Shown: positions 1 through 64,000 of the stretch, one piece after another
Layout of the letters: each line of letters begins with the position of its first letter
How positions within the stretch are numbered: the stretch's first letter is position 1
DNA from: Alloascoidea africana
Lineage: Eukaryota > Ascomycota > Alloascoideomycetes > Alloascoideales > Alloascoideaceae
DNA length: 64,000 nt
Reading direction: 5' to 3'
Assembly (NCBI GenBank): GCA_030581615.1
Contig: JAKTTT010000039.1
Coordinates: forward strand, 149,234-213,233
Notes under the pieces: model-generated
Databases searched by the model: none
What the model was told of the DNA's origin: nothing
What the model saw: only the letters and a program-made list of their open reading frames with translations
Program-made: the position numbers and the translations under genes

Positions 1-1083
1 TTGATGAACAACAACCTTAACACGGAAGAGGCTCTTTTGACTAAGCTAGAGACAACAAATATTGAAGAAGCGGAAATACAAGATAGCTTACCAAACTCTG
101 TTGCAACCGATAGGAATAATGATGAACCCGAAAAAGAAATGGCTGTGGAAAGGAATGAAATGACAGATCATAATTACCCAGATCGAGATTCAGAAGACAT
201 TACGTCCCCGGAAGATGTAGCTGATGTCAATAAAGAACCTGAAGGACTTGACGCTGTTCCATCGGTAGATCCTAACAGTCTATCAACTTCTGTCATGACT
301 GATGGAAACTTTTCCATTTTTCAAGGAGCCAATGCTGAACACAAATTTTCAACCATTTTATCAGTTCCAAGCAGCGATGAGGACGACGAAGCCCTTCTTT
401 CACCTCAATCTGAGCTTGAAACAGCGTATGAGCAGTTGCTTCGACAAAAGCCAACCATAGGCGATTATTTCAAGATTGCCCTCACAGATACTCATTTCAT
501 TCCAACCATTTTTGATCTGTTTTTCGATTTTCCTTTTAATAGTTTCATTCATAACGTTACGTTTGATATAGTTCAGCAGGTTTTAAATGGCAACATGGAT
601 TCAAGCTACAACAAATTTCTTGCCATTGATCTTTTTAAAGTCTCCCATATCACAGAAAGAATTATCGAAGGGTATCGACGAACGAAGAAGCATGAAGCTG
701 ATACTTTCATTTCGTATGGGTACTCTGGCCACTTAACGCTAATAGCTGAGGAAGTCGTAAAGTTTTCATCCTTGTGCTATTCAGAATCATTTTCGATGCC
801 GGTTCAAGGTTACTTGGAGAGTAATGAGTGGAGGAATCATGTGGACACCGTTCTCACAGATGCTCGAGAAAACTATAACGCAGTTCTTGGTGGAGTTTTG
901 CCGGATAAATGCGAACCATACAGAAATCCCAATGCTATAATTCTAGGCAATGGAGAAGAGTCTTTTAGTAATAGTGAAACAGGAGACATTCTGGATTACG
1001 ACAGAGATGCGAAAGATGAAGAGGACATAATTCAGGAGGATATGGTTCATCTGGAACCAGTAACGACTCTGAACGGCACATGA
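1..1083 (+). CDS. SIT4-associated protein (SAP185/SAP190 type), 3' part only
   Basis: Partial gene: the frame is open from the first base, so the 5' end lies outside the window; the stop is TGA at 1081. The visible 360 residues begin with an acidic, low-complexity stretch (about 1-140) and continue into the C-terminal half of a SAPS domain, with stretches such as DLFFDFPFNSFIHN, VQQVLNG and a helical segment ending SLCYSES. SAP proteins are regulatory partners of the PP2A-like phosphatase Sit4 and direct it to substrates in G1 progression, nutrient signalling and Elongator function. The tail after the domain is acidic, as in yeast SAPs. Which of SAP155, SAP185 or SAP190 it matches cannot be said from this part. 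It converges on the TGT gene with only about 70 bp between stops. Confidence 0.85.
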   Translation: MMNNNLNTEEALLTKLETTNIEEAEIQDSLPNSVATDRNNDEPEKEMAVERNEMTDHNYPDRDSEDITSPEDVADVNKEPEGLDAVPSVDPNSLSTSVMTDGNFSIFQGANAEHKFSTILSVPSSDEDDEALLSPQSELETAYEQLLRQKPTIGDYFKIALTDTHFIPTIFDLFFDFPFNSFIHNVTFDIVQQVLNGNMDSSYNKFLAIDLFKVSHITERIIEGYRRTKKHEADTFISYGYSGHLTLIAEEVVKFSSLCYSESFSMPVQGYLESNEWRNHVDTVLTDARENYNAVLGGVLPDKCEPYRNPNAIILGNGEESFSNSETGDILDYDRDAKDEEDIIQEDMVHLEPVTTLNGT

Positions 1084-1152
1084 AGGTGTAAAACAATGTG
1101 CTAAAGCATATATAATCATTAAATATATAATCAACCACAAACATGATCAAAC

Positions 1153-2799
1153 CTAGTGGAGTATATCTATTCCAACTCCTCGAAGAGCGTCTACTGCCCA
1201 CCTTGGATAGGTTTCCTTCTTTCCAGCATATAAATCATAGAAAAAGCGGGTCACAAAAACATCAAATGTGTCCTCTATGATTGCTTCCCTTGCCTCTCTC
1301 ATAAGATTCAACTGATAGTGGGTATTATGCAGCGTTAACAGATGAGCACCAGTAGTCTCTTTCGAAGCGACATGAAATATAAATGATTTAGTTATTCCCA
1401 TTCCTCCTTCTTCTTTGGGTTTGCATATCGGGCATTTGCACCCAGGCTCTACAGGAGTGAAATCACTCGCAAACTGTTTTTGACGTAGATTCAGAGTGCC
1501 ATATCTGGTAATCGCGTTTCCAAACCTCTGGACAAAAAACTAAGTTAGAAGGCGACGGTCTATTTTCAAGAAGCAGAAGGTAGCAAAAACTTACAGCTGT
1601 TCTTGTTGGGTAAACACAGTCAAATATGTCGGCACCCAATGCCACTGAAACAACCAGATCTTCTGCATAACCCTAAACAATGTCAACATCAATTAGCAAA
1701 ATCTCAATGGAATGGTTTACAAGTTTTACCACATACCACTCCCATGCAATATCTAGGTTTATTCTCGGGTAAAATTCCAGTACATGTTTTAACGCTTTGA
1801 CCGAAGCAGGTTAGTAGGAGTCTGTTTAGAGTGGAGGAAATGTCTACTCACATATTACAGTAAGATTCCTTGTCCTCCCCGCCAGATAAGCCACCTATTG
1901 CTATTCCAGGAGTATCTCTCTTGATCATTTCCTCGCAGCATTCCTTTCTCAGCTCCAAGTCCAAACCACCTTGAATAATTGCAAACAAATTTTGTCTTTG
2001 GGGGTGCTTGTGTGCTGCGATGCACCGATCAAGCCATCGGATGCTCCTTCTCATGGCCTCAGCTACTCTGGGCCCGGTTGTTAAGGTATGAACAACATCA
2101 TCCAATTGCATTCTTATATGGTTAGTTCATACTTCTGATGAATCTTCTCCTCATTGTTCTTACATTATGTCTGCTCCGATACTGTTTTGAAGATCGATCG
2201 AATGCTCTGGCGTCAAAAGCATTGGAGAGCCATCATGGGGACTCAAGAAACGCACACCTTCCTCTGTGATTTTGGCAAGTTTCAATAGCGATACCATTTG
2301 AAATCTAACGGATGTTAGAATCCTACTCTCAAATCCTAACTATAGTAAGCATACCCTCCGCTATCTGTTAAGATGTTTCGATCCCATGACTGGAATATAT
2401 GTGCGCCTCCAACTTCATCCAGGACGTTCTGGCCAGGTTTCAGTCCGCTAAAGTTTGTTAGATATGACATTCACCCTAGATTATTATCTACTTACAGATG
2501 ATAGGTGTTGTTCAAGCATATTTTGCATCCCAAATTCTTTAATTGCTCAGGAGTTATTCCCTTCAGAGATGCTTGTGTTGCCACAGGCATAAACATTGGG
2601 GTTTCTACCTATATCTCAAAACCGTTAGTCAAGGAAGATAGATCAATGAGAAATCCAAACCCACTGTTCCATGAGGCAGTATCATATTCGCAGCTCGAGC
2701 TCTCGATTTCGAACATCTGGCCACTAGCTCAAACGTCAATGATGCCGACCGAGATGATACAGAGGCACCAGAAACGGAATTGAGAGTTGCTGTCGACAT
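1153..2799 (-). CDS. QTRT1: Queuine tRNA-ribosyltransferase catalytic subunit, 8 exons
   Basis: Exons (minus strand): 2799-2665, 2608-2496, 2447-2355, 2304-2164, 2112-1852, 1794-1737, 1672-1595, 1527-1153. They splice to 1254 nt, 417 residues, close to the roughly 400 of eukaryotic TGT. The enzyme swaps guanine-34 of GUN-anticodon tRNAs (Asn, Asp, His, Tyr) for queuine. Visible hallmarks are TDSGGFQMV with the general-acid Asp, the GGLSGGE loop, the nucleophile region [15 protein letters not shown] formed by joining exons 7 and 8, and the zinc ligands CKCPIC plus a later His (LTLHN). Every exon join restores the family sequence in frame. Donors vary: GTGGGT, GTAAGT, GTATGC, GTAAGA, GTGAGT, GTATGT. 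Saccharomyces cerevisiae lacks this enzyme. A partner subunit (QTRT2) is not in the window. The start ATG at 2799 is the first in frame before the conserved N-terminus. Confidence 0.93.
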
Positions 2800-2933
2800 G
2801 ATCCCAGTGATTTTTGACCAACTTTTCATATTTTGTCTCATCAAACCATCTTTTCAATATCAAAATTTTTCAGTTACCCTCCTGCACTATTGAGAAGAGT
2901 TCTGCCAACATCAAACCATACAGGTACTACCAG
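2800..2933. promoter_or_regulatory. Compact bidirectional promoter between QTRT1 and ELP4
   Basis: Only 134 bp separate the two divergent start codons (2799 minus, 2934 plus). No canonical TATA box is visible. The two 5' UTRs must therefore be very short or overlap. This is inferred from gene positions, not from a recognised element. Confidence 0.6.
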
Positions 2934-4334
2934 ATGTCGTTCCAGAGAAAAGGAGTTATAATCAATCAGACCGGTAATAAAAGAGCACCAATTAGCTCTG
3001 TTCCCGGGAGGTATGCTTCAGGACCTGCACCAAACCGGAGTGGCCAAGGAGGTGTGCCAGTTGGAAGAATTCCACCTGGCGTCCCTCAGCGTACCCAACC
3101 ACCACAAAGTAGCGGTGCCGTCCGACAGAATCCCCTTCGGCAGCAGCATCCAGCTCTCTCAGGCCAGACTTCTCGTAGTGCGCCAGCTCTACCGCATCCC
3201 GGTGTACGGCCTTCTCTCTCCACCTCGCAAGCAACTATATCGTCTGGCACTAACGACTTGGATAACTTGCTTGCTCATATAGGCATTCCACTAGGAGCAA
3301 TTGTGCTTGTTGAGGAGTCAGGAGCTACGGATTTCTCAAGTGTCATTTTAAGAGCCTTTGCTGCTCAAGGGATAATACATCAGCGGCTAGCCATGGGGCT
3401 TAATCCAGCGTCAATTGGACTGAATGCTTCACCGCTTCCTCCAACCACACCAAAAACATTTGTGGTTGCAATAGGCGTTGACGATCATTGGGGAAAAGAG
3501 TTACCGGGAGTATACAAGGGAAGCAGCAAAGACGTTAAGAAGCTAAAGATCAAAGAACAGGAATCCCAAGTGACTGTCCAGAATATGATAGGAAGATCAA
3601 AGGATAAAGATTTGAAAATTGCTTGGAGGTATGGCTTGAACAAGGACAAAAATGATCCGGGAGCTTCGAAAAAGCATAGCTATATCCAAGAACATTATCC
3701 CTTTTTTAATAATCAATTTGATATCAAATCTCGTTTGGTGCCTTCGCCATCGTCTACAGAGTTGTTGCTTTTAAATCCATCCAATCTATCCTCCTCTCAA
3801 GAATACTTCAAATCAATCATAAACAGGATTCTCTCATTTTTGAAAAGCACAGATCAAGATTCAGTAGTGCGGATAGTCATCCCAAGCTTACTGCATCCGG
3901 CAACATATTCTCCAGAGTGTTCTTCGCCATCTCAGCTATTCCCATTTATTCTCGCTTTAAGGTCGTTATCCAGGATTTATTCTTCTCGTATATCAATTTT
4001 CGCATCTCTTTCACTGGAATTGTATCCCAGATCAGATGCTCTAACGAGTCGAATTGAAAGTTTGGTGGATGGTGTCTTTCACTTGGAACCTTTTGATGAA
4101 GCCTTGGGCGCATTGGTTGAAAAGGCAAACACATCAACAACCAAAAAAGCGCAACAAGGATTTATACATATATACAAAGCCCCTACGAATAGTGAACGGG
4201 GACAGATGGAAATACGGAAAGGGGAGTTTGCCTTCCGAAATGGGAGAAGACAATTTGAGATTGAAGAATGGGGAATTCCAGTGGAAGAGGAGGCACAAGA
4301 AGAATCTAACACGAAGGTTAATTTGGACTACTAG
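2934..4334 (+). CDS. ELP4: Elongator complex subunit 4 (PAXNEB family)
   Basis: Elp4 forms the RecA-like Elp4-Elp5-Elp6 hexamer of Elongator, which is needed for 5-carbonylmethyl-type modification of wobble uridine 34. The frame is open further upstream, but I place the start at ATG 2934 because it gives the family-like N-terminus MSFQRKGVII. The product is 466 residues. An N-terminal Pro/Gln/Ser-rich stretch (about 20-105) precedes the RecA-like fold, which starts near LDNLLAHIGIPLGAIVLVEE and continues through SSVILRAFAAQG. As in other Elp4 proteins a proper Walker A motif is absent. The end is acidic (EEEAQEE). It is convergent with GLC8, 176 bp apart, and head to head with QTRT1. Confidence 0.9.
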   Translation: MSFQRKGVIINQTGNKRAPISSVPGRYASGPAPNRSGQGGVPVGRIPPGVPQRTQPPQSSGAVRQNPLRQQHPALSGQTSRSAPALPHPGVRPSLSTSQATISSGTNDLDNLLAHIGIPLGAIVLVEESGATDFSSVILRAFAAQGIIHQRLAMGLNPASIGLNASPLPPTTPKTFVVAIGVDDHWGKELPGVYKGSSKDVKKLKIKEQESQVTVQNMIGRSKDKDLKIAWRYGLNKDKNDPGASKKHSYIQEHYPFFNNQFDIKSRLVPSPSSTELLLLNPSNLSSSQEYFKSIINRILSFLKSTDQDSVVRIVIPSLLHPATYSPECSSPSQLFPFILALRSLSRIYSSRISIFASLSLELYPRSDALTSRIESLVDGVFHLEPFDEALGALVEKANTSTTKKAQQGFIHIYKAPTNSERGQMEIRKGEFAFRNGRRQFEIEEWGIPVEEEAQEESNTKVNLDY

Positions 4335-4510
4335 GTTTTATAACAGTCTTTGTAATTTAGAGCAAGTTTCCTGAAGGTGGCAATAGAAACATGAATAAAT
4401 ATCATTGCATTTCACAGAACAAAATTAGTAACCAGGTCATATTCACTAGATATGGTTGCACACAGTCGAGCATCATTATGAGAAAACCAAATACAATTGA
4501 GATCCCATTA

Positions 4511-5155
4511 CTAGTCATTTTCCGACTCAAGATCTGCCTTTGATGGGTGTCTCAACACCGATCCCTTCATATGATAGTGCGCTTTTCTCATGGCTTCAAA
4601 CCTTTTATGTCTCTCTTCCGCAGTCAGTGGCCTTTCCTCCTCCTCCTCCTCCTCCTCTTCGTCATCATTTTCGCTGTCACTCTTAGGACTACTTTTGATA
4701 ATTTCAGATCCCTTCAAAGACTGTGAGGTGTTGTTCTGAGCATCAATCGCCTGGGAAGGCTCACCCAGAGAGAAATCACCGATCTCACTTTCATTGTCGC
4801 TTCGATAGTAATCATTGTTGGGATCAACGCCTCCTTGATATGGCGTCTTGGGCTCATCGATTTTCATTGTATAAGCGGCCTTTTCTTGCTCTGTGAGATA
4901 CAAATTGGCTTCATCCCATTGCAGATGTTCGTCTGAAGAGGCAGCATCAGATTTATCACCTGAATTTTCAGAGTTGGTACGATTCTGCTTCTCCTGATTC
5001 TTCTTAAGTATCTTCTTTCGCTCTTCGGTAGTCAAAGTGGCATTGATGTAGGTATTTTCTAAGACCTGTTTTCTATCATAATCCGATAGCACATTTTCAT
5101 TGTATGAGCTACTAGGAGGCGCGTTTTTCAAGATTCCTTTTGGTTTTTCTGGCAT
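4511..5155 (-). CDS. GLC8: Protein phosphatase 1 regulator, inhibitor-2 type
   Basis: 214-residue hydrophilic protein of the IPP-2/Glc8 family, which binds and modulates PP1 (Glc7). All three conserved patches are present: KGILKN near the N-terminus, QWDEANLY (about residues 88-95), and MKIDEPKTPY (about 105-114) with the phosphorylatable Thr-Pro. A run of glutamates lies at about 170-178, encoded by a CTC/CTT-rich tract on the plus strand near 4635-4660. The C-terminal HYHMK matches the PP1-active-site-binding region of inhibitor-2. No intron is needed. Length agrees with yeast Glc8 (229). Confidence 0.9.
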   Translation of the reverse strand: MPEKPKGILKNAPPSSSYNENVLSDYDRKQVLENTYINATLTTEERKKILKKNQEKQNRTNSENSGDKSDAASSDEHLQWDEANLYLTEQEKAAYTMKIDEPKTPYQGGVDPNNDYYRSDNESEIGDFSLGEPSQAIDAQNNTSQSLKGSEIIKSSPKSDSENDDEEEEEEEEERPLTAEERHKRFEAMRKAHYHMKGSVLRHPSKADLESEND

Positions 5156-5640
5156 GATGGCAATCTCCAGATTTCGAGTAGCTGTCTGTTCCTAGAGAGT
5201 CAGCTCTCCTACAATATGGTTAAAGTTACCCTGCTTTTTGATTAATAATGGTTTAGTAACATTGTTTCAACATTACACCCGCATGGATTTGTACCTAAAA
5301 ATAATTTTTTGGTTTGTGTTTAACTTCACGCGGTGTTCAGAAGACAAAACCATCTCAACTGAATCTGAGGATTAAATTCTATAAAATTATTTTTTCTGAA
5401 TTTATTAGCGATTGTAAAGAGGTTGCTATTTTGGTGTATCCAAACACTAGCGCTGATTCTTTTGTTACCCGAACGTATCGCTTCAAAGGGTTTCTGCATG
5501 TCTGAGAGCTTAAGCGCGTTGTTGTCCGGGAGACGTGTGCTTCCCATATCCGGCTGGCGTTCTCGTAACTGTCTCGTATTTTGTATCTTCTTTTCTTCTT
5601 CTTTCATTCTCCTGTCTCTTCACACTCTTTGCCGTAAAAC
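5156..5640. promoter_or_regulatory. Divergent intergenic region GLC8 / BGL2
   Basis: 485 bp between the two start codons. It holds AT-rich stretches near 5290-5400 and a CT-rich run (TTCTTTTCTTCTTCTTTC, about 5586-5604) just before BGL2, as often seen in strong yeast promoters. I see no convincing small gene; the short open frames overlap each other and look unlike protein. Confidence 0.5.
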
Positions 5641-6699
5641 ATGCGCTCGTTACTTTTGCTAACCGCCATTTCCACAGCAATTTCTTCTGTGGCTGCTGTT
5701 GGATCTGTATGCCATACAGTCTGTCTAAAGAATATGAAGAATCCTCACTAACTCTTGCAATGCAGATTGGTTTTAATCTCGGTGTCAAGACAGACTCTGG
5801 AGAATGTGTATGTTTCGCCTTGATATTGAGCCACGAACGACTTCTTTTTCACGAAAAAGCTTCTAACAGCTCAATAGAAATCCACTGATGACTATGACAG
5901 CGACTTCAAACGTCTCAAGAACTATGCGACAACCATCAAAGTGTATGCCGCTTCCGACTGTAACACCCTGCAAAACATCGCACCCGCTGTTGCAAAGTCC
6001 GACTTCAAGCTCTTTGTTGGAGTTTGGCCAAATGATGAGGACCACTATAATGCTGAGAAAGAGGCCCTTGAATCATACCTTCCGTTGCTGAAGAAAAGCG
6101 ATGTGCCTGCCGTTTTGGTTGGATCTGAAGCGCTTTACAGAGAAGACCTGACTTCAGATGAACTGGCGGACAAGATCAACGATATTCGCAAATTGCTTTC
6201 CAAAATAAAGGATTCTGAGGGCAATAGCTACGAGGGAACTCCTGTTGGAACCGTTGACTCATGGAACATGCTTGTTGATGGAGCTAGTCATTCTACGATT
6301 GTCGCGTCTGATATTGTTCTTGCAAATGCTTTTTCATATTGGCAAGGACAAACTATGGAAAACTCTTCTTATTCTTTCTTTGACGACATTATGCAAGCTC
6401 TTCAAACAATCCAAACTGTTAAAGGTTCGACAGATATCACCTTTTGGGTTGGTGAAACTGGCTGGCCAACTGATGGATCTCATTTTGAGGACTCACAGCC
6501 AGGCCTTAAAAATGCTGCGCAATTTTGGAAAGAGGGTATCTGTGCTATTAGAGGATGGGGAATCAATACCTTGGTCTTTGAAGCTTATGACGAAAAGTGG
6601 AAGCCCGATACCTCTGGAACAAATGATGTTGAGAAGCATTGGGGTATTTTCGATGAAAGCTCTGGTGAACCTAAATTTGACATCTCTTGTGATTTTTAA
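5641..6699 (+). CDS. BGL2: Cell-wall glucan 1,3-beta-glucosidase/transferase (GH17), 3 exons
   Basis: Exons 5641-5706, 5766-5807 and 5878-6699; spliced product 309 residues (S. cerevisiae Bgl2 has 313). Introns use GTATGC and GTATGT donors with CACTAAC and TTCTAAC branch sites. Residues 1-21 are a signal peptide (MRSLLLLTAISTAISSVAA). The mature start reads IGFNLGVKTDSGEC then KSTDDYDSDFKRLK, exactly the family pattern across the exon 2/3 join. GH17 catalytic residues are visible: the acid/base Glu in VGSEALYR and the nucleophile Glu in WVGETGWP. The protein is secreted into the wall, where it cuts and transfers beta-1,3-glucan. The C-terminus ISCDF is also typical. Both introns lie in the first 12 percent of the gene. 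Confidence 0.96.
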
Positions 6700-7497
6700 A
6701 TAGTATGGCACCTAATGCCTCTTTACAGATTGTCATGATATTTCATTAGCATCCATTTGATTGCTTCCAGCTCCCGAATCTTTGTTCTAAGACAAGACCA
6801 TCATTACTACGTATTGAATAGTTAAAGTGAACTTGAAGCTATGGTAATAGTACACACAGTTTGTCAATTTTAACACAAACAATTAAGCTACAATAAAAGT
6901 AACCCTAGCTTCTGGTATAGACTGTTACTACGCCGGATACTCAGATGTCTCGCCCATCGAGGCTGGCTATGAGTAGCAAGAATGTGTCAGTTTAGTCTCA
7001 AACTATTACCTTCATTAGCCTATATGTTAAGTACATATACCAATCTGGAAAGAGGACAAGCAAGATGGAGACGGTTTAAGACATCAAAGTAGGCAGAGAT
7101 CTTGGTAATCTTCACACAAGTCACACCTCCAAAAGTTGGTTCCCTACTTCCAAAGATATGCTTTCGGTACCCTCACACATCTTCCCATGTCTCAACCTAA
7201 ACAAAAAAATCTAATGCAAAAATATCACGAAACTAGAGATAAACCAGTAGAAGGAGGGCTTAAGAAATGGCATTTGTTTGTCGCTAGATGATGACTAGAT
7301 CAAAGGATGAGGCAGCATCAGTTACCCTGCCTTCATGTGATTTCTTTTTCGCCACTATAAAAGGAGCACCACTTCCTTCACTAAACGACACTACAGTGAA
7401 TAGGATTTATTGGGTTCCTATCTTACTGTCAGTCTTCATCATTCATCGCCCTTAATAATAACAGTCTCTGTGATTTATTTGGGGAGGCTTTAAAGTC
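6700..7497. other. Intergenic region BGL2 to TOA1, with a possible unrecognised small gene on the minus strand
   Basis: 798 bp. The part next to TOA1 (from about 7300) is promoter. On the minus strand about 7190-6940 there is a 51-codon open stretch (reading GSREPTFGGVTCVKITKIS) and, across a possible GTATAT...CATAG intron, a short end reading MGETSEYPA-stop. I do not recognise it, and an in-frame TGA sits upstream of it, so it may be chance or a decayed gene. Confidence 0.2.
7356..7363 (+). promoter_or_regulatory. TATA box of TOA1
   Basis: TATAAAAG lies 142 bp upstream of the TOA1 start, in the range usual for yeast. Confidence 0.55.
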
Positions 7498-8356
7498 ATG
7501 TCGAACGCTGAAGTGGTTAGTTGTCGTGGTGTGGTAGTAGAACAAAGCTTTGAGATCTCTAACTAGAAGATTGGTAATAGGGTGCCCTTTATAGACACAT
7601 TATTGATGAGGTCGTCAATGAATCAAGACAAGACTTTGAAGATAATGGAGTTGATGAGGATACACTGCTGGAATTGAAAAAAGTACGATCTTATGTTTGT
7701 GCTGCATCCGCTCTCAACATATGGCTAATTTGAACATTTCTTTTCTGATTTTTAATTAGATTTGGCAACAAAAGTTATCAGACACGGGAGTTGCCAACTT
7801 TCCTTGGGACTTGCCTGTATTGCACCCTCCACCACCTACCGAAACATTGAACCGGCCAATCGAGCCATATTTACCTCCTAATAACTCACTCCCACAACAT
7901 ATCCCACCCTCAGTTAAACAAGAACCAGAGGCTTATGGACATGGATTTCCATCGATTAATGGGCCAGGAGCGCCACAAATTGTAAAACAAGAAGATGTTA
8001 CTCCTGGGTTGATGCTTCCCAGAGGTGGAAGGCTCACACAAGCAGATGGGCCTGCTGAAGTAATAATGGAGTCAGGGTCGCTAACGATTATACCAAAGTC
8101 TCGTCAGGTAGACGGGCCTGACGATGGCCAAGATGATGATAATGAGATTAATTCAGATTTAGATGACTCCGATGATGATAGTGCAGTAGGAGATGATGAA
8201 GACGACGATAGTGAAGGCATGATAATGCTTTGTTTATACGATAAGGTTCAGCGTGTCAAGATTAAGTGGAAGTTCAATCTCAAGGATGGGCTTGCCAATT
8301 TTAATGAGAAGGATTATGTTTTCAACAAGGCTTCGGGAGAATCAGAGTGGTTTTAA
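7498..8356 (+). CDS. TOA1: TFIIA large subunit, 3 exons
   Basis: Exons 7498-7515, 7581-7682 and 7760-8356 splice to 238 codons. Exon 1 encodes only MSNAEV; exon 2 gives GALYRHIIDEVVNE..DFE, and exon 3 starts IWQQKL, together the conserved N-terminal four-helix-bundle segment of Toa1. A proline-rich linker and an acidic stretch (about 165-205, many Asp) follow. The C-terminus (CLYDKVQRVKIKWKFNLKDG, then YVFNKASGESEWF) is the beta-barrel part that contacts TBP. TFIIA stabilises TBP on the TATA box. Donors are GTTAGT and GTACGA. It is shorter than S. cerevisiae Toa1 (286) because of a shorter linker. Confidence 0.94.
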
Positions 8357-8682
8357 AATGATTTGTACTGATATACCAGTAGTATATACGCCAATATATA
8401 TAATTGAGCAATGTACTTGTGTCCAGCTAAGTGCTCTGGCGCTAGAGATGGAGAGCCACCGTTACCCGGCTTCTACAAACTTCCCCGGGCTTGACCCTAA
8501 AGGCAGGAGTTCGAGATGAATCCGTTTCCTCCTGCCTTTAGGGTTTACTTTGCCCTGCTGGTTCATGTGGCCGCCCCATCCATCAAAGACGATAAATAGG
8601 CAGGCTGATGCCCTTTTTTCCTCTTGGTTAGTTCCACCTTTTATTTATTACTTCGCTACCCAGATATCCTATATCATCCAAC
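8357..8682. promoter_or_regulatory. CAR1 upstream region
   Basis: 326 bp between TOA1 and CAR1. It is richer in G+C than the other intergenic regions, contains a perfect inverted repeat (listed separately), and a GATAA core at 8591-8595, the binding core of nitrogen-regulating GATA factors, which control arginase in other yeasts. Confidence 0.45.
8494..8544. repeat. 16-bp perfect inverted repeat upstream of CAR1
   Basis: Arms 8494-8509 (ACCCTAAAGGCAGGAG) and 8529-8544 are exact reverse complements with a 19-nt spacer. It lies about 140-190 bp before the arginase start. It could be an operator for a dimeric regulator, a TOA1 3' end hairpin, or an insertion scar. Confidence 0.85.
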
Positions 8683-9672
8683 ATGACAGGTATGTTTTAA
8701 TCGAGGACGTATCTATCCGATCTTATCTAACGCTCTTCGCCCACAGGCACATTCAAATTTCTCAACACTCAAAGAGCTGCTATAATCACTGCTCCCTTTT
8801 CGGGTGGTCAAGACAAAGGAGGCGTTGAAGAGGGCCCTTATCATGTCTTAGAAAAGGGCATTGTCGACGAAGTTCGTCAGCTGGGCTGGGAAACCAGGCT
8901 CGAAGAGCTTTCGTTCCCTGTGGTTGAAAATGATGAGCCAATTGGCCTTATCAAGAGATCTAAAGGTGTCTCCGAGGCTTGCAAACTCATTTCACAGTCG
9001 GTTGGAAACGCCTGTAAGAACAATGAGCTTCCTATTACTATTGGAGGTGACCACTCAATAGGCATTGGAACAGTGACTGGCGTTCAATCTGCTTACCCTG
9101 ATGCCTGTTTGCTATGGATCGATGCTCATGCGGACATTAATCCGCCAAGTGAGTCGCTCAGTGGAAACTTGCATGGCTGTCCTGTCGCCTTTGTCATGGG
9201 AATCGCAGATGGGTGCCCAAAGTCTCTATCATGGGTCCCAAAATGTTTGAGTCCTGATAGAATCGCATACATTGGTCTTCGGGACGTCGATGCCAGCGAA
9301 AAGAAAATTCTGAAAGAGCTCGGAATTGCGGCTTTTAGCATGTACCATGTTGATAAATATGGCATTGCAAAAGTTGTTGAGATGGCGCTGGCCAAAATTA
9401 ATCCAGACGGTACTAGACCTATTCACATGTCTTACGACGTTGATGCCATTGACCCCATGTATACGCCCGCAACTGGTACTCCTGTCAGAGGAGGATTGAG
9501 TCTCCGAGAAGGATTGTATATACCTGAAGCCATTGCTGAATCTGGTCTGTTAGTCGCTCTCGATGTTGTTGAATGCAACCCAATTTTGGGAAGAGAGGAC
9601 AACCACGTACTAGACACGGTTGCCGCAAGCTGTTCCATTATCAGATGTGCAGTTGGCGAGACTATTATATAA
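8683..9672 (+). CDS. CAR1: Arginase, 2 exons
   Basis: Exon 1 is just 7 nt (8683-8689, ATGACAG); exon 2 is 8747-9672; 310 residues in total. The intron has a GTATGT donor, a TATCTAAC branch site and a CCACAG acceptor. The enzyme hydrolyses arginine to ornithine and urea. The binuclear manganese ligands are all present: GGDHS, DAHAD and SYDVDAIDP. Substrate-side residues lie in the stretch after DAHADINPP and in ECNP. Arginase is cytosolic and normally induced by arginine and released from nitrogen repression, which fits the GATAA core upstream. Without the intron the N-terminal start would be lost, so the tiny first exon is well supported. Confidence 0.95.
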
Positions 9673-9881
9673 ATTTTGTTGTTGTTATCATAAAGATGTA
9701 TGTATGTGTAAAGTAGATAGATATGAAACTGAGCATTGAGATTTTCAGAGGAACGGCATGTAGTCTATCAAGATATTTGTATTCTCTCGCGGAGTATCCA
9801 AAGAATTACAGCGAAGAAAACTAAATGATGCAGTGAAATGCTATAGTATACAACCAAATATCCAATTAAAACTTATGGTAT

Positions 9882-10805
<924 letters not shown>

Positions 10806-11233
10806 GTTTCTATAAGCCCTTTAAAAAAAACAATGTTGGGCTTTTTGGTGTTCTTAATCTGAGATTGGACCAAATTGTTAGAGATACCTCATAAGCTTAG
10901 AAGACGACAAGGGTGTAAGGTGAATCAGTATTGGCCACCTTGCGTACCAGACACCCAACTAGACCGAGAAAAAAAAAACCAAAATGGTATACCGCATTAA
11001 AGATAGGTCCTATAAAATACATACATACAGTACTTGGGAGTTAGATGAAAGTACAGAATACAATACTGTTTATGAAAGTGAAATGAAGGTGCGGTGTTCT
11101 GCTTTCCCAGTGTGTCAGCAAATCCAAAAGTTACCCGGAATAGTCTCAGGCAGCGCCGCGGATTGCGAAGAAGGAAGAAGCTAAGGTCTAAAAACTGCCT
11201 GGGTTCTAACGTTGGAGTCTCCCCATATATTAG
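10806..11233. other. Intergenic, ARL1 promoter and left flank of a retroelement relic
   Basis: 428 bp. It holds the ARL1 5' region, an A9 run at 10971-10979 and short open frames without recognisable protein. I found no LTR here matching the family at the right end of the window. Confidence 0.4.
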
Positions 11234-12473
11234 ATGAAGGCTTCAAGCAATTTCGCGACTCGGTATTATTTTCCCATTTCTAAGTTAGATAGTCCTGGAA
11301 GAAAAGCGGTTTACTTAGGCCTTCTCAGGGCTGCTACTCTTGTTCTTTTTGTAGCTGATCCAAGCTTGATTAACAAGCATAGTGAAGTATTAAGGGTACC
11401 AAATAGCTATAATAAAGCAGTGCTTGGTGCCAACTCTAATGAATGGCAAACAGCCATGAACGAGGAATTCTTGAAGCTAAAGGCTAGAGATATCTTCGAG
11501 GTGGTATGCCTACCAGTAACACTGCCAGTGTTGTGCTCATACTGGGCATATACTACAAAACCCGATGCTGGGGAAACATCTAAGCATTTGAGGTTAGATT
11601 TGTAGTTGATTGTAGCAGAGAAAAGTCAGATCTAAAATCTGTATTTGTTCCTGGTGCACGCTACAAATTTATTAGATTTGCACTGTCTATGCCCAATAAG
11701 TACCGGCTTCGAACAAAAAACATTGGAATGCAAAGAATCATTAGGTCATGGATCAAACCAAAGAGCAAAAGTTTGGCAACATCGCAAGTCTTTATGCGAT
11801 TTAAAGTCTTCGCCTAAAATGTGGAACGAAACCCTGATGTCATATTTCAAAAGGTTTTGAAAGAGTGACTTCTAGTCCAGGTGTATATGTGCTGAAAGAA
11901 AAAGGCAAGGAATATCCTGTCGCAATCATATATGTTGACAATATGCTTCTACTTAGTAAACATCAAAGTACGCTAGACAAAATTGCAAAAATCATTACAG
12001 AATGTTTTATGCTGGTTGATCTCGGTCCCGTTAGGTCTACTACAGTCACGGACTATGATCAAGGAATTTGTACGATAGATCAAACTATTCACGTTGAAAG
12101 TCTAGCGGTGTTGTTCAAAGTCTCTCATGATATAGCAACTAAGAGGCAAAAATTAGTGTCGAAAATGAAAGAGTTGAAAAAGCCAGAGACGTAAGAGATT
12201 CGAAAGAAGCTGAAAGATTCTGAAAATAGTAAGAACTTCAAAACTTCTAAAATCCTGAGAACCTGTACCAAAAAGGTTCACAGTACGTTGGGTGACTTCT
12301 ACTTTACAAATGAAAATCCTCCAAAAGACAAGTTTGAAGCCCTTAAGGCCCTTGAGATGGAGCAGCATTCCTACAAATCTTTCGTGGATGGCTCAATTCA
12401 TAGCGCTAGCTTTGAGCATCGTTCACAGGTTCACTTGAACTTCTGTGCCTTTGTAACTCCTTGTGTTTTATAG
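11234..12473 (+). pseudogene. Decayed Ty1/copia-type reverse transcriptase
   Basis: Pieces in different frames, separated by stops, follow the order of a copia RT (RVT_2). Near 11395-11560 there is PNSYNKAV, then EWQTAMNEEF and LKARDIFEVV. Near 11770-11860 there is VWQHRKSLCDLKSSPKMWNE, corresponding to the usual KSLYGLKQSP..W. From 11865 there is SPGVYVLK, then IIYVDNMLLL, where the catalytic YVDD has become YVDN. The element cannot be active. The region after about 12130 is lysine-rich and not recognised. No integrase, protease or gag is visible and no matching LTRs flank it, so this is an old relic. Confidence 0.85.
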
Positions 12474-12998
12474 TCAAATCTTCAGAAATTTTAATTCAAA
12501 TTTCTGTTTAAACTTTAGAAGTTTCCTTTGCTTTCCAAAAAGGGTTATCTCTTTCTGGAGCAACCAGAAGATGAATACAGAATTTCTGTTTAAATCAATC
12601 CATATTTTTCTGGTTTATTGAAACCAACTACCAGCTTTACAATCTAAATTTGATTGTCAACTTTTCACATTACAATTCTGAAGCTGGAAAACCTATAAGG
12701 TTTCACGTAAGGTGGATCAGATTTATGGTTGATAAGATACGTCTATTTCTTGTACTATTATTACCACCAAAAGGTCAATGTAACCGGCCCTGGATCAAAT
12801 TTTTCGTAAAATCTCTGCGGAATGAAATCAATCAGATCAAGTGAGACAAAACAAGAACTAAAAAGCATAGCCGGTCACAGTCCAAATTGGGAGATAAATG
12901 CAGGCAGATTGGAATCTAAAACACTTTGGTGCCGGGTAATAAAAAGTACATCAATTTAAGAACCTTTTCTTTCACCATTTGAAGCAGAGATCGAGAAA
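12474..12998. other. Intergenic, no gene seen
   Basis: 525 bp of AT-rich DNA between the copia relic and EXO5. The ATTTCTGTTTAAA motif occurs twice (about 12503 and 12581), a possible small direct repeat. The right part is the EXO5 promoter. Confidence 0.4.
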
Positions 12999-14414
12999 AT
13001 GCACAATGCGAGAACCCTAAGGCTCTGTAATAGACGTTACCGAAATTGTCATATCTGTATTTGCAGAAGCATATATGAGGGCACGTTCAATGCTCCCTCT
13101 ATTGTTGACCATGCCCCGACAGACATTATGTCTGAGCCAAGCGAGATTGAGCCAGTCAAGTCAACCTCCTCTTTAACAACGATGACCCTGAAAATTCCAT
13201 CAAAAAGTGGCGAGCATGCAAAGAAAAAGCCATTCGACTCTTTATGGCCATTCATTGTGATGTCAAATGCAAGCAGCAACTACCAACCTAAATCGAAAGT
13301 GATTCAAACGCCAATCAAGATAATTCGAACGGAAGACACGTTTTTACCCCTTGACAATGAGGGCTATCTGCCTCTAAATGTTAAAACTGGCTCTCCAATT
13401 CCTCTAGCACGGTCTCCCAATGGGGGCGGGCGACTTTCAGTCACAACCCTTCTTACGGGCAGCTGGTGTGAATTACAAACCTACTACACGATATATGGAG
13501 CATTAAAACGAAAAAGGACATCCGCAATGCTAAGAGGCTCAAAGATACATGCAGCCCTTGAAAAATCGATACATGGTTTTGTAGGAGTTAATGAAGAGCT
13601 GCCGGTCACCAAGGAAGATCGGAGGGCTCAACGGCTTATCGATCTTGCTGTGCGGCTCGGCACGCTATGGCAGAAAGGTCGCGCACGCGAGATTTATGTG
13701 TTTGGATTCTTGAACGGCATTCTAATAAGTGGAGTCATTGATGAGGTTAGAATTGAGAATGGCAGGATTTGTGTTGTCGATTCCAAGACTCGGTGGGGCC
13801 CAAGCCTGCCAGTCCACTCTCAGCGCTTGGGCGCACATCACCAAGTTCTGATATATCACAAGCTATTAGCTGATCTTCTAAACGCATCAACGGAGCAGAA
13901 TGAGTTGTCTATTCTGAAATACCTCACTGAGTTTAAACTGGATCTTGATTCAACTCTTTCTGAATCAATAATCGAAGAGTATCTTTCTAGAAACACGAGC
14001 CCTTTGAATATAACGCCGCGAACTTTGAAAGATGTTGCGCGTATGCTCGCCAAAACCCTTAGTTTTGCGAAACAAAACCGCATTGGCTTATCTGACGAAC
14101 TTTTAGTCGAATACATTTCAGCACAAAAACCACCACCAGCACGAATTCCTCAGGATCAGGCTCAAAACGACAATGAGCAACCTGTCTCTTTAGATCTTGT
14201 TGTAACCAAGCCATTTGCCATCGATGCATACACAGCTGATGAACAATTATTGAACAATATCCTAGAAGATTCATTCCAGTTTTGGAACGCAGAAAGATCA
14301 CCACGAGGAATTGACATCACTCCAGCTGAAGTTAGATCCAAGTGTGGAACATGTCCTGTATCTGACAGGTGTAAATGGTTTGAAAAGGCCAAGTTGCAGC
14401 TAAGCATTTCTTAA
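12999..14414 (+). CDS. EXO5: Exonuclease V, single-strand DNA 5' exonuclease (mitochondrial type)
   Basis: 471 residues, single exon. EXO5/Dem1 family enzymes belong to the PD-(D/E)XK superfamily and carry an iron-sulfur cluster. The N-terminal Cys (SWCELQTYY) and the C-terminal trio (KCGTC..SDRCKW) give the four cluster ligands. Nuclease-core elements are LRGSKIHAALEKSIHG, then GVIDEVR and VVDSKTRW (the D...ExK-like metal site). The first residues (MHNARTLRLCNRRYR) are basic and lack acids until later, a plausible mitochondrial presequence as in yeast Exo5, which acts in mtDNA maintenance; a later ATG at 13128 would give a form without it. Confidence 0.88.
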   Translation: MHNARTLRLCNRRYRNCHICICRSIYEGTFNAPSIVDHAPTDIMSEPSEIEPVKSTSSLTTMTLKIPSKSGEHAKKKPFDSLWPFIVMSNASSNYQPKSKVIQTPIKIIRTEDTFLPLDNEGYLPLNVKTGSPIPLARSPNGGGRLSVTTLLTGSWCELQTYYTIYGALKRKRTSAMLRGSKIHAALEKSIHGFVGVNEELPVTKEDRRAQRLIDLAVRLGTLWQKGRAREIYVFGFLNGILISGVIDEVRIENGRICVVDSKTRWGPSLPVHSQRLGAHHQVLIYHKLLADLLNASTEQNELSILKYLTEFKLDLDSTLSESIIEEYLSRNTSPLNITPRTLKDVARMLAKTLSFAKQNRIGLSDELLVEYISAQKPPPARIPQDQAQNDNEQPVSLDLVVTKPFAIDAYTADEQLLNNILEDSFQFWNAERSPRGIDITPAEVRSKCGTCPVSDRCKWFEKAKLQLSIS

Positions 14415-15055
14415 GTATCTTTATATTTATCTGTCATGAGTGTGTATTATTTTGGGATAGATCTATCGGATGCCGTTTCTATTGTACCTTTAGTACTTGC
14501 GATCTGTTAATACTGTAAATACGGACCTTTGGTCCTCTCAATTGGTGCTTGCATCTGTTTTGTTCTCTTACCTTCTACCCTTGTAGGCTTTTATAGATCA
14601 TTTCCTGGTGGCTTCGTATTTTGCTGCACCAGCGAGCGAAAACATCCCCCTGACTGGCATCTCTGGCACCAGAGAAGAATATTTTTGTAGGTATGCGGTT
14701 AAAGAGATTAAAATAGGGCCTGGTTTCAAACGGTACTAGCACAGCCAAACAGGCTGGAGCGGTTTCATTCTCACCCTTTTGTGGGGTAGCCTACAAGCAC
14801 AGCGGTGAATCTCCACACACCGCTCAACTACGATCGGCGATTTACAACAAACTAAGGACCGCTTCGCATTGGCATATAAAGACTTGGGCATTTGCTCATA
14901 CGGTGCTGTAAATTATTTAGTGCTCATCCCGGGAAAGGAAGGAGGCATCGATTGGACTGGTCAAAGTTGAAGGCCGTGTGGATTCCTGCCCTTGACATTG
15001 AGGCTCACAAAAATTCTGGTTGCAAAATAACAATACACTGAAATCATTCAAGAGA
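14415..15055. other. Intergenic, promoter of the Ste5/Far1-like gene
   Basis: 641 bp. No gene is apparent. A small hairpin-like stretch occurs at about 14660-14680 (CTCTGGCACCAGAG). A TTG-started extension of the downstream frame begins at 15020, but the first ATG is 15056. Confidence 0.4.
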
Positions 15056-17044
15056 ATGAACTGCAACCCTTTGGATACAAGTCGGAAGGATAGAAGCCAC
15101 AAACACTGTTTTAACAGACTGGGCGCAGACAATCTTGGCTGTTGTTTTTGTGAGGACGCTCTAAAGTCATTTGAATACCATGAAAGGCTACTTCAACTTG
15201 ATTGTGGGCATTTTTGCCACGAAAGCTGTGCTTCAAAGCTGATCCGCATAAATCTGGGTGACTTGGATGAATTCTACTTGTTTGAGGACAACAATAAACG
15301 CCGAAGTAGTCGGTTGCCCACTTGTCCCAAGTGTGGGAAAGCAGAGCTGATAATGCCCAGCGACAAGGATTCGACAGGATTAGCAAGCCCTAAACACTCG
15401 GAAGCCGAAACAGCTTCAAACTGCAAATTCAGAGAACACGAAACGAAAACAGATTTTAGAGTGCACGTATCGTTGTCAGATGAGGAGAAAGCGGAAATCT
15501 CGTCAATTCAACTGAAAGTAATGTCCCATTTGATCTCTGGTATGGATCATTGGAATGGTCTTGACCCTGGCACGTTCGGTGCTTTAAGGCTGGTTGATTT
15601 CCTCTCCATCAGCATCGATAAAAAGCGATACCAACCGCTGTTGTGTCTTCTTTTCAAAGATATACTGCTCTTGTTGAAAGTTTCAGGACTAGAGTTTTCT
15701 CTTAATTTCAGTAAAACAGCCAGAATCCTGACTGACGATTACTGCAAAAGAATGCCAAAGTTTCACATAAAAGGGTCTATACGGACCAAACCTTCATTCA
15801 TGTCTGCGTCAGTTCCCCATGTAGACCATAATATTATTCAGCTCAACCTGACATCGCCCCAGCTCCCACAAGTTTACATTACTACTGCTTCATCGGATGT
15901 GTTTGATAAATGGTCTTCTGCACTGCAGGATGCAGAGAAATGTGTCCATCCGAGGGACATTTCCTCGACAGTACCATTGCACGAACAAGAAGAAAACGAA
16001 CAAGCTAGATTTAAAGATCATGGGGAAAGCATAATGAGAGATCAGGACGAAGTTATACAAACAATTCACCCAATCCTATTAGAAAAAAAATTCATTGATT
16101 CCGATGAGAATCACCAAAATGTCCTTACAAACGAGGAAACAGATTACTCCCACAAAAACTCCAAAGCGGTAAGCTTGTTAGTGATCCACAAAAATGAAGG
16201 AAAAATCAATAATATAGTTAGACAGTCGATTCAAGAAGTTTTGGCTGTTTTAGAAGAAGATGATCGTTTAAGAATAACACTAGTTTCATGCCGAAACTTT
16301 GCAAATCTGAAAGTGTACTACGAATCTCCATCGCTTCCCAGCAACTCTCAAGAGTGGGATACAATATTGAGTACCAGACTCTGTGAAGATTACATTACAA
16401 GAGAGGGTAAAAGCAAATTTCTTGAAGGTATGTTCCAATGAATTTTATGTTAAGATACTCTGACCACTAACGTTTTCGCAGTTATCGAGAGTTTTACGAG
16501 AAAGACTACGGGAGAATCCAAGATTATGATTGCCAAATACCGAACAATAATGAAACATAAAATATACTTTAGAGAAACGGATTTCACAAATGATCCTTTT
16601 GAGCTTGTGCAAATAGGATTCAACAAGACTCACATTGCGGAACATGGAAATGTAATACCATCAATAGAGGGATACAATGGTATTTTACATTATACAAGTG
16701 ACTGGACACAAGTACTAGAATGCTTTACAGAACTTGTATCAGTGAGATTTGGGGGTCACGACCACGACGAAAGGGAAGACGATAGTGATTGTGAAATGGA
16801 TTCAGTTGAAGGGCTCTTCGACAATGCTTGTGCGCCCTTGAACATCACTGACATGGAAATGGACTCACCATTAAGCGATCTGAACGAGTACCAAAAAGAC
16901 ACTTGGGACCAGTTTATTCACAATATTGATCTCACGGCTCACGATGTGTCAAGGCCGGAAGTGAAGACAATATACGACTACGACTTTGAGGAACTGCTTT
17001 ATTCACACAAATACAATGAACGGTTTGAGCATGGGACGACATGA
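15056..17044 (+). CDS. Ste5/Far1-like pheromone MAPK scaffold, RING-H2 plus PH, 2 exons
   Basis: Exons 15056-16427 and 16482-17044; 644 residues. The intron (GTATGT donor, CACTAAC branch site, CGCAG acceptor) joins G|TT to make V-I-E-S. A RING-H2 finger sits at residues 29-93: C29, C32, C50, H52, H55, C58, C90, C93. A region at about 165-310 has the pattern of the Ste5/Far1 PH domain (LLCLLFKDILLLL, then a core ending WSSALQDAE). Residues 375-540 resemble the C-terminal VWA-like module. The tail is acidic. In S. cerevisiae Ste5 tethers Ste11-Ste7-Fus3 to G-beta, and Far1 links G-beta to Cdc24 and inhibits Cdk1. Which role this single protein plays cannot be told by eye; a KNOTTED-length 'Far1' Cdk-inhibitory tail is not evident. 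Confidence 0.75.
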
Positions 17045-17245
17045 TAATTTTCTTATTTACATCACTATTTCTATTCTCATTTTGTTTAGTTTATTTAAAG
17101 AAAAATACACATTGCTTTTTGGTGTTTTTGTAAATTTCAGGCTGTCAGAGCAGGCATTTTTCAGTTGGCACACCCTCCAGATTTTTAAACTTTGGCAAAC
17201 GCGTCTGCTTCACATTTTCAGTTTATTTTTTCCATTTTCGTGTTT

Positions 17246-18292
17246 ATGACCGCCACACGACAACCACCAAATGAACAGCTTTCCATGCTTGGAGTGAAAG
17301 CAGTCCCAGCGCCTTTTAACATGATATGTCTGACAAGTAGCTTTAGGCCGTATGCTTTCAATGAAGACACAAAGACAAACAGCATCAAAGACTTTGGCAC
17401 AACCCAACGCGATAACTCTTCCATCATCCAGCTCAGCGTGTACCGACGCGACGACCATAAAACAGAAAACAAGCGCGTCACAAAGGAGAGAAGAACACCA
17501 ACGTGGGAGAAGAATATGGAGATGGCAGACAACTCAGCTTTACTCGAGACCAACAAACAAAGGACTGATAGAAATCGGACTCAAAACCTTGGATACCTTC
17601 GACGGCTAGCCGTGCATCTTTTTGAAAACTATTCTTCAGGGAACTGGAGCGTAACGAATGGTTTAGAAACTCCTCAACCAGATCAGAGAGCGCTGGCACA
17701 AGTTTCTCGGGAAAACACGCGATCAAGAGACACAATGAATGAGACCACACCATTGAAAAGATCTCAAGAAGAGAACGCCCGGTTCACCCTACTGATGCAC
17801 CTGTTTATACAGAATTCGCTCTGTGACGATTTTGAATACTCCTGCCTGTCCTTGCGATTGTTAAGGATAATCAAGATAGCAATAGAAACGCCACGGGCAC
17901 AGGAAAGCCCGGAGATAAACGCTCTCTTTGAGGACCTCAAGGCGTTTCCCGTGATTCTACGAAAACTCAAACGCTTGATACAAATCATTGAAACTGGCAC
18001 AATATCCGATGTAATCAATGGGGCTAGAGGCCTCCTATATTATACTAATGACGTGGTTCACAAGTACCAAAAATCGCTAAACGTGCCAGCTTTGAGCATA
18101 CCACTAAAACCGCTGCCTCGACACCCCCAGAGAAAGAGACGTGACAATAGCACAGAAAATGTTGCCAAGCGGAAATCTGAGTTGCTAGAGACAAGTAGTG
18201 CTTCTGAGTCGCGAAAGATTCGGCATGGGACACTTTTGATGTTGGACTATGGGCATCTACGCAAATCGAGACGACTGAGAATGAAAAATTAA
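17246..18292 (+). CDS. Hypothetical protein, not recognised
   Basis: 348 residues from ATG 17246; the frame is open a little further upstream without an ATG. I do not recognise it. The N-terminal half is polar with many Arg/Thr/Asn and looks disordered. Residues about 170-285 look like a helical domain (FTLLMHLFIQNSLCDDFEYS, then LRLLRIIKIAI and LRKLKRLIQIIE). The C-terminus is strongly basic (RKRR, KSRRLRMK), suggesting nucleic-acid binding or nuclear import. It starts 200 bp after the Ste5/Far1-like gene on the same strand. It is convergent with the esterase, with only 63 bp between stops. Confidence 0.6.
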   Translation: MTATRQPPNEQLSMLGVKAVPAPFNMICLTSSFRPYAFNEDTKTNSIKDFGTTQRDNSSIIQLSVYRRDDHKTENKRVTKERRTPTWEKNMEMADNSALLETNKQRTDRNRTQNLGYLRRLAVHLFENYSSGNWSVTNGLETPQPDQRALAQVSRENTRSRDTMNETTPLKRSQEENARFTLLMHLFIQNSLCDDFEYSCLSLRLLRIIKIAIETPRAQESPEINALFEDLKAFPVILRKLKRLIQIIETGTISDVINGARGLLYYTNDVVHKYQKSLNVPALSIPLKPLPRHPQRKRRDNSTENVAKRKSELLETSSASESRKIRHGTLLMLDYGHLRKSRRLRMKN

Positions 18293-18355
18293 TAGAATTT
18301 CTGACACAATTATAGAATGACCAATTAAATATTCAGCGTTATTGATAGATCACAT

Positions 18356-19334
18356 TCAAACGTCAGTTTCTGGAAGCCTAGAAGGATTATAAGCCCATAG
18401 AATACCATGAGCCAGAGCACAAGAGGAAACTGAGCCATGGTCCTCATACTCAAAACGCTTGATCTGTAAATGCGAGAAACGAGATTTTGCTTTTTCAGAA
18501 AGAGTAGCAAACATTTCTCTTGTTCTTTTGTCAATAGAAAATTCTCTGTTTCTTTTCAATTTTGCCTCATGGTCTTCTTCTGACTGGCCATCCCATTTGG
18601 GAATTTTGGCTTCATAAGAGCCATACGTCATTATAAGATCTTTCTTAGTAGATTCATTCTCGGGACTATTCAAGTAATCCTTCAGATACTCCTTAATAAG
18701 ATCATTGTTCCAATAAAGAGAAGGGCTGGCAGCTATGAATGCATCAAACTCCCGATTCAGTTCAGGCACAAGCAATGCGAAAGTAGTAAAGAGTCCACCA
18801 TACGAGTGTCCAAATAGCCAGCTTTCAGTTGCTTTCACGTTCAATTGGGTTTCGCAAAACTGAGAGATGAATGGTTTAATTTTAGTGGTAAGAAAATTTC
18901 CAAATTCCAGAGCACCATAAGCACTAGGAATATCTCTATCGTACTTTTTATGGTCTCCTTTAATTGGAATGGTATAGTCTCTCTGTCTTAGATAAAGAGC
19001 ATAAGCAAGATCTTCCTCAATTTCGTAACCCAAACCAACCACAATACCGCTGGTTCCCCACAATCTGTCTCTTCGGATAACCTCAGTAGCCGTGTAAAAG
19101 AACGCGTTTCCATCGAGAACATATCTACCAGGAGAAATGTTAGTGAGGAGAATATCAAAAACCACAAAAAAACGCAGCCTACATTATAGGCACTCTTTGA
19201 TTGCCTTTGGAGCATGGATTGTTCAAGCTACTCCAGGAGAGCTGAATTTTATACTTTGTGCCACTCTCTTCATTAGTGACAATCCATGTCTTAACGTTCG
19301 CGGGCTCGATTGAGGCCTCCACAAACTCTGCCAT
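18356..19334 (-). CDS. Putative serine esterase (PF00756-type alpha/beta hydrolase), 2 exons
   Basis: Exons 19334-19183 and 19124-18356, 306 residues. The intron has a GTAGGC donor, a TCACTAAC branch site and a TGGTAG acceptor; splicing restores VPIIYVLDGNAFF, the typical start of the hydrolase core after the first strands. The nucleophile elbow is GHSYGG (Ser in a GxSxG motif). The oxyanion-side segment ASPSLYW and a C-terminal His in YEDHGSVS complete a plausible catalytic triad. Relatives include siderophore esterases of the Fes/IroE/BesA group and esterase-D-like enzymes. No signal peptide, so probably cytosolic. Substrate unknown; a role in hydrolysing iron-chelate esters would be inference from family only. 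Confidence 0.8.
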
Positions 19335-19602
19335 GATGGTGCGATGAGCTTCGGAGCAAAAAGAAAAAGACCTGGGGACATATATACCAGTCCCGGCATT
19401 CTGATTCTCTCGGTCTTATCGAAGAGCACTTTCGACAAGCCTTCTGGGCTAAAATGTCACGTGTCGATCAGCCCAGTTTGAGGAAAAAACCGGAAACGGT
19501 GCAAGGCCAATTGGGGGTCTTTCAATATTTTTTCTCTTTTCTCTTTTTTCATCAAAACACACAAGAACCGTTTGTTGTCCAGAATAAAAAAGAATTAGAA
19601 CA
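19335..19602. promoter_or_regulatory. Divergent promoter of esterase and ADE13
   Basis: 268 bp. It contains the palindromic E-box CACGTG at 19458-19463 (bHLH factors such as Cbf1, Pho4 or Tye7) and a pyrimidine/T-rich stretch at about 19528-19552 just before ADE13. Confidence 0.5.
19458..19463. promoter_or_regulatory. CACGTG E-box
   Basis: Perfect CACGTG, 145 bp before the ADE13 start. In yeasts this is the core of Cbf1 and Pho4 sites, and Pho2-linked control of purine genes is known in S. cerevisiae. Function here is inferred. Confidence 0.5.
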
Positions 19603-21051
19603 ATGTCTGCTTATGAAGTTTACAAGACTCCGTTGGTTGGCAGGTATGCCTCCCAGGAAATGGCAGAGCTCTTTTCTGAGCGCACCAGGTACACCACCTG
19701 GAGAAAACTTTGGTATAATTTGGCCGTTGCGGAGCAAGAGATGGGCCTTTCCATCATCACCGACGAGGCCATTCAGCAGCTGAAGGAGAACATTAACATC
19801 ACAGACGAGGAAATTGAGGCCGCCAGAAAGCAGGAGGCCATTGTCCGACACGATGTTATGTCTCATGTTCACGTCCTGGGAGAATCTGCCCCCGCCGCAG
19901 CTGGTATTATTCACCTTGGTGCTACTTCGTGCTATGTTACGGACAACGCCGACTTGATCTTCTTCAGAGATGGTCTTGATCTATTAATTCCAAAGCTTGC
20001 CAATGTCATCTACAGACTTTCCAACTTTGCCTATGAGTTTAAAGATCTACCAGTGTTGGGTTTCACCCATTTTCAACCTGCTCAGCTGACTACCTTGGGC
20101 AAGAGGTTCACTCTCTACATCCAGGAGTTCTTGATTGATCTTGCAAACTTGAAGAGAATTAGGAATGAGATCGGTTTAAGAGGTGTCAAAGGAACTACTG
20201 GTACCCAAGCCTCTTTCCTTGCTCTTTTCCATGGAGATCACGACCGCGTTGAACGTTTGGACCAACGAGTTGTCGAATTGCTAGGCTTTAACTTTGCCTA
20301 TCCTTGCACTGGCCAGACCAGTTCCAGAAAGATTGATCTGGAAGTTCTAAATGTTCTTGTTTCTCTCGGAGCTAGTGCCTACCGTTTTGCAAATGACCTT
20401 CGTCTGATGGCTCATCTCCAAGAAGTCGAAGAGCCATTTGAGTCAAAGCAAATTGGATCCTCTGCTATGGCTTATAAGCGTAACCCTATGCGATCAGAGC
20501 GTGTATGCTCAATTGCTAGGCTTCTCGGACCTTTGGCCCAAAACGCCTTCAATACCTCTTGTGTTCAATGGTTTGAGAGAACTTTGGATGATTCTGCTAA
20601 CAGAAGAGTCATCATCCCCGAGGCTTTCCTTGCCTCTGATGGTATCTTGAAGACTCTTCTCAACATTTCTTCTGGACTTGTTGTATATCCTAAAGTCATT
20701 GAGAGACGTATCAAGTCGGTTTTGCCTTTCATGGCTACAGAGAATATTATCATGGCAATGGTCGAAAAGGGAGGCGATAGACAGGTTTGCCATGAAAAGA
20801 TCCGAGTCCTGTCCCACCAGGCCGCTTCTGTTGTGAAGAATGAGGGCAAGGATAACGATCTTATTGACAGGGTTCGTCAAGATGATTACTTTAAGCCAAT
20901 TTATGATGATTTGGACTCTTTGTTAGATCCTTCTACCTTTGTTGGAAGAGCTCCACAACAAGCTGAAAAGTTTGTTAAGAATGATGTTGCAAAGGCTTTG
21001 GCTGAGTATGAAAGCATCCTCACAAAAGAGAATGTTGAACTAAGCGTTTAG
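19603..21051 (+). CDS. ADE13: Adenylosuccinate lyase
   Basis: 482 residues, the same length as S. cerevisiae Ade13, no intron. It catalyses two steps: SAICAR to AICAR plus fumarate in purine synthesis, and adenylosuccinate to AMP plus fumarate. The fumarase/aspartase superfamily signature [12 protein letters not shown] is present (about residues 286-297), with the upstream [14 protein letters not shown] and [11 protein letters not shown] motifs. The protein is a cytosolic homotetramer with active sites built from three subunits. Codon use is biased and the coding sequence smooth, consistent with high expression. Confidence 0.97.
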
Positions 21052-21382
21052 TTTTACGTACTACGATTTCTATATATTTGCTTTGTTTTATGAAGTCTAA
21101 GAAAGATGAATGTTCCCCAAATGCCAAACTCAAAAACTCTTTGCGAGTTCCTTCTGCATGTCCAATCGCACTCTGTGGCTTCCATGCACAATAGTCTTCA
21201 CAGACTATCTACATCTGCAAATTGACCATTTACATGAAATGATGTCGGCAAACGAAAATAAAATCAATTAACTTAACACTAACCCTTTTAATAGAACAAT
21301 CATGAGCATCCGTTTCAAGTACAAGTAAGCCAAAAGAAAGATGAACCAAAAAAAAAGTCTGAACAGAAAAAAAATAAGCAAA
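21052..21382. other. Convergent 3' intergenic ADE13 / SPP41
   Basis: 331 bp with A-rich stretches (about 21350-21375). It should contain both 3' ends. No gene seen. Confidence 0.4.
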
Positions 21383-24295
21383 TTACATAAACTTCGGCCG
21401 CTTAAATACCTTCCTATACTTTGCAAGAAGTTCGTCTGATGGTGAACCAAATGAAGGACTATCCTTTGATGCAGTGCTCAGCGCCAGTGGAGGTTTTGAG
21501 ATCTGATGAGGTTCTGGAGTTTCCTTGGCTTTGGCATTAGCATCACCATTACTGTTTACTTTTTGTAGACTCCCAATTTTATATGGTGGCCGTCGTAATA
21601 CAAAAGGCCTAGAATTAGGAATATCATCATAAGTCAGCTTTTCGGCCCTGTTGATTGCCTCTTCCAGAGTTCGCTTATTGCTTTCTTTAACTGGTTTAGG
21701 ATCCGATACCGAATCCCCAGGCCCCAATGGCTTAAGCTGATTTTCATTCATGAATTGATTGAAAGATTGCAACCGGTTGACACTATATGAAGACACATTA
21801 GAAGCATTTGGCTCCATAGGAATAGGTGTAGAGGGACTCGCAGATCTGTTAGGACCCCCAATTCGTTTACTTCTCACAGGCTTGCCAATTCCTGCCCTGA
21901 CTAACAACGTTAACTCAGGATCAGGATGTTTCGATGGATAGTGCGTTTGTGCTACAGAGACGGGCACTGGCGTTAACTTTTTATCTCCAGGTACTGGAGT
22001 TTCATCCCTTTTGGCGATCGGTACATGAAATGAAGCGACAGCACCGATAGATAGCCCAGCAGCGCTCTCCTGTTGACTGCCCTGACCCCCGATAGTATCC
22101 AAGATCGCCGCTATTACATTCGCCAGATTCGTTTGTACTGATTTCATGGCCAGTTCCTGGTCAATATCATCCTCTTGGTCTTCGGTGGTGATACTAGAAA
22201 CCAGCGCATTGACGCACTTCATTATGGTAGGATTCTTGGACAACGTGGTAATGCTTACACTGTCTTTGTGAGTAGAGGGCTCTCCGTTATCCGACCCATT
22301 TATCTGACCATTTTCATTTTTCATATCGATTGTATTAAAGCCCATAGAAGTTCCCATTCTGCTGAACTTATTACTTAAGCGCTCTAGCCGCTTCTTCTTG
22401 CGCCTGTCAAACTCTTCTTCTATCCATTTCTTTTTCTCGTCTGTGTCTGTCTCACCAAAAATAATTGCTGCCCGCTTGTGAACTCTGCATCGCAAGTCGT
22501 TGTCCTTGTTTCTATCGCTATTATCATCTCTCCATCGCTTCTTGCGCGCCCGATTGCTCAGTTTGATTTTTTCCTTTTCGCTCATATTTTGCATATGTCT
22601 GATTCTATCCAGATCATCACCAAAAGGAACTGGTCCTGATTCGGAGCTCGCCAGAGTAGCGATAAGACGCAGACATTGAGATAATAATCTAACATTCTTG
22701 AACATGTCACCATTCATATCCTCACTTGTGCTTGGATGAGTTTCTGTGTGCTGAAGAGGATTCAAAATGGTCTTAATCGCATCATATATGTTAACAGAGG
22801 TGTCAACTTGAGGTTCTCCGTTTGATGATTGCTGATTAGACAAAAGATGTTTCACGAATATTAGGGCATTCAGCAGGTCTTTACTCTGAGGGTCTCTGGG
22901 AGATTGGGGCAGATGTATCGTTGGCGAAACAGGCAATTTTTTAGGGATGGTCTTTGTACTGACAGAAGCTATTGACATTTTTAAAGACCGTGCTTCTGGC
23001 TCCTTGTCATAATACTTGATTACTTTGAACTCCCTATTTTGCTTCTTTTTCATCTCAGCACGAGTCATCGCCAAAGTTTCAGCAATGTTTTGAGCGATCA
23101 AGCCTGCGCTACTTGGCTTTGTAGAGCGCTTTTTGGCTGGTAACAATGATTCAGCCTCGGCAAGATCAGTTAAACTTGTCAATGTACCTCCTTGAATCAG
23201 TTGTTCCAGAGTACTCGTGCCTTTGGAAGAGAGAGTTATACCGCGATTATTTAGGAGAAGACTTTCGAGGGTTGTAGCTTCGCCATTTAAATCGTCATTC
23301 GTGTCGTTCTGTTCCTCGTAACCTTCTTCCAATTGTTTCATGTCTTCCAGCAGCTCATTTTTATTTTCAGAAGTCAACTGCACAGCATTTCTAATCATTG
23401 CCAGCACCGAATCACTCTGAGCAGGACCTTCATCTTCATCATGGGCAGCTTGTTGTCGAAACAATGGATCAATGTTGTCACTCTCAGAATCTGATGCATT
23501 ATCGGATGTTTCTGCTCTGGGTTTAGAATGACTACTTGCAGGAACAGAAAACAGGTCGTTAATGGAGTTTGATAGTCCAAGATCGAGGTCCCCTTCTTCA
23601 TTGGTATCTTTAGGAACATCTTCTAGTGGATGCTCTTCTTCGTTATCATGCTTACTTTGTGTGTCCTTGCTTTCATCATGTACAAAAAGATCATTAATAG
23701 ACATGGAGAGGTCAGCCTCCACATTATCATTCTGATTTGTTGCTTCTTCTTCTTCTTCATCACCCTCGTCGAACAATGCCGCAATAGAATTCGTTAGTGT
23801 TGTCGTTGCATCTTGTGGATTCTCGTTCTGAGTAGATTCGTGTTCTGCAAACAAAGCATCCAGCTCTGTTGAGAGCTTCTTTTCGTGGCTAGCGATGTCT
23901 TCTTCCGCGGGCTGTTTTGTAACCAATGCCTCAATAGAGCTTGTCAGGTCCATTTCAAGATCAATATTATCCCCCAAGTCAGTGTTCTGCTGTTCATCTT
24001 CTCCTCCAATGTGATCTTTGAAAAGGTCTTGAATAGATGTAGAGATATCCAAACCGGCAGATTCGGATTTATTCGCACCAGTCGTGGTGCCAAGGTTTTC
24101 AAGAGATGCTGCTAGCTCGTCTTCAGCGTTTGAATCGAGTTTGTCGTCAGTGTGAGTCTGATCAAGGCTAGAGGCGCGTTCGCCAAGGTTGGTATCCTCT
24201 GGGGTCGTAGATACATCATTATGGGAAGCGTGTTCGGGTTTAGAAACATCAGGTGTATTGTCTGTTGAACTGTTTTGGTTCTGGTTTGAGGACAT
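21383..24295 (-). CDS. SPP41: Spp41-like nuclear protein with DUF3020 domain
   Basis: 970 residues, single exon, strongly acidic and low in complexity. The first third has repeated motifs of the type S-x-x-[DA]-L-F (SIQDLFKD, SIEALVTK, SIAALFDE, SINDLFVH, SINDLFSV), about five copies within residues 85-250. Near residues 570-640 the basic block RARKKRWR followed by RVHKRAAIIFGE and EEFDRRKKKR is the DUF3020 region shared with S. cerevisiae Spp41, which was found as a negative regulator of the splicing genes PRP3 and PRP4. The C-terminus is basic (KVFKRPKF). The short repeated motif could be a docking site, which is inference. Confidence 0.82.
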   Translation of the reverse strand: MSSNQNQNSSTDNTPDVSKPEHASHNDVSTTPEDTNLGERASSLDQTHTDDKLDSNAEDELAASLENLGTTTGANKSESAGLDISTSIQDLFKDHIGGEDEQQNTDLGDNIDLEMDLTSSIEALVTKQPAEEDIASHEKKLSTELDALFAEHESTQNENPQDATTTLTNSIAALFDEGDEEEEEATNQNDNVEADLSMSINDLFVHDESKDTQSKHDNEEEHPLEDVPKDTNEEGDLDLGLSNSINDLFSVPASSHSKPRAETSDNASDSESDNIDPLFRQQAAHDEDEGPAQSDSVLAMIRNAVQLTSENKNELLEDMKQLEEGYEEQNDTNDDLNGEATTLESLLLNNRGITLSSKGTSTLEQLIQGGTLTSLTDLAEAESLLPAKKRSTKPSSAGLIAQNIAETLAMTRAEMKKKQNREFKVIKYYDKEPEARSLKMSIASVSTKTIPKKLPVSPTIHLPQSPRDPQSKDLLNALIFVKHLLSNQQSSNGEPQVDTSVNIYDAIKTILNPLQHTETHPSTSEDMNGDMFKNVRLLSQCLRLIATLASSESGPVPFGDDLDRIRHMQNMSEKEKIKLSNRARKKRWRDDNSDRNKDNDLRCRVHKRAAIIFGETDTDEKKKWIEEEFDRRKKKRLERLSNKFSRMGTSMGFNTIDMKNENGQINGSDNGEPSTHKDSVSITTLSKNPTIMKCVNALVSSITTEDQEDDIDQELAMKSVQTNLANVIAAILDTIGGQGSQQESAAGLSIGAVASFHVPIAKRDETPVPGDKKLTPVPVSVAQTHYPSKHPDPELTLLVRAGIGKPVRSKRIGGPNRSASPSTPIPMEPNASNVSSYSVNRLQSFNQFMNENQLKPLGPGDSVSDPKPVKESNKRTLEEAINRAEKLTYDDIPNSRPFVLRRPPYKIGSLQKVNSNGDANAKAKETPEPHQISKPPLALSTASKDSPSFGSPSDELLAKYRKVFKRPKFM

Positions 24296-25137
24296 GATGA
24301 ACCTTGTTCAACTCCCTGATTTCGGGGAGAAATCGGTGTGGCTAGCAAAGGGGGTGTATTTGATGGTTCTTAAGATGTTATGGATACTCGCGTTATCAGT
24401 GTGGAGTATCTAGGTAACTGGCGGTTATCGCGAAGAGTGTGTAGAATGATAGAGTGTGTGGGTATGGACTGTCTTTTATGCTTTGGGAAAATTTTGGTGG
24501 TTCTTTATTCTCAAATATACTTTATGCGTATATTTCAGCACTTGTTGTTGACAAACATAAGGTTTCGCCAAATCGCTTTTGTTCTCCACAAGCTCTCGGG
24601 CTTCAAAAGAAAGCGTTGTTTTACAACAATTTTTGTTTTACAACAATTTTTGTGTTTTCCGAATCAGCTATGTTCAAGACTGGGACGAATTGATTACTTT
24701 TTCAAAAGCACTGTCAAGTAGAAGTGATTTGTAGTTATGGCCAGAGATGCATCGTCAAGGTTTGATGGTAATTGTACACAGCAACAAATGATATTAAGCG
24801 AAATCGTAGTGAATACCCTTCCCCCCAATATTCTATACCTTTATAGGTTTGCTCATGGCCATGAGCATTAAAGAGCGTCAATATTTTTGTTTTAAGATGC
24901 TATTCCTTTTCTTCGTAGAGAGGTAGGGATATACAGATGAATAAAGGATTCTACAAACTCCTACTGCAAAGACTGCAAAACGCAAAAAAACTTCAGACTT
25001 CAAATTATATATGCATTTACTAGTAGGTTTCTGAGTCTAGCTCAAGAAAACAATCATCTTTCACTCTCTATTCACCTTAAAATATGTCTCTTCCAAAATG
25101 TAGTCTTCGTTATCACCAAAAAAAGATTGAGAATCCC
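24296..25137. other. Intergenic, SPP41 promoter and CBK1 3' region
   Basis: 842 bp. It holds a perfect 17-bp tandem duplication (24619-24652, listed separately) and AT-rich DNA. A frame of about 110 codons at 24380-24721 shows no protein-like features. No RNA gene seen. Confidence 0.4.
24619..24652. repeat. Two 17-bp tandem copies of TTTTACAACAATTTTTG
   Basis: Two identical adjacent 17-mers, 24619-24635 and 24636-24652, about 325 bp upstream of SPP41. Possibly replication slippage, possibly a doubled regulator site. Confidence 0.8.
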
Positions 25138-26703
25138 TTAAATGGCATTCTTTCTGGTGAGATAGTCAAATCTTGAGTAAGTGTAACCAATAAATGGCAA
25201 ATCATCCCTGCCAGCCTTGTTATCTCCTTTCTGTTGCTGCTGTTTCTGTGCGTTCAACATAGCGGGGGAATCAGGAACATTTTCAAGTTCGTCAGTTGGG
25301 AAAAATCTAGTATCAGTGATAGAACTCAGCTTAGGGATGAAAGGAGCGTCAACTTCTCTAATTGTGTCCCAGTTAACTCCACGGAAAAATGGATGCTTTT
25401 TGATCTCGGTTGCACCACCATGGGTGCCAATACGGTGTTCAGCAGATGTCAAAAACCTGTGGATCAAGTCTTCAGACTCGGGGGACAAGTGAACGTCGTC
25501 TGGAATCTGTAGGGTTTCCTGCCAGTTGAGAATCTTACGATATGTTTCTCGTGGTGTCTCTGAACAGAAAGGAGGCCAGCCAACGAGGCATTCAAACATG
25601 ATCGCTCCTAGCGACCACCAATCGCACTCCTGGCCATATCCTTGATGCATAAAAATCTCTGGAGCAATATAGTCAGGTGTGCCGACTGTGGAATACGCCA
25701 TCAACCTTCGGGATTTTCTCCATGTTTGCATCTGTTCACGCTGGGATAAGGTCAACGCAATCGAGTCTCCGACCACAGAGTTGCGTTGTGTATTTGGTGA
25801 AGGATCCTTATCTAGAGCCTTTTTGTAGTAGTTCGAATCATGTGTCTTGTGAAAACCGGTGGAGAGTCCAAAGTCAGAAAGCTTAATATGACCTCTGATA
25901 TCAATGAGAATGTTGTCTGGTTTGATGTCACGGTGGATAAAGCCGAGCTTGTGAATCGCTTCAATTGCCAGGACACACTCTGCCATGTAAAATCGCGTGA
26001 TATCCTCTGTGAAAATTTGCCATCTAATCAGCATTGTCATCAAATCGCCGCCTGGAAGGAACTCCATAATCAAGTAGAGGTATTGGGCATCTTGGAACGA
26101 GTAGTAGAGGGACACAACCCAAGGGGAATCACTATCGGCCAGTACATCTCTCTCTGCTTTTACATGGGCAAGTTGGTCTTTCTTGTACATTTCCGACTTG
26201 AGCAAAGTCTTCATGGCATAGATCTTTCCAGTGTCCTTCTTCTGCACCAAACGAACCTCACCAAAAGCACCCTTTCCAATCACCTTGACTGTTTGGAAAT
26301 CCTCCAAGGACAATCGAGTCCTCCTCAAACGTAAAAACTGTGATTCCTTTTTGCCAAGCGATTGAAGTTGTCGGTTTTTTTTCTCCTCAGATCCCCTTTC
26401 ATAGGCCAGCTTGCCTTCAAGATCCACCCTTCGTTTGTTTCGTTCCACAGCGTGTTGAACGCTCATTTTATAAAAGTGCTCCAAACGAAGCTTGACCGAT
26501 GCTGCTCGCTCCTGTGTAGCCTTTGAAAAAAGGGCTGGATTTCTTTCAAACGAAACATATTCTTCCTCCTTCAGTTGGCCGCTGTTTTGGGCAAGGTTCC
26601 CACTGCTTGCGTTGAGGCCACCATTATAGAGACGGGGTGATCCCGGCTCACCTGCTTGACGGAATGACGGCGGCTGTAGTATTGAAGAGTTATTGGAACT
26701 CAT
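25138..26703 (-). CDS. CBK1: NDR/LATS-family protein kinase
   Basis: 521 residues, AGC-group kinase of the RAM pathway (cell separation, polarised growth, Ace2 control). An N-terminal regulatory segment (about 65-130) matches the Mob2-binding region. The glycine loop GKGAFGEV is at 143-150, the ATP Lys in YAMKT at 165, HRD at 257-259, DFG at 277-279. A long insert between DFG and the APE motif (about 281-340), with the basic TWRKSRR, is the NDR hallmark. The Thr in the STVGTPDY activation loop and the C-terminal hydrophobic motif [13 protein letters not shown] are kept. It lacks the very long Gln-rich N-terminus of S. cerevisiae Cbk1 (756 residues). Confidence 0.96.
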
Positions 26704-27213
26704 ATATAAGGAGTGCTACTTTAAATATCCAGATTTCTGAACCGAAATACCAAAGGTCCGAAACGAAAAAAAGATTGGGCGTTATAGTAAGGAGAAAGGA
26801 AAGGTAGAAGGAGACTGGCGAATGCTTCGAGCCTGGGTGAGGCGGTCTGTTTGGGACGCGCATTTTGGGCTGAGGCGGGGTGTGTGGGTGTATGTGTAGG
26901 GCTGTCTGGCCAAACGCTAACTTTGGACGTTTGATTATGTTTGACGTTTTTTATTCATTTATTCATCACCTAAAAATTATGTAGCTTTTTTTTGTCTTTG
27001 TAGTATATACATCTCTCGGCTCCCACTAGAATGAGCAGTGTTTTGCTGGGTTTGGAGAGACTCGCAAGAGGACGGGAAAGAATAACAAAAGAAATAAAGG
27101 CACCACTCCCAATATATCATCATATCAAAGCTAGTAATGAGAAGAAAAAAGAAAAGATGAAGGAAAGTAGAGAGTCAATATCACCATGATAAGATAGGAT
27201 GCATGTAATACTT
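26704..27213. promoter_or_regulatory. CBK1 promoter and CDO1 3' region
   Basis: 510 bp. A G-rich stretch (about 26855-26905) contains CTGAGGCGGGG and several TGTGTG units. No gene is seen. Confidence 0.4.
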
Positions 27214-27938
27214 TCAGCAAGTGTTATGGTCTTTCTGGGTGATCTTTTCTCCCTTCCAGCTGTATAGCTTTGACATGTCAACATGATGCTTTGCCCCAGT
27301 CTTGGCTTCAAAGATGTTACAGCCAAATTTTGCTGCGTAAGGAGGAGTATATAGGTGCAATGAGACGGCTACCTCATTAGGATCTTCATTGCAAACTCTG
27401 TGAAGTCCAATGTTGTCAGCGATGTATGCAACCTCGTTCTCACCCAAAACCGTAGATTTCTTCAAGTGCACTTCTTCTCCTTCTGAGGGCACCTCAAAAA
27501 GCTTCTCCGTAAGCTTTCCTTTCAGCACTTTCATGACGCAATGTGCTCCAGCATGGTCATGGATCAGCGATCCTCTATTAGGAGACCAAACGAGAATAAG
27601 CAAATTTGCCTTGTCATTGAACTCTTCGATTCCATTCCTAACGACCATGTTAATGATTTCTGCAAGACAGCAAATAAAGAGTGAACCAACCTGGTGTAGT
27701 TTCTCTTGAGATCTGCAAGGGCGTATTTCCCCCACTCCTCCTCGTTGGAAGTGTAATTCTCCAAGATCTCAACGAGCTTGTCATGGTCAATGTCTTCAAA
27801 AGAGATGCACTTGGCGGATTCTAGCTCTTCTCGGATCTTTTCTATAGTCTCATTGAAAGAGGAGGAAGCAACCAAGCTGAATCGCTTGGGCTCTTCCTCT
27901 TGGGCATGAGTGATGTTTGTGCTATGGATGAAAGGCAT
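27214..27938 (-). CDS. CDO1: Cysteine dioxygenase, 2 coding exons
   Basis: Exons 27938-27691 and 27637-27214; 223 residues. It oxidises cysteine to cysteine sulfinate using non-heme iron. The ligand motif HDHAGAHC and the later GLHRV supply the three histidines; the Cys of AHC and the Tyr of HLYTPPY correspond to the Cys-Tyr crosslink pair of mammalian CDO. The intron boundary is chosen with donor GTTGGT and acceptor GTTAG because this gives NYTRNGIEEF then NLLILVW, the same spacing as the family's YTRN..NLMILCW. A nearer acceptor would create a stop. S. cerevisiae has no CDO. Upstream a 5' UTR intron is likely (separate entry). Confidence 0.92.
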
Positions 27939-27946
27939 AGTGAAAG

Positions 27947-27996
27947 CTGTCACAATAACAGTCGTTAGTATAAAATCTGGCTCGGCCTGCTCTTAC
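27947..27996 (-). other. Probable 5' UTR intron of CDO1
   Basis: On the minus strand, donor GTAAGA at 27996, a perfect TACTAAC branch site and acceptor GACAG at 27947, 50 nt in all, ending 8 nt before the CDO1 ATG. The frame upstream of the ATG is closed after splicing, so it lies in the leader. A short upstream frame starting at ATGGCGATGG would run across it. Confidence 0.7.
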
Positions 27997-28300
27997 GTCA
28001 GAGAGGTGAAGTCCATCGCCATAATGGCCAGGCTCTAGGCTTCCACGGGGTATAGGGAAGGAGGACAGATCTCCCGGCCAATTAACGCAACGCTCGCCGT
28101 TTTTCAGCCCTTCGGGCCCGGAATACTCCACAAAAAGCGCGAGAGCACCGCCACAAACATACCTTATCTGATCAGATCTATTTCAAGCGATAAATTAAAA
28201 ATACGCGGCGTTTGTTCCAAGAGTGTGGCGTAGGCGTGGCTTGCTGGTGAGAAAGAGAAAAGTCGACGACGAATGGGGCAACCACAAAATGATGAAATGT

Positions 28301-28306
28301 CACGTG
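28301..28306. promoter_or_regulatory. CACGTG E-box upstream of CDO1
   Basis: TCACGTGC core about 360 bp before the CDO1 ATG and about 300 bp before the leader intron. Cbf1 binds such sites at sulfur-metabolism genes in yeasts, which would suit a cysteine-degrading enzyme; inferred. Confidence 0.5.
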
Positions 28307-28405
28307 CAGAGTACACACGCCACTTTTGTGGTTTTTGGTTTCTGGGAAATGTTGACTTGTTTAGAATAACTATCTTCTGTGCATGTACTGTATCTACTGT
28401 ATTTA

Positions 28406-30490
28406 TTATGCTTCTGAGTGCGTTTTAGCCTTCTCCAGCACTTTGACCAGCTCCTCGCCATCCTTGCCAGTTTTAACTCGGGCCAGGTAAGTCACTACTC
28501 CCTCGTTTGTGAACTGTGGAATCCGAACCATTTCATTCTTCCCCTTCTGAACAGGGCCATATGTAATCTTCTCAGTCAGACCAATATTCAGCAATACTCT
28601 TCCAGATCCCTCGGCTCGAACCAATACTCTGGATTTCTTTGTAGTTTTGTCCTGTAGCACTTTCAAGATCCCAACACCTTGAACAGAATACTGTGTTTCC
28701 TTAGTAGGCTGATACAAGTAAATTTTGGCCTTTTTCTCATAAATAGCGGTTTCATTTTCTTCGCCTGGGCCTTTGCCGAGTGCCAGGTCGGTCTGCGTCT
28801 CGGAACTGGGTTCAGATCCGGCAGAAGACGTCTCTGCAGCTGGAGAAGCAGTGGTTGGAGCTGGAGCTGGCGCTGGGGCCGAGGCGGGAGTAAAAGAGAA
28901 TGGTTTAGGCTTATCACTTGAAGAAGCAGTTCCTCCTGATGAGAAAGAAAAAGGGGTGGTGAAGGAAAATAAGGGTTTGCTGGGAGCACTGGTCCTATCT
29001 TCAGATGGTTTCGCCTTTTCGGACTCATCTTTATTTTCCGATGAAGCGGAAATAGGCTTGAAGCTGAAGGCAGGAGTGGCAATATTCTTCTCTGTTCCTT
29101 TCCCATCTTGACTGGACGCACCAAAGCTGAACCCAGATGATGTTCCAAAACTGAAAACGGGCTTCTCAGATTTATTTGCTTCAGAGGATGCACCCTTAGA
29201 TTCACCAGCTTTATCCTTAGTAGCACCAGCAGCAGGAAGACCAAATGATATTTTCTGGTTAGGATTCCAGGTAAAATTCTTTTGTACCGAGTCCAAGTTG
29301 AATTTGGGAGCTGCTGGCCCAGGAGTTCCTGGTGATTTTGTTTCTGAGGACGTCAAACTGAATAAGGGTTTAGCAACAGCAGAAGTTTCTGAATTCTTTT
29401 TCTCGTCTCCAACAGGAACGGCTGCCAATGCAGAAGCTTCGGGTTTCTTTTGGGAGTCTGATTTCTTTTCTCCTGCGTCTAATTTGGATTTGTTCTCATC
29501 TGGCTTAATATTAAACGGACTTTTAAAGTTCGAGCTGGAATTGAAAGTAAATCCTTTAGCAACTGCTTTGTTGTCAGAAGGCTTGGCATTCAAGTCAAAT
29601 GGAGAATCGTTCGTCGTCGGGGGCTTATCCAAAACAAAAGATGGTCCTTTAAGTTCATTTTTCTTGTCATTATCTTTCAATTTATCTTCATTAGATGGAA
29701 CATCAACAGCAGAGGTTTCTGGTTTCGACTTTTCAGAACCCTTTTCTTGACTAGGCTTTGTAGAAGGAGCCAAATTCTTGGAACTGAACAAAGATTTTTC
29801 CTTCTTCAGTTGCTCTTTCCCTTGCTCGGAAAGAGGTTTGAAGCTAAACGCCGCTGTCGGAGCTGGGTTTGCTGTCTTAGCCGATGGAGTAGAAGCGACA
29901 ATAGGACTCGAGGTGGTACTACTAAAGGTAGAAAAAGACGTCGTGCCAGTACTTTTCGCATTCAAAGAACCAGAATCAATAGACTTTTGATAATCAATGT
30001 ATTTTTCACAAATTTTCAAAAGATTGACATCTTTATGCTCATTTAAAGCTTTTGCAACAGCATCTTGGAATTGCTCATTTAAAGCAATAAACTTATACCC
30101 GCATTCATTAGAGTTGTTGCTTGAAGTGGTGGTACCAAGAGATATGGAAGGGTATAGACTGTTTGAAGAGAGCGCGGGCTGAGACCCCAACCCTTGACTG
30201 TTCGGTCCAGACAGAGCTGTTTTGGACAAGCCAAAACTGAACCCGCCAGTCTTGGGAGCACTAGGAGTTACCGAACCGCCTAGACGAGCTTTGGGCTTTA
30301 GAATTCTATCACAGTATTGTTAGTATTGGTTGTAGGAAACAACATTGACTTGGGCGTACTTTCTCTTTGAGAGCACGGATGCGTCAGCAACCACTGGAAC
30401 ATCCGGCTGGTCATCATCACCGCCATCGCCTCTAAAAGGCGCCTGATTAGTTAGCTGTGACGTAGCACGCCGTTTGGACGAAAAATCCAT
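28406..30490 (-). CDS. NUP2: FG nucleoporin with Ran-binding domain, 2 exons
   Basis: Exons 30490-30360 and 30305-28406; 676 residues. The intron has a GTACGC donor and a TACTAAC branch. The N-terminus (MDFSSKRRATSQLTNQ) matches the importin-alpha-binding segment of Nup2/Nup50. The middle carries scattered FSF, FxFG and F-K-P repeats in Lys/Ser/Ala-rich linkers (about 45-530). The C-terminal 130 residues form a RanBP1-like domain (KIYLYQPTKETQYSVQGVG, then VRAEGSGRVLLNIGL). Nup2 is a mobile nucleoporin that helps recycle importin-alpha and touches chromatin. Size agrees with S. cerevisiae Nup2 (720). Confidence 0.93.
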
Positions 30491-32237
30491 TACGAGAAAT
30501 CTTTCGAAATGTTTAATTTTTGGTGGGTGAGAAACCCATTCATCATCTTGCTCTTTTCTCTAATTACCCGGCATACATCAAGGGTGGAAATGGAAAATGG
30601 AGTGAACAACTACTAGAGAAATTTTACCCAGAAAGTGCTAGTTACAAGGCTCAGTTTGCTCTTGTGTTGGATCTAAATCAAGAAAATAAATAGCACCTTC
30701 ATGCGTTTGTGTCAGTATTGATGGTAGAGCACCCCAGGTGCTAACAATAGTTCAACTCGTAGTATATCCTCTCTTTTTCAATAATGAAGTCATGAAAAAT
30801 GTTGTATGATGAAATTAAATTGCTCAGGGGTGCTAGGGATTGCTCATATCCATCAGCCTGATTCATTAATTCTATTTCCTGTGAAAAAAATGAGAATTGT
30901 ACTCAGAAAATGAAATGAGTTCGAAGTGCACTCTCTTCACTTGTTGCTACAAACCAAAGCTAGCTACAGATTGTAGCATTCAGTTGTAATCTCCAACGTC
31001 GAAAAAGTAAACAATTCATTAGTTGTTCCCCAAATTGTTCTTTCCCATCAGATTAATGGCCTTTCATATTTCGCAATTTTTGTGCGAACCCTAAACTTTT
31101 CAGCACGTGACTATATTGGGGCAGTTTTAAGGAAAATTTTCGCAGGGAGATGTTAATCTCATATCAACACCAACATCTATCACATGAAGTAGTTTTTTTA
31201 TAGGTACGTCTTCGATTTGTTGTGAGAATCAGTATCTTCCCCTGTTTGTTGAGCAGATGAGATGATTATAAACCTTTGAAATAACTGAGGAAGTGCATGC
31301 AGGACAAACGAACAATTAGGAATTCTTCGTTTATGATTTTACTCTGCTCCAGGGGAAGAACAAACAAGAAGTCACCTTTTATAGAAAAAGGAGCAATGAA
31401 CAATCACTAACAGAAGGGTTTATAGTAGGTATTACTTGGAGGCTGTTTTCTTGATTACAGTAATGATGAAATTTTCACATCTCTATTTTGGTGACTCCTG
31501 AGCCTTGAATAGAACATGCATCACCATCTGAACGCTTTTAACCTCGATTTATTTCAATTTATTGAAAAGCTGATGAATTTTTGTATTAACCGTTTATTTG
31601 ATGTTTTGGAATAGTATCTCTGTTACTATATGCTCGACTTTTTAATTCGGTAAGTATTTGATAGACTTTTACTTTTTGCTTGGATGTTGAATGATGAACA
31701 ACTCAGTTCTGCTACTGAAAATTTATTGAGGAAAACCAATATTACCAAAAAGCTCTTCTGATGTCAACTCAAGTTCATTTTCTCTGGCTCATGTCTGAAT
31801 GTTTATCCAAGAGATAGACTAACCAGTATTTACAGCTTCTAGGAATTAATAGTTTTGTGTATAAAGTTATAGAATACGTATATAAAATGTCTAATAGCAT
31901 TATGTTTTAATTAGACCCCGACACATTAGAAGGAGTCCATTGTTTCGAATTTATTTTCTCAACATCTTGACGTTCTTAGCACTTGAATAAAGATTGTTAT
32001 AATACATATTTCACTCGATTGAGGCTATTCCATGATGATCTGGGATTTGACCCAGTCAAACACACTTGGCCACAAAATAGCAAAAGATAAAGAATGGAAG
32101 GATAAGATGAAAAAAGAGAACCTTCAATGACTTATAGAACCGTAGTAAATCCAACATAATACACATCATAAAAAAGATGAACTTTGCACTTGTAGTTCTT
32201 AAATCACACAAGATTCAGATAGGCGAAAAGATTCCAA
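30491..32237. other. Large intergenic stretch, no gene recognised
   Basis: 1747 bp of AT-rich DNA between the NUP2 start and the POM33-like stop. No long open frame, tRNA box B, or transposon coding piece was seen on either strand. One CACGTG lies at 31104-31109. It is unusually long for this gene-dense part and could hold an origin, a non-coding RNA or a fully decayed gene. Confidence 0.4.
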
Positions 32238-33041
32238 TTATTGAATAATTGGACTGAAGAAGGTCTTCCTGGTGTAGTCCCTTGCTTGCTGGTATACATT
32301 TCTGAGTGTAGATGATAGGACAGGGGAAGATCGTATTGTGTCATCAACCAGTAGCCTGACCTCATATAAAGAAGTCCTTGTTGTGGCTGAAAAGTTGTAT
32401 TTTATAGAGTAAAGGGAAAAGTAGAAAATAAGAATATAACCAGAGAGTCCTCTTAATAGAAAAGTGTCAATCAGTAGTTTGATATGAAGCGCGATTTCGT
32501 CAGCACAAACACATTTTTGAAGAAGTGAGTGGTGTTCCTTTAAACTGAAGCCGCCAGCGGATTCAGTTATAAGAAAGACAGAATGAAGTCCATATGGAAA
32601 CAAGATCAGAATCGAAGGGCTTTTAAAGAGCCATACGGTCGCTAGGAGCCAGTAATGAAATTCCAATTTTGATAACAAGAAGTAGAAAGATGGGTAGAAA
32701 CGCCCATATTTGTGGTAAAGACTAGATCCCAATGTTATCAGAATTGCAACGAAAGCTGTCCTGTGCAGAAACAGCATTGTGGACCGCTCACACAAAGCTA
32801 ACAACAGCGATACCGCAGACAGCAGAGTAGTCCCAATCACCGTGCAATGTCCCAGGGTCCATAAACAGTGAAGAACGACTTTGGCATATGCCAAGTTTAG
32901 AACCGAGCTGCAGGGTTCCTCAACCGTGATGTGGAGCGAATAAGGAAAGGTGTCGTCAGCGCTAGACTCAACGAAAATACATTTTTCTTCCAGAGCTGGC
33001 TGTAATGAGCCGTTTTCTTTTATCGATGATTGAGCGCCCAT
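32238..33041 (-). CDS. TMEM33/Pom33-family membrane protein
   Basis: 267 residues from ATG 33041 (an in-frame TTG lies just upstream). Several hydrophobic segments are visible: about 53-85, 95-112, 125-150 and 188-212, with charged loops. The C-terminal part (YSIKYNFSATTRTSLYEVRL, then LVDDTI) follows the family pattern Y..RY..N..T...F.ELR. TMEM33 relatives in yeast are Pom33 and Per33, membrane proteins of the ER and nuclear pore that help pore distribution. The N-terminal 50 residues are hydrophilic and unlike the short N-terminus usual in the family. Assignment rests on this pattern, so moderate confidence. Confidence 0.65.
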   Translation of the reverse strand: MGAQSSIKENGSLQPALEEKCIFVESSADDTFPYSLHITVEEPCSSVLNLAYAKVVLHCLWTLGHCTVIGTTLLSAVSLLLALCERSTMLFLHRTAFVAILITLGSSLYHKYGRFYPSFYFLLSKLEFHYWLLATVWLFKSPSILILFPYGLHSVFLITESAGGFSLKEHHSLLQKCVCADEIALHIKLLIDTFLLRGLSGYILIFYFSLYSIKYNFSATTRTSLYEVRLLVDDTIRSSPVLSSTLRNVYQQARDYTRKTFFSPIIQ

Positions 33042-33370
33042 ATGCAATTTGGTCCAAAACGAAAGACTTGAAGGTTAGCTGATTCCAACTAGTTTAGCGG
33101 GTGTTGGAGAGGAATGTGGACTAATTAACACCAGAGCCGCATTTTTAGGCTTGACTGATCCGACCAGGACTCAAAACATGGGACAGGACAGAAACATGCA
33201 CAAGCCACAGAACGAACTGTTTTGGAATGGCACTTTTACATTGATACCAAATTACGAGTCTGCCATTTAACAAAACATCCATGAAATCATATTCAAAAAG
33301 ACTAGTCATATACATATTTTCAGCTCTAATGAACTAATCAACCCAAACAAAATGCAAGACAATTGATCAC
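33042..33370. other. Intergenic POM33-like promoter / PRX1 3' region
   Basis: 329 bp between two minus-strand genes. No gene or clear motif seen. Confidence 0.4.
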
Positions 33371-34051
33371 TTATTGCTTGTCAGCTGCCAGAGGAGTCAA
33401 TCTCAGGTAAGGCTTGATGACTCTGAACTTGGGGAACAGAGTCTTGGCCTCCTCGTTAGAAACCGATGGATGGACAATAACATCGTCACCTGGGACCCAA
33501 TTTATAGGAGTGGTAATTCTGTTCTTGTCACCAGTTTGGAGAGAGTCGACAACTCTCAAGACCTCAGCAGTGTTTCTACCGGTAGAGGCAGGGTATGAAA
33601 GGATCAATCTGATGGTCTTCTTGGGGTCAATAATGAAGACAGATCGAATGGTAAACTGAACACCCTTATCGTCCACATTTGTAGCATCCTGGTAGTCAAT
33701 CATATCGTACTTGAGAGCAATTTCTCTCTTGGGATCAGCGACAATGGGAAAGGTCAATTTGGATCCAGTGACCTCATCAATGTCCTTGATCCAGGCCTTG
33801 TGGGAGTCTGAGTTGTTGGCAGACAGGCCAATGAGCTTGACGCCTCTCTTGGAGAATTCGGGCTCTAGCTTGGCAAATGCTCCCAACTCAGTGGTACAGA
33901 CTGGGGTGAAATCATCTGGATGAGAAAAGAGAACAACCCAATTGTCACCAACATAATTGTAAAAGTTGATGGGCCCATTTGAAGTTTCAGCATCAAAATC
34001 AGGGGCCTTGGATCCAAGACGAAGAGTTCCAGAAGGTGGTTGAAGAGACAT
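33371..34051 (-). CDS. PRX1: 1-Cys peroxiredoxin (Prx6/Prx1 type) without a mitochondrial presequence
   Basis: 226 residues. Peroxidatic Cys52 lies in DDFTPVCTTE; no resolving Cys follows, which defines the 1-Cys class. The Prx6-type C-terminal domain is present (ITTPINWVPGDDVIVHPSVS). The enzyme reduces hydrogen peroxide and organic peroxides with thioredoxin or glutathione. S. cerevisiae Prx1 is mitochondrial and has an N-terminal extension; here the frame starts right at the fold (MSLQPPSGTLRLGSKAPDF), so the product is probably cytosolic. TCACGTGAC is 135 bp upstream. Confidence 0.93.
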   Translation of the reverse strand: MSLQPPSGTLRLGSKAPDFDAETSNGPINFYNYVGDNWVVLFSHPDDFTPVCTTELGAFAKLEPEFSKRGVKLIGLSANNSDSHKAWIKDIDEVTGSKLTFPIVADPKREIALKYDMIDYQDATNVDDKGVQFTIRSVFIIDPKKTIRLILSYPASTGRNTAEVLRVVDSLQTGDKNRITTPINWVPGDDVIVHPSVSNEEAKTLFPKFRVIKPYLRLTPLAADKQ

Positions 34052-35693
34052 TGTTGCAATTGACAGCTAGCAGTTTAAAGGAGGAGGAGAACGGAGCTGA
34101 TAGGAAATCGGCATTGGTACTGGTGAAGCCAGTTACTTTATATACGCTTGGCCGATGGTGTTCTTCTGGCCGCCATTTGCAATTTCACGTGACGTTCCTT
34201 GATTGATGATTAAATATCATGAGCTATGGCGTTGGCGGGATTGTGGCTAGACACTGGGCTTGGAGCAGCCTCCACGGGCGGGCATGGCGGCCCTGGGCTG
34301 AGAAACGGGCTGAGAAACGGCTCACGCCTCTGTTTTCGTCAGAATCTACTGAGCTCCAAATGATGAGTGCAAGGTCCAAGCGAAATTCTAGTACCATTTG
34401 AGTCTTTCTTGCTATGGATAAGTTCCTGTCCAGCGCTAAAAGTGAGCAGCAACCTTTGCCACACGCAGGCGCCCACAAGTGTGGCTAATTAAGGGCTTGA
34501 CTATACTCAGTACACCGTCCAGGGTCAGAAAAGAAGTTAAAATTCAAACACGCGGAGTTTTGGTGCTCTTCTATTGTGAGATTTAATAAGTATCTAGTAT
34601 ATAACCGTCTATTGTCTGTTGAACGAGCCTTTTTGTGATGTAAAGCGGGTGGCTGGTAGGTCAGTATTAAAAGCATTAGCGTTAGACTTGCTAATAAACC
34701 AAATCAAGTTTATGAAGAGGTTATCCACAAAGACAGCGGGTTTAAAGCTTTAGTTCGTGGAATTGATAGAGTTCCTCTTATAAGAAAAGCGTATAATGTT
34801 AACTAATAAAGAGGCTGGTAGCATTGTATAAATATTGCCTGGTGAGGGCAGCTCATATGTATGGTAACTCTACTCGGTGTATCCAATGCCAGTGAATTCC
34901 CGTAGAAGAAAGTCTTGAAGTAAACCAGAATTAATAGCTGAAAGGGGAACAGATAAAGCTTTCGGGTCTGGAAACTCAAGAAGTAACAGATTCTCTATTT
35001 CCTGTAGCTGTAATAGTTCCAACTCTAGAGACTCCAGACCATTTGTGGGGAGTATTGGGTAGAGGATGATCCTTTAATATGAATTACTTGTAGTTAATTT
35101 TAACTTTCCTACTTTGGCCGATCAGACTCATCTATTCAAACCATCTCTGTTCAAAATGTGGTTATCATTCTTACTACACTTGACTCATCCCCATCTAAGC
35201 ATAAAAGAAGACGTATTCATCGCATCGCTTGTTTCTATCTGGTGCAGTATAAGCTTATATGAACGTTCGTTCCACTCTTGATCCCGAAAGCAATTAACGT
35301 CTGAGCCCTTGCCTCCTGAGTTTTAAAGAACTTAAATTTTGAATGATTTGTAACTTTGCAAAGAGTTCACTATACAATTCGGATCTAATGGGATGGCATA
35401 ATTTTAAACAAACTTGTTCAACTTGGCATGACTCTTCAGGACCTACTTTTATGATCAGTACTTTATGGAGTTATTAGTACTAACTTACTCTTCAAGTTTG
35501 TGATGGACGGTTACTTTCCAATGGCAATGAGTGAATGATTACCAGGAGCATTTTCTCTAACTGAAAAGGGTACTTCCTAATCATTATACACTAAGGATTT
35601 TCAAATGCACAAATTTTTTAATACATGAGTTGCCGTTATGATTTTCACAGCTTCGCGCTCTACATAAACGTAAAAAAGATCCGACCCAACAAT
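34052..35693. other. Long intergenic stretch between PRX1 and ILM1
   Basis: 1642 bp. The left 200 bp is PRX1 promoter. A GC-rich patch occurs near 34250-34320 with the directly repeated GAGAAACGGCT. Beyond 34700 the DNA is AT-rich without a long frame. No RNA gene or transposon coding piece seen. Confidence 0.4.
34186..34191. promoter_or_regulatory. CACGTG E-box upstream of PRX1
   Basis: TTCACGTGACG fits the Cbf1 consensus RTCACRTG on one strand. It lies about 135 bp before the PRX1 start; regulation by a bHLH factor is inferred. Confidence 0.5.
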
Positions 35694-36319
35694 CTAATTT
35701 TCCTCTTCTTCGCCAGAGGATTCGTGATCAGATTTTTCAGCTTCGTAATCGGCATAACCAGAGTAATCTCTAGCAGAAGAAACCTGATCATTCAATTCAC
35801 TTTGTACCCTGTTATAAATGATAAAGTTTATTGCGGTTTCCATGAAACAGTAAATGAAGATGAGACTGTTACAGACCAGAGGATTTGACCCGAATATCGC
35901 GTATCCTGTGATTGCAAAGTATGTAAGCATTCGGAAAGGAACTAGTTTCTAATGTTAATAAACAAAGTTCATTCTTTTCCTAATTTTCGCTCGGTACTTA
36001 CCAACTGAGTAGAAATATTTCATATTGTTTTCGAGGATTGGTAAGACATCGCTTAAGCCGAGCAGTATAAACATAACAGCAAGTATCCCAACCAAAGGAT
36101 TATACTTGTCTAATGGAACCACAGGCTGAGCAGAGAAGAATTAGTATGCAACAAAAATAACGGTTCGCGTTCAAAACCATTACATACCACTTCCATTGCC
36201 TGGGATAACAAGAAGATTGTGTCATTCTCAGATATAGCAGCGGGATCCTTAAACAGAATAAAAGCAATCGAAAAGAGAAACGATACTCTCAAGTAAGAAA
36301 GAGTTCTTACAGAAAACAT
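35694..36319 (-). CDS. ILM1: Ilm1-family membrane protein, 3 exons
   Basis: Exons 36319-36188, 36125-36002 and 35941-35694; 167 residues. Splicing restores the family sequence: LSQAMEV joins PVVPLDKY, and LENNMKYFYSV joins VPFRMLTYFAI. For intron 2 the nearest AG (ACATTAG) gives the wrong frame; the next one (AACTAG) fits. ILM1 was named for increased loss of mitochondrial DNA in S. cerevisiae; it is an ER/membrane protein with about four hydrophobic segments, all visible (FLFSIAFILF, LVGILAVMFILLGL, MLTYFAITGYAIF, LIFIYCFMETAINFIIY). The C-terminus is acidic, as in the family. Known only from Saccharomycotina, so it helps place the organism. Confidence 0.9.
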
Positions 36320-36496
36320 TTGTTCTTTCAGAAAACCCCGTTTGATAACTGCCAGGTTTTCTTCCTATGCAATTACAGTACACCTCATCTTTTAAGATGA
36401 TGTGCTTTGAGAACCTCCATTCACCACTTGCTGCCTTCTAAGTCTCGGCTTTCCCGATCTACGAAATACTTCCAGACCTTTACTACGATATACTCG

Positions 36497-37030
36497 ATGC
36501 ATAGGGTTTTTTTGACTTCTTTAGCAAGAAGAAGAATACCATTTCGAACGATAAGTTCTTCATCCCGGGTAGCAGCAAAGGTGGGCCCGGGGCTAGACTT
36601 TCCAAGCCCCACGCCAAGCACAACGCAAAAGAGGTCTCCGAGAGTTGTGGAGATTTCTGAGGAAGAGGCAAAGAGAAGCCTTTTGGAAATAGAAGGCATA
36701 GTCGATTTGACCGGTGGAGAAAATGTGATGGAAAAGCCCAGTGACACTTACAAACAACTTGACGATTCCGAATTTATCGATAAGCACTATGAACAATTAA
36801 AACATTTCCGAAAGCTTTTGGGACGACCGTTTGCACAGTTTACAAATGCTAAAGAGCTTATCCAACAGATAGTCAAGCTCCATGGAAACCCCGAGGAAGA
36901 CAAGCAATTTGCCAAGTTCATCAGAGATTTGACCCGTACACTCAAGTCAAATGGAGGACACTTGTTTGCATTGGATCTGGTTCTACAGAACATGGAGGCT
37001 TTTGCAAGTTTTGAAAAGAACAAAAAGTGA
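36497..37030 (+). CDS. Probable mitochondrial protein of unknown function
   Basis: 177 residues from ATG 36497. The frame opens further upstream with a TTG, but the ATG gives a classical mitochondrial presequence: basic, hydroxylated, no acids (MHRVFLTSLARRRIPFRTIS). The mature part is hydrophilic and helical (EEEAKRSLLEIEGIVDLT, YKQLDDSEFIDKHYEQLKH, ending ALDLVLQNMEAF). No membrane segment. I do not recognise the family; matrix-located assembly or ribosome-associated roles are possible but unsupported. Confidence 0.65.
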   Translation: MHRVFLTSLARRRIPFRTISSSSRVAAKVGPGLDFPSPTPSTTQKRSPRVVEISEEEAKRSLLEIEGIVDLTGGENVMEKPSDTYKQLDDSEFIDKHYEQLKHFRKLLGRPFAQFTNAKELIQQIVKLHGNPEEDKQFAKFIRDLTRTLKSNGGHLFALDLVLQNMEAFASFEKNKK

Positions 37031-37756
37031 TTTGATCCTTGCTTGTTTATATATTCATGTTGAATTTGGTCGGTTATGGAGACATTCCTGTACTGGTACG
37101 GATAGATAATTGCATTACCAATAGAACTCTTCACAAATCATTCGTTTCATAAAAAAACTGCGATCTGAAAGTTCCATTCTCAAACTTGATAATCTGCGGA
37201 ACAAAAATCTCTATATTGGTTGTCTTGGAATGTCACAAAGTTTCTTTCCCATATTCATTTTTCGCATAGAAATAGTTCTTAGCAAGGAAAATGGAAAATA
37301 TGTTCTCAGTAATTAATATAGGGCAGTTGTATCAGTGTAGAAACCAATTTCAACAGTCTCAAGAGAAAAAGAGCTTCACAAAAAAAAGTTTTGCAAAGAT
37401 ATTCCTCTGAAGAAAAGTTGAATTGTCTTGAACGACGGGTTTCCACATTTTCTTTATTGCCCAATAGCTAACATGAGCAAAATAAATGGGATGCTCAAGC
37501 CAGATACTCCAATAAACATCCGGATACCAAAGTATCTCGCTTCAACAACCCATTTGTACACAAAATGGTAGCAATGGTTAGAGTTTGAATCATTGAAAAT
37601 GGTGGTTTTCTTGTGCAATCAACAACACCCAAACATCTTCCGATTCTGAAGAATTCTAGGGCTTTCCTAAAATATTGAATAAGATGAACATGAAGGTGTC
37701 TCTTCAAGTACATTGATTTATTTCTCGATTTCAATCACATTAACTGTATCCGAACC
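37031..37756. other. Intergenic, OPI10 promoter
   Basis: 726 bp, AT-rich. A minus-strand frame at 37495-37734 has no protein-like features. No other signal seen. Confidence 0.4.
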
Positions 37757-38549
37757 ATGTTTGGCGCTATATGCTCCGGCAGGCCAGGTATGAGCAGCAG
37801 AAAGCACACTCTTTGTATATCATTTCTAACTTCTTCGGTCAAGTACAAATGGCTATTCCACAAGAAGACCCATCTAAATATGTATTGCAAGTTCAAGAGG
37901 GTGCGAATATAAACCATATAGTAGTTTTTCTACTACCCGAAGGCACGTCTAGAGACCTTGCTTGAATGATTTAACCTCGCATACTTACTGAGAATTCTGG
38001 AAAAGCAACCCTTGATCCCACCTATGCTGCTTTGATATATTTCCAATTGCCTGGCCAAGAATTTCGATTACTAGGAGCGTAAGCATCTTGATTGAATAGT
38101 GTACGAGTGTTTCGGAGTAATTAACAATATGTCTCAACAGAATATCTATGGGCAAACCATCTGCTATTTTTAAGATCAACAATAAAGCTATAGAATCAGG
38201 AGTCGGGCAGCTAGATGATTCCGCAATGGAAGATATCAACAGTCCCTCTGAATTCATCATAAATGTGGGGATATCAATTGAGCCCGTTGCCCAGGTTGAA
38301 ATCGCGCTACAAGAGTTGAAAGCGCAAACGACACCTTCTGTTCCAGCTGTAACAGCTGGCGATATAGCCCAGAAAGATCCAAATTATACTGCTATTCTGG
38401 CAAACAAGATAGTGCAACATGCATACAACTTTTTGAGTGGCTTTGTGGATGCTCAAGGAAAGGTACCGATGAAGGTTTTCGATAATTGGTGGGCCAAATT
38501 CAAATCAAGACTCCAAAGTGACCCACACTTTTTAGATAACGTTGAATAG
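37757..38549 (+). CDS. OPI10: Hikeshi/Opi10 nuclear import factor for Hsp70, 4 exons
   Basis: Exons 37757-37787, 37844-37942, 38006-38078 and 38141-38549; 612 nt, 203 residues (human Hikeshi 197). Reconstructed joins: MFGAICSGRPVQMAIP across intron 1; VFLLPEATLDPTYAALIYFQ across intron 2; LLGAISMGKPSAIFKIN across intron 3. Each agrees with the family in frame and spacing. Intron 2 uses a GC donor (GCACGT) instead of GT, the only choice that removes the in-frame stops and keeps the alignment ungapped. Hikeshi carries Hsp70 into the nucleus under heat stress; yeast opi10 mutants overproduce inositol. The C-terminus (DNWWAKFKSRLQSDPHFLDN) is the conserved FK..R...DP.FL pattern. Confidence 0.94.
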
Positions 38550-38592
38550 ACTGTGTCCTTTTGCATTTACTTTATGAATTAATCTAGTGTAT

Positions 38593-39864
38593 TTACAACT
38601 CATCGGCTAGCGCCTTCCGAAGTGCTTTTGGATTGCCAAAAGTGAGGTGCCTGGCTTCTACCAACTGTTTTCGAAAGCTTTGTTCATCAATCTCATCATC
38701 CTCATCCCGCTTAACTATTCTGTCAGGATACTTTTTTGCTTCTGTCGCCATCCATTGTAAAAACTCTCGAGATACTGTAGTCTGGTATTTCTCTTTCAAG
38801 TGAATCAAAAAGGTAAAGATCTCTCGTTTTTCATCAATTTCGATTCCATCTTCTTTAGCCAAGTAATCTTGTAACAATTTGGCCCAAGTTTCTGCCTCTG
38901 AATTTGCCCACGAACCGATTGTCCCGCCATGTGCCGAGTCCTGATTATCTATGATCATTTGCCCTATATGTTTTTGATCCAGTAGAGTAAATATATCTTG
39001 AACCACATGAATGCACTTTATTCTCAGCGAATGTGTGGAAGGCTTGAACAGATTGAGAAAGACGCCATCTCCTTTGTTTTTGACAAAACTTATTATTCCT
39101 TTAGGACTTTTCACTAATGGCGACAAAGCATATACAAATCGAGACTGGAGTACTGCGTCAGTCTCTTTTCTTAAAACTTCTATAATCCTCTTTATAGGCT
39201 GAACAGATTGTGCTTTTTGCAGCGCAATCGGGTTGTTACTCAAAGTTGCACCAACTATTCGAGCTGCTTTCTCTTTAATCGAATTAGCAATTGGAGTATT
39301 CGCTGAGGTTTCCATTAGTAGAAGCAAACGCTCGAAATGCGCCTGATCAGCTATCAAGATGCCCAAGTCCAGCTCATGGGCAAACTCCGTCAAGTTAGAC
39401 AATGCCAGTTGCAGTTTACTCAAAAAGTCGTCTTCGTCGAGATATGAATGTCTATCTGTTTGCAATAGAGTATCCAAGGATTGTTGAAACAGGTCTAACT
39501 GTTCTTTAGGTATCTTTAAATTTGGCCTCGAACTCTGTTCTTCCGTTTCGTGATTGTCATAGGGCTCTCCAACCACTTCAGGCAGCATCTCATTCATCTT
39601 AGCTTCTTCATTGACATCATTGACCAGGAGCTTTGCCTCTCTTTGTCCTGTTTCGAAATTCATCCGCACATGCAGGCCGCTTGGAATATCCTGACCTTCT
39701 CGAATAGGTTGCCACTCATCAGTTGGTTCGAAAACCTTTGGGTAGCAATCATCTAGGTTATTGTGGTCTGGGCATAGTAACTCTGGACTGCCAGCAAGAG
39801 CAAATGATACAATGCGACAGAGAGCAAAAGCGAATAGTGCTACTGCTGCTTTCTTTTGGGTCAT
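38593..39864 (-). CDS. SIL1: Sil1/Sls1 nucleotide exchange factor for Kar2 (BiP)
   Basis: 423 residues. Residues 1-24 form a signal peptide. The family N-terminus follows: [20 protein letters not shown], then WQPI and [11 protein letters not shown]. The rest is helical, ARM-repeat-like. Sil1 opens the nucleotide cleft of the ER Hsp70, supporting protein import and folding. The C-terminus is ADEL, an HDEL-like retention signal used in some fungi. It is convergent with OPI10 (43 bp between stops) and divergent from UBR1. Confidence 0.92.
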
Positions 39865-40423
39865 GAAATCCTGGGCACTTGGTAGGTGGTGGCAAACAGA
39901 AAGAAGTTTTCCACCTTGCCACCTCTTCTATCGATGACATGGCATAACTTTGACCTAGGTCAATTCTATGAAAACACGGATCTACAGAGGCCGGGTTCTT
40001 CTAGTTTGTAAATACAGAATGCCGAATTTCGTCCAATCCGTTCTAAGTAAACACTTTCTCGCAAAAGACTTGCTCTGTAGATATCTCTTTCCCCCATAAA
40101 GGGAATTATCCCTCCTTGTCGTACTTTATCTAGAAGATTCCATAACTCACAATAAAACCAGCATCTCTCAAGATTGCATCGGCTCTGGCTGGTGCTGGAG
40201 GGCTGAAGAGTTTGCAGTGGCGCATCTCCAATCACACCGTGAGTGGTTAGCATCAAACTGAACTAACCTCCTCTTGAGACGTTTCTCTTCCTCTTTCTCA
40301 TCTCCCTCCACCAATACCTTTATCTCAATTTGGCCTGCTTGTCGCTTCCAGCCTTTGCATCTTTTATTTTGTGAACTGCATACTTTTCATACCTTTTTTT
40401 CCTTCTCAGAAGAATCCATATCT
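39865..40423. promoter_or_regulatory. Divergent promoter region SIL1 / UBR1
   Basis: 559 bp between the two starts. CT-rich tracts lie near UBR1 (TTTCTCTTCCTCTTTCTC, about 40281-40298). No small gene is convincing. Confidence 0.45.
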
Positions 40424-43400
40424 ATGTTCAGTCCGACACCAACGCCACCAGCCAAAAAGTTTCAATATGACTCCAAGCGGTTACGGCAGTATCTGGTAGA
40501 ATGCGCACCTCGTTTTGACTACAAGTTTGATCCAAAAGTACGTCTGAACATTAGACGGGCCCTTCACTTTGCTTGCTCGAATAACGGCGAGTTTCTCTCG
40601 GAGATGTTTCCCTCCTACCATAACCCACCTTCCCGATGGGATCAGATATTTGACGATGATCACCAAGACCCAGACAAAACAATATCGAAGAGATGGAAGC
40701 TTCAGCCAGAAAAATATTGCAATCATCAAAATAGGCCATGTGCTTATAGATTGAAGCGAGGAGAACCCATATACAGATGCTTGTAAGTGGCACTTTAAGA
40801 ACAATCCTATTGACTTTTTCTAACTTTACGTATTGATAGGACCTGCTCGACAGGACCAGAATGCATTCTCTGTCATCATTGTTTCGATGAAAGAGACCAC
40901 GAAGGCCATGAAGTAGTCATATCTATATGCACTACTGATAATGGAGGAGTGTGTGATTGTGGAGATGAAGAAGCATGGAAGCTTGGATTCAAGTGCAAAT
41001 ACAACAGTGGTGACAACGATGACAGCGACCCCAATTCCATAATACCACAAAGATTCAAAGAATCTCTTACCGAAGTTATATCCACAGCATTAGATTATGT
41101 TCTTGATGTAATGTCACAATCAACTTCAATCTTGGATCCTGAACCGAATGCGGATGCAGTAATTTCAAATTCGAATAAATCAATGCTGAGCCCTGAGGTT
41201 TATAAAGCCAAGGATAACAACACTGACAAGTATTTTCTTATCTTATACAATGATCAAGTGAAACAATATCTAGACGCGGTCCAGCGTATCCAGCAATGCT
41301 CTGAGAAAGTTTCAGAGTTTGCAGAGATGGTGGCAAGCACAGCTCACAACTATGGCCGGGCGAAAGTTATTTCTTCCGATGATGTCAAGGCTTTACTGGT
41401 ACGGAAGGAGGTGTTGGAGCTCACTGGTTTGTCTTCTTGCATCCGGAGTCATCGCGACTTTTTCAGAGAAGAAATGTGCGATGAAATAATACATTGGCTT
41501 GAAGATTTACAATACTACTCTTATCGCGGAAAATACAATATCATTCACGAATCTATCTGTATATCCTTCTGCCGACCGTGGAGAATAGGCTCAGAAATGC
41601 TACGACAATCAACTTACGCGTCTTATAAAGATAAATCATGTCTATTGAATGGCTTGTTAAATGGACGGTATATTCCGGCGCTGGAAACCACACGAGTGTC
41701 TGAAGACCCTGATCATTGGCAGACTAACAATGAGGAGTTTGATCTATCCCCAGAGGTTTGCGCCAAATGTGACTTTGATCCTGAACAAGGTACAAGATCA
41801 AGACTGCAGTACTTTTTGTACTTTGACATCAGGTTCTGGAAGAACATCAGAAACACTTTTATTGACACATACATACCGACTCTACTGTACCATAAAGGTT
41901 ACAAACTTCTTGTGGCGCGGCAATTTATGGATATCTATCCCCAACTAATCCAACTCTTTTTGTTTTCTGATCGTGAGCCAGAGTTGAATATTCTGAGCGC
42001 CTTTACTCCACAATTGTTTCAAGCAGATACAAATGCGGCTTCTATCGCCAAAAGCGGATACCTCACTAGTATGTTAGCAACGATCATGGGATTTTTCACA
42101 AGGGGAGAAGTTGTTTCACCCCAAGGTGTAGACGTCAAGCTTCCCTTGCTACCTGCACTTTTGAAGAATAGAAAGTTTACCCAGGTGTTGGATGATGTAT
42201 CTACAGTTATTAGACGTGGTCGCTCTCCTGATATGTTTAGCAGAAGCTTGATAGCTCAAGTATGCGATATTCTGCTTCTATTCAACGGTAGCTGTGCTGT
42301 TAGAAGAGAAATACACGAACACGTTGAGTACGAATCGAATGAGTATGCTTCCGTTTTTGGAGCAATGACACTGGTGAACAGATTTCTGATATCAGTAGCG
42401 TCTTCTACCAAAAAGTTTGTTGATGATCACAAACGGTCATTGCTAATATCCCAAGTCTTTTATATTCTAAGATGTTTATGTGGTAATGAATATTACGAAC
42501 GATTTGAGTATACAGAGATCTCCAATCCTCCAAACTATAAACAAGTGAGGCTATCAAAGTACATAGAGGCATCACCTGTGACTGTCATCGACTTTCGAGT
42601 ACACGAAGCCGAAGTCAGCTTTCTTCATCCTGTTCACACGTTTTTATCATGGCTAATTCAATATGGGAATTTTGTCACGTCACCTGAAGAAATGAAGAGA
42701 ATTCTATTTACTGAAATCATAAGAGAAGGGGATGTGGAGTTAATATTCGAGTACCCTTTGAGAACGCTAGTCCTTTTGGCTCAAGTTAAAATTGGTCTTT
42801 GGGTTCGAAATGGATATACAATTCGATCTCAGATGCATGCATATCAACAATCAAGACTCCGCGATACCAGCTACATGAGAGACATTTATCTGATGCAGTT
42901 ATTCTTATCCATTGCTGAACCGAATGTGGCTATTACAACAATTATTGATAGATATGGGCTATCATCTTGGCTTTGTGGAGAGTTTTCTAATTTTAGTGAA
43001 AATGGATATGATGTCACTCATCAAACCTATATGTTGGAAGAGTTGCTCCAAATGCTTATCATTTTCTTACAGGAGCGAAATAATTTGTTATTATTGGAAG
43101 ATCAAGAAAGGAAAAGGTTGAACGTTCGAAAAGAAATTATCCACAGGCTTTCTTTAGGATCCACTGAGTTTTCTTCATTATGTTCGCAATTCCCGGACGA
43201 AATAATTTGCGACAAGACTTTTGAATTGATTTTCAAACAAATTGCGGTCTTCATTCCTCCAAAAGGCACCACTGATCATGGCCACTATAAGCTTAATGAG
43301 GAGTTATTTGATGAAGTTGACCCTTACTTTGTCCATTTCACTGCGAATGAGCGAGAGGCATGTCAGAAGATCTTGAAGGAGCGTATGTGTAAGAAAACGG

Positions 43401-46168
43401 GTGGGCCAATCCACGAGATGGTTGTAGTGCCTAAGCTCCTTTCACTTCAAGAGACAGGATTTGAATCGCTTCCTACTTTTACAGCGTCATTAGCTTTTGC
43501 TTCCTTTTTGCGATTTACCCTTGAATGGTCTTACCAGGAAGACTCTTCAAAAACGGAGTCAATTTTAGATCTCCTCCTTCATTTGATCCATATATCGATA
43601 ATTGAAAACGCTAGCATAGAAGGCTTGAGTTTTGCACAGGTCATGACACACTTGGACAGTTCGGATACATCTTTGATGATAATTTTATTCCAATTTCTTG
43701 AGTTTGAGAAGATGGTCCCATTCCATGCGAAGATTAGGGCGATTCTGAAAAGACTAGAAGAATTAGAAGGACCTCAAGCGTTTCAAGATATGAAAAACCT
43801 CATAGGTATTGATTATGAAAAGCTCTTGGCGACTCAAAAGCCTGAAATGGAAAATGAAGATGTAAAAGGTCGCAAAAAGCTATTTGCAAAGATGAGGAGA
43901 GAACAGATTATGGCCGACTTTAAGAAAAAACAAAACATGTTTCTTGAGATGAATAAAAGCGAAGTGGAAGAGATTGATAGCGATATCGATATGAAAGATG
44001 GCGATGAGTTAGAAAGGTGCATTTTATGCCAGATGGTGGGACGAGGAGAAGATGTGTTTGGCACTGTATGCCATATTACGGAGTCTTCTGTGTTTAGAGA
44101 GGTTCCATTTGACGACGAATATTGGTTTCTACACACTTTTGGTGGCAGCGTTAATCTGGACTCCAATATATTTGATCAAGAATACGAAACTGAAGGATCT
44201 GATAAATGGAAGCAATACGGACAACAAATGGAAAAACGACATGTGATTGGTCCTGGTTTCCCCAGGAAGAATGGCAAGAAAGCAAGCTTCCAAAGCCGGC
44301 CGGTCCTAACTACTTGCGGTCATGGAATGCACTTTTCGTGTTTTGAAGAGTACGTCAATTCCTCGAAACCCAGATCGACTCAAATAACAAGAAAAATACC
44401 GGAAGACCCCAAGCGTAATGAGTTCTTATGTCCACTGTGCAAATCACTCAATAATGTTTTCATCCCTTCTCTTTGGATTCCGAACAGTCGTAAACTTGAT
44501 GAATTTCTCAAGCCTAAAGCTACTGGAAATTGGTATGAAGCTTTGGACTTGAACTTGGAATTTTGCAAGATGCCGAAAGAAACCCAAGCGGTGGCATTCG
44601 AGAAGGCTAAAGAAAATGTCCGTAATGGGTTAATAATAGCAGGAAGACAGTCCTTAACAAGCGTCAACGAGGAAGCTTTGTTTGGAAATGGATCTTCTAG
44701 AAGCGCTACGCTGTTCGAAGTCATGAAGAATCTGGATCTCACTGTAGGCATTGTGAACTCCTCCAAAAAGAACTATTCAATAAGCAAAATTATCAATGAT
44801 TCTTCACTTTCATCTTTCATCGCTGACACAATAGATGCACTGGAAATCTCTGTTCGGGGCACGACATATACAACTTTGTTTGGATGCTTAGTACTCGATC
44901 AGGTCCCGAACCACACGATCGAGTATCTGAGAACGTTGTATGAGTACCGTTTAACATGGATAGCACTCGTTGTCTCCGGAAAGGCTACAACTGAAGGTTT
45001 TCCTTCACTTCTACAGACAAGCACCAAATCTATTCTTGATGAAAGCGTTGAATTATTGTTGGGTTTACCATCCAATTATTTCTTTGATAGGGTCTTGGAT
45101 ACAGATCAATTCCTACAGTTGGTAAAGGTTCCCTATGTCCCTGAGATGGACATGAATTTTAACACGATTTTAAGACTGCTGTTTTTGGGTGAAATTCTTC
45201 AGAGAACCACAGTTCTGATTCAACAGTTATTTAAACACAAAAGGATGAAGAATGGTCTTTCTATTACTGATCTGCCTTGTGTAACCTACCTGGAAAATTC
45301 CACTCTCAATACAACAAGCAGGTTTTTTTGTCTGTTGGGTGCTATTCTCCTTGAGAATGCTGAACCAGAAGACTATCGTTTGTTGAACGAAGGCAGCGAG
45401 TCAAGTGAGCTTATTACAAGCTTTTATACACTTATTCTCAAAGCTATTACTCCATTCTTGAGGAAAGCAGCAATTTGGAGCTATGTTCGATGTGCAGATG
45501 GTTACGATCCAAATGATAACCTTGATTATGAAGGGGTTGAGGCCGACCGTCTTTGTTCGTTCTTGAACTTGCCTTCATTATCAGAGATGCTTTCGCTCTG
45601 CTTATCTCCTGTAAGTTATGAGGGCAGACGGATTAGCGAGTTTTGTCAATACAGTAGACAAGGAAGAGGCAGTCTTTGTCTGAATATGACCTTCCGGTAT
45701 CCCGGTGTTCAACGGTTGATCCACCTGCCTGAGAGACTGGACTACTACTTTACAGAAGTGTTTTATAAAAGATATTATGGGTCCACAACAGGCATAAGTT
45801 ACGATCCTGCCATCTGTCTTTTTTGTGGGAAAACGATGCGTCTTCAACATACACCTTTGGGAAAGAAAAAAGGCGAATGCAATCTGCACTATGAGAACGA
45901 TTGTCATAATAGCTTTGGAATGTTTTTGCTTCCTAAGCATTGCGCCATAGTGCTGTTGTACCACGGTAATGGATCTTTTTACCCAATTCCGTATCTTGAC
46001 ATTCATGGTGAGATGGATGAGCAGATGAAACGAGGACACCCATTGTTTTTGAAGAAGGATAGATATGAGTATATGACCAGAACACTCTGGCTACAGCATG
46101 ATGTTCCGAATTATATATCGAGAAAGCTGGAGGGTTCAGTTGACACTGGAGGATGGGAAACACTTTAA
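40424..46168 (+). CDS. UBR1: E3 ubiquitin ligase, N-recognin, 2 exons
   Basis: Exons 40424-40782 and 40840-46168; 1895 residues (S. cerevisiae Ubr1 1950). The intron has GTAAGT, TTCTAAC and GATAG. The UBR box, which binds basic type-1 N-degrons, spans about 105-175 and is cut by the intron: YCNHQNRPCAYR..CLTCSTGPECILCHHCF..DHEGH..CDCGDEEAW. A central ClpS-like/type-2 region is not resolved by eye. The RING-H2 begins near residue 1178 (RCILCQMVG), continues with CGHGMHFSCFEEY, and ends near 1316 (CPLCKS) with a long insert. The C-terminal autoinhibitory (UAIN) part has CLFCGKTMRL and NDCHNSFGMFLL. It works with Rad6 in the Arg/N-degron pathway. Confidence 0.96.
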
Positions 46169-46336
46169 ACATAAAATATAGAGTGAAAGAATATTGTTCA
46201 TAGCATTTTGGGGCACATGTATTAATACAATTGAAAGCAATAACCTAGCGAATCAAAATGAAAATGAAAATGATTTAGAAGTGCCAAAAAAAAAAGGTTT
46301 GTCCTCTGATCTCATAGAGAAACAATATGCAAAAGC

Positions 46337-46957
46337 TTATACTAAATCTTCCTGTTCACGTTTCTGTTTCATTAAATAGTTTCTTTCCTCCATTTCATCC
46401 TTTGCATCTTTTTCCTCCTCTTGTTTTATTAATTCATCAAGATCATAATCAAAAGTGGTCACATCTACCTTATCAGTCGCATCAAACCCTTCAGGCATGC
46501 GTTCTGGGGCTCTTCCTTTTGCAGACTTTCGCAATTTCAGTTGCATTTCAGAAGAAGGTTGAAATTTCAAGGGAAGTTGATCAGCAGTGACTGTTGGCAA
46601 ATGGATATTGTGAATCTTTTCTTGAGCTTGTTCTTTTAGAGAATCGACTAATCGGTTGTGTCTCTTCCCATATCCATGTTCTACTGATTGAAGATTCGAA
46701 GCAGATGTATCTAAAGGCGTATATTGATAAAACTCTTGTGTATCACTCGTTGTTCCTGCTGCTCCAGATGTATAAGAAGTTGTACTTTCTTGTTCCTTTT
46801 CATGCCGCTTTTTCTTGTCAAGTTGACTTGTACCTGCTGTTAGTGAGGTAGGAGCAGCACCCAACTTGTATTTACCAATTCCTGAAAGTACAGGAAGTAG
46901 AAGAACAAACAGGACAGCGAGAAATAGTAATGAGAATAATATTATAGTCTCGCCCAT
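46337..46957 (-). CDS. Small single-pass membrane protein of unknown function
   Basis: 206 residues. Residues 4-27 form one strong hydrophobic segment (ILFSLLFLAVLFVLLLPVLS), probably a signal anchor. A Ser/Thr/Gly-rich stretch (35-75) follows, then a charged helical C-terminus (ELIKQEEEKDAKDEMEERNY). The segment RKSAKGRAPERMPEGFDATD looks conserved in style. Not recognised. Convergent with UBR1, 170 bp apart. Confidence 0.65.
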   Translation of the reverse strand: MGETIILFSLLFLAVLFVLLLPVLSGIGKYKLGAAPTSLTAGTSQLDKKKRHEKEQESTTSYTSGAAGTTSDTQEFYQYTPLDTSASNLQSVEHGYGKRHNRLVDSLKEQAQEKIHNIHLPTVTADQLPLKFQPSSEMQLKLRKSAKGRAPERMPEGFDATDKVDVTTFDYDLDELIKQEEEKDAKDEMEERNYLMKQKREQEDLV

Positions 46958-47226
46958 TTTTTTCTGCTTTTCACTTTGATTGTTTGGGACTGTGGATTTG
47001 TGTTGAGCACATCATATAAAGCTCCCTAATCCGGGTTACACCTCTACTAGACAATGCCATGACACTTTTGTCGTACCAAAAAACTTACGGCTATTAGACT
47101 TTTTATACCAAAATAACATTCATTGATTTAAACAACTATCGTTTACTTCATATACTTGAAAATAAAAATAAAAAATAGACTTCTTTGTATGCTAAGGGAG
47201 AGTCCCAGCTACTGCTGTTTTAAAAA

Positions 47227-48621
47227 TCAGGCAACAGAAGCACATAGAGCTGCACCTACACCCGAACCATCCTTTGCGACCATTATATTGATTCTCTTTT
47301 CACCTTCTTCTCCAATATGTTTGACAAGTTTTAGAGCATCACGAAGATTGCTTTGGAAGCTTGGGTAGTATTGGACAACACTTCCATCGACACCTATGTC
47401 CACAAGATCGTTTTGTTCAAGAGCCTTTGTCTTTATCAAGATCCCTGCTAGAGGGATTGCAGATAGGTATGCTGACCTCTTTGAGATTGCATGGGTAAGC
47501 TTTTGAATAACGAGACGCTCCTCGTAAGTGGTAGGAATATGGATGGATTGATTTAGAATGAGGTTTGTAATTCTCATATCTGTAGAGTCGTCAATCTCAA
47601 TTGTTGCCATCAAGGCTGAATCGAGAGACCAGGGTTTGAAAAACTTTTCGCCCATGTCTTCTACATTTTGAAAGATGAGATGCTCATTATACAGGTCAAC
47701 CAGAACCTGTCGTAGAATTTCACCAAGAAACATTCCACTTACTCTTTTCTCAAACATGTGGAATTTGGGATTGGGGGTAAGCTTATCAATGTTTTCATCG
47801 TATTTGGTGTTGGGCAAAACTTTCAAATCATTGTCAAAGGAGCCCCATTCGGTGTTAACAACCATCTCTTTGGTACCCTTAGGCACAGCCTTGGGGTCCA
47901 ATTTTGTTATGTTCTCAATTGGTTCGACATAGCAGCCATTGGTTCCGGTTCCAAAGATTGAGCCAATTATGGTCTTGCCATCCTCAGGTCTTGAGGAGTA
48001 GGCTCTAGACATTAATGTACCGACAGTGTCGTTAACAAGAGCAGAAACGACACATGGAACATTGCGTTTGTCCAGTTCGGTTTGGAGCAAAGCAACAACG
48101 TCCTGGTTAACAGTATCATCAATGTTGAAGCCCTTGGTCCAACGTAGAAGAGTGCCCTTTGCCAATGCAGTTTGGCTAACAGGGAAACTAAAGGTGAAGC
48201 CGAGTTTCAACTTGTTTCCCGAACGGGATTGGAAATGTTCAGCATGGTGCTTCTCGATGAAAAGGTCCACTTTCTCTGCAAAAAACTCAAAGAGCTGAGA
48301 TGAGGTTCCAATCAGTAAATCTTTTGGTACAGGGTGTTTAACATGTGTCAGATGGAAGGTGTTATCACCATTTAACGTCACAGAACAGACTCGGAAATTT
48401 GTGCCTCCAAGATCTACAGCCAGAAAGACGCCTTTTTCTTCACCTGTAGGGATGTGAGTAACAAAGCTGGGGATCATTGGCAATCCTCGTTTGTTCTCAT
48501 CAGATGCAAGACCTTCTTCAGCGAGCTCGATGAAACGGGCCACGCCCTGGTTGATAAGATCCGCAGAGACATTGAATGACTCAGCAATTTCAGAGGCCCT
48601 TGCGACAAGAGAAGACGTCAT
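47227..48621 (-). CDS. GLK1: Glucokinase
   Basis: 464 residues from ATG 48621; the frame continues upstream without need. Hexokinase-fold enzyme phosphorylating glucose with ATP at the first step of glycolysis. It matches the glucokinase branch more than HXK1/2: RGLPMIPSFVTHIPTGEEKG, the phosphate loop LGGTNFRVCSV, LGFTFSFPVSQ, WTKGF, FGTGTNGCY, EWGSFDN, KRVSGMFLGE, and the end GSGVGAALCASVA. No Mig1-binding N-terminal motif of Hxk2 type is seen, so a purely catalytic role is likely. A TATA box (TATATAAAG on the minus strand, about 48698-48709) and two AGGGG stress elements lie upstream. Confidence 0.94.
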   Translation of the reverse strand: MTSSLVARASEIAESFNVSADLINQGVARFIELAEEGLASDENKRGLPMIPSFVTHIPTGEEKGVFLAVDLGGTNFRVCSVTLNGDNTFHLTHVKHPVPKDLLIGTSSQLFEFFAEKVDLFIEKHHAEHFQSRSGNKLKLGFTFSFPVSQTALAKGTLLRWTKGFNIDDTVNQDVVALLQTELDKRNVPCVVSALVNDTVGTLMSRAYSSRPEDGKTIIGSIFGTGTNGCYVEPIENITKLDPKAVPKGTKEMVVNTEWGSFDNDLKVLPNTKYDENIDKLTPNPKFHMFEKRVSGMFLGEILRQVLVDLYNEHLIFQNVEDMGEKFFKPWSLDSALMATIEIDDSTDMRITNLILNQSIHIPTTYEERLVIQKLTHAISKRSAYLSAIPLAGILIKTKALEQNDLVDIGVDGSVVQYYPSFQSNLRDALKLVKHIGEEGEKRINIMVAKDGSGVGAALCASVA

Positions 48622-49736
48622 GGTGATAAGGAGAAAAATTGGATTGCTGGATGACAGGGGAAAGGGGAAACGAGAACAAACGGAGGGTGGAACCCAAACT
48701 TTATATATTCTACTTTTTTCCTGGGGATGGATGGGTCTGTGGGCAGGCCAGGTGCTGGTGCATTGTCCAGCATACAGGCCGCACACAAAGAGCCCCAGCC
48801 AGAACAAGACCTCCGGGGCCGTGTTTACGAGGGAGCAGGAGACGGCGACGGAGAGGAGACAGAGCATTGTGGCTGGCGACAATGGGCCACAGGAGAAGGA
48901 TATCCACACGCACTGGTGGGATTGTCTATGGACAATAATCGTCTGGGCCAGAAGCCGAAATGGCTGCCATATGGCGGCCACTGTCTGCTGCGATTGGCCC
49001 GGCGGAGCTGTTTGACTCGGCCTGGCGAGATATGGTGCTCTGGCTTGGAATTGGGGTGTTGGAGAAAGACAGCGGCCATCAGATGGCTTTTCACTCATCT
49101 TCATCTTCTTCACGCTCCAGTCCTGGACATACTGATAGCACGATATCGGCAGGCATGCCTTCAGCGAAGGTTCAGAGCGTGCTTCCTATCCAGGCCTGGG
49201 ATGAGGCACGGCTCCACGAGGCGTCCCTCTCCACAAGGCCTCCCCCGGGCATCGAGATCTTCTCCAGATCCTTCGTCTGACGGACTGCTCGCATTTTCAC
49301 ATTTACGTATTTTCGCTTCTCGATGTTTCGATTCCAGCCTGCGCCTCGTTCAGTGACACCGCTGCGGTTACCCGCCCGACTTAACCGCCACAATCGCTTA
49401 CGTGCCATCACGAACAGCTCGTTCCGAAGCCCTTCCGGCCAGCCTTAGCCCCCACGAACAGCTTTCGGACCCTTCAACGGCTACTTCCCTCGAAGCTTGT
49501 TCCCCTTTTCCGCGATTGAGAGTCCTTACTCGGTCCGACCCAAGTCATCAGATCTTAGTTTTTTATCGTCCTTTCCTAGAAATTCGCTTCTCATACAAAC
49601 AGTCAGTCAGTCAGTGCATACAAATCACACAGTATAAACCCACCCAGCCCCCTATTCCCAATCGGAAGTCATTCATCTTCCAGGTTCCCCTATTTTTTCT
49701 CTTCTGTCGTTGTTTCCTGTGTCCGGTTTGTAACGT
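48622..49736. promoter_or_regulatory. Divergent GLK1 / CRZ1 regulatory region
   Basis: 1115 bp, unusually G+C-rich for the window, with several long but unconvincing frames. Near GLK1: AGGGGAAAGGGG (about 48656-48667), two stress-response-element cores, and a TATA box. Near CRZ1: a run of GTCA units (CAGTCAGTCAGTCAGTGCA, 49601-49619) in what is probably the CRZ1 leader. The long spacing suggests complex control of CRZ1. Confidence 0.5.
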
Positions 49737-52025
49737 ATGGAACGCGGAAACAACCTCTCCAAGTATTCTCAAGACTCAGGCTATTTAAACCAGTCCACGG
49801 AACAGCGCGAAAACCATGAGCAACAGGATTCTCAGCACAATCAACAATGCACGATAGGCTATGCTGGAGATATTCCTCTCTCTTTAAACCAGCTTTCTCA
49901 GGAATCGGGGGAAACGCAACAATTTTACGAATCAGGCCCTGGCTTTGATCACAATCTTGAACACCACAACATTATGGGCGAGTTGGACAGTGGTGCTCGC
50001 AACCAAAACAATCAGGACATGCACCAGACAAGGGCTCCATATTTCAACTTTGATGTGAATGTGAACGTGAACGATCTTTCAAGTATCAAAGAAGAGCTTC
50101 TACCACCACCGCAAGATTTTCCTTCATTAGAGCCCAACTCAATGTCTCTACCGATCTCGATGGACTTTTCAAGCGCGGGGAACGACCTCCTGGTGCCTGA
50201 TATATCTTCAGGAACAGGCCGGCGGCGTTCGGGAACTCAGCTTTCGGATTCCAGCTCGATAGTGTCGGCCTCGCCGCTACATTCGGGGAGCAATTCGCCC
50301 TTGTTGTTTCCCCAGACCACGCACGATGTTTCGTCCAGCCCAGTAGTCCTCGCTGGAGAATCTTATTTTGGAGCAACGTTATTTGAAGAGCACGGGCAAC
50401 TGGAACACGTAGAAGGCAGTTTCAGTCTAAGCGCTATGCTGTCTACTTCTCAACCCCGGAGTCGCAATCGACAGGTTCCTCAGCTAAGCATAGACTCTTC
50501 AATGACCTCCCACGGATCTACAGTTGAAGGGCTGAGGCCGTTGTTTGATGATCCGGCGCCTATGAGTGATCAAGGAGTGGGATTCACACCGTTTAACAAT
50601 CGGCCAGAAGCTGTAGTTTCTTCGTACCAAGTTCCATCGCTAAACGATGGACCCCAGCAGAGTAGTAAACAGCACATGTCGGTTCCTACAATATTACTAG
50701 AAGACAACAAGACGGAGGACCTAGCACAACGAGACCCCATTCCCAGTGCGAATAACTCTCCGTTAATGGCTTTTGACTGGTCAATTGAAGCTACGGGGAG
50801 AAGATCCAGAAATTCACCTCGACATTCGCCTAGGCACTCGCCTCGACACTCGCGCCATTCGTCTGCCGGCAGCATCTCATCGCTGACATACTCGCCAGCG
50901 TACCGGGAACACCCCAGATCGCCGCGGTCGTTCTCGCCGGGAGCCCTGCCACGGCCGCGGTCGCGCTCAGGCTCGCCCTCGCGATCTCGGGGACGCGAAG
51001 CTGGAGGATCGCTTTTCGGCCGGTCGCCAAGACATTCTCGAGGAAACAGCCCCGTCGACAGCACAGCCAGGCCAAGTGTCACGGCCGCCCTGATGCCCTC
51101 GCCCTGCTCCCAGCGGCTGACACCCGGAGGCTCGCTCGGCTGCGCTGGCTCGGGTACCGCCAGCCCCATTGCGCCCGCCGCCGTGCCCTCCAGCCCCGAC
51201 CCGTCCCGGAACCAGGGCCTGCTGCGGCCCGAACCTTCGGCTGCCACAGACCACGGCTCTCCAGCTAAAAGGGTCGTGTCTGCCGGCCCCATCATGGACT
51301 CCAGCATCAGCTACAGCACCGGCGACGGCAACAGACTCAGGAGCACTTCGATGGATCGCAATTACATGTTGGAATTGGCCTCTCCCAGCGGGCCCAGCAA
51401 GCGCACCCAAAAGCACCCTTCTATCCACGCCTGTCATCTGTGTGACAAAAAATTCACCAGGGGATACAATTTACGTTCTCATTTACGAACCCACACCGAC
51501 GAGCGTCCCTTCGTGTGTAGCGTTTGCCAGAAAGCTTTTGCTCGACAGCATGATTGCAAAAGGCATGAGGAACTCCATTCGGGAAAGAAAAAATTTCAAT
51601 GCTTTGGATATCTCAACAACGGTCAACCCTGGGGTTGTGGGAAAAAGTTTGCCCGTGCAGATGCCCTTGGAAGACATTTTAGGACTGAAGCCGGTAGAGA
51701 GTGTATTAGACCTTTGCGCGAAGAGGAAGAGCGCGAGCGTTTCTTGCAAGATCAATCTCAAGGCCAATTTTACTCAATGCCTCTAACCGAGGAAGTTGCA
51801 CAGTCCCCTTCTCAACTTCTCAGTCCCGATGCTATAGCTCCGTTTTACCAGTATCCTGCAGAATCAACTAGCAGTAGTAATGATTCCTACTTCCCGGATT
51901 CATTGTACCGCCAATTCCCCATGTTGATGAACATGAAGAGTACTCGTGAGGGTATCCAAAGCAGTCCTACTTTGAGTCTTAGTGATACTGGAAATGCAAG
52001 CGATGAAGAAGGCAATTCCAGATGA
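49737..52025 (+). CDS. CRZ1: Calcineurin-responsive zinc-finger transcription factor
   Basis: 762 residues. Two C2H2 fingers lie at about residues 563-610 ([20 protein letters not shown], then [20 protein letters not shown]), followed by the Crz1-type atypical third finger with [17 protein letters not shown]. Crz1 is dephosphorylated by calcineurin upon calcium rise, enters the nucleus and binds CDRE sites. A PxIxIT-like docking motif, PQLSID, is at about 248-253 (PIISIQ in S. cerevisiae). Residues about 360-450 carry Arg-His-Ser-Pro repeats and many SP/RS sites, a likely phosphorylated serine-rich region. The coding DNA at about 50,880-51,350 is markedly G+C-rich. Confidence 0.93.
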
Positions 52026-52644
52026 GAACCTACATCAGTACTTCCTTACCACCAAAGTTTTATGAGCCCAGCTGTTCTTCTCTGTTTATTTGTTTGCTTT
52101 GCTTTCTTGGTTGATGTCCCAGTACAAACGCAGTATACGGCTTTTTATGATTTGACATATTCACATGTCTTGTTTACGACAAATCCAGAAAAAATGACAA
52201 AAAAAATGAAACGAAGACCTAAGCATTATACAAGGTCGGAGATGCATTCATCATTTTCATTTATCATCATCATTTTATGATCTGTTTGGTTGGCAATTTT
52301 TATTTTTATTTTTCTTTGATTTATTGATTTCGGTATAGTTCTTCATTAGCTTTGTGATTTGGCTTTACTTTTTTTTTTTCAGTTAGTTATACTGGTTCGG
52401 CATTTCCCGTCGATCCTCTTATATGGCATATCCATCTCGATCAATACAAATTTCACAACACCTTCATCAGTCTATGAAAAAAGTCTGCATGATTCATAAA
52501 ATATCCTATTACTTTTTTTATATCCTTATTCCCTTAAAAACCGCTTGTTCACCAAAAAAAAAAAAAAAAAAATTACTAGTGAAAAAAAAAATGTGAACAA
52601 ATGGCATTTGTAATAAAACTCTCGGACATGAGAGAATCAACCCT
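52026..52644. other. Convergent 3' intergenic CRZ1 / CAB2
   Basis: 619 bp, very AT-rich, with a run of 19 A at 52554-52572 and an A9 nearby. No gene; the 73-codon frame at 52062-52280 looks like 3' UTR. Confidence 0.45.
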
Positions 52645-53673
52645 TCAAGAATGGGATTTTATCCATTCATCATGTATGAGAATGATCTTGGGGACTATTA
52701 TCGATTCAATGTCCACTTTTCCAACTTCATCATCTTCTAACTTTATCACTTCCTCCTTGGGATCCTCAGTGATAAATATAACCTCTTTCTTCCTCGTTTG
52801 TAACAAGTTACCAATTACTAGTTGATGTCCATACCTCTCCAATGCAAAACGGGCTTTCTTCACGAGAATTTCCTCGTCTGTTTCGAGCTTAAAACTGATT
52901 ATCATGGCACTTGGTGCCCATTGATCCACCACCCTTCTCAGAAATTTCGGCACGGGTTCCAAGTCAACGACCAGTTTACCACTACCGCCATGCTCAACTG
53001 AAGATTGAATCTTATGTTTCGGCATTTTCGAGTGGGGGAGGAAAAAATCAGAGACTGCTGCAGCCAAATAAAGAAGAGCCCGGAGACCCACTTTCTCCAA
53101 CTGTTGGGAGATGGCACGCAGGGTGTACAAATATTGGTTGACGGTTGTGAAAGGCAGGACCAAAAGAAGGTTATTCTGTTTAGCATGTTGATATTTTCGA
53201 AGCACTTGGACCATTTCCTGTTGGTACTTAGAATCGATAACTACCGAGTTTGTCTCTTTATCCTCATGCATGTAATCCAAAAAACAATTTGTAGTATGTG
53301 AATAATGTCGGGAATACGGCAAAAGTGAAAACTCCCGATGTAGGAAGATCACAGCATACCCGTTTTCCAAAAAATACTCGGCAGAAGTCGCACCTCTAGT
53401 ACCAGCAGAAAAGTTATCAATGAATCGAACAGTGTTGTTTTCTAAAGGAACAGTGGTGCCTCCAGAAGTCACAAGCGCAATCTTCCTGACTGATTCCTTC
53501 TGGTTGTGAATCTGTATAAAGGATCGGACTTGTTCCATAAGCGAGTCTAAATATGGGGGTGGAGGTGAATGTTGAAAATAAGAGTCTTCATCGTGAATAT
53601 CGGCCGCTGGGAATTCGGGAATAGAACGGTCGACGGCGTTTTGTGGAGCCGGATCCGATGTGTGGAAAGACAT
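52645..53673 (-). CDS. CAB2: Phosphopantothenoylcysteine synthetase
   Basis: 342 residues. Second step after pantothenate kinase in coenzyme A synthesis: joins 4'-phosphopantothenate to cysteine. Eukaryotic PPCS hallmarks: LVTSGGTTVPLENNTVRFID, NFSAGTRGATSAEYFL, a nucleotide-binding LYLAAAVSDFF, and FKLETDEEIL. No CoaC decarboxylase fusion, as usual in eukaryotes. S. cerevisiae Cab2 has 365 residues. Confidence 0.93.
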   Translation of the reverse strand: MSFHTSDPAPQNAVDRSIPEFPAADIHDEDSYFQHSPPPPYLDSLMEQVRSFIQIHNQKESVRKIALVTSGGTTVPLENNTVRFIDNFSAGTRGATSAEYFLENGYAVIFLHREFSLLPYSRHYSHTTNCFLDYMHEDKETNSVVIDSKYQQEMVQVLRKYQHAKQNNLLLVLPFTTVNQYLYTLRAISQQLEKVGLRALLYLAAAVSDFFLPHSKMPKHKIQSSVEHGGSGKLVVDLEPVPKFLRRVVDQWAPSAMIISFKLETDEEILVKKARFALERYGHQLVIGNLLQTRKKEVIFITEDPKEEVIKLEDDEVGKVDIESIIVPKIILIHDEWIKSHS

Positions 53674-54118
53674 TTCACTTGTATTCTTGGCTTTTTGCTT
53701 CTCTTGTCTTGCGCTTTGCGAATAAAAGCATCCTGGCTGGACGAGCGCATTCGAGAAACGGTAATTGTTGAGTGTGTTACCCGGACTGTCGACTTCTATT
53801 ATGGGAGAAAAAAATCAACTTTTGTCCTTAGGAATAGGTTAGCAGGGTGAGGTTTAAATGTTTAGTACTTCTACTGATCAAGATCCTTGGTTAGAAGTAA
53901 TGCACAAACGTATTTGTCTAAATATTTTGGGAAATTTTGTGAGAGAGGATTTGATTTGAGGAGTAGAGTCCAAGTTTGGCCTTGAAGATTTGAAGCTAGA
54001 AATTTCGTATCATTAATTTAGATATGAATGATTAGTGTCTTGGATTTTTTTCTGCAAATCATATAGGAACACCTCTTTTTTCGGTGCTTTTTCACGCTCT
54101 TTTAAAAGAGTCTATTTT
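53674..54118. other. CAB2 promoter and start of the repeat-rich region
   Basis: 445 bp. No gene recognised. From here to the right end the DNA becomes AT-rich, with relics and LTRs. Confidence 0.4.
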
Positions 54119-54286
54119 TGTCACACGCAGCGGGAAATATTGGCCTGAACTGAGCGAAGACCTTCTGAAGGTCGGCTTAGCAATAGCATATATAAAGACC
54201 TCCATATTCCCTTATTTAGAGAAAAAGTTCAATAAGGATTTCTATACTTTGATTGTGATATTAAACTCCCTGTCAATATCATTACA
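54119..54286 (+). repeat. Solo LTR, group B
   Basis: 168 bp starting TGTCACACGCAGCGGG and ending ATTACA (TG...CA). It has the internal palindrome GACCTTCTGAAGGTC and a TATATAAAG box. It aligns over its whole length with the other three copies (61923, 62314, and 63833 inverted). No target duplication is seen. No retroelement coding sequence adjoins it. Confidence 0.8.
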
Positions 54287-54380
54287 CAAGGGTAAAGCAT
54301 GATTTTCCGAATGGTACATAAGTCAATAGCAGTCTACAACAACACCCGAAAAAAATAATTATAGATTGAGGTTGGGGAAA

Positions 54381-54765
54381 TATAGCTGCTTTTATGTGAT
54401 GATATGGGTCTCCATGCTCTGGGGCATAGTGTTACTATACGATTAAACAGCAGATAACCGATAATAGTTAGACATGGCCGTTTCTGTAGAATCATTTGTG
54501 GAAAAGAAAACACAAGTGGAAAAAGTAGAGTGCCAGTAAAACAACGACTTCAAGCAGAAGACTTAAAAATGGGTTGACAAGCCACTATATCACCGCATCA
54601 ACATGGCTCTATCGGTCTCTAAATCCAATCGAGTATCTTTGTTATTTGAAAAAGAGAGCCGGAGCGACGGCTTATATTACCGAACTTGAAAGCAGAATTG
54701 AAGAAATATGGACAAAAACATTCGATTTGGTACTTCTCAAAACTTATATTATTATTAAGAATTGA
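54381..54765 (+). pseudogene. Decayed Tc1/mariner-like transposase, C-terminal half
   Basis: With frameshifts and stops, the pieces follow the end of a Tc1/mariner transposase. MIWVSMLWGI (about 54402-54431) resembles the VMVWG block. Later FKQKT and KWVDKPLYHRI resemble the segment before the last catalytic motif. From 54600 STWLYRSLNPIEYLCYLKK corresponds to SPDLNPIE.LW..LK, where the Glu is the third catalytic residue, and ends ITELESRIEEIWTK. No terminal inverted repeats were found. Assigned by motif order only. Confidence 0.6.
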
Positions 54766-54922
54766 AGCTGTTTTACAAGTCAAGAGAATAGAACATATCT
54801 TGAAAATGATAATGCATAGCTTTTCAAATTGTATACTTTAACCCGCAACATCTTTTTCAATGCTCAAAAAAGAATTCTCTAAGTCTGTACAGAGAACTTG
54901 GAGCTTAAAAATTCTAGGTATG

Positions 54923-55075
54923 TTAGAATCTGAACTCACCACACTTTTCCCCACTACACTGCGAAACTATTGTTTTAGATTGCTTATACAGCGGAGACAA
55001 AACTTTAGTGATGGTCCGGTATCCCACTCTTTGAACCTGATGAATGAAAGGTTTTTGTACGCCGGTGGACATAGA
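54923..55075 (-). pseudogene. Relic of the secreted-protein family
   Basis: On the minus strand, about 50 codons open between stops read VGYRTITKVLSPLY and SQCSGEKC, which align with VGYRAITEVRSPLR..LTQCNAG of the copy at 60.2 kb and with VEYQTTTKVRAPLG..LTQCEAG of the intact gene at 55.9 kb. Stops follow immediately. Third family member, strongly decayed and in opposite orientation. Confidence 0.6.
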
Positions 55076-55155
55076 AAAAAAAAATAGGAAGGTTAATTTT
55101 CTAAGTGATTAAACAAAGATAGGGGAAATAACAGGAGCCAGTATTCTGAGAGTAA

Positions 55156-55422
55156 CTAAACCGTTACTGATAATTCATAACCGTTATTATAACAATGATC
55201 AAATCTTGCAGAAATTTTATATTTATGGCCTTTTTTAATTTTGGCAGAATGATGACGCTTTGTATAATTGAAATCTTTAACCCAAATACCATTGTTCTCT
55301 GCTAAAAAAAAAACAAGGTATTCCTGTCTACATGATAGAAGCCCCGAAAATAAGGTTTTTTTATGACAGGTGAACAACAAAGGGACTCCGAGAAGCCCAT
55401 TGAATGATAAAACAACGAACAT
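55156..55422 (-). CDS. Candidate 88-residue secreted peptide, unknown
   Basis: From ATG 55422 the frame gives 88 residues. The first 20 (MFVVLSFNGLLGVPLLFTCH) look like a signal peptide or anchor. The rest is basic (many Lys, His), has two or three Cys, and an alternation suggesting beta strands (YLVFFLAENNGIWVKDFNY..YKISARF). No family recognised. It is divergent from the 388-residue secreted gene, with 434 bp between starts. The length is short enough for chance in AT-rich DNA, so low confidence. Confidence 0.3.
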   Translation of the reverse strand: MFVVLSFNGLLGVPLLFTCHKKTLFSGLLSCRQEYLVFFLAENNGIWVKDFNYTKRHHSAKIKKGHKYKISARFDHCYNNGYELSVTV

Positions 55423-55856
55423 TACAATAAAGTTCCATCTATTACTTGATGTCCAGAATACTTTTGGAAACTTATCAGGGTTTTTTGTTCTTTTACACAA
55501 TGATTTCTTCCATCATCACGATATAACTCTAATGTTAGGAGAAAACCTTAATACTTCATTCAAAAAGTGACAGTGAAAGAATTATCACAAATTATGTTTA
55601 AAACCAAGAAATCTACGGAGTTTATTGAGTTAGAGTGATTTATTTACAATGAAATATCTATTCTTTGTCTTTACAGAAACCCAAATTCACAACTTTTTTC
55701 ATTAAGACAAAAAACATTTGTTGAAGATTGTGAATATAAAAGGAGCCACTATTACCCAAGGAAAAGAAGGGGAAAAAAAGCTTTATCTTTTTCTCACTAG
55801 TCTTTCTCTACTTTTCTACTTGTTTTTCAATACTTGTTGCATTTTACAACTAAAAG

Positions 55857-57023
55857 ATGAATCTTCGAATCTTTCTCCCGATAGCGCTTGCCATTTTTTC
55901 GGCCGTCAAGAGAGTCGAGGTCCCTGGACTATACTGCAAGGTCTTCTCGGATGATGCACTTTGTCAGATTGAAGAGCCTTTTTTTGACCAGGCATGTGCC
56001 CCTATCGGTGACTGGGACCTCCCCTTTTCCGGCTTCAAGGTGGAATACCAAACCACCACGAAGGTTCGGGCTCCTCTGGGAAGCTTGGAGGAGGGTGTGG
56101 TGCTCACACAATGCGAGGCAGGTCGGGTGGTTTCCGAGATGTCTTTCGGAAATATCACTCTGGAAGACATGTGGGCAACGCCCATCTGCGATAATACGCA
56201 GGACCCACCGATCTGCTATTCCATGGCCCGAGATAAAGGCCAGGTACTCAGATTGGCACCTTTTTTCAAAAAAGAGGTACAACTAGGAGGAATCTTTGAG
56301 TGCAAGGCTGATGCCTCCAAGAATATGGAGGCCAGCCAGTGCTCGAGGGATACCTCGATCCCTCTGGTTCCACTGTATCCAGCTTCTCCTTCAGATCGAC
56401 GGATGGAGCTGAAGTTTTTGGTGGATACAGTAGTGGTAGAACATATACCACTGTATTATTCCCATGACCTCATCTTTGATGAGGTCCCGAAATCTCTGAA
56501 GAAAGAGTGGAGTGATGGGCTCGTCTCGGACGAGTCCTACACGTACAAGTCCGTTTCCGCTTACACACTCAAAGAGAAAAATCGGGCCCTTTCAAAGCTT
56601 GATGAACGTTTGACAGCCTCTGCCGTCAAAGCCGTCCAAAGGATTATTTCGAGTTTGCCAGCTGCTCTTCAACGGTCTGGACAGGCAGGGACACTCGCTT
56701 GGCAGACAATTGTAAGGCTTACGAATATGCTGGTAAGACTGCTGATCCGATGGTTGATACCAATACCGGTACCGCTACCGATACCAGAGCTTCCACTTCC
56801 ATTACCGATTCCTCCTACCTGGCCACAGTATCTTTTGGGAATGGCCGAGTATAACGAAACGTGTCCAAGCATCTTGGAAGAGAAAGATATCTACGAGCGT
56901 CTCACTGTGAGTTTGGAGATGGACCCAGAAGACTTTGATGAGATTGTGGAACTGTTTGAGGAGCGGGATAAAGCCATTATTGCTAGTATTGTGAAGGAGC
57001 AAGACCAAATCGCATTGTTCTAG
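55857..57023 (+). CDS. Secreted cysteine-containing protein of an unrecognised, locally duplicated family
   Basis: 388 residues, intact. Residues 1-16 form a signal peptide; Lys18-Arg19 right after is a possible Kex2 site. About ten Cys fall in residues 20-180 plus one at about 339 (ETCPS). N-glycosylation sequons occur at FGNITLED and YNETCPS. A charged repeat-like segment (LKKEWSDGLVSDESYTYKSV, about 218-237) is the part best kept in the relatives. A helix (about 262-300) leads to a very Pro-rich hydrophobic stretch, IPIPVPLPIPELPLPLPIPP, at about 301-320. The tail is acidic. A TATA-like ATATAAAAG lies about 120 bp upstream. I recognise no family. Subtelomeric position and nearby broken copies fit a fast-evolving surface or secreted function; a secreted antagonistic role would be speculation. 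Confidence 0.8.
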   Translation: MNLRIFLPIALAIFSAVKRVEVPGLYCKVFSDDALCQIEEPFFDQACAPIGDWDLPFSGFKVEYQTTTKVRAPLGSLEEGVVLTQCEAGRVVSEMSFGNITLEDMWATPICDNTQDPPICYSMARDKGQVLRLAPFFKKEVQLGGIFECKADASKNMEASQCSRDTSIPLVPLYPASPSDRRMELKFLVDTVVVEHIPLYYSHDLIFDEVPKSLKKEWSDGLVSDESYTYKSVSAYTLKEKNRALSKLDERLTASAVKAVQRIISSLPAALQRSGQAGTLAWQTIVRLTNMLVRLLIRWLIPIPVPLPIPELPLPLPIPPTWPQYLLGMAEYNETCPSILEEKDIYERLTVSLEMDPEDFDEIVELFEERDKAIIASIVKEQDQIALF

Positions 57024-57599
57024 TTATTGAATTTTGTTTTATTGATTGTGTTTTAGAAATTGATTTTGTGTAAAAAAAACAGAAAATGACATTTCATAGT
57101 GAATTTTGAATTTTAATTAATATCACATCTAAGTCGATACTTATCTTGGTAGGCATTGATGTTTTGCAAAACATCATGAATGGATAGATCATTTATTATG
57201 ATTGAAACAACTATCTGAGAATTTTGTTTTTGCTATAGTTTCAATTTCGTTATATAGCATTGCTTGACTTCAACAGTGAAGTAAGCAAAATCGAGGAAAA
57301 GTCTATTCATAATGCAGTTATACTAATTTGTTGTTATATTGAGATATTCTTAGACCAGAGGTGACAAAGTTCTATTACCATTTTACTCTGTTTTGTAATC
57401 CCAATCAGAAAAAGATTCAGGTTTTTCCAACCAGAATCAGATACTCTTTTCATACTTAAAACCTCCCAAATTTTAAAATGCAAAAGTGGAACTCGACCCT
57501 CCTCTGGCAGATAGACAGATGAATAAATCAGCAACGGAAACCAAACCAAGTTCAAAAATGGTCCATACGTAAAGTACACACAAAAAGTCCGAGAAGATA
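57024..57599. other. Convergent intergenic, no gene seen
   Basis: 576 bp, AT-rich, between the secreted-protein stop and the PEX8 stop. The frame at 57334-57636 overlaps the PEX8 end in another frame and looks non-coding. Confidence 0.4.
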
Positions 57600-59762
57600 T
57601 CATAATTTGGAGCCACCCATGTTTCGATACCACCATTTAACACCAACGTTTGCACGATGCATATCAAATTTGCCCGAAATTGTTCTCCATAATTCCTCTT
57701 TCACAAACTCAATCTCCTGTTTGTTCAGTAACTTGTTGCTACTACTATTATTATTACTACCACCGTTGGTTGACACCAGTAACCAGTACTTGTCCAGCCA
57801 ACTGTTCAATTCGCGCGGGTCTGAGTAACAAAGAGCATTTATAAGGCCTCCTGCAATAGCAGCACGAATAGTTGGTGGTTCCAGGATTTTCTCATCACCA
57901 GAACCAGGTCTATACATTGCAGATGGATTTGGTTTTGTTCTTGGAATCAGAACAGTCACCTCTGGACCCGACGTTGCCCTTGCGTAGAGCGTTTGGAAGT
58001 AAAAATCACAAAGACTCGGATTTATCTGGGAGATTGGGGAAGGTGGATATATTGCCTTTGCGATTGATTCCAAAGCGAGAATGAACTGATCCGAGGAGAG
58101 AACACTAGGGAACAACTCGAGAACCGTTTGCAGGTAATCAGGGATAAGTTTTGCATTTACCTGTGCGTTTTTGACACATGAGAAAGAGGCAAGAATGACG
58201 GAGTGAGCAGACTCAATTATGGGTCGTAGCACTGACATGTCAAGCTTTGATCCCTGAGAAGGTCGAAGCAAAGAGTTTGCAAGTGGGAGAATCTGGAAAT
58301 CGACAAATTCCTGGTCTGCAATTTGCACAAGGTGTTCAAAATAATCAAGAACAAAAACGAGTTTTGCACGTTCAATAGGGCTCGCCTTTAAAGTTTCAGC
58401 TGTTGCCGCTGTAGAAATCTCGGATCCCATGTTTATCAGGCAGTTGTTTGCAATCATACGACCCAAATTTTCAGCAGACGGGGTCGAAGTTTCCAAAAGT
58501 CCATCAAGTGCAGTAAAGTAGACAAAATTGTAAGCGGAAAACCCGGCGGTATCTATTTTATGAACGATGAAATGTAGATGGAAAAGGGATTGGAGAATTG
58601 TGAGGTAGAACCGGGGGAAGACTTGGAATACCAGGTTTCGACTTGAATGTAAGGAAAAGGACACATACCCTTTGAAGAGTATCATGAGGGAGAATACAGT
58701 CAGTTATAGTAAGTGCCACAGGTCTTGATTCGATTCAAAAGTCTGTGGATTCTGACGATGGAAAGTGGAAGAGATAAACTCCAAATCTTCAGTGAAGGAC
58801 AACAATCTCGTTAGAGACTCATCCATTTCATCAAAGTAGGAGTTGGAGCCCAGAATACAGTGCTGGATCAAAAACGATAGAGAGCTTAGGTTTGCCAAAA
58901 CGGGGGTTTCAAGTCGAGCTTTTAGTTTTTGAGGAATTGCTGATTCCCGGATGACAAACCCGCCGTTGAAACCGAATTTCGCAATGAATACTAACTCAAC
59001 CAACTCGGGAAGAATCTGTTTCAGAGGCATTCGCTTCACAGCATTACTTGATAACCTTGTGAAACATGATCCGAGACCCAAAAGTGAGACAGCGGAAACC
59101 AAATATGTTGTTCGGGTTTGAAAAATTTGAATAACAGAATCTAACAAGAGCGTTTCAAAACCTGAGATAGAATCTTTAATCGAGCGTGTCAAATTCAACT
59201 TTGACGGAGTTTCAGAAATCAGGATTCCTGCAATTGCAGAACATCTTCTATAAGGTTGCGAGACCAAATTGATTCCTCGAAGAACGGCTTTGTAAAAAAT
59301 AGTTGTTGGAAGAGTAGGCTCCGAGATAAGATTTTTCCTGTTGAAAGCGGCTCTAAATGCTTCTGTTACGATTTGGGCCGTATTTACTAAAATATCATCA
59401 TGCTCTTTCAAAACGTTGTTGCTTAAAAGTACTTGCTGTGTCAAGAGGGCCACATTCATTTCATTTTTCAACATGGGGAGTGTATAGACAAACATTTGTA
59501 ATAGACTAAATTTCAAAGGAAGTTAGTGCCAACACTTTCAACTAGACTTATCATTTCTAAAAATTGAGCAAACCGTGCCTACGTTTTGGAAGAGAGTGAT
59601 GTTTGCGGGTTTGCCAATTCCAACAACAGGATATCGATCTGTAGTTAGGTTGGGATAATGGTGGCTTGACCCGTTGCCATAAACGAGTTTTGAGGAAACA
59701 GATCTGTTTCTCTCGGCTGAGCGCCAGGCCATTTCTCGTCCCTGTAGTCCCAGATTATACAT
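57600..59762 (-). CDS. PEX8: Peroxin 8, exon structure unresolved
   Basis: Three open stretches in the same frame (59762-59541, 59516-58707, 58703-57600) together cover about 700 codons. The end is KWWYRNMGG followed by SKL, a peroxisomal targeting signal type 1, and the blocks SLFHLHFIVHKIDTAGFSAY, ELW and WWY match Pex8. Pex8 is an intraperoxisomal peripheral membrane protein linking docking and RING complexes during matrix import. Stops interrupt the frame at 59540 (TGA) and 58706 (TAA). The first can be removed by a 42-nt intron (donor GTCTAG, branch CACTAAC, acceptor TTTAG). The second is harder: a GTATGT at about 58671 and a shifted frame reading LTITDCILPHDTLQ suggest one or two short introns. 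A disabled gene is also possible. Confidence 0.8.
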
Positions 59763-60218
59763 TTGAGGAGATCAAAAAAGTGACTCAATTTTCGCAACTG
59801 ATCGATTATTCAAACTCGGATATACAAAATACAGATATCTGGGGATAATTATGAGTAGTATGGTACAGCTGGCAGATTGGCCTTGTGATTAAGTCAAGCA
59901 CATGTCAGGTATTAACTGCGAAGTCTATAGGAGAGGTAACTGAACCGCATGAATTGGCTAATTGACTTGTGTTTTTATAGTAAGTGGTTCTCATAGTAGA
60001 GGTATGATAACTAACCTTCGTATTTTCTAAGAGAAGCGGGAAAGTCATCGATTGGCGTTACCCTGCATATTTCCAGAGAAAGCATATAAAAGACGTTCAA
60101 CTCATCACAAGATCTTTGTAACTTCTACACCACCCAATTGAACTTCTTTTTTGGCGCTAATCTCATCCTTTGGTCGGTTTTCTTCACCCCTGAATAACTT
60201 TCTGGGGGTCTGAGTTGT
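59763..60218. promoter_or_regulatory. Intergenic, PEX8 promoter and upstream region of the broken secreted gene
   Basis: 456 bp. CATATAAAAG at about 60083-60092 is a TATA box suited to the copy starting near 60219, suggesting the promoter of the broken gene survives. Otherwise nothing recognised. Confidence 0.45.
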
Positions 60219-60905
60219 ATGAATGGAGCAGTACACAGGCCCTCTATTGAAGTGTTCCTAAGCGCCAAGACCTACTACACGGCGATGTTGTTGTCCAAGC
60301 TTCAGGTAGGCTACCGGGCCATCACTGAGGTTCGGTCTCCTCTTAGGAGCCTGGATGAGAACGCCCTGCTTACACAGTGTAACGCGGGAAGTGTGGCTAT
60401 GGAAAGGTCGATTGGAATCATTTCTCTGGAAGGCATGTGGTGCGCTCCAGTCTGCGATACGACTCTGGACCCCAGGGATGCTTTTCAAAGGCCCGAGAAT
60501 ACGACCTGGTGACATAAAGGTTGTAGAGAGTGTCCCGCTCTTCTACTCCCATGACACGGTCATGGACGAGGTTACTGTGCCTCTCAAAGAAGAGTGGAAC
60601 GATGGACTGGTGTCAGACAAGTCGTATACATTCAAATCGGTAGCGGTCAATACTCTAAAAAAGAAAACCCAGGCCCTATCGAAGATTGATTTGCGTCTCG
60701 CTGTGATCTTTGGCGGCCGAGGCTGTCAAACGTTCATCAAGCTTTGAGAGGGCCCGATTTTTCTCTTTGAGAGTGTAGGCCGAAACGGACTTGAACGTGT
60801 AGGACTCATCCGACACGAGCCCATCGCTCCACTCTTCTTTGAGAGGCAGTAGTAGTCCCATGACCTTATCTTTGACGAGGTTCCTGTGCCTCTCAAAGAA
60901 GAGTC
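60219..60905 (+). pseudogene. Broken second copy of the secreted-protein family
   Basis: Relative of the intact gene at 55.9 kb. The first part (VGYRAITEVRSPLRSLDE, LLTQCNAG, GMWCAPVCDTT) aligns with residues about 60-120 of the intact product, then ends in a stop after ENTTW. A frame change and a large deletion follow; the next part (VPLFYSHDTVMDEV, EEWNDGLVSDKSYTFKSVAV) matches residues about 198-237. From about 60735 to 60847 the same segment recurs on the minus strand, and at 60856-60905 it recurs on the plus strand (SHDLIFDEVP). The signal peptide region is missing or unrecognisable. Not functional as it stands. Confidence 0.8.
60581..60847. repeat. Imperfect inverted duplication inside the broken gene
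   Basis: Plus-strand arm about 60581-60670 and minus-strand arm about 60735-60847 encode the same segment (VPLKEEW.DGLVSD.SYTFKS). The minus arm is closer to the intact gene (ALSKLDERLTASA) than the plus arm, so it was probably copied from another family member rather than by a simple local fold-back. Confidence 0.75.
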
Positions 60906-61416
60906 CCTCGATACCTCTGGTGCCAATTTTTTCAGCTTCTCCACGGCAAAATAATTGGATCTCTTATTGCCATAGAAAGTGATCACGAACATCATCAAAT
61001 CAATGGCTTCCGAAGCCGAGTCAATAGTTATTCTTTTTTGTTTTTTTGAACAACCATTACAATCCAATTTTTCTAGTTACATATTTACTTTTTCTAGTTT
61101 GCAATGCTGGGGGAGTTTAGTTTAGAAAATAAGTTGAATCTTTAAGCGCCAGGTGTTGTGTGTAGGCCGAGCGGATAATAAGTACTTTTCTGAGCATTGA
61201 ATCAATTTTGTGCACGGGTTAAAATGGTTAATATGAAACAATTTTCTGTCGTCGGTTTCTTTCAGCAGAAGATATCCTCTAGTATTTCAATTAGTCTTGT
61301 AACCGGTCATTATTAATAGCAAAATGAGTTTCTATTTGCTCGAAACATTGTTGAAGAATGAGTTATGATTGGTCTTCATAAATGGCTGACCAAAAGAAAA
61401 GTAGGCTCAAGACCAA
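60906..61416. other. Intergenic, no gene seen
   Basis: 511 bp of AT-rich DNA between the broken secreted gene and the transposase-like relic. Nothing recognised. Confidence 0.35.
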
Positions 61417-61790
61417 GTGCAATATAGTAGATATGTAGGAGCTATGGGAAAGTCGGGTTTGATAGTAAAAAAGCCAAAGGAGGGAAGAACACCAAGGCTC
61501 TCCTCAGTGGAACCGCAATTCGCGAAAAGCCTTTTTACATCTCAGAACTTAGACAACGCTCTCAAAAATCAAATGTTTTTTGTCAAAAGGATGAACAAAC
61601 GCGTCTCTATCGAATTGATCATAAGAAAATCGAAGCGCCTTAACGTTAAGGATAGTACAAAGCTTTAAAGAACAAAGCAGGAACAGACCAATTGTAGAGC
61701 CATGTTAACCTTTGCATAATCTCACAAAAACTTGGATTTTGGCTATTACGCTTCGGTAGGGGAGTCAAATCCTGTAATAACTAATATGCT
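61417..61790 (+). pseudogene. Possible Tc1/mariner transposase relic, N-terminal half
   Basis: An open stretch to 61668 reads KPKEGRTPRLSS and NKRVSIELIIRKSKRLNV, the style of the GRPRK..S linker and second helix-turn-helix of Tc1 transposases. After the stop, another frame reads RAMLTFA and SHKNLDFG then ESN, like R..RL.FA..H...W...FSDES, containing the first catalytic Asp block, now degraded. Weaker evidence than the C-terminal half at 54.4 kb. Confidence 0.4.
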
Positions 61791-61922
61791 AGTCTAATAA
61801 CCCAGAATATCGTCCCTGTATAATTTGCTCTTCCAAGAATGGCTCATGATCTCAATATATAGAATACACAATGTAACAGCTGAAATCTTAGGATGACGAA
61901 TACAAAAGTTAAGTCATTCAAG

Positions 61923-62089
61923 TATCACACGCAGCGGGAAATGTCGGTCTTAACTGAGCTAAGACCTTCTGAAGGTCGGCTTAGCAATAGCATATATAAA
62001 GACCTCCATATCCCCTTACTTAGAGAAGTAGTTCAATAAGGATTTCTATAATTTGATTGTGATATTAGCTCCCGGCCAATATCATTACA
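61923..62089 (+). repeat. Solo LTR, group B
   Basis: 167 bp, begins TATCACACGCAGCGGG (TG mutated to TA) and ends ATTACA. Shares GACCTTCTGAAGGTC and CATATATAAAGACC with the 54119 copy. No target duplication found, so it is older or recombined. Confidence 0.8.
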
Positions 62090-62313
62090 CTATACATGTC
62101 ATTTAAAAAAAATTGGTAAAATTTTTAGCCGTTCAATAGGTAAATGTATAAAACAGAATAATCTTTGGGAAAGAGAAGAAAACTCAAGTTATCTGATTTC
62201 TTCTGTTGAAGGTTTTGAATTATCTCACTCAAATCCGCAATATCCTGATTCAAAATCTTTAATCTGTCCAACGACGGTAGACATTTCTACTCGTATATCT
62301 TTATTTTAGCTAG

Positions 62314-62479
62314 TGTCACGCGTAGCGGGATATTCCCGTCTCAACTTAGCTAAGCCCTCCCGAAGATTCGACTTAGCAATAGTATATAAAGACATCCATA
62401 TCCCCTTACTTAGAAGAGTAGTTCAATAAGGATTTCTATACTTTGATTTCGATATTAGCTTCACGCCAATATCGCTACA
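62314..62479 (+). repeat. Solo LTR, group A, with 5-bp target duplication
   Basis: 166 bp from TGTCACGCGTAGCGGG to ATCGCTACA, flanked on both sides by GCTAG (62309-62313 and 62480-62484). This is the mark of LTR retrotransposon integration followed by LTR-LTR recombination. It contains GTATATAAAGAC, a likely promoter. Confidence 0.9.
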
Positions 62480-63832
62480 GCTAGCTCTAACAAAAATCAT
62501 TTTTGATTTGCAGAACACAATTTTCATACTACTTTCCAATTGCCACAAACTTTTTTGACTTTGACAACTTCAACATTTTCTCCAATGATTTTTGTTTGTA
62601 GAGATGACTATGTGAATCAATTGTGGGGGAATATATAATCTATTAGTACGTCTCATTCAGATTGTTGATTCTTGGGAAACCAAAAGGGTTATGATTTTTA
62701 AGATTTGGTCAATTGATCAATTGTATCAAACTTGAAAGCACGACGACTGTAATATGTGACAGACATGGTCACATCCTATTTACTTTTATTCACCTAAAAG
62801 TAACCTATTTCCTATTATTATGCTCTTAAACCTCATAGAGCATCATTCAAGAAGATAGGGGCTTCTTGAATGATCATCATGTATAATCTATCGTTAGCAC
62901 AAGTAGAATTACTTAAATAGTGCATTCATTCCTTAGATAGGAAGAACAAGAAATCATATCTACATTCTTCTCCTCGATAAACCTTTCCAATTGACTGATG
63001 TTCACTATCAATACTCTAGCCACACGCTACAACGACAGTTAGATACTTTTCTGCTCACCATAATTTTGTCTACAAAAACATACTTACTGTAGATTTCTCA
63101 ACTGTATCCTTCCTTTCCTGCACTTTTGATGTACAATTTTACATCATCGATCAAAAACTATGTAAGACTTTTTTTATAAAACTTCAAATAAATATGAATA
63201 TGAATGATGCTTTGCGGAACAAATCTAACCTATTTGTAAATGTTACTCGGATTAAACAATGTTTTTTTTCTTGCTCTTCCCAAACCTGCTTCTAAGCATC
63301 TTGTAGTGCTTTAGAAACCTGGATCAACAACCAATTGTTGGATCTGCTTTGCTTACACGTTAACAATAAATTTCTACTCATAACCGTCTAGCACATTTTT
63401 AGTTTTCATTCTTGTCCTTGTGTATTGCCAATACCTTTGTCTGCGGTACTTTGATTTCTTTGAGGGAATATGCGAGTTTGTAAAATGATTTTTGTATTTT
63501 GTAGAAAACTCTAAATCATCTTGGATGGATAATCGGACTTTGTGAATGAGTGAAATAAAACATTAATATAGTCTGTAAACAAATTAATTTCTTGTTTTTG
63601 AGCGTGTGAGGAGGTACAAAACATCTTGATTACTCTAAGATGTTCATCAATTTGTTAAGACAACTGGGAAATCTGACTCATCCTATCACTTTGGTCCATT
63701 GTTAAAAGCATATTCATGTCTAAGATTAGTGATTGGACCTATGAAACTTGAGAGTAGAATATGATTTTTTTGGTTTTTCCTTTTCATGTTTTATCTACTT
63801 ATTGTTTATGGATTCTAGTTTTTTTGAACCCC
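62480..63832. other. Stretch between two inverted LTRs, no gene seen
   Basis: 1353 bp, AT-rich, no long open frame, no retroelement coding piece. It contains a 13-bp inverted repeat (62842-62874) and an imperfect one near 63624-63647 (AACATCTT...AAGATGTT). Confidence 0.4.
62842..62874. repeat. 13-bp perfect inverted repeat
   Basis: Arms ATCATTCAAGAAG (62842-62854) and its exact reverse complement (62862-62874), 7-nt loop. Could be a hairpin terminator-like or a small palindromic scar. Confidence 0.75.
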
Positions 63833-63997
63833 TGTAGTGATATTGGCGTGAAGCTAATATCAAAATCAAAGTATAGAAATCCTTGTTGAACTACCTTCTA
63901 AATAGGGGGATATGGATGTCCTTATATACTATTGCTAAGTCGAATCTTCGGGTGAGCTTAGCTAAGCTGAGACGGGAATATCCCGCTACGCGTGACA
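63833..63997 (-). repeat. Solo LTR or end of an element, group A, minus strand
   Basis: 165 bp, reverse complement of the 62314 copy from TGTCACGCGTAGCGGG to the CACTACA end. It touches the window's right edge, so an element may continue beyond. The left flank (ACCCC) and the three visible right-flank bases (GCC) do not show a duplication. Confidence 0.85.
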
Positions 63998-64000
63998 GCC

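Follow-up and report, generated by a model that had tools for sequence, protein, structure and literature searches.

Folded coding RNA in a multi-copy gene for a candidate killer-like secreted protein of Alloascoidea africana

A 64,000-nucleotide stretch of Alloascoidea africana DNA (the window) carries, near its right end, an intact gene that lies beside broken relatives of itself. This locus raises the question of what kind of protein the gene encodes, and of what is kept by selection while other copies decay. The window forms the terminal part of contig C39 (contigs are numbered with a C throughout) in a genome of 23.18 Mb and 138 contigs, whose gene content is budding-yeast-like (Exo5, SIL1, UBR1-like, and PEX8). 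A non-standard CTG code was considered and rejected. Compared with the best PDB relative, the six CTG codons of ADE13 fall three times on Leu, three times on Phe, Met, or Ile, and never on Ser or Ala, while the conserved CTG codons of GLK1 that were looked at align with Leu by eye; the standard genetic code was therefore used.

The gene, its product and its copies

The gene is a single open frame that runs from an ATG at 55857 to a TAG at 57023.

55857..57023, + strand: intact gene for a predicted secreted preproprotein of 388 amino acids (from the open frame, the copies, dN/dS and composition)

An earlier account made from the letters of the window (the sequence-only reading) described an intact 388-residue protein with a signal peptide, an adjacent Lys-Arg pair, a Cys-rich N-terminal half, and a Pro-Ile-Leu-rich stretch; these features were confirmed, the signal peptide as a signal-like hydrophobic start. 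Hydropathy reaches its maximum at residues 5–16 (mean 2.48 over 12), a signal-like core that is consistent with a predicted signal peptide. Dibasic pairs occur at residues 18–19 (KR), 138–139 (KK), 181–182 (RR), and 215–216 (KK), and the KR and RR sites are common to all three intact copies of the gene. Eight of the nine Cys residues (27, 36, 47, 86, 111, 120, 149, 162, and 336) lie within residues 27–162. The best 22-residue window holds 20 Pro, Ile, Leu, or Val residues, a count that shuffling the protein 20,000 times never reproduced; this run overlaps a cationic hydrophobic stretch with its peak at residues 291–309 and then continues beyond it. N-glycosylation sequons are found at residues 99 and 333. 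Upstream, GAAAAA occurs at 55772–55777, approximately 80 nt 5' of the start codon, in A-rich DNA where it may be present by chance; the motif is reported near the start of killer-satellite genes and some nuclear K1-like (KKT) genes in the accessible part of PMC7888664.

The sequence-only reading had proposed profile searches and structure prediction as a check, and these gave neither a relative nor a confident fold. No relative of the 388-aa protein was found in Pfam, and the AlphaFold models had pLDDT values of 37.9 (protein alone) and 32.3 (protein plus window fragments). Each query found one chance-level match among PDB sequences (E 0.95 and 1.5), IMG/VR returned no relative with either the protein or the family alignment as query, and Rfam gave no match at its gathering threshold over 50000–64000. 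The totivirus polymerase profile PF02123 had no match here, but it had none in any control genome either. A weak match at C21 (E 0.064) was discarded: its ORF has no family features and by eye resembles a regulatory protein.

Within the genome, a search with the 388-aa protein gave 24 matches at approximately 13 places (our grouping), of which three are full length and intact: the window copy, one at 267 kb of the 433 kb of C17 (matching at 96%), and one at 163 kb of the 517 kb of C5 (93%). The C89 copy is broken by an in-frame stop and a frame change and has lost Cys 149. At C36:33 kb lies a diverged broken relative with 35% identity across residues 3–289; in the alignment, read by eye, it retains all eight N-terminal Cys and has neither the KR nor the RR site. 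Searches with pieces of the C36 copy returned 19 and 11 matches and brought to light a second, broken subfamily, adding damaged members on C49 (two places) and at C36:1, C108:1, and C24. Of the ~18 places of the family in total, three are intact and about 15 are broken or cut off. Five contig edges lie inside family members (C49:3, C36:1, C108:1, the end of C50, and the start of C126), as is expected if repeats broke the assembly, and further copies may be missing. The last two edges are probably the two ends of one gene across an assembly gap. Ploidy or allelic copies were rejected as the source of this multiplicity because CAB2 has one genome match and ADE13 one full match, apart from a weak, 25%-identical ADE13 relative. 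The recurrent duplication and loss that the sequence-only reading had read from the window is thus seen genome-wide, and neither a housekeeping family nor a single stable copy, the two outcomes named as contrary to it, turned up. Its broken relatives within 6 kb, at least two in number, were found as fragments 3–4 kb downstream of the gene, at 60294–60943. The codon map sets slightly narrower limits for the three main fragments than the protein matches given below: residues 58–117 at 60294–60473 (+), 190–252 at 60511–60699 (+), and 214–258 at 60709–60843 (−).

60294..60485, + strand: broken diverged relative, residues 58–121 (protein match)
60511..60702, + strand: broken diverged relative, residues 190–253, left arm of an inverted pair (protein match)
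60706..60846, − strand: inverted fragment of a close relative, residues 213–259, right arm of the inverted pair (protein match)
60829..60943, + strand: scraps, residues 198–220 and 164–178 (codon map)

The placement of the gene at a chromosome end is not supported. The window ends where C39 ends (213233), inside an LTR-like repeat at 63833–63997, and no telomere-like repeat was seen there by eye. The window copy lies 6 kb from this contig end, contigs not being chromosomes, and the intact copies of C17 and C5 lie inside their contigs. The proposed genome search for more copies near telomeres found further copies, two of the intact ones being contig-internal.

The surroundings of the gene bear on how it is duplicated. 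It lies within a unit of approximately 8 kb (54119–62090) between direct LTR-like repeats, which belong to a repeat family with at least 32 genome matches.

54119..54288, + strand: LTR-like repeat that bounds the ~8-kb unit on its left
54289..55856, + strand: upstream region of 1.56 kb that recurs only beside gene copies (7 of 7 matches)
57600..59495, − strand: duplicated PEX8 copy, split by breakage into two frames here and open over 630 aa at C50
61923..62090, + strand: LTR-like repeat that bounds the ~8-kb unit on its right
62312..62479, + strand: further LTR-like repeat
63833..63997, − strand: LTR-like repeat at the contig end, ~170 bp

The PEX8 copy of the unit matches PEX8 in PDB (E 8.8e-30) and is also broken at C5; a second PEX8-like sequence, 46% identical and with a stop, is found at C112. 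The points at which the C17, C89, and C1 copies cease to match the window fall in a span of about 15 bp (57103–57118), 80–95 nt past the stop codon, and this shared endpoint suggests the true end of the ancestral unit. One explanation makes the gene the cargo or product of a mobile LTR element, with the ~8-kb unit as the piece that moves. The borders are direct and 93% identical over 143 nt, the entire unit recurs between LTR-like repeats at C5, and C17 and C126 show tail-LTR-head junctions, all of which would suit such an element. However, its interior holds the PEX8 copy, no interior ORF other than this gene and the PEX8 pieces exceeds 130 aa, and Pfam found nothing, gag and pol included, in three interior ORFs. 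Neither primer-binding site, polypurine tract, nor target duplication was seen by eye, and the C89 and C1 copies end near 57103–57118 without an LTR. An LTR element is thus very improbable; old LTR-like repeats that recombined and so duplicated whole segments would fit better than transposition.

The intact copies evolve under purifying selection. Pairwise dN/dS is 0.075 (C39–C17), 0.145 (C39–C5), and 0.125 (C17–C5), with dS of 0.26–0.27 and dN of 0.02–0.04; by part, it is 0.11–0.19 for residues 20–182 and 0.04–0.06 for residues 183–388. These values do not support the diversifying selection suggested by the sequence-only reading. Divergence peaks at 56069–56218, where DNA identity is 77.3% to C5, 80.0% to C89, and 92.7% to C17, against 89–98% to C5 in the neighboring 150-nt steps, and even there the changes are mostly synonymous. 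In the 150-nt steps upstream, C39 is 85–99% identical to the other copies. Such a pattern points to sequence exchange among allele classes that have diverged, and less to diversifying selection acting on the protein.

Foldedness of the coding RNA

The firmest new result of the analysis concerns the RNA of the intact copies.

56007..56606, + strand: coding nt 151–750, RNA predicted to be folded beyond what protein and codon usage need, kept in three copies

Predicted folding was compared with that of synonymous-codon shuffles, which keep the same protein and the same codon usage (40 per segment). Across nt 151–750, all nine segments of the three intact copies gave z values of −3.3 to −6.1, and none of the 40 shuffles reached the native energy in any segment. 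None of the 118 control segments, taken from 28 ORFs, comes near these values (mean −0.02, SD 1.09, minimum −2.62). The excess is weaker in nt 1–300 (−1.2 to −3.1) and nt 601–900 (−1.4 to −2.5) and absent from nt 751–1050 (+0.6 to +1.5). Two of five segments from the broken C36 pieces also fall under the control minimum (−2.9 and −3.4). With 600-nt segments, nt 181–780 of the three copies gave z values of −4.5 to −7.3 (0 of 50 shuffles each), and 14 control segments of this length ranged from −1.8 to +1.6. In a scan of 2749 windows, which covered the 64-kb window and 11 further loci mostly chosen for family content rather than at random, 56281–56580 was the most stable segment after 12 hairpin windows (robust z −6.6).

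This foldedness has been retained through 41–46 synonymous codon changes between copies. Simulated random synonymous change of the observed amount costs approximately 36–53 kcal/mol on average, and the native energy was reached in 0 of 60 simulations in each of six comparisons; with clustering and G+C preserved, it was reached in 0 of 63 in each of the six (z −2.9 to −6.0), the comparisons being non-independent since all draw on the same three sequences. Synonymous changes that break pairs are depleted in the five comparisons computed out of nine, with odds ratios of 0.33–0.69 (p = 0.22, 0.014, 0.009, 0.019, and 0.007). The sense strand folds more than the antisense strand in 11 of 11 segments (difference z −0.3 to −2.7; controls 0.04, SD 0.95), and the antisense strand of the region is likewise more folded than expected.

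Covariation among four sequences was not evident: 89.2% of cells are paired versus 89.0% after shuffling (reached by 41 of 500 shuffles), 17 of 500 shuffles attain the covariation score, both partners of a pair are changed in 3 cases versus 1.8, and the RNAalifold covariation term is +0.44. Because one consensus fold shows no clear covariation, the retained feature is overall foldedness rather than a proven set of helices. These findings, all computed from predicted folds, indicate that strong folding of nt 151–750 has been preserved as a property of the RNA, separate from the protein. For a nuclear yeast gene it is unusual that 600 nt of coding sequence are maintained at two levels, the protein and the foldedness of the RNA.

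Broken copies in inverted pairs

Two of the fragments downstream of the gene make up an inverted pair predicted to fold into a hairpin, and the same arrangement recurs in the family.

60570..60858: inverted-pair hairpin, 116 predicted pairs in the main stem (RNA folding)

Inverted pairs occur at 6 of the 10 broken places that can be assessed, a number that excludes five cut by contig edges, and give seven hairpins: the one above, two on C5, and one each at C17:263.7–264.0 kb, C50:45.8–46.1 kb, C1:594.6–595.1 kb, and C49:3.2–3.9 kb. Single, non-inverted broken places are those of C89, C1:864 kb, C36:33 kb, and the partly covered C24. The main stems hold 96–250 predicted pairs. In the C39, C17, and C50 hairpins a closer relative stands opposite a more diverged one, and the spacers of the five C39, C5, C17, and C50 hairpins measure approximately 28–123 nt (by hand from the codon map). 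Against 60 mononucleotide shuffles, four hairpins gave z values of −13.6, −13.4, −12.9, and −6.8, the weakest being the one at C5 158980. The hairpin copy on C17 has, approximately 0.2 kb upstream of it, a short ORF (1073–1306, −, of the C17 locus) that resembles the N-terminus of a DNA-transposon transposase.

The hairpins are probably relics of decay by instability, in which deletions remove the central parts of convergent inverted paralogues and leave hairpin-like remains that have no function. The short spacers fit this account, as do junctions that are different at each inverted-pair place. The arms carry no wobble bias, with 65 G-U against 70 A-C mismatches in eight palindromes, one of them outside the family; there is therefore no sign of selection on arm pairing, and the hairpins may be decaying by-products, which we consider more likely than function. 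In addition, a near-perfect palindrome at C36:35600–36400 (arms 89% identical, 788 nt self-overlap) encodes a fragment that by eye is retroelement-like, and such a transposon-like case means that palindromes also arise without this gene family. Decay by itself, however, does not account for the strong folding of the coding RNA in intact copies.

A rival explanation, which we consider unlikely, is that the inverted pairs are transcribed into hairpins and diced into siRNAs that silence the intact copies, whose mRNA escapes by folding and synonymous divergence. The frequency of inverted pairs and the length of their stems would agree with it, 4 of the 7 hairpins have 21-mers in common with intact copies, and family hairpins make up 10 of the 12 most stable of the 2749 windows (the other two belong to the C36 palindrome). 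The genome also encodes an Argonaute, as judged by a Piwi domain (PF02171) at C28:100635–101600 (E 2.3e-76) in a 1068-aa open frame, so the yeast probably has, or had, RNA interference. Yet the arms lack wobble bias, no 21-mer of the intact copies occurs in the remaining three hairpins, stability at C5 158980 is below that of the others (z −6.8 versus −13), and the C36 palindrome arose outside the family. A fuller version, an RNA arms race in which a selfish killer-like gene would be silenced by its own inverted broken copies and a tight fold would hide its mRNA from Argonaute, is quite improbable.

Possible precedents exist for such silencing. In the part of PMC7528652 available, palindromic loci of N. 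castellii account for 74.1% of siRNA reads; these are likewise inverted repeats in an Argonaute-bearing budding yeast, but they were established by sequenced siRNAs, whereas the hairpins here are known from sequence. Nmy and Tmy of Drosophila simulans are inverted repeats that match their Dox-family targets and thus resemble the present hairpins in being akin to a duplicating target family, according to the accessible part of PMC10292708; they belong to another kingdom and act on another target, and their expression and silencing have been demonstrated. If the present hairpins make siRNAs, they would be a fungal counterpart of these fly conflicts and would tie RNA interference to a killer-like nuclear gene family.

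A killer-preprotoxin-like proposal and known systems

The reading preferred here, to which we give a tentative probability of about 0.4, is that the gene belongs to a nuclear multi-copy family encoding a secreted, Kex2-processed, killer-preprotoxin-like antagonistic protein. Signal peptidase would cut near residue 16, and Kex2 would cut after KR19 and RR182 to release a Cys-rich chain (20–182) and a second chain (183–388), whose cationic hydrophobic stretch and Pro-Ile-Leu run may act at a target membrane. The protein would be deployed against other yeasts or strains, a plausible antagonistic role. Killing is proposed from the architecture and from a copy pattern that resembles that of the KKT genes. 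The reading draws on the signal-like start, the KR and RR pairs, the nine Cys, eight of which are also present in the 35%-identical relative, the low dN/dS, the preponderance of broken over intact places, and the strong folding of the coding RNA. Against it stand the lack of KR and RR in the diverged C36 copy, a Cys layout (8+1) that differs from that of K1 (3+3), the lack of a Pfam or PDB relative, the low pLDDT of the structure models, and the lack of covariation for one consensus fold. Selection on the RNA itself could reflect descent from, or passage through, an RNA element of the killer-satellite kind; alternatively, the folding may shield the mRNA from RNA interference in an Argonaute-bearing yeast or serve mRNA control.

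Alternatively, the product could be a different sort of secreted host protein (with a cell-wall, inhibitor, mating, or nutrient-related role) whose gene was duplicated incidentally, a serious contender at clearly less than even odds. Strong purifying selection and the lack of a known toxin relative in Pfam and PDB would suit such a protein, although a gene of this sort would not usually have so many broken copies or such diverged allele classes, and the 388-aa protein, read from its sequence, has neither a GPI-like hydrophobic tail nor adhesin-type Ser/Thr-rich repeats. A search by titles and the starts of abstracts found no publication on folded coding RNA or hairpin pseudogenes of a nuclear killer-like gene; most subscription papers lay outside its reach, and absence from print is not implied.

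Compared with known systems, the killer-preprotoxin-like family has its likeness to the wtf killer genes of fission yeast in organization. The wtf genes are multi-copy, LTR-associated, rich in pseudogenes, and subject to gene conversion, as the family here appears to be. The wtf proteins, however, are membrane proteins that act in meiosis, whereas the 388-aa protein looks secreted and soluble.

Among preprotoxins, K2 and K28 likewise have a signal, Kex2-type sites, and a two-chain plan, but by their description in the available part of PMC13211469 they carry three or more processing sites, against two candidates here, and the HDEL-type end of their group is absent from the 388-aa protein. K1 is processed by Kex2 into delta, alpha, gamma, and beta, and the present protein offers KR 18–19 and RR 181–182 besides its KK pairs. 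The six Cys of K1 are divided 3+3 across alpha and beta (PMC13211469, same part), in contrast to 8+1 here, and because of this difference in layout the protein is not classed as a member of the K1/KKT group.

The KKT genes of Saccharomycotina are nevertheless a close parallel in form. As given in the accessible part of PMC7888664, they encode proteins of 153–390 aa, their flanks are 83–94% identical, and their dN/dS is 0.23–0.72; they specify secreted preproproteins of similar length with dibasic sites, as predicted for the gene here, and they share the multi-copy state, similar flanks, purifying selection, and many pseudogenes, a trait evident here in three intact copies among ~18 places. KKT genes are mostly subtelomeric; here two intact copies are contig-internal and the third is 6 kb from a contig end formed by an LTR-like repeat, on contigs that need not be chromosomes. 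A difference is that folded coding RNA does not appear in that part of the KKT description (PMC7888664), the comparison being by description only. The same source proposes, in the part seen, that RNAi-bearing yeasts favour nuclear killer genes (PMC7888664).
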